Positions 1 to 9,392 of a stretch of 9,392 bases of DNA are shown in pieces. Each line of letters starts with the position of its first letter. Position 1 is the stretch's first letter. Source of the stretch: JACRDV01 sp024860865 [NCBI: Methanobacteriota archaeon] (GTDB lineage Archaea; JACRDV01); NCBI GenBank assembly GCA_024860865.1, contig JACRDV010000110.1, forward strand, positions 1-9,392. Reading direction: 5' to 3'. The translations under genes were made by a program, and so were the position numbers. Below the pieces are notes generated by a model. That model did not search any database, had not been told where the DNA came from, and was given only the letters and a program-made list of their open reading frames with translations.

Positions 1-77
1 CAGCTATTTTCATTGGCGCGATAATTTATGTTTTACTTCTTTTGATCTTTTCCTTGTTCATCCGCTTTGCTAGCTAG
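1..77 (+). CDS. 3' end of a membrane protein gene (partial, enters from left edge)
   Basis: The third frame is open from position 3 to the TAG at 75-77 and encodes 24 residues. They form one strongly hydrophobic segment (readable core GAIIYVLLLLIF) followed by a short tail with one arginine (FIRFAS), as expected for the last transmembrane helix of a polytopic membrane protein. The other two plus-strand frames are hydrophilic or stop early, which supports this frame. A final GAIIYxLLLL-type helix is seen in polysaccharide flippases, but 24 residues are too few to name a family. No start is visible. T-rich runs at 215-239 could end its transcript, and the next gene is convergent. Confidence 0.6.
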   Translation, partial: AIFIGAIIYVLLLLIFSLFIRFAS

Positions 78-214
78 CGCTCAAAGGATTAAAGAAAAAA
101 ATGGATAACGATGTAAGGAAATCCATGAAAAATACATTAAAGATTCAATATAGCCAGTCGGTACCTTCTGAATTAAGTTTTGGACTTTTTCTAGTCATAG
201 TCTTTGAAAATAAC

Positions 215-239
215 TTTTTTAGCTCTTTAATTTTTTATT
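215..239 (+). terminator. Oligo-T runs, possible archaeal terminator of the left-edge gene
   Basis: Two runs of six T (215-220 and 231-236) lie on the plus strand about 140 bases after the stop of the left-edge gene, just before the end of the convergent minus-strand gene. Archaeal RNA polymerase terminates at oligo-T without needing a hairpin. The general AT-richness of the spacer weakens the call. Confidence 0.3.
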
Positions 240-251
240 TTATAAGATTTT

Positions 252-464
252 TTAACTAATTCTGACCTGATCAAATCTTAATTTTTTCTTCATAAAACAT
301 TCAAAACAAACTTGCTTTTTTTCTTCATTTACTTTTAACTTAAACATTCGACTGCGTTGTTTTGGCTTCCCGCATACAGCACAGTATTTCTCCTGCAACA
401 ATTCTTCTTGAACAAATCTTATCAAACTTCGGTCATCTGTGAAAAACGGCATACTTTTTTGCAA
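252..464 (-). CDS. Small CxxC/CxxC zinc-finger-like protein, function unknown
   Basis: This encodes a 70-residue basic protein. Two knuckles, CAVC (Cys28, Cys31) and CFEC (Cys53, Cys56), are 21 residues apart, giving CX2C-X21-CX2C, which very probably binds one zinc ion. The stretch between and after them is rich in Lys and Arg (KPKQRSR, KKKLRF), which would suit nucleic-acid or ribosome binding; that is inference. The N-terminal 25 residues look helical (RFVQEELLQEK). The first codon is TTG: a GGAGA ribosome site at 471-475 lies 7 bases upstream of it, while the in-frame ATG at 450-452 is 19 bases away. The gene lies 134 bases downstream of the CARDB gene on the same strand, beyond a likely terminator, so it is probably transcribed separately. 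I do not recognise a named family. Confidence 0.7.
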   Translation of the reverse strand: MQKSMPFFTDDRSLIRFVQEELLQEKYCAVCGKPKQRSRMFKLKVNEEKKQVCFECFMKKKLRFDQVRIS

Positions 465-470
465 ATAAAT

Positions 471-475
471 TCTCC
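471..475 (-). promoter_or_regulatory. Shine-Dalgarno site selecting a TTG start
   Basis: The minus strand reads GGAGA here, 7 bases before the TTG at 462-464. The spacing is ideal for TTG and too long for the downstream ATG at 450-452. Confidence 0.55.
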
Positions 476-510
476 AGTAATATTTAGGCAGTCATCTTTT
501 TATTTTTGTT

Positions 511-520
511 TTTAAAAAAT
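511..520 (-). promoter_or_regulatory. Possible TATA element for the small zinc-finger gene
   Basis: The minus strand reads ATTTTTTAAA across these bases, about 47 bases before the TTG start. That would put a transcript start near 485-490 and leave a short leader containing the GGAGA site. The region is AT-rich, so chance matches are common. Confidence 0.25.
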
Positions 521-566
521 GCTTTTTATTGGGATTCACACTTTTCTATTTTTTTAGTTCTAAAAG

Positions 567-579
567 TAAATTAAAAAAA
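567..579 (-). terminator. Oligo-T stretch after the CARDB gene
   Basis: On the minus strand the sequence reads TTTTTTTAATTTA about 20 bases after the stop codon of the CARDB gene. The run of seven T fits an archaeal oligo-T terminator. No strong hairpin precedes it. Confidence 0.4.
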
Positions 580-598
580 GATGAAGTTGAGATTGTTG

Positions 599-2452
599 TT
601 AGTCTTCTCTTCCTCTATGTTTTCCTTTAGATCCCTTTTCTGCCTTCTCTGTTCTTTCAAAGTTAGGTTTGGATTTCGACTGGCCATGCACTAATATGTT
701 CACTATCTTTGTGATTTTCTCGCGAGGCATTTCTAGCGCTGGTTTGTATGAAACTCTAACAGCTAGCGGATAAATTTTGGTTTTCTTTTGACGTTTAACC
801 AACACATTGAATTTCATAGTTACTGTTTCACCAGGTTGGATTTCTTTAATTTCAAAGGCACGCTGGTATCTCCCATGTTGTGGAATCGCTGAGGCTGGAT
901 TCACTTCAATTAACATGAATTTCCAGCCAGCTTTAACATGTACTCTAATGTTAACATTTCTTGCTGTGACATTGCCAAGATTTTTAAGAGCAATTACTAA
1001 CCCAACCGACTCGCCTGCATTGACTTCTGTTTTAGTTGTTGTAATATTCAGCTCGAGTTTAGCTTGACCTTCTATTGCCTGAACAACTTCAAATGTAGTA
1101 GAAGCTGTTCCGTTGAGGTTGCCCTTAACAGCTTTTATTAGAACGGCATAAGTTCCTAAAGTAGCGTTCTCTGCTAATCTGAACTCTGCTTCGTACTTGC
1201 CATTAGAGCCCGTTTTAAGTGAATCATTGCCTGTGGCCGAAAATATTACGGCGCCAGCGGGATTTTTAACAGTAACTTCAACACTGGCATTTGCAACCGG
1301 TGCTGTGCCGTTAGTTGCTTTGCCCTTTATTTCGACTTCGCTGCCAGGCACATAGGGGCCATTGGCATCAACTGTTACCGCGAATTGAACTGCAGGCTGT
1401 GCGCTAATAACAACTGTACCATCAACATATCTATTGTTAGCTGTATTTGTTTCGCCAGAAACAGCGCTCGCGTTGGCAGAGATAATATGTGCCCCAAGTG
1501 CAACGCCAGTAGTATTCCAAGTGAATGTTAGATTTTTGCTTGCGCCAGCAACTAGAGAAGTAACTTTTTGTTTTCCAATTAAAGTCGTGTTGTAATAGCA
1601 ACTTACATTGAAAGTTTCTGTCACTGTTCCATTGTTCTTAGCTATGACTGATATTGAAATTTTATCTCCAACTGCCGCGCTAGTTTTAGATAGAGCAACA
1701 CTAGTTATAGCAACGTCATGAATTAATGAACCAACCAAAATTGTTTTAGTCTTGATGTTATCTCCAGTACTAGTCTCACCAGAAACTGGTCCGGCTGTTG
1801 CTGCAAGAACATGAGTTCCAAGGCTTGCTAAAGTTGTATTCCAATTGAAAGAAACTGTGGTATTAGCATTAGCAGCAAGGGCAATTGATTGGTTGCCGAT
1901 GTTCTTTCCATCAGTTGTATCAGTTAAGATTACTTTAAAGATTTCACCTATAGTACCCTTGTTTTTTATGTTAACATTGACTGAAACTAACTCACCCTGA
2001 GCGCAAGAGCTAGGTGCTGCGATAGAAGTTACTGCAACATCATGTACAATGGCAATAACGGCGACCGTTGTGGATTTAGAATTATCTGTTGGATCTGTTT
2101 CATTTGCAACTGGACCTGCTATGGCTGTTATTGTGTGGTTTCCAACACTAGTTGCCAAAGATGTGGTCCAACTAAACACTACTGTAGTATCAGCACCTGC
2201 TACTAAGGATACCGATTGGTTACCAATAGTAATATTCTGAGTGTTATCTTTTAAAACTAAATTGAAAGTTTCATTAGCTGTACCGTTATTCTTAACTTTA
2301 ACAGAAATATTAACTGATTCGCTTTGAGTTATTGCAGTTTTAGAGGGTGAAATGGTCGTTACAGCGACATCATGAGCAGAAGTAGCGGTTGCTGTTGGAA
2401 TTGTTACAAACACTAACAAGACTATCAATAATCCAGACAATATTCTTTTCAT
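599..2452 (-). CDS. Secreted multi-domain CARDB-repeat surface protein
   Basis: The chosen start gives 617 residues. A basic n-region (MKR) and hydrophobic core (residues about 4-20) with a likely signal-peptidase site near ATSA-HD mark export. Three CARDB-like beta-sandwich repeats of about 108-110 residues follow (about 27-136, 137-244, 245-351), each opening with HDVA(V/I)T. Next comes an Ig-like or MG2-like domain (about 352-458, with YVPGSEVEIKG and AYLIKA-like strands), then a final sandwich domain (about 460-588) resembling the NEW3/CARDB group. About 23 N-X-S/T sequons suggest dense N-glycosylation. The tail (about 589-617) is strongly charged (KGSKGKHRGRED) with no transmembrane helix, so attachment to the cell is unclear. 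It probably serves as a surface adhesin, S-layer-associated or binding protein; no catalytic domain is seen. An in-frame GTG at 2462-2464 would add MIDA, but a GGTGA site at 2461-2465 lies 8 bases before the ATG at 2450-2452, so the ATG is preferred. Confidence 0.85.
   Translation of the reverse strand: MKRILSGLLIVLLVFVTIPTATATSAHDVAVTTISPSKTAITQSESVNISVKVKNNGTANETFNLVLKDNTQNITIGNQSVSLVAGADTTVVFSWTTSLATSVGNHTITAIAGPVANETDPTDNSKSTTVAVIAIVHDVAVTSIAAPSSCAQGELVSVNVNIKNKGTIGEIFKVILTDTTDGKNIGNQSIALAANANTTVSFNWNTTLASLGTHVLAATAGPVSGETSTGDNIKTKTILVGSLIHDVAITSVALSKTSAAVGDKISISVIAKNNGTVTETFNVSCYYNTTLIGKQKVTSLVAGASKNLTFTWNTTGVALGAHIISANASAVSGETNTANNRYVDGTVVISAQPAVQFAVTVDANGPYVPGSEVEIKGKATNGTAPVANASVEVTVKNPAGAVIFSATGNDSLKTGSNGKYEAEFRLAENATLGTYAVLIKAVKGNLNGTASTTFEVVQAIEGQAKLELNITTTKTEVNAGESVGLVIALKNLGNVTARNVNIRVHVKAGWKFMLIEVNPASAIPQHGRYQRAFEIKEIQPGETVTMKFNVLVKRQKKTKIYPLAVRVSYKPALEMPREKITKIVNILVHGQSKSKPNFERTEKAEKGSKGKHRGRED
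1400..2374 (-). repeat. Three tandem CARDB-like coding repeats
   Basis: Within the surface-protein gene, three units of about 330, 324 and 321 bases (2045-2374, 1721-2044, 1400-1720) encode related domains. Shared marks are HDVA at the start, a K-N-(N/K)-GT motif, (T/S)xxW(N/T)T in the middle and AGPV or SAV followed by GET near the end. The protein similarity is clear but the DNA has diverged, so these are old duplications rather than recent ones. Confidence 0.75.
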
Positions 2453-2460
2453 CGCATCAA

Positions 2461-2465
2461 TCACC
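2461..2465 (-). promoter_or_regulatory. GGTGA ribosome binding site choosing the CARDB gene start
   Basis: The minus strand reads GGTGATTGATGCGATG, with GGTGA 8 bases before the ATG at 2450-2452. GGTGAT pairs with the ATCACC part of a typical archaeal 16S 3' end. It overlaps the upstream GTG, which argues against that GTG being the start. Confidence 0.5.
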
Positions 2466-2588
2466 GAGTTTTAATTAATTGAAACAGACTATCTAGTTAG
2501 CTTGAAACGATTTGGAACAATTTTAGAGAAAAAAAGGTGGGAAAAGCGTATTTTTGTCCTTTAGATTGGAATTTTAACATATTTTTGA

Positions 2589-2596
2589 TTTTATAC
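2589..2596 (+). promoter_or_regulatory. TATA-like element in front of the structured RNA
   Basis: TTTTATAC lies about 26 bases before position 2617-2618, where the first stem of the predicted RNA begins. The same octamer precedes the dCTP deaminase gene (3000-3007). Because TATA boxes are nearly symmetrical, it could also drive the divergent CARDB gene, with a leader of about 110 bases. No convincing BRE is seen on either side, so direction rests on the RNA location. Confidence 0.45.
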
Positions 2597-2616
2597 ACTG
2601 GTACCTGTACTGGTAA

Positions 2617-2870
2617 GAGCTTACAAGTCATTTGTGACTCAGTCCCTAAGCTGCCGCTCCTCCCGCAGTGAAAGTGCAAAGCGAGTCTGGGAGGAGTAAG
2701 GCTTTTTCCCCTGTGCTCCTGTGGAGAAAAGAGGCAGTGAATGGCCGAGTAAAGACACCAACCTCGAAAGCATCCGTAAGCACTGAAGCGGACCTGCGCC
2801 TCCGGCAACGGAGCGAGTTCTTGAAGTGGTGGATGCCCAATGCTTTATTTAGCGTTGGGAGGAAGTCCCC
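2617..2870 (+). ncRNA. Structured non-coding RNA candidate, family not recognised
   Basis: This block has about 56% G+C (counted over 2641-2870) between very AT-rich flanks, the usual mark of a stable RNA gene in an AT-rich archaeon. Stems readable on the plus strand: 2618-2623 with 2647-2652; a small hairpin 2626-2630/2635-2639; CTGCC 2651-2655 with GGCAG 2733-2737, enclosing CTCCTCCC 2657-2664 with GGGAGGAG 2689-2696 and a second arm of CTTTTTCC against GGAGAAAAG; CGAG 2746-2749 with CTCG 2763-2766; a long arm GCATCC 2770-2775 with GGATGC 2831-2836, CACT with AGTG, and CTCCG-GCAA-CGGAG at 2800-2813 (a GNRA tetraloop); and CCCAATGC 2836-2843 with GCGTTGGG 2852-2859. Junctions are purine-rich, which favours the plus strand. 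Short open frames here look like chance. I found no RNase P or SRP signature, no tRNA shape and no riboswitch I know. The 3' end is uncertain: it could reach the T run at 2929-2933. Confidence 0.6.
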
Positions 2871-2928
2871 AAATTTCAACTCTCAAGATGATAGTTATGC
2901 TAATTAGTTTGCGAAAAGTTCTTAGAAG

Positions 2929-2933
2929 TTTTT
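2929..2933 (+). terminator. Possible oligo-T end of the structured RNA
   Basis: A run of five T about 60 bases after the last clear stem could terminate the RNA. It is short and the surroundings are AT-rich. No gene or other structure is seen between 2871 and about 2990. Confidence 0.25.
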
Positions 2934-2993
2934 ACCGATATAGTTATTTTCATAGTCTTCATCAATTATCTTTCATATGATGGAAATTATTTT

Positions 2994-3007
2994 AAAAGCT
3001 TTTATAC
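2994..3007 (+). promoter_or_regulatory. BRE/TATA-type promoter of the dCTP deaminase gene
   Basis: AAAAGCTTTTATAC has the classic archaeal layout: a purine-rich BRE (AAAAG) directly followed by a TATA box (TTTTATA). Initiation would be expected near 3027-3030, giving a leader of about 65 bases before the ATG at 3093. Confidence 0.5.
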
Positions 3008-3083
3008 TAAGTTCTTTGGTGAATAGAGTAACTAGCTAAAAAAATTTAATTTAGTTCTTCTTGAACAAGTGAAAAAATACAAA

Positions 3084-3088
3084 GGTGA
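3084..3088 (+). promoter_or_regulatory. GGTGA ribosome binding site deciding the dcd start
   Basis: GGTGA lies 4 bases before the ATG at 3093-3095 and inside the reading frame that would begin at GTG 3069. Its position argues that translation starts at 3093, not at the GTG. Confidence 0.45.
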
Positions 3089-3092
3089 ACAG

Positions 3093-3653
3093 ATGGCCAA
3101 AATGTTATTTGATTTTGAGATAGAAGATGCAATCAAAAAAGGGCTAATAAAAATTGAGCCATTTGATGGGGAAAAACAACTGCAACCAGCCTCGATAGAC
3201 CTTAAACTAGGTTATCGCATAAGATTTTATAAAACGCTATCTATCCCTTACATTGATGTGAAAAATGCGAACATGGAAGATTACACCGAAGAATTAGCAG
3301 TCCAAGATGGCTTTATCTTACATCCAAATCAAACCATTCTAGCATCTACGCTTGAATGGATCGAACTATCGCCATATATTGCTGGAAAAATTGATGGCCG
3401 AAGTTCGGTGGGCAGATTACAAGTCAGAGTTCAAAATGCTGGCTGGATTGACCCAGCTTTTCGAGGAAATATTACATTGGAACTGAAGAATGACGGATTA
3501 GTCCCAGTGAAACTTTATCCTGGCATGAGAATTTGTCAATTGAGATTATGGCAAAGCGATAAACCTTGTGAGAGACCCTACCGGGGTAAATATCAAGATT
3601 CGAAAGGAACAGTCGGTCCTAGGTTATATCTTGATTTTACTGATTCCGAGTAG
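3093..3653 (+). CDS. dcd: dCTP deaminase (possibly bifunctional dCTP deaminase/dUTPase)
   Basis: The enzyme deaminates dCTP to dUTP, or to dUMP if bifunctional, feeding dTMP synthesis in the cytoplasm. With the ATG at 3093 it has 186 residues, close to the family norm. The trimeric dUTPase-like fold is marked by LQPASIDLKLG (about 30-40), the FILHPNQTILASTLE strand, DGRSSVGR (about 101-108, with the conserved Arg-Ser-Ser), AGWIDPAFRGNITLEL (about 116-131, where Glu130 of ITLEL matches the catalytic glutamate), PGMRICQL (about 143-150) and a C-terminal YRGKYQ segment that closes over the nucleotide. An upstream GTG at 3069 adds eight residues not usual in the family; another ATG at 3102 gives the more typical N-terminus but has worse ribosome-site spacing. 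It stands alone between its own promoter and a hairpin terminator. Bifunctionality cannot be settled by eye. Confidence 0.93.
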   Translation: MAKMLFDFEIEDAIKKGLIKIEPFDGEKQLQPASIDLKLGYRIRFYKTLSIPYIDVKNANMEDYTEELAVQDGFILHPNQTILASTLEWIELSPYIAGKIDGRSSVGRLQVRVQNAGWIDPAFRGNITLELKNDGLVPVKLYPGMRICQLRLWQSDKPCERPYRGKYQDSKGTVGPRLYLDFTDSE

Positions 3654-3689
3654 GAAATCTAGTAATCCAACTTCCCTCCATCAAAAGAG

Positions 3690-3718
3690 CTTAAAAAAGC
3701 TATAGCGCGCTTTTTAAG
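3690..3718 (+). terminator. Hairpin with U-rich arm after dcd
   Basis: CTTAAAAAAGC (3690-3700) pairs with GCTTTTTAAG (3709-3718) through about 10 base pairs with one bulged A and an eight-base loop. The 3' arm carries a run of five T. It lies 36 bases after the dcd stop and well before the uL16 gene, so it plausibly ends the dcd transcript. Confidence 0.45.
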
Positions 3719-3832
3719 GATAAAGTATATTAGAAGTTAAATCAATGCATTTAGTCCAAATCTAACCAAAGTGAAATAGTAGCAAAATACTTTAGATATT
3801 AAGATGAAAATTATACTTAAGGAGGCAGAAGA

Positions 3833-4339
3833 ATGGGCGAAAGACCAGGACGTTGCTACAGTGAAGTGCGCGATCGGGCATACACTAGAAGGGAATTCAT
3901 GCCAGGCGTTCCAGGGCTCAAGATAGCCCAGTTTGATATGGGTGACCCTTCAGGGTCATTTGATTATAAATTATCGCTAATTGCAAAAGAAAAATGCCAA
4001 ATTAGGCATAATGCCATCGAGGCTGCTAGAGTTGCAGCTAATAAATACCTACTTAATAAACTTAAGACTGGATACCATTTAAAGATTAAAATTTATCCGC
4101 ATCACATCCTCCGTGAGAACAAAATGGCTACTGGGGCTGGCGCTGATCGAGTTCAAGTTGGTATGAGACTGAGTTTCGGGCGCCCAATTGGAACAGCAGC
4201 TAGAGTTAAAAGTGGTGATGAGTTAATTACATTACGAGTTAGTAAAGAACATTTGATTTCTGCAAAAGAAGCTTTGCGCAGAGCAGTTGCAAAGTTTCCA
4301 ACGCCATGCTCAATTATTGTTGAAGAATTAAAGCATTAG
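3833..4339 (+). CDS. rpl10e: Large ribosomal subunit protein uL16 (archaeal L10e)
   Basis: This protein of the 50S subunit sits near the peptidyl-transferase centre and tRNA elbow. It has 168 residues, normal for archaeal and eukaryotic L10e. Typical segments are the N-terminal RPGRCY and [21 protein letters not shown], the helix [12 protein letters not shown], the [23 protein letters not shown] loop region that reaches toward the P-site, and [15 protein letters not shown]. The start is clear: GGAGG at 3821-3825 lies 7 bases before the ATG, the strongest ribosome site in the window, as expected for a highly expressed gene. A promoter probably lies in the AT-rich spacer 3720-3810 (for example TATATTAG near 3727), but no single box stands out. 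It heads a tight run of five genes, with PEP synthase starting 15 bases after its stop. Confidence 0.97.
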
Positions 4340-4354
4340 CTTGGAGCTATATGT

Positions 4355-6676
4355 ATGGCCTTTGTGGCTTGGTTTGATGAATTGGCTAAAACGGACGTCA
4401 AAATTGCTGGTGGGAAAGGTGCAAATTTAGGTGAACTAACAAAAAGCGGATTTCCTGTTCCACCCGGTTTTGTTGTTATTGCAAGTGCCTACTCAGAATT
4501 TCTAGATAGAACCAATCTGCGAGAAAAAATTTTTAAAATTTTAAAAGAAACAAATGTTGATAATACTAAAGCTCTTTCTGATGCTTCTGATAAAATACGA
4601 AAGATAATTATTGAAGCAAAAATGCCGGATGAAATTCGCAACTCAATTATCGATTCATATAAACAACTCAGCAAAAAACTTAATAAAAACGAAGAATTTG
4701 TTGCAATAAGATCTTCTGCCACTTTCGAAGATTTACCGAGTGCTTCTTTTGCAGGGCAGCAGGAGAGTTACCTCAATATAAAAGGTCCTGATTATGTTGC
4801 CGAGAATGTGCAAAAATGTTGGGCATCACTTTTTACACCAAGAGCAATTTTCTACAGAGAAAAACACAAGTTCGATCACTCCAAGGTCAACATAGCAGTT
4901 GTAGTTCAGAAAATGGTTGAGGCTGAAAAAGCTGGAGTAATATTTACTGTTCACCCTGCAACTGGTGAGCAAGATAAAATTGTAATTGAAAGCACATGGG
5001 GGCTTGGAGAAAGCGTAGTTTCGGGATCTACTACGCCTGACCGTTTTGTCGTTTGGAAAGCTACAAAAGAAGTGGCTGAAAGGGACATTTCTAGAAAAGA
5101 GGTTATGCGAACTAAAGATCCTAAAACTGGAAAAACTGTTGAAGCAATTGTTCCAAAGGAAAAACAAAAAATTTCAACTCTTTCTGAACTTGAAATAAGC
5201 AGACTTGCTGAACTTGCTGAAAAAGTTGAGCAGCATTATTCTTTTCCTCAGGATATTGAATGGGCTGTTGAGGGCGGAGAAATTTATCTCCTTCAAAGCC
5301 GCCCTGTTACCGTGTTATACGAGAAGAAAGAAGTAAAGCCAACAGTTGAACGAAAAGCAATTTTAAGAGGACTTCCAGCAAGCCCTGGAATCGCAAGTGG
5401 ACCTGCAAGATTAATTCCAAGCGTTTCTGAAATATCAAAAGTTAAAAGTGGCGATATTTTAGTTACAAAAATGACAGCGCCAGATTGGGTCAGTGCGATG
5501 AGCCGAGCATCTGCAATTGTTACAGAAGATGGAGGAATGACTTGTCATGCCGCAATAGTTGCAAGAGAACTTGGCATTCCCTGTGTGGTCGGAACAGGTA
5601 ATGCGATGAGCATAATGAAGGACAGCGCTATATATAGTATTAATGCAAGTGCTGGCGTTGTATATGAAGGGGTAACCGAAGAAGCTAAACCTAAGATAGA
5701 GGTCGCTCCACCTACAGCAGTGCCTATGATTGAAGCCCCAGTAACCGGAACAAAAATTTACATGAATTTAGGTGTACCAGAAAAAATTAATGAATATGCT
5801 AACTTGCCTTTTGATGGAATTGGATTAATGAGAATTGAATTCATAATTGCTAGTTACATTTATGAACATCCAAATTTGCTCTTAGAAAAAGCTGATCACC
5901 AGAAATACATTGATAAGCTCGCCGAAGGAATTGCAACCGTAGCAAGAAAAATTCAGCCTAGGCCAGTTGTTGTTAGATTTTCAGATTTTAAGACAAATGA
6001 ATATCGAGCATTAAAGGGCGGAGAAAAGTACGAGCCAGTAGAAGCCAATCCAATGATAGGTTGGAGGGGCTGTTCAAGATATGTCAGCGAGAAATTTGAA
6101 GGGGCTTTTAGGCTCGAATGCAGAGCAGTCAAAAAGTGCAGAGAGGAATTTGGTCTCACAAATGTATGGGTAATGCTTCCTTTTGTTCGGACTACTTGGG
6201 AAGTTGAGCGTTGCCTTGAAATAATGAAAAATGAAAAGTTGGTCCGAAGCCCTGATTTTAAGGTATGGCTTATGGCTGAGGTTCCTTCTATTGTATTTAT
6301 GGCTGATGAATTCTCAAAATTATGTGATGGCTTTAGCATAGGCAGCAATGATTTGACTCAATTGATTTTGGGTGCTGACAGAGATTCAGAAATACTTGGG
6401 AAAATGGGATATTTTGATGAAAGAGATCCGGCAGTTAAAAGAGCGATCAAAAGTTTGATTGAAACTTCTCATAAGCATGGTGTCTCTATTTCAATTTGCG
6501 GGCAGGGTCCATCTGTGTATCCAGAGTTCACAGAATTCCTTGTCGAATGTGGAATCGATTCTATTTCGATCAACCCAGATGCGATTGTACAAACAAGAAA
6601 GTTAGTAGCTAGCATCGAGACTAAAATTATCATGAGAAGACTGGGTAAACTAAAAGAAAAACTCATTTCTCCCTAG
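4355..6676 (+). CDS. ppsA: Phosphoenolpyruvate synthase (pyruvate, water dikinase)
   Basis: It converts pyruvate, ATP and water to PEP, AMP and phosphate, the entry step of gluconeogenesis; archaeal versions may also run toward pyruvate. At 773 residues it has PEP synthase length, shorter than pyruvate phosphate dikinase. The N-terminal ATP-grasp domain (about 1-320) shows GGKGANLGEL (19-28), RSSATFEDLPSASFAGQQE (119-137) and a final LLQSRPVTV. The swivelling phosphohistidine domain (about 335-440) has EDGGMTCHAA, with His398 as the phosphorylated residue. The C-terminal TIM barrel (about 465-755) has GLMRIEF, the MAEVPS strand, GSNDLTQL for metal and substrate binding, and SICGQGPS with the catalytic Cys715. 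All key residues are intact. GGAG at 4343-4346 lies 8 bases before the ATG; a second ATG four bases upstream is out of frame. A T6 run (6677-6682) directly follows the stop and might allow partial termination. Confidence 0.97.
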   Translation: MAFVAWFDELAKTDVKIAGGKGANLGELTKSGFPVPPGFVVIASAYSEFLDRTNLREKIFKILKETNVDNTKALSDASDKIRKIIIEAKMPDEIRNSIIDSYKQLSKKLNKNEEFVAIRSSATFEDLPSASFAGQQESYLNIKGPDYVAENVQKCWASLFTPRAIFYREKHKFDHSKVNIAVVVQKMVEAEKAGVIFTVHPATGEQDKIVIESTWGLGESVVSGSTTPDRFVVWKATKEVAERDISRKEVMRTKDPKTGKTVEAIVPKEKQKISTLSELEISRLAELAEKVEQHYSFPQDIEWAVEGGEIYLLQSRPVTVLYEKKEVKPTVERKAILRGLPASPGIASGPARLIPSVSEISKVKSGDILVTKMTAPDWVSAMSRASAIVTEDGGMTCHAAIVARELGIPCVVGTGNAMSIMKDSAIYSINASAGVVYEGVTEEAKPKIEVAPPTAVPMIEAPVTGTKIYMNLGVPEKINEYANLPFDGIGLMRIEFIIASYIYEHPNLLLEKADHQKYIDKLAEGIATVARKIQPRPVVVRFSDFKTNEYRALKGGEKYEPVEANPMIGWRGCSRYVSEKFEGAFRLECRAVKKCREEFGLTNVWVMLPFVRTTWEVERCLEIMKNEKLVRSPDFKVWLMAEVPSIVFMADEFSKLCDGFSIGSNDLTQLILGADRDSEILGKMGYFDERDPAVKRAIKSLIETSHKHGVSISICGQGPSVYPEFTEFLVECGIDSISINPDAIVQTRKLVASIETKIIMRRLGKLKEKLISP

Positions 6677-6691
6677 TTTTTTCCTGCTTAT

Positions 6692-6696
6692 GTGAT
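6692..6696 (+). promoter_or_regulatory. GTGAT ribosome binding site deciding the mfnA-like start
   Basis: GTGAT followed by TTTA and then ATG (6701) places a 16S-complementary core 4 bases before the ATG. The GTG within it is in frame and could be misread as the start codon. Confidence 0.4.
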
Positions 6697-6700
6697 TTTA

Positions 6701-7849
6701 ATGCAAGAGAAAGGATTATCAGAGAACACCATCTTTAAACTTCTTAGAGAATTGCACAAAAAAGACTTCAAATACGACTCCGGAGGAATTCTCAGCTCAA
6801 TGTGCACAAAGCCTCACCCTATCGCAAAAAAAGCATACCAAATGTTCTTAGAAACTAACCTCGGCGATGCTGGCCTTTTCCCTGGTACAAAGCAGCTTGA
6901 AATTGAAGCAGTTCAAATGCTTGGCTCTCTATTGCATAATCCCAAGGCCGCTGGGTTTATTGTTTCAGGTGGCACTGAAGCAAACTTACTAGCTCTTCGC
7001 GTGGCTAGAAATATGTATGGTGTATCAAAGCCTGAAGTTATTGTTCCAATATCAGCTCACTTCTCTTTTGATAAAGCAGCTGATACCCTTAGAATCAAAC
7101 TAGTTAAAATTGAGCTGGACGAGAATTATTGCGTTAAAATTCAAAGTGTGAAGAAAGCAATAACTAAGAATACTATCGGCATTGTTGGCGTTGCTGGGAC
7201 TACAGAGCACGGTGCAATTGACCCAATTTCAGAGCTCTCTGAAATAGCTGAAGCAAATAACTTATATTTCCATGTTGATGCCGCTTTCGGAGGACTAACG
7301 ATTCCTTTTCTAAAGGAACTTGGATATGATATTCCAGAATTTGATTTTAAATTAAAGGGAGTTGACTCGATCACGGTTGACCCGCATAAAATGGGGATGG
7401 CCCCAATCCCTGCTGGTGGAATTTTATTTAGAGATAATTCTTATTTAAAATATCTTGAAGTCGAAACCCCCTATCTAAGTGAGCTGAAACAAGCAACAAT
7501 ATTAAGCACTAGAACCGGAGCTGGTGCAGCAGCTACTTGGGCAATGTTAAAGCATTTAGGAAAAGAAGGGTATAAAGAGAGTGCACAAAGGTGCATCGAA
7601 TTAACCAAATATTTAGCTGAAGAAATCAAAAAATTACCTTTAGAATTAGTTATGGAGCCAGTTTTAAACATCGTTACATTCAAGGTTAAAAATGCTGAAA
7701 AAGTTGTTAGTTGCTTGAGAAAACGTGGATGGGCAGTTTCACTCCCAACATACCCAAAAAGCATTAGAATTGTAGTTATGCCACATGTTAAAAAACAACA
7801 CTTAAAAAATTTCTTAAAGGATTTGAAAAAATTTATAGATAAAAGGTAA
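6701..7849 (+). CDS. mfnA: MfnA-like PLP-dependent L-tyrosine/L-aspartate decarboxylase
   Basis: This is a group II PLP decarboxylase of 382 residues with the chosen start. Relatives in methanogens make tyramine for methanofuran, and relatives in Thermococcales make beta-alanine for coenzyme A; some do both. MQEKG at the N-terminus, SSMCTKPHP, ETNLGDAGLFPGT (substrate side), VSGGTEANL (PLP phosphate), SAHFSF (His120 stacking on PLP), HVDAAFGG (Asp193 contacting the pyridine nitrogen) and DPHKMG (Lys230 forming the Schiff base) are all present, as is the STRTGAGA segment. The fold and residues are complete, so it should be active. Which amino acid it prefers cannot be read from these motifs. 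The stop is 6 bases before the Hpt start, so the two are almost surely co-translated. The in-frame GTG at 6692 would add three residues. Confidence 0.92.
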   Translation: MQEKGLSENTIFKLLRELHKKDFKYDSGGILSSMCTKPHPIAKKAYQMFLETNLGDAGLFPGTKQLEIEAVQMLGSLLHNPKAAGFIVSGGTEANLLALRVARNMYGVSKPEVIVPISAHFSFDKAADTLRIKLVKIELDENYCVKIQSVKKAITKNTIGIVGVAGTTEHGAIDPISELSEIAEANNLYFHVDAAFGGLTIPFLKELGYDIPEFDFKLKGVDSITVDPHKMGMAPIPAGGILFRDNSYLKYLEVETPYLSELKQATILSTRTGAGAAATWAMLKHLGKEGYKESAQRCIELTKYLAEEIKKLPLELVMEPVLNIVTFKVKNAEKVVSCLRKRGWAVSLPTYPKSIRIVVMPHVKKQHLKNFLKDLKKFIDKR

Positions 7850-7855
7850 AGAAAA

Positions 7856-8452
7856 ATGGCTGAAAAAAAATTACCTGACTCAAGTCCTTCTAAGGAAGAA
7901 TCTAGGCACTATATTAAAGATGCTCTTGAAAAAGCCCCAGTTATAAAGATGAAAGATTATACTTATTTTGTCACTCCTCTTGAATTTGAACTTAAACCAG
8001 AATTAATTAAAGCTGTAGCAACTGAAATCACTAAAATTGCGAATCTCGATGTGGATAAGATTGTTACTGCTGAAGCAAAGGGGATTTGTGTATCAACTGC
8101 TGTGTCTCTAATCACGGGCCTTCCTGTCTACATCGCTAGAAAACGAAAATATGGGCTAAAGGGAGAAATAGAAGTAACTCAAAAAACTGGCTATGGTGAA
8201 AGCAAACTTTATCTAAACGGTATCAATCCCGGCGATAGGGTTCTCGTTTTAGATGATTTAATCAGCACTGGTGGCACTATGGTGGCACTTCTTGAAGCTC
8301 TTAAAAAGGCTGGAGCAGTCGTAAAGGACATAGTAGTTGTATTTGACAAAAGCAAGCTTGGCGGAAGTAAATTAGTCAAGTCAGAAACTGGATTTGATGT
8401 AAAATCGCTATTCAAAGTTGATGTGCAGGAAGGAAAAGTTATAGTTACATGA
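7856..8452 (+). CDS. hpt: Hypoxanthine/guanine phosphoribosyltransferase, archaeal type
   Basis: It salvages hypoxanthine and/or guanine by joining the base to PRPP, giving IMP or GMP and pyrophosphate in the cytoplasm. The 198-residue protein has the type I PRTase fold: an N-terminal helical part with APVIKMKDYTYFV, the strand DKIVTAEAKGI (about 67-77), the flexible-loop region ARKRKYGLKGEIEV (about 94-107), and the PRPP-binding motif VLVLDDLISTGG (about 129-140), with the two aspartates and the STGG phosphate loop intact. Archaeal relatives are about 180-190 residues; the extra 15 or so lie in a charged N-terminal extension (EKKLPDSSPSKEESRH) that looks disordered. AAAGGT at 7842-7847, overlapping the upstream stop, gives an 8-base spacing to the ATG. 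An adenine-specific activity cannot be excluded, since archaeal Hpt and APRT-like proteins share these motifs. Confidence 0.9.
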   Translation: MAEKKLPDSSPSKEESRHYIKDALEKAPVIKMKDYTYFVTPLEFELKPELIKAVATEITKIANLDVDKIVTAEAKGICVSTAVSLITGLPVYIARKRKYGLKGEIEVTQKTGYGESKLYLNGINPGDRVLVLDDLISTGGTMVALLEALKKAGAVVKDIVVVFDKSKLGGSKLVKSETGFDVKSLFKVDVQEGKVIVT

Positions 8453-8462
8453 AAATTTCTTT

Positions 8463-8468
8463 GGCGAT
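8463..8468 (+). promoter_or_regulatory. GGCGAT ribosome binding site deciding the PhnP-like start
   Basis: GGCGAT followed by TTTA and ATG (8473) repeats the layout seen at 6692-6703 before the decarboxylase gene. The upstream ATG at 8449, overlapping the hpt stop, has its nearest AGGA 14 bases away, too far to be efficient. Confidence 0.35.
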
Positions 8469-8472
8469 TTTA

Positions 8473-9240
8473 ATGAAAATTGTTTTTTTGGGAACAGGTT
8501 CAACTAGTGGAACTCCTAAAATTGGTTGTAATTGCGAAAATTGCAGATTGGCAAGAGAATTTGGTGGCATCTACTCACGGAGTCGTTTCTCAATTTTAAT
8601 AGATGATGGAAAGAAAATTCTAGTAGATACAAGCCCTGATCTTAGAGCTCAATTTCTTAAGGCAAATCTTTCAGGAGTTGACTTAGTCCTAATAACTCAT
8701 ACTCATTATGACCATTTCACAGGATTAGGAGAACTTCACGGTCGTTTAGTTGATTTTTGGGCTCTTCCAGATACCCTTGACTATGTTCTGAAGTGGTTTG
8801 ACTATTTGAGAAAAGAAAGCCGCATTCAAGTCAAAGTAATCGAAACATATCAACAATATGAGTATGGGAAATACAAGATTCAGGCCTTCAATGTTATGCA
8901 TGAAGGTGCTCCAACTACACCTGTTGGTTATATAATTCAAGATGATTCACACAAAATTGTAATAACCGGAGATACTGGATCTGAGCTCCCACAAAAAAGC
9001 CTTGAAACAATGAAAAATCCTGATTTACTTATCTCTGAAGGCACCTTTTTTAAAGAAAGTATTCCTAAAATACATTTGAATGTTGATGGCGCAATTAAAC
9101 TTGGAGGTTTACTTGGGGCTAAAGAAACTATTTTAACTCACTTTAGTCATCGCAATAAACCCTATAACGAGCTCAATAAATATGTCCAACAGTTTGGTAA
9201 TTTCTTGGCTTCATACGATCAAATGACTATTGAGCTATGA
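8473..9240 (+). CDS. PhnP-like metallo-beta-lactamase-fold phosphodiesterase
   Basis: This is a 255-residue metallo-hydrolase. The start MKIVFLGTGSTSGTP is the usual N-terminus of this family; an ATG at 8449 would add eight residues and overlap the hpt stop (ATGA). A GCNCENC knuckle (Cys19, Cys21, Cys24) plus a histidine in LTHFSH (His226) match the extra structural zinc site of PhnP. The two-metal active site is complete: THTHYDH (His76, His78, Asp80, His81), MHEG (His143), GDTG (Asp167) and LTH (His223). Bacterial PhnP hydrolyses 5-phosphoribosyl 1,2-cyclic phosphate; related archaeal proteins are mostly uncharacterised, so the substrate here is open. No phn genes are in view, which argues against a phosphonate role. 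It closes the five-gene run, 20 bases after hpt, so a phosphoribose or nucleotide substrate is a reasonable guess. An RNA-processing nuclease is less likely, since no beta-CASP domain is present. Confidence 0.85.
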   Translation: MKIVFLGTGSTSGTPKIGCNCENCRLAREFGGIYSRSRFSILIDDGKKILVDTSPDLRAQFLKANLSGVDLVLITHTHYDHFTGLGELHGRLVDFWALPDTLDYVLKWFDYLRKESRIQVKVIETYQQYEYGKYKIQAFNVMHEGAPTTPVGYIIQDDSHKIVITGDTGSELPQKSLETMKNPDLLISEGTFFKESIPKIHLNVDGAIKLGGLLGAKETILTHFSHRNKPYNELNKYVQQFGNFLASYDQMTIEL

Positions 9241-9257
9241 AATACTTGGAAAAAGAA

Positions 9258-9267
9258 GTTTTTAAAC
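9258..9267 (+). promoter_or_regulatory. Possible TATA element or T-rich end after the operon
   Basis: GTTTTTAAAC, preceded by AAAAGAA, resembles a BRE/TATA pair and may start the transcript of the edge gene with a leader of about 40-60 bases. Its T5 run might equally help end the five-gene transcript. A second TATA-like string, CTATAAG at 9298-9304, lies about 30 bases before ATG 9332. Confidence 0.3.
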
Positions 9268-9331
9268 AACAGATTTAACCAGTTGAGATCGAAATTCTAT
9301 AAGAGCAAGGATTAGAAGATTATCAATTCAT

Positions 9332-9392
9332 ATGGATAGCCAGGTCATGAGAGTAATTCCAATTAAAAAGAGACAATTGGAGATAATACTAC
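9332..9392 (+). CDS. 5' end of an unidentified gene (partial, leaves at right edge)
   Basis: From ATG 9332 the frame stays open to the window end and encodes MDSQVMRVIPIKKRQLEIIL. A second in-frame ATG at 9347 gives MRVIPIKKRQLEIIL, which looks more like a natural N-terminus. No clear ribosome site precedes either ATG, but TATA-like strings at 9258-9267 and 9298-9304 are at plausible distances, the latter allowing a nearly leaderless message. Twenty residues are too few to suggest a function, and a chance open frame cannot be ruled out. Confidence 0.35.
   Translation, partial: MDSQVMRVIPIKKRQLEIIL

Follow-up and report, generated by a model that had tools for sequence, protein, structure and literature searches.

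The GC-rich island described here is probably, at odds of about three in four, a free-standing gene for an omega RNA (reRNA) of the TnpB type, one copy of several, residing on a non-autonomous transposon of the IS200/IS605 type, a reading drawn from comparison of sequences. TnpB enzymes, which are related to CRISPR-Cas12, use such an RNA as the scaffold of their guide. The island belongs to a repeat family that has a left end in common with TnpA and TnpB elements and a covarying structure that includes a pseudoknot; it has relatives in another archaeal phylum, and the flanks examined hold no tnpB. The window, meaning the whole 9,392-nucleotide stretch that was analysed, comes from a methanobacteriotal genome (G000) of 1.54 Mb in 160 contigs, 92% complete.

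The island, its setting and its fold

A preliminary description of this DNA had placed a structured RNA in a gap of some 600 bases between divergent genes. The gap is there: it measures 604 bp, separates a minus-strand ORF of 621 residues (CARDB, MG2 and DUF11-like domains) from a plus-strand ORF, and holds a stem-rich island at about 2607-2869 on the plus strand. The jump in base composition was likewise correctly seen, though the figure of about 56% G+C over some 250 bases comes down to a measured 54.3% at 2617-2870, against 37.7% for the whole window and 26.6% for the remainder of the gap (outside 2609-2870). This segment tops the G+C of all 254-base stretches of the window, and the runner-up clear of it reaches 48.8%. 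The TATA-like box said to precede the first stem corresponds to a predicted TTTATA, about 25 bases before position 2617, at which that description began its RNA.

599-2464, minus: left neighbour ORF with CARDB/MG2 domains
2590-2595, plus: TATA-like box TTTATA, predicted from sequence only
2607-2869, plus: putative omega-RNA-like scaffold, the body of a non-autonomous element whose left end is missing (covariance model, pseudoknot table)
2607-2612, plus: first stem, 5' strand GUACUG, partner 2640-2645, 5/6 pairs (pairing)
2634-2639, plus: pseudoknot 5' strand GUGACU, inside the first-stem loop (pseudoknot table)
2640-2645, plus: first stem, 3' strand CAGUCC (pairing)
2651-2737, plus: central domain, closed by CUGCC/GGCAG; fold uncertain here
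2752-2822, plus: long arm (AAGA 2752-2755/UCUU 2819-2822, CUCG 2763-2766/CGAG 2814-2817, GNRA hairpin 2800-2813)
2836-2859, plus: right-end hairpin CCCAAUGC/GCGUUGGG (copies and covariation counts)
2864-2869, plus: pseudoknot 3' strand AGUCCC, the scaffold end; GGUCAC in most relatives (pseudoknot table)
2870-2887, plus: putative guide stretch, placed by position, should the RNA act as an omega RNA
3069-3653, plus: right neighbour ORF, dCTP deaminase-like
Locus L089, 222-1433: TnpB ORF of the C48 element (other members of its clade at L111-L114)

All the stems named in the preliminary description are present (2651-2655/2733-2737, 2657-2664/2689-2696, the GCAA-capped hairpin 2800-2813 and 2836-2843/2852-2859), but its drawing missed the 5' stem 2607-2612/2640-2645 and the pseudoknot 2634-2639/2864-2869. 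The central domain, which contains the 8-bp stem 2657-2664/2689-2696 and a CUCC-UGU-GGAG hairpin, is variable and is largely missing from the relatives in the other phylum. Folding of the single sequence, which had been proposed as a check, did not bear the structure out: on neither strand was the energy better than that of 200 dinucleotide shuffles (z -0.35, with 64/200 as good, and z -1.16, with 27/200). As stability alone does not go beyond chance, the stems needed outside evidence, and the relatives supplied it.

Searches for a known family agree with the view that the island is a structured RNA of no recognised family, a view to which covariation among relatives also speaks. When the window was scanned with cmscan for all 4,227 families of Rfam, with E up to 10, six matches came back, none near its gathering score; the families covered include RNase P, SRP, introns, HEARO and sotRNA. 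The sole match at the island was SECIS_4 (E 9.4), covering 21 bases at the island edge; ARAGORN found nothing in the window, and Rfam searches of six related loci gave only a tRNA-like match at E 0.76. RNase P, suggested by the window ending in GGAGGAAGUCC, was set aside, as in the preliminary description: the window has no such Rfam match, and the copies have not retained the motif. SRP RNA is ruled out as well, since the SRP RNA of this genome sits elsewhere, on contig C152. A conserved reading frame, named at the outset as a finding that would speak against an RNA, is itself made less likely by indels of 1 and 2 bases among the copies. As a separate observation, archaeal RNase P RNA (RF00373) was found nowhere in G000 at E<=10, while 13 of 14 control genomes were positive; either a missing contig or a divergent RNA may lie behind this.

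The repeat family and its transposon ends

When positions 2600-2900 were used as a blastn query, 11 matches were found in G000, the window included; 60 further genomes of the domain gave none. A covariance model (R1) built on six rows, all from G000, recovered seven copies there at E<=0.01, again with the window among them; six of the seven are model rows and the seventh, C18, is not. The genome also has fragments of the family. The window copy scores 290.5 bits, its own row being part of the training set. With the best copy, C106, as query, the flanks match too; the copy (about 491 to 49, minus strand) shows an element of about 440 bp. Several copies are incomplete: C108 runs off its contig, C106 itself lies 49 bp from a contig end, and in C15 and C149 an internal deletion has brought the left end next to portions of the right end. 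The element body aligns among copies up to GGTCAC, after which they diverge. An intact element begins with a left-end palindrome after TTTAT or TTTAC, followed by a CTTTCGGTGACCTC-like conserved motif and a promoter-like box rich in A+T. The body then runs from a 5' hairpin through a stem with GUGACC in its loop, the variable central domain and the long arm to the right-end hairpin, and closes with GGUCAC; no tnpB lies inside the element. On contig C87 (L031), partial copies at 2184-2290 and 3699-3847 flank a 378-codon ORF whose cysteine motif looks, by eye, radical SAM-like; the arrangement could reflect gene capture or two separate insertions.

The left 181 bases, used as query, led to further loci, among them a tnpB-like ORF on C48 (a 404-codon open frame) and a tnpB fragment on C37. 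Family searches of G000 found one Y1 transposase, on C7, and ten TnpB-domain matches, five of which lie above the cut-off (C48, C114, C147, C130, C29). The C7 TnpA passes NF033573 (IS200/IS605 transposase; 119.2, cut-off 55) and the C48 TnpB passes NF040570 (RNA-guided endonuclease TnpB; 177.9 bits, cut-off 100). The C106 left end is 86.6% identical to that of the C48 TnpB element over 112 bp and 85.0% identical to that of the C7 TnpA element over 60 bp; one left end is thus common to the C7 tnpA, the C48 tnpB and the RNA element, and the genes follow it. At eight of nine loci, C109 being the exception, TTTAT or TTTAC stands 1-2 bases 5' of this conserved left end, which agrees with the way IS200/IS605 elements integrate, on the 3' side of a short, fixed target, for example TTGAT or TTAC (PMC8612924). 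Subterminal palindromes are present as well: the right end is an 8-bp hairpin with two-sided changes, and the left-end palindrome CCATTTGC/GCTGATGG was read by eye and carries no score. By these marks the C106 repeat, with a left end as in TnpA and TnpB elements, is a non-autonomous IS200/IS605-type transposon, and the window copy is one that has no left end.

The five above-cut-off TnpB matches in G000 are all on contigs free of RNA copies recognised by the model; the copy on C135 has a sub-threshold match (15.3 bits) about 5.7 kb away. The C48 TnpB may be the partner of the RNA, to judge from the shared left end. In an alignment on what we take to be the position of the RuvC-II catalytic Glu, this protein has Gly, as do all five clade members aligned (C48 with G135, G078, G157 and G242), while 11 other TnpBs have Glu. 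TnpB clades with RuvC-II rearrangements are on record, and one such ortholog still cleaves DNA, according to the portion of PMC10278001 at hand; for that reason the activity of the C48 protein is not to be judged from its Gly, and the clade possibly has a rearranged or a lost active site. A second tnpB-type repeat occurs in this genome at contig ends (L090, L091 and L096, on C114, C147 and C50), the C114 and C147 copies being 96% alike over 376 bp.

Omega-RNA-like architecture, covariation and relatives

The C106 body reads CAGGGCUGG-(hairpin)-UUUGUGACCCAGCCC ... CCCAAUGC-loop-GCGUUGGG-AGGAGGUCAC, and the end of the C48 element reads CAGGGCUG-UUUGUGAACCAGCCC ... ACUGGC-UUUA-GCCAGU-AGGUAGUUCAC. 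The right-end hairpin closes the body, whose terminal six bases pair with the first-stem loop, forming a pseudoknot. Both traits are those of omega RNAs: the ISDra2 structure has a pseudoknot between scaffold positions -6 to -2 and -102 to -106 (PMC10097598), and the survey of diverse omega RNAs in PMC10278001 describes a hairpin within 10 nt of the scaffold 3' end as the one feature that nearly all of them retain. The window copy, with its hairpin ending at 2859 and its scaffold at 2869, likewise pairs its terminal bases back to the 5' segment. Ten sequences from seven genomes, picked by eye among those in which both strands could be named and including three from tnpB elements, pair in all six positions in nine cases, the window pairing in 5/6; this table leaves out C32, C47b, the partial copies and most weak matches. 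The variants are GUGACC/GGUCAC, GUGGCC/GGUCAC, GUGGCC/GGCCAC, GUGAAC/GUUCAC and GUGACA/UGUCAC, with GUGACU/AGUCCC in the window, so that pair 4 occurs as A-U, G-U or G-C, pair 5 as C-G or A-U, and pair 6 as C-G, A-U or U-A. Two decayed copies lack the pseudoknot: C32 pairs in 3/6 positions, and C47b lacks the 5' strand.

In sequence the body resembles the C48 omega-RNA region only modestly, to a degree reached by 4/1000 (strict) or 9/1000 (loose) shuffles. At 261-263 nt the body is about twice as long as that of C48 (138), and its centre has no counterpart there; processed omega RNAs of 79-466 nt are known from the consulted part of PMC10278001. At the loci examined the RNA is not encoded at a tnpB 3' end, and it is therefore described as working like an omega RNA and not filed as a standard member of that class.

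The inner structure covaries too. In alignment A2, which holds four near-full rows out of the seven G000 model matches, 88.0% of cells pair across the 31 pairs of the structure, and eight pairs show a two-sided change, a number that none of 500 shuffles reached (mean 3.1) and that compares with 0-2 for slid versions of the structure; the structure was drawn partly from the tested sequences, which favours it in this count. Two of the eight pairs (columns 51/286 and 54/283) stem from the strand lost in C47b, and the others are partly single-copy; with that strand judged lost, six is the safer count. Alignment A5 has seven rows, with G154 and two partial copies in and C18 out, and places the window row one base off in the first stem, which counts against the window; over its 42 pairs, the pseudoknot left out, 89.2% of cells pair and eight pairs again change on both sides (0/500 shuffles, mean 3.2; slid versions 0-4). 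RNAalifold gave zero pairs on the ragged alignment A1 and 53 on A2, five with a two-sided change, in a fold that agrees only in part with the structure as drawn, and the modelled fold of the central domain is uncertain. The search for relatives and covariation that the preliminary description called for thus came out in its favour, with two-sided changes above shuffles among the copies and across phyla.

Compared with C106, the window copy has five changes in 62 paired columns and 20 in the 169 others; three pairs are changed, two of which still pair, and 30 of 31 counted pairs stand, the first stem (5/6 pairs) being excluded from this count. Paired columns changed number 17/60 in C32 and 16/57 in C47b. 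The window copy starts within the 5' hairpin, the element's left end being gone, and its right-end bases are altered (AGUCCC, where most relatives have GGUCAC). For these two reasons it is probably immobile, and it looks like a copy that still keeps its fold.

Model R1, run over 247 genomes, found unaided one locus outside G000, in G154 (E 6.8e-7). A second model that includes G154 (R2), run on 28 genomes of that phylum, matched seven of them at E<=0.01. Full-length matches are those of G154 (163.4 bits, a model row), G247 (149.5) and G248 (107.9 and 77.9), the last two genomes not being in the model, and the rest score 15-22 bits, mostly at the right end. By sequence, then, there are full-length relatives in three genomes (G154, G247, G248) of another archaeal phylum. 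A search of 394 genomes of the domain at E<=0.001 gave matches in five (G000 and G154, and weakly G246, G362 and G365); here, as in the R1 run over 247 genomes, the filters were stricter and only a few candidates per genome were scored, so that absence is soft. Matches of 15-25 bits turned up in G078, G246, G228, G256, G362 and G365, and G247 and G248 have some of that strength besides their full-length loci; these seem to rest mostly on the right end and are set apart from this RNA.

The 110 or so bases upstream of the RNA contain the motif GGTGACCTCTC and a TATA-like box (GATATAAC) in both G154 and G247; the two G248 loci begin near a contig end (76 and 41 bases after it). In G154, the 16 bases GGTGACCTCTCTCCCC stand upstream of both a tnpB fragment and the RNA element. 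Searches by tblastn with four TnpB sequences found none in L130-L144 nor in five further weak loci, and the ORFs beside the four full-length loci match ordinary Pfam families in seven cases of eight and none in one. The preliminary suggestion of a lineage-restricted RNA, and the idea that it stands alone, find no support in these results, as the copies are dispersed and transposon-borne, have full-length relatives in the other phylum and end in the architecture of a TnpB omega RNA. At the G154 locus (L104, 1818-2108) the element adjoins a 97-codon cation-efflux ORF, as if a gene had been interrupted or truncated. Elements in G246 (L134, L138, L142-L144) and G365 (L147, L149, L151, L153) combine right ends of a similar kind (GGGGAGGAGGTCAC; GGGGAGGAAGTCAT or GTCAC) with different hairpin-rich bodies; tblastn found no TnpB at them, and they are perhaps more RNA-only families.

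A scan for the pattern GTGAAAGTGCAAAGCNAGT returned six genome-contig records, none alike in place beyond about 21 bases, and no viral contigs; the pattern lies in the domain missing from the other phylum, so that the scan was unable to find those relatives. Two further viral scans gave one match, whose surrounding ~300 bases bear no resemblance, and none, and the plasmid and phage collections gave no match.

Competing readings and known systems

Were the island such an omega-RNA gene, transcription of the RNA would start at the gene's own promoter and run on into the flanking DNA, and the first bases past GGUCAC would serve as the guide. A TnpB from elsewhere in the cell would bind the RNA and act at the emptied donor site, and a TnpA supplied in trans would mobilise the element. 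A wider proposal, put forward tentatively and at slightly worse than even odds, is that of a long-lived RNA-only class of IS200/IS605 elements in at least two archaeal phyla, in which a promoter-driven omega RNA is the sole gene and TnpB acting in trans, perhaps from the clade with the changed RuvC-II residue, maintains the copies; guide RNA and nuclease would then be separate genes that spread independently.

An unlikely alternative makes the repeat nothing but a transposon fossil, a transposase-free IS605 relic of the PATE kind whose hairpins serve TnpA as single-stranded DNA and whose body is inert cargo with no RNA function. Many copies are truncated or internally deleted, C32 and C47b have several broken pairs, and the consulted part of PMC3119063 describes core deletion as the origin of PATEs. 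The inner helices, however, lie away from the ends and covary together with the pseudoknot, between phyla too, and in G154 and G247 the RNA is preceded by a TATA-like box and the same left motif. It is improbable that an IS605-type element has acquired a structured RNA of some other role, independent of TnpB, given that the 3' end is the transposon end and that the omega-RNA pseudoknot sits there with covariation common to three tnpB elements, even if low sequence similarity to the C48 omega RNA, the lack of a tnpB alongside and retention across two phyla would suit such an RNA. The immobile look of the window copy, its well-preserved fold (30/31 pairs; five changes in 62 paired columns) and its location in a divergent promoter region would fit recruitment by the host as a gene-control guide RNA, compare TldR-type regulators; we regard this as very improbable, since a search of G000 with the putative guide at 2870-2887 found other sites no more often than chance would give (two with 3 mismatches; the reversed pattern had one).

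If the omega-RNA reading is true, a tnpB-less element with a conserved scaffold and its own promoter would mean that guide RNA and TnpB can uncouple and act in trans, and some transposase-free IS605 relics would be candidate guide-RNA genes and not mere palindromes. The work also yields a testable RNA-TnpB pair and a covariance model with which further cases can be sought. The open-access PMC titles and abstracts returned by literature searches describe no TnpB-type omega RNA on a tnpB-less element with its own promoter, which is weak evidence of absence.

Guide-RNA loci away from the nuclease gene have a precedent in the IscB omega RNAs of Ktedonobacter, which are encoded apart from iscB; there the nuclease is IscB and not TnpB, and the guide lies at the opposite end of the RNA. 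In architecture the RNA resembles the ISDra2-type TnpB omega RNA, whose scaffold stops at the right end of the transposon, with a hairpin no more than about 10 nt away and a pseudoknot between the terminal bases and a 5' segment (PMC8612924, PMC10097598, PMC10278001). The studied TnpB omega RNAs overlap the tnpB 3' end and are cut from its message, whereas here there is no tnpB and a promoter-like box lies upstream; the RNA here also has a larger central domain and little sequence similarity to the ISDra2 type. The haloarchaeal sotRNAs or omega RNAs (RF02656, RF02657) are likewise archaeal and linked to IS200/IS605 elements, but in the consulted part of PMC12558985 they sit in sense inside tnpB genes, and the present loci match no Rfam family. 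The palindrome-associated transposable elements (PATEs) of Haloquadratum are alike in being transposase-free, in their IS605-type subterminal palindromes and in their core deletions; the portion of PMC3119063 at hand mentions no RNA gene in them, whereas the cargo here is a conserved structured RNA.
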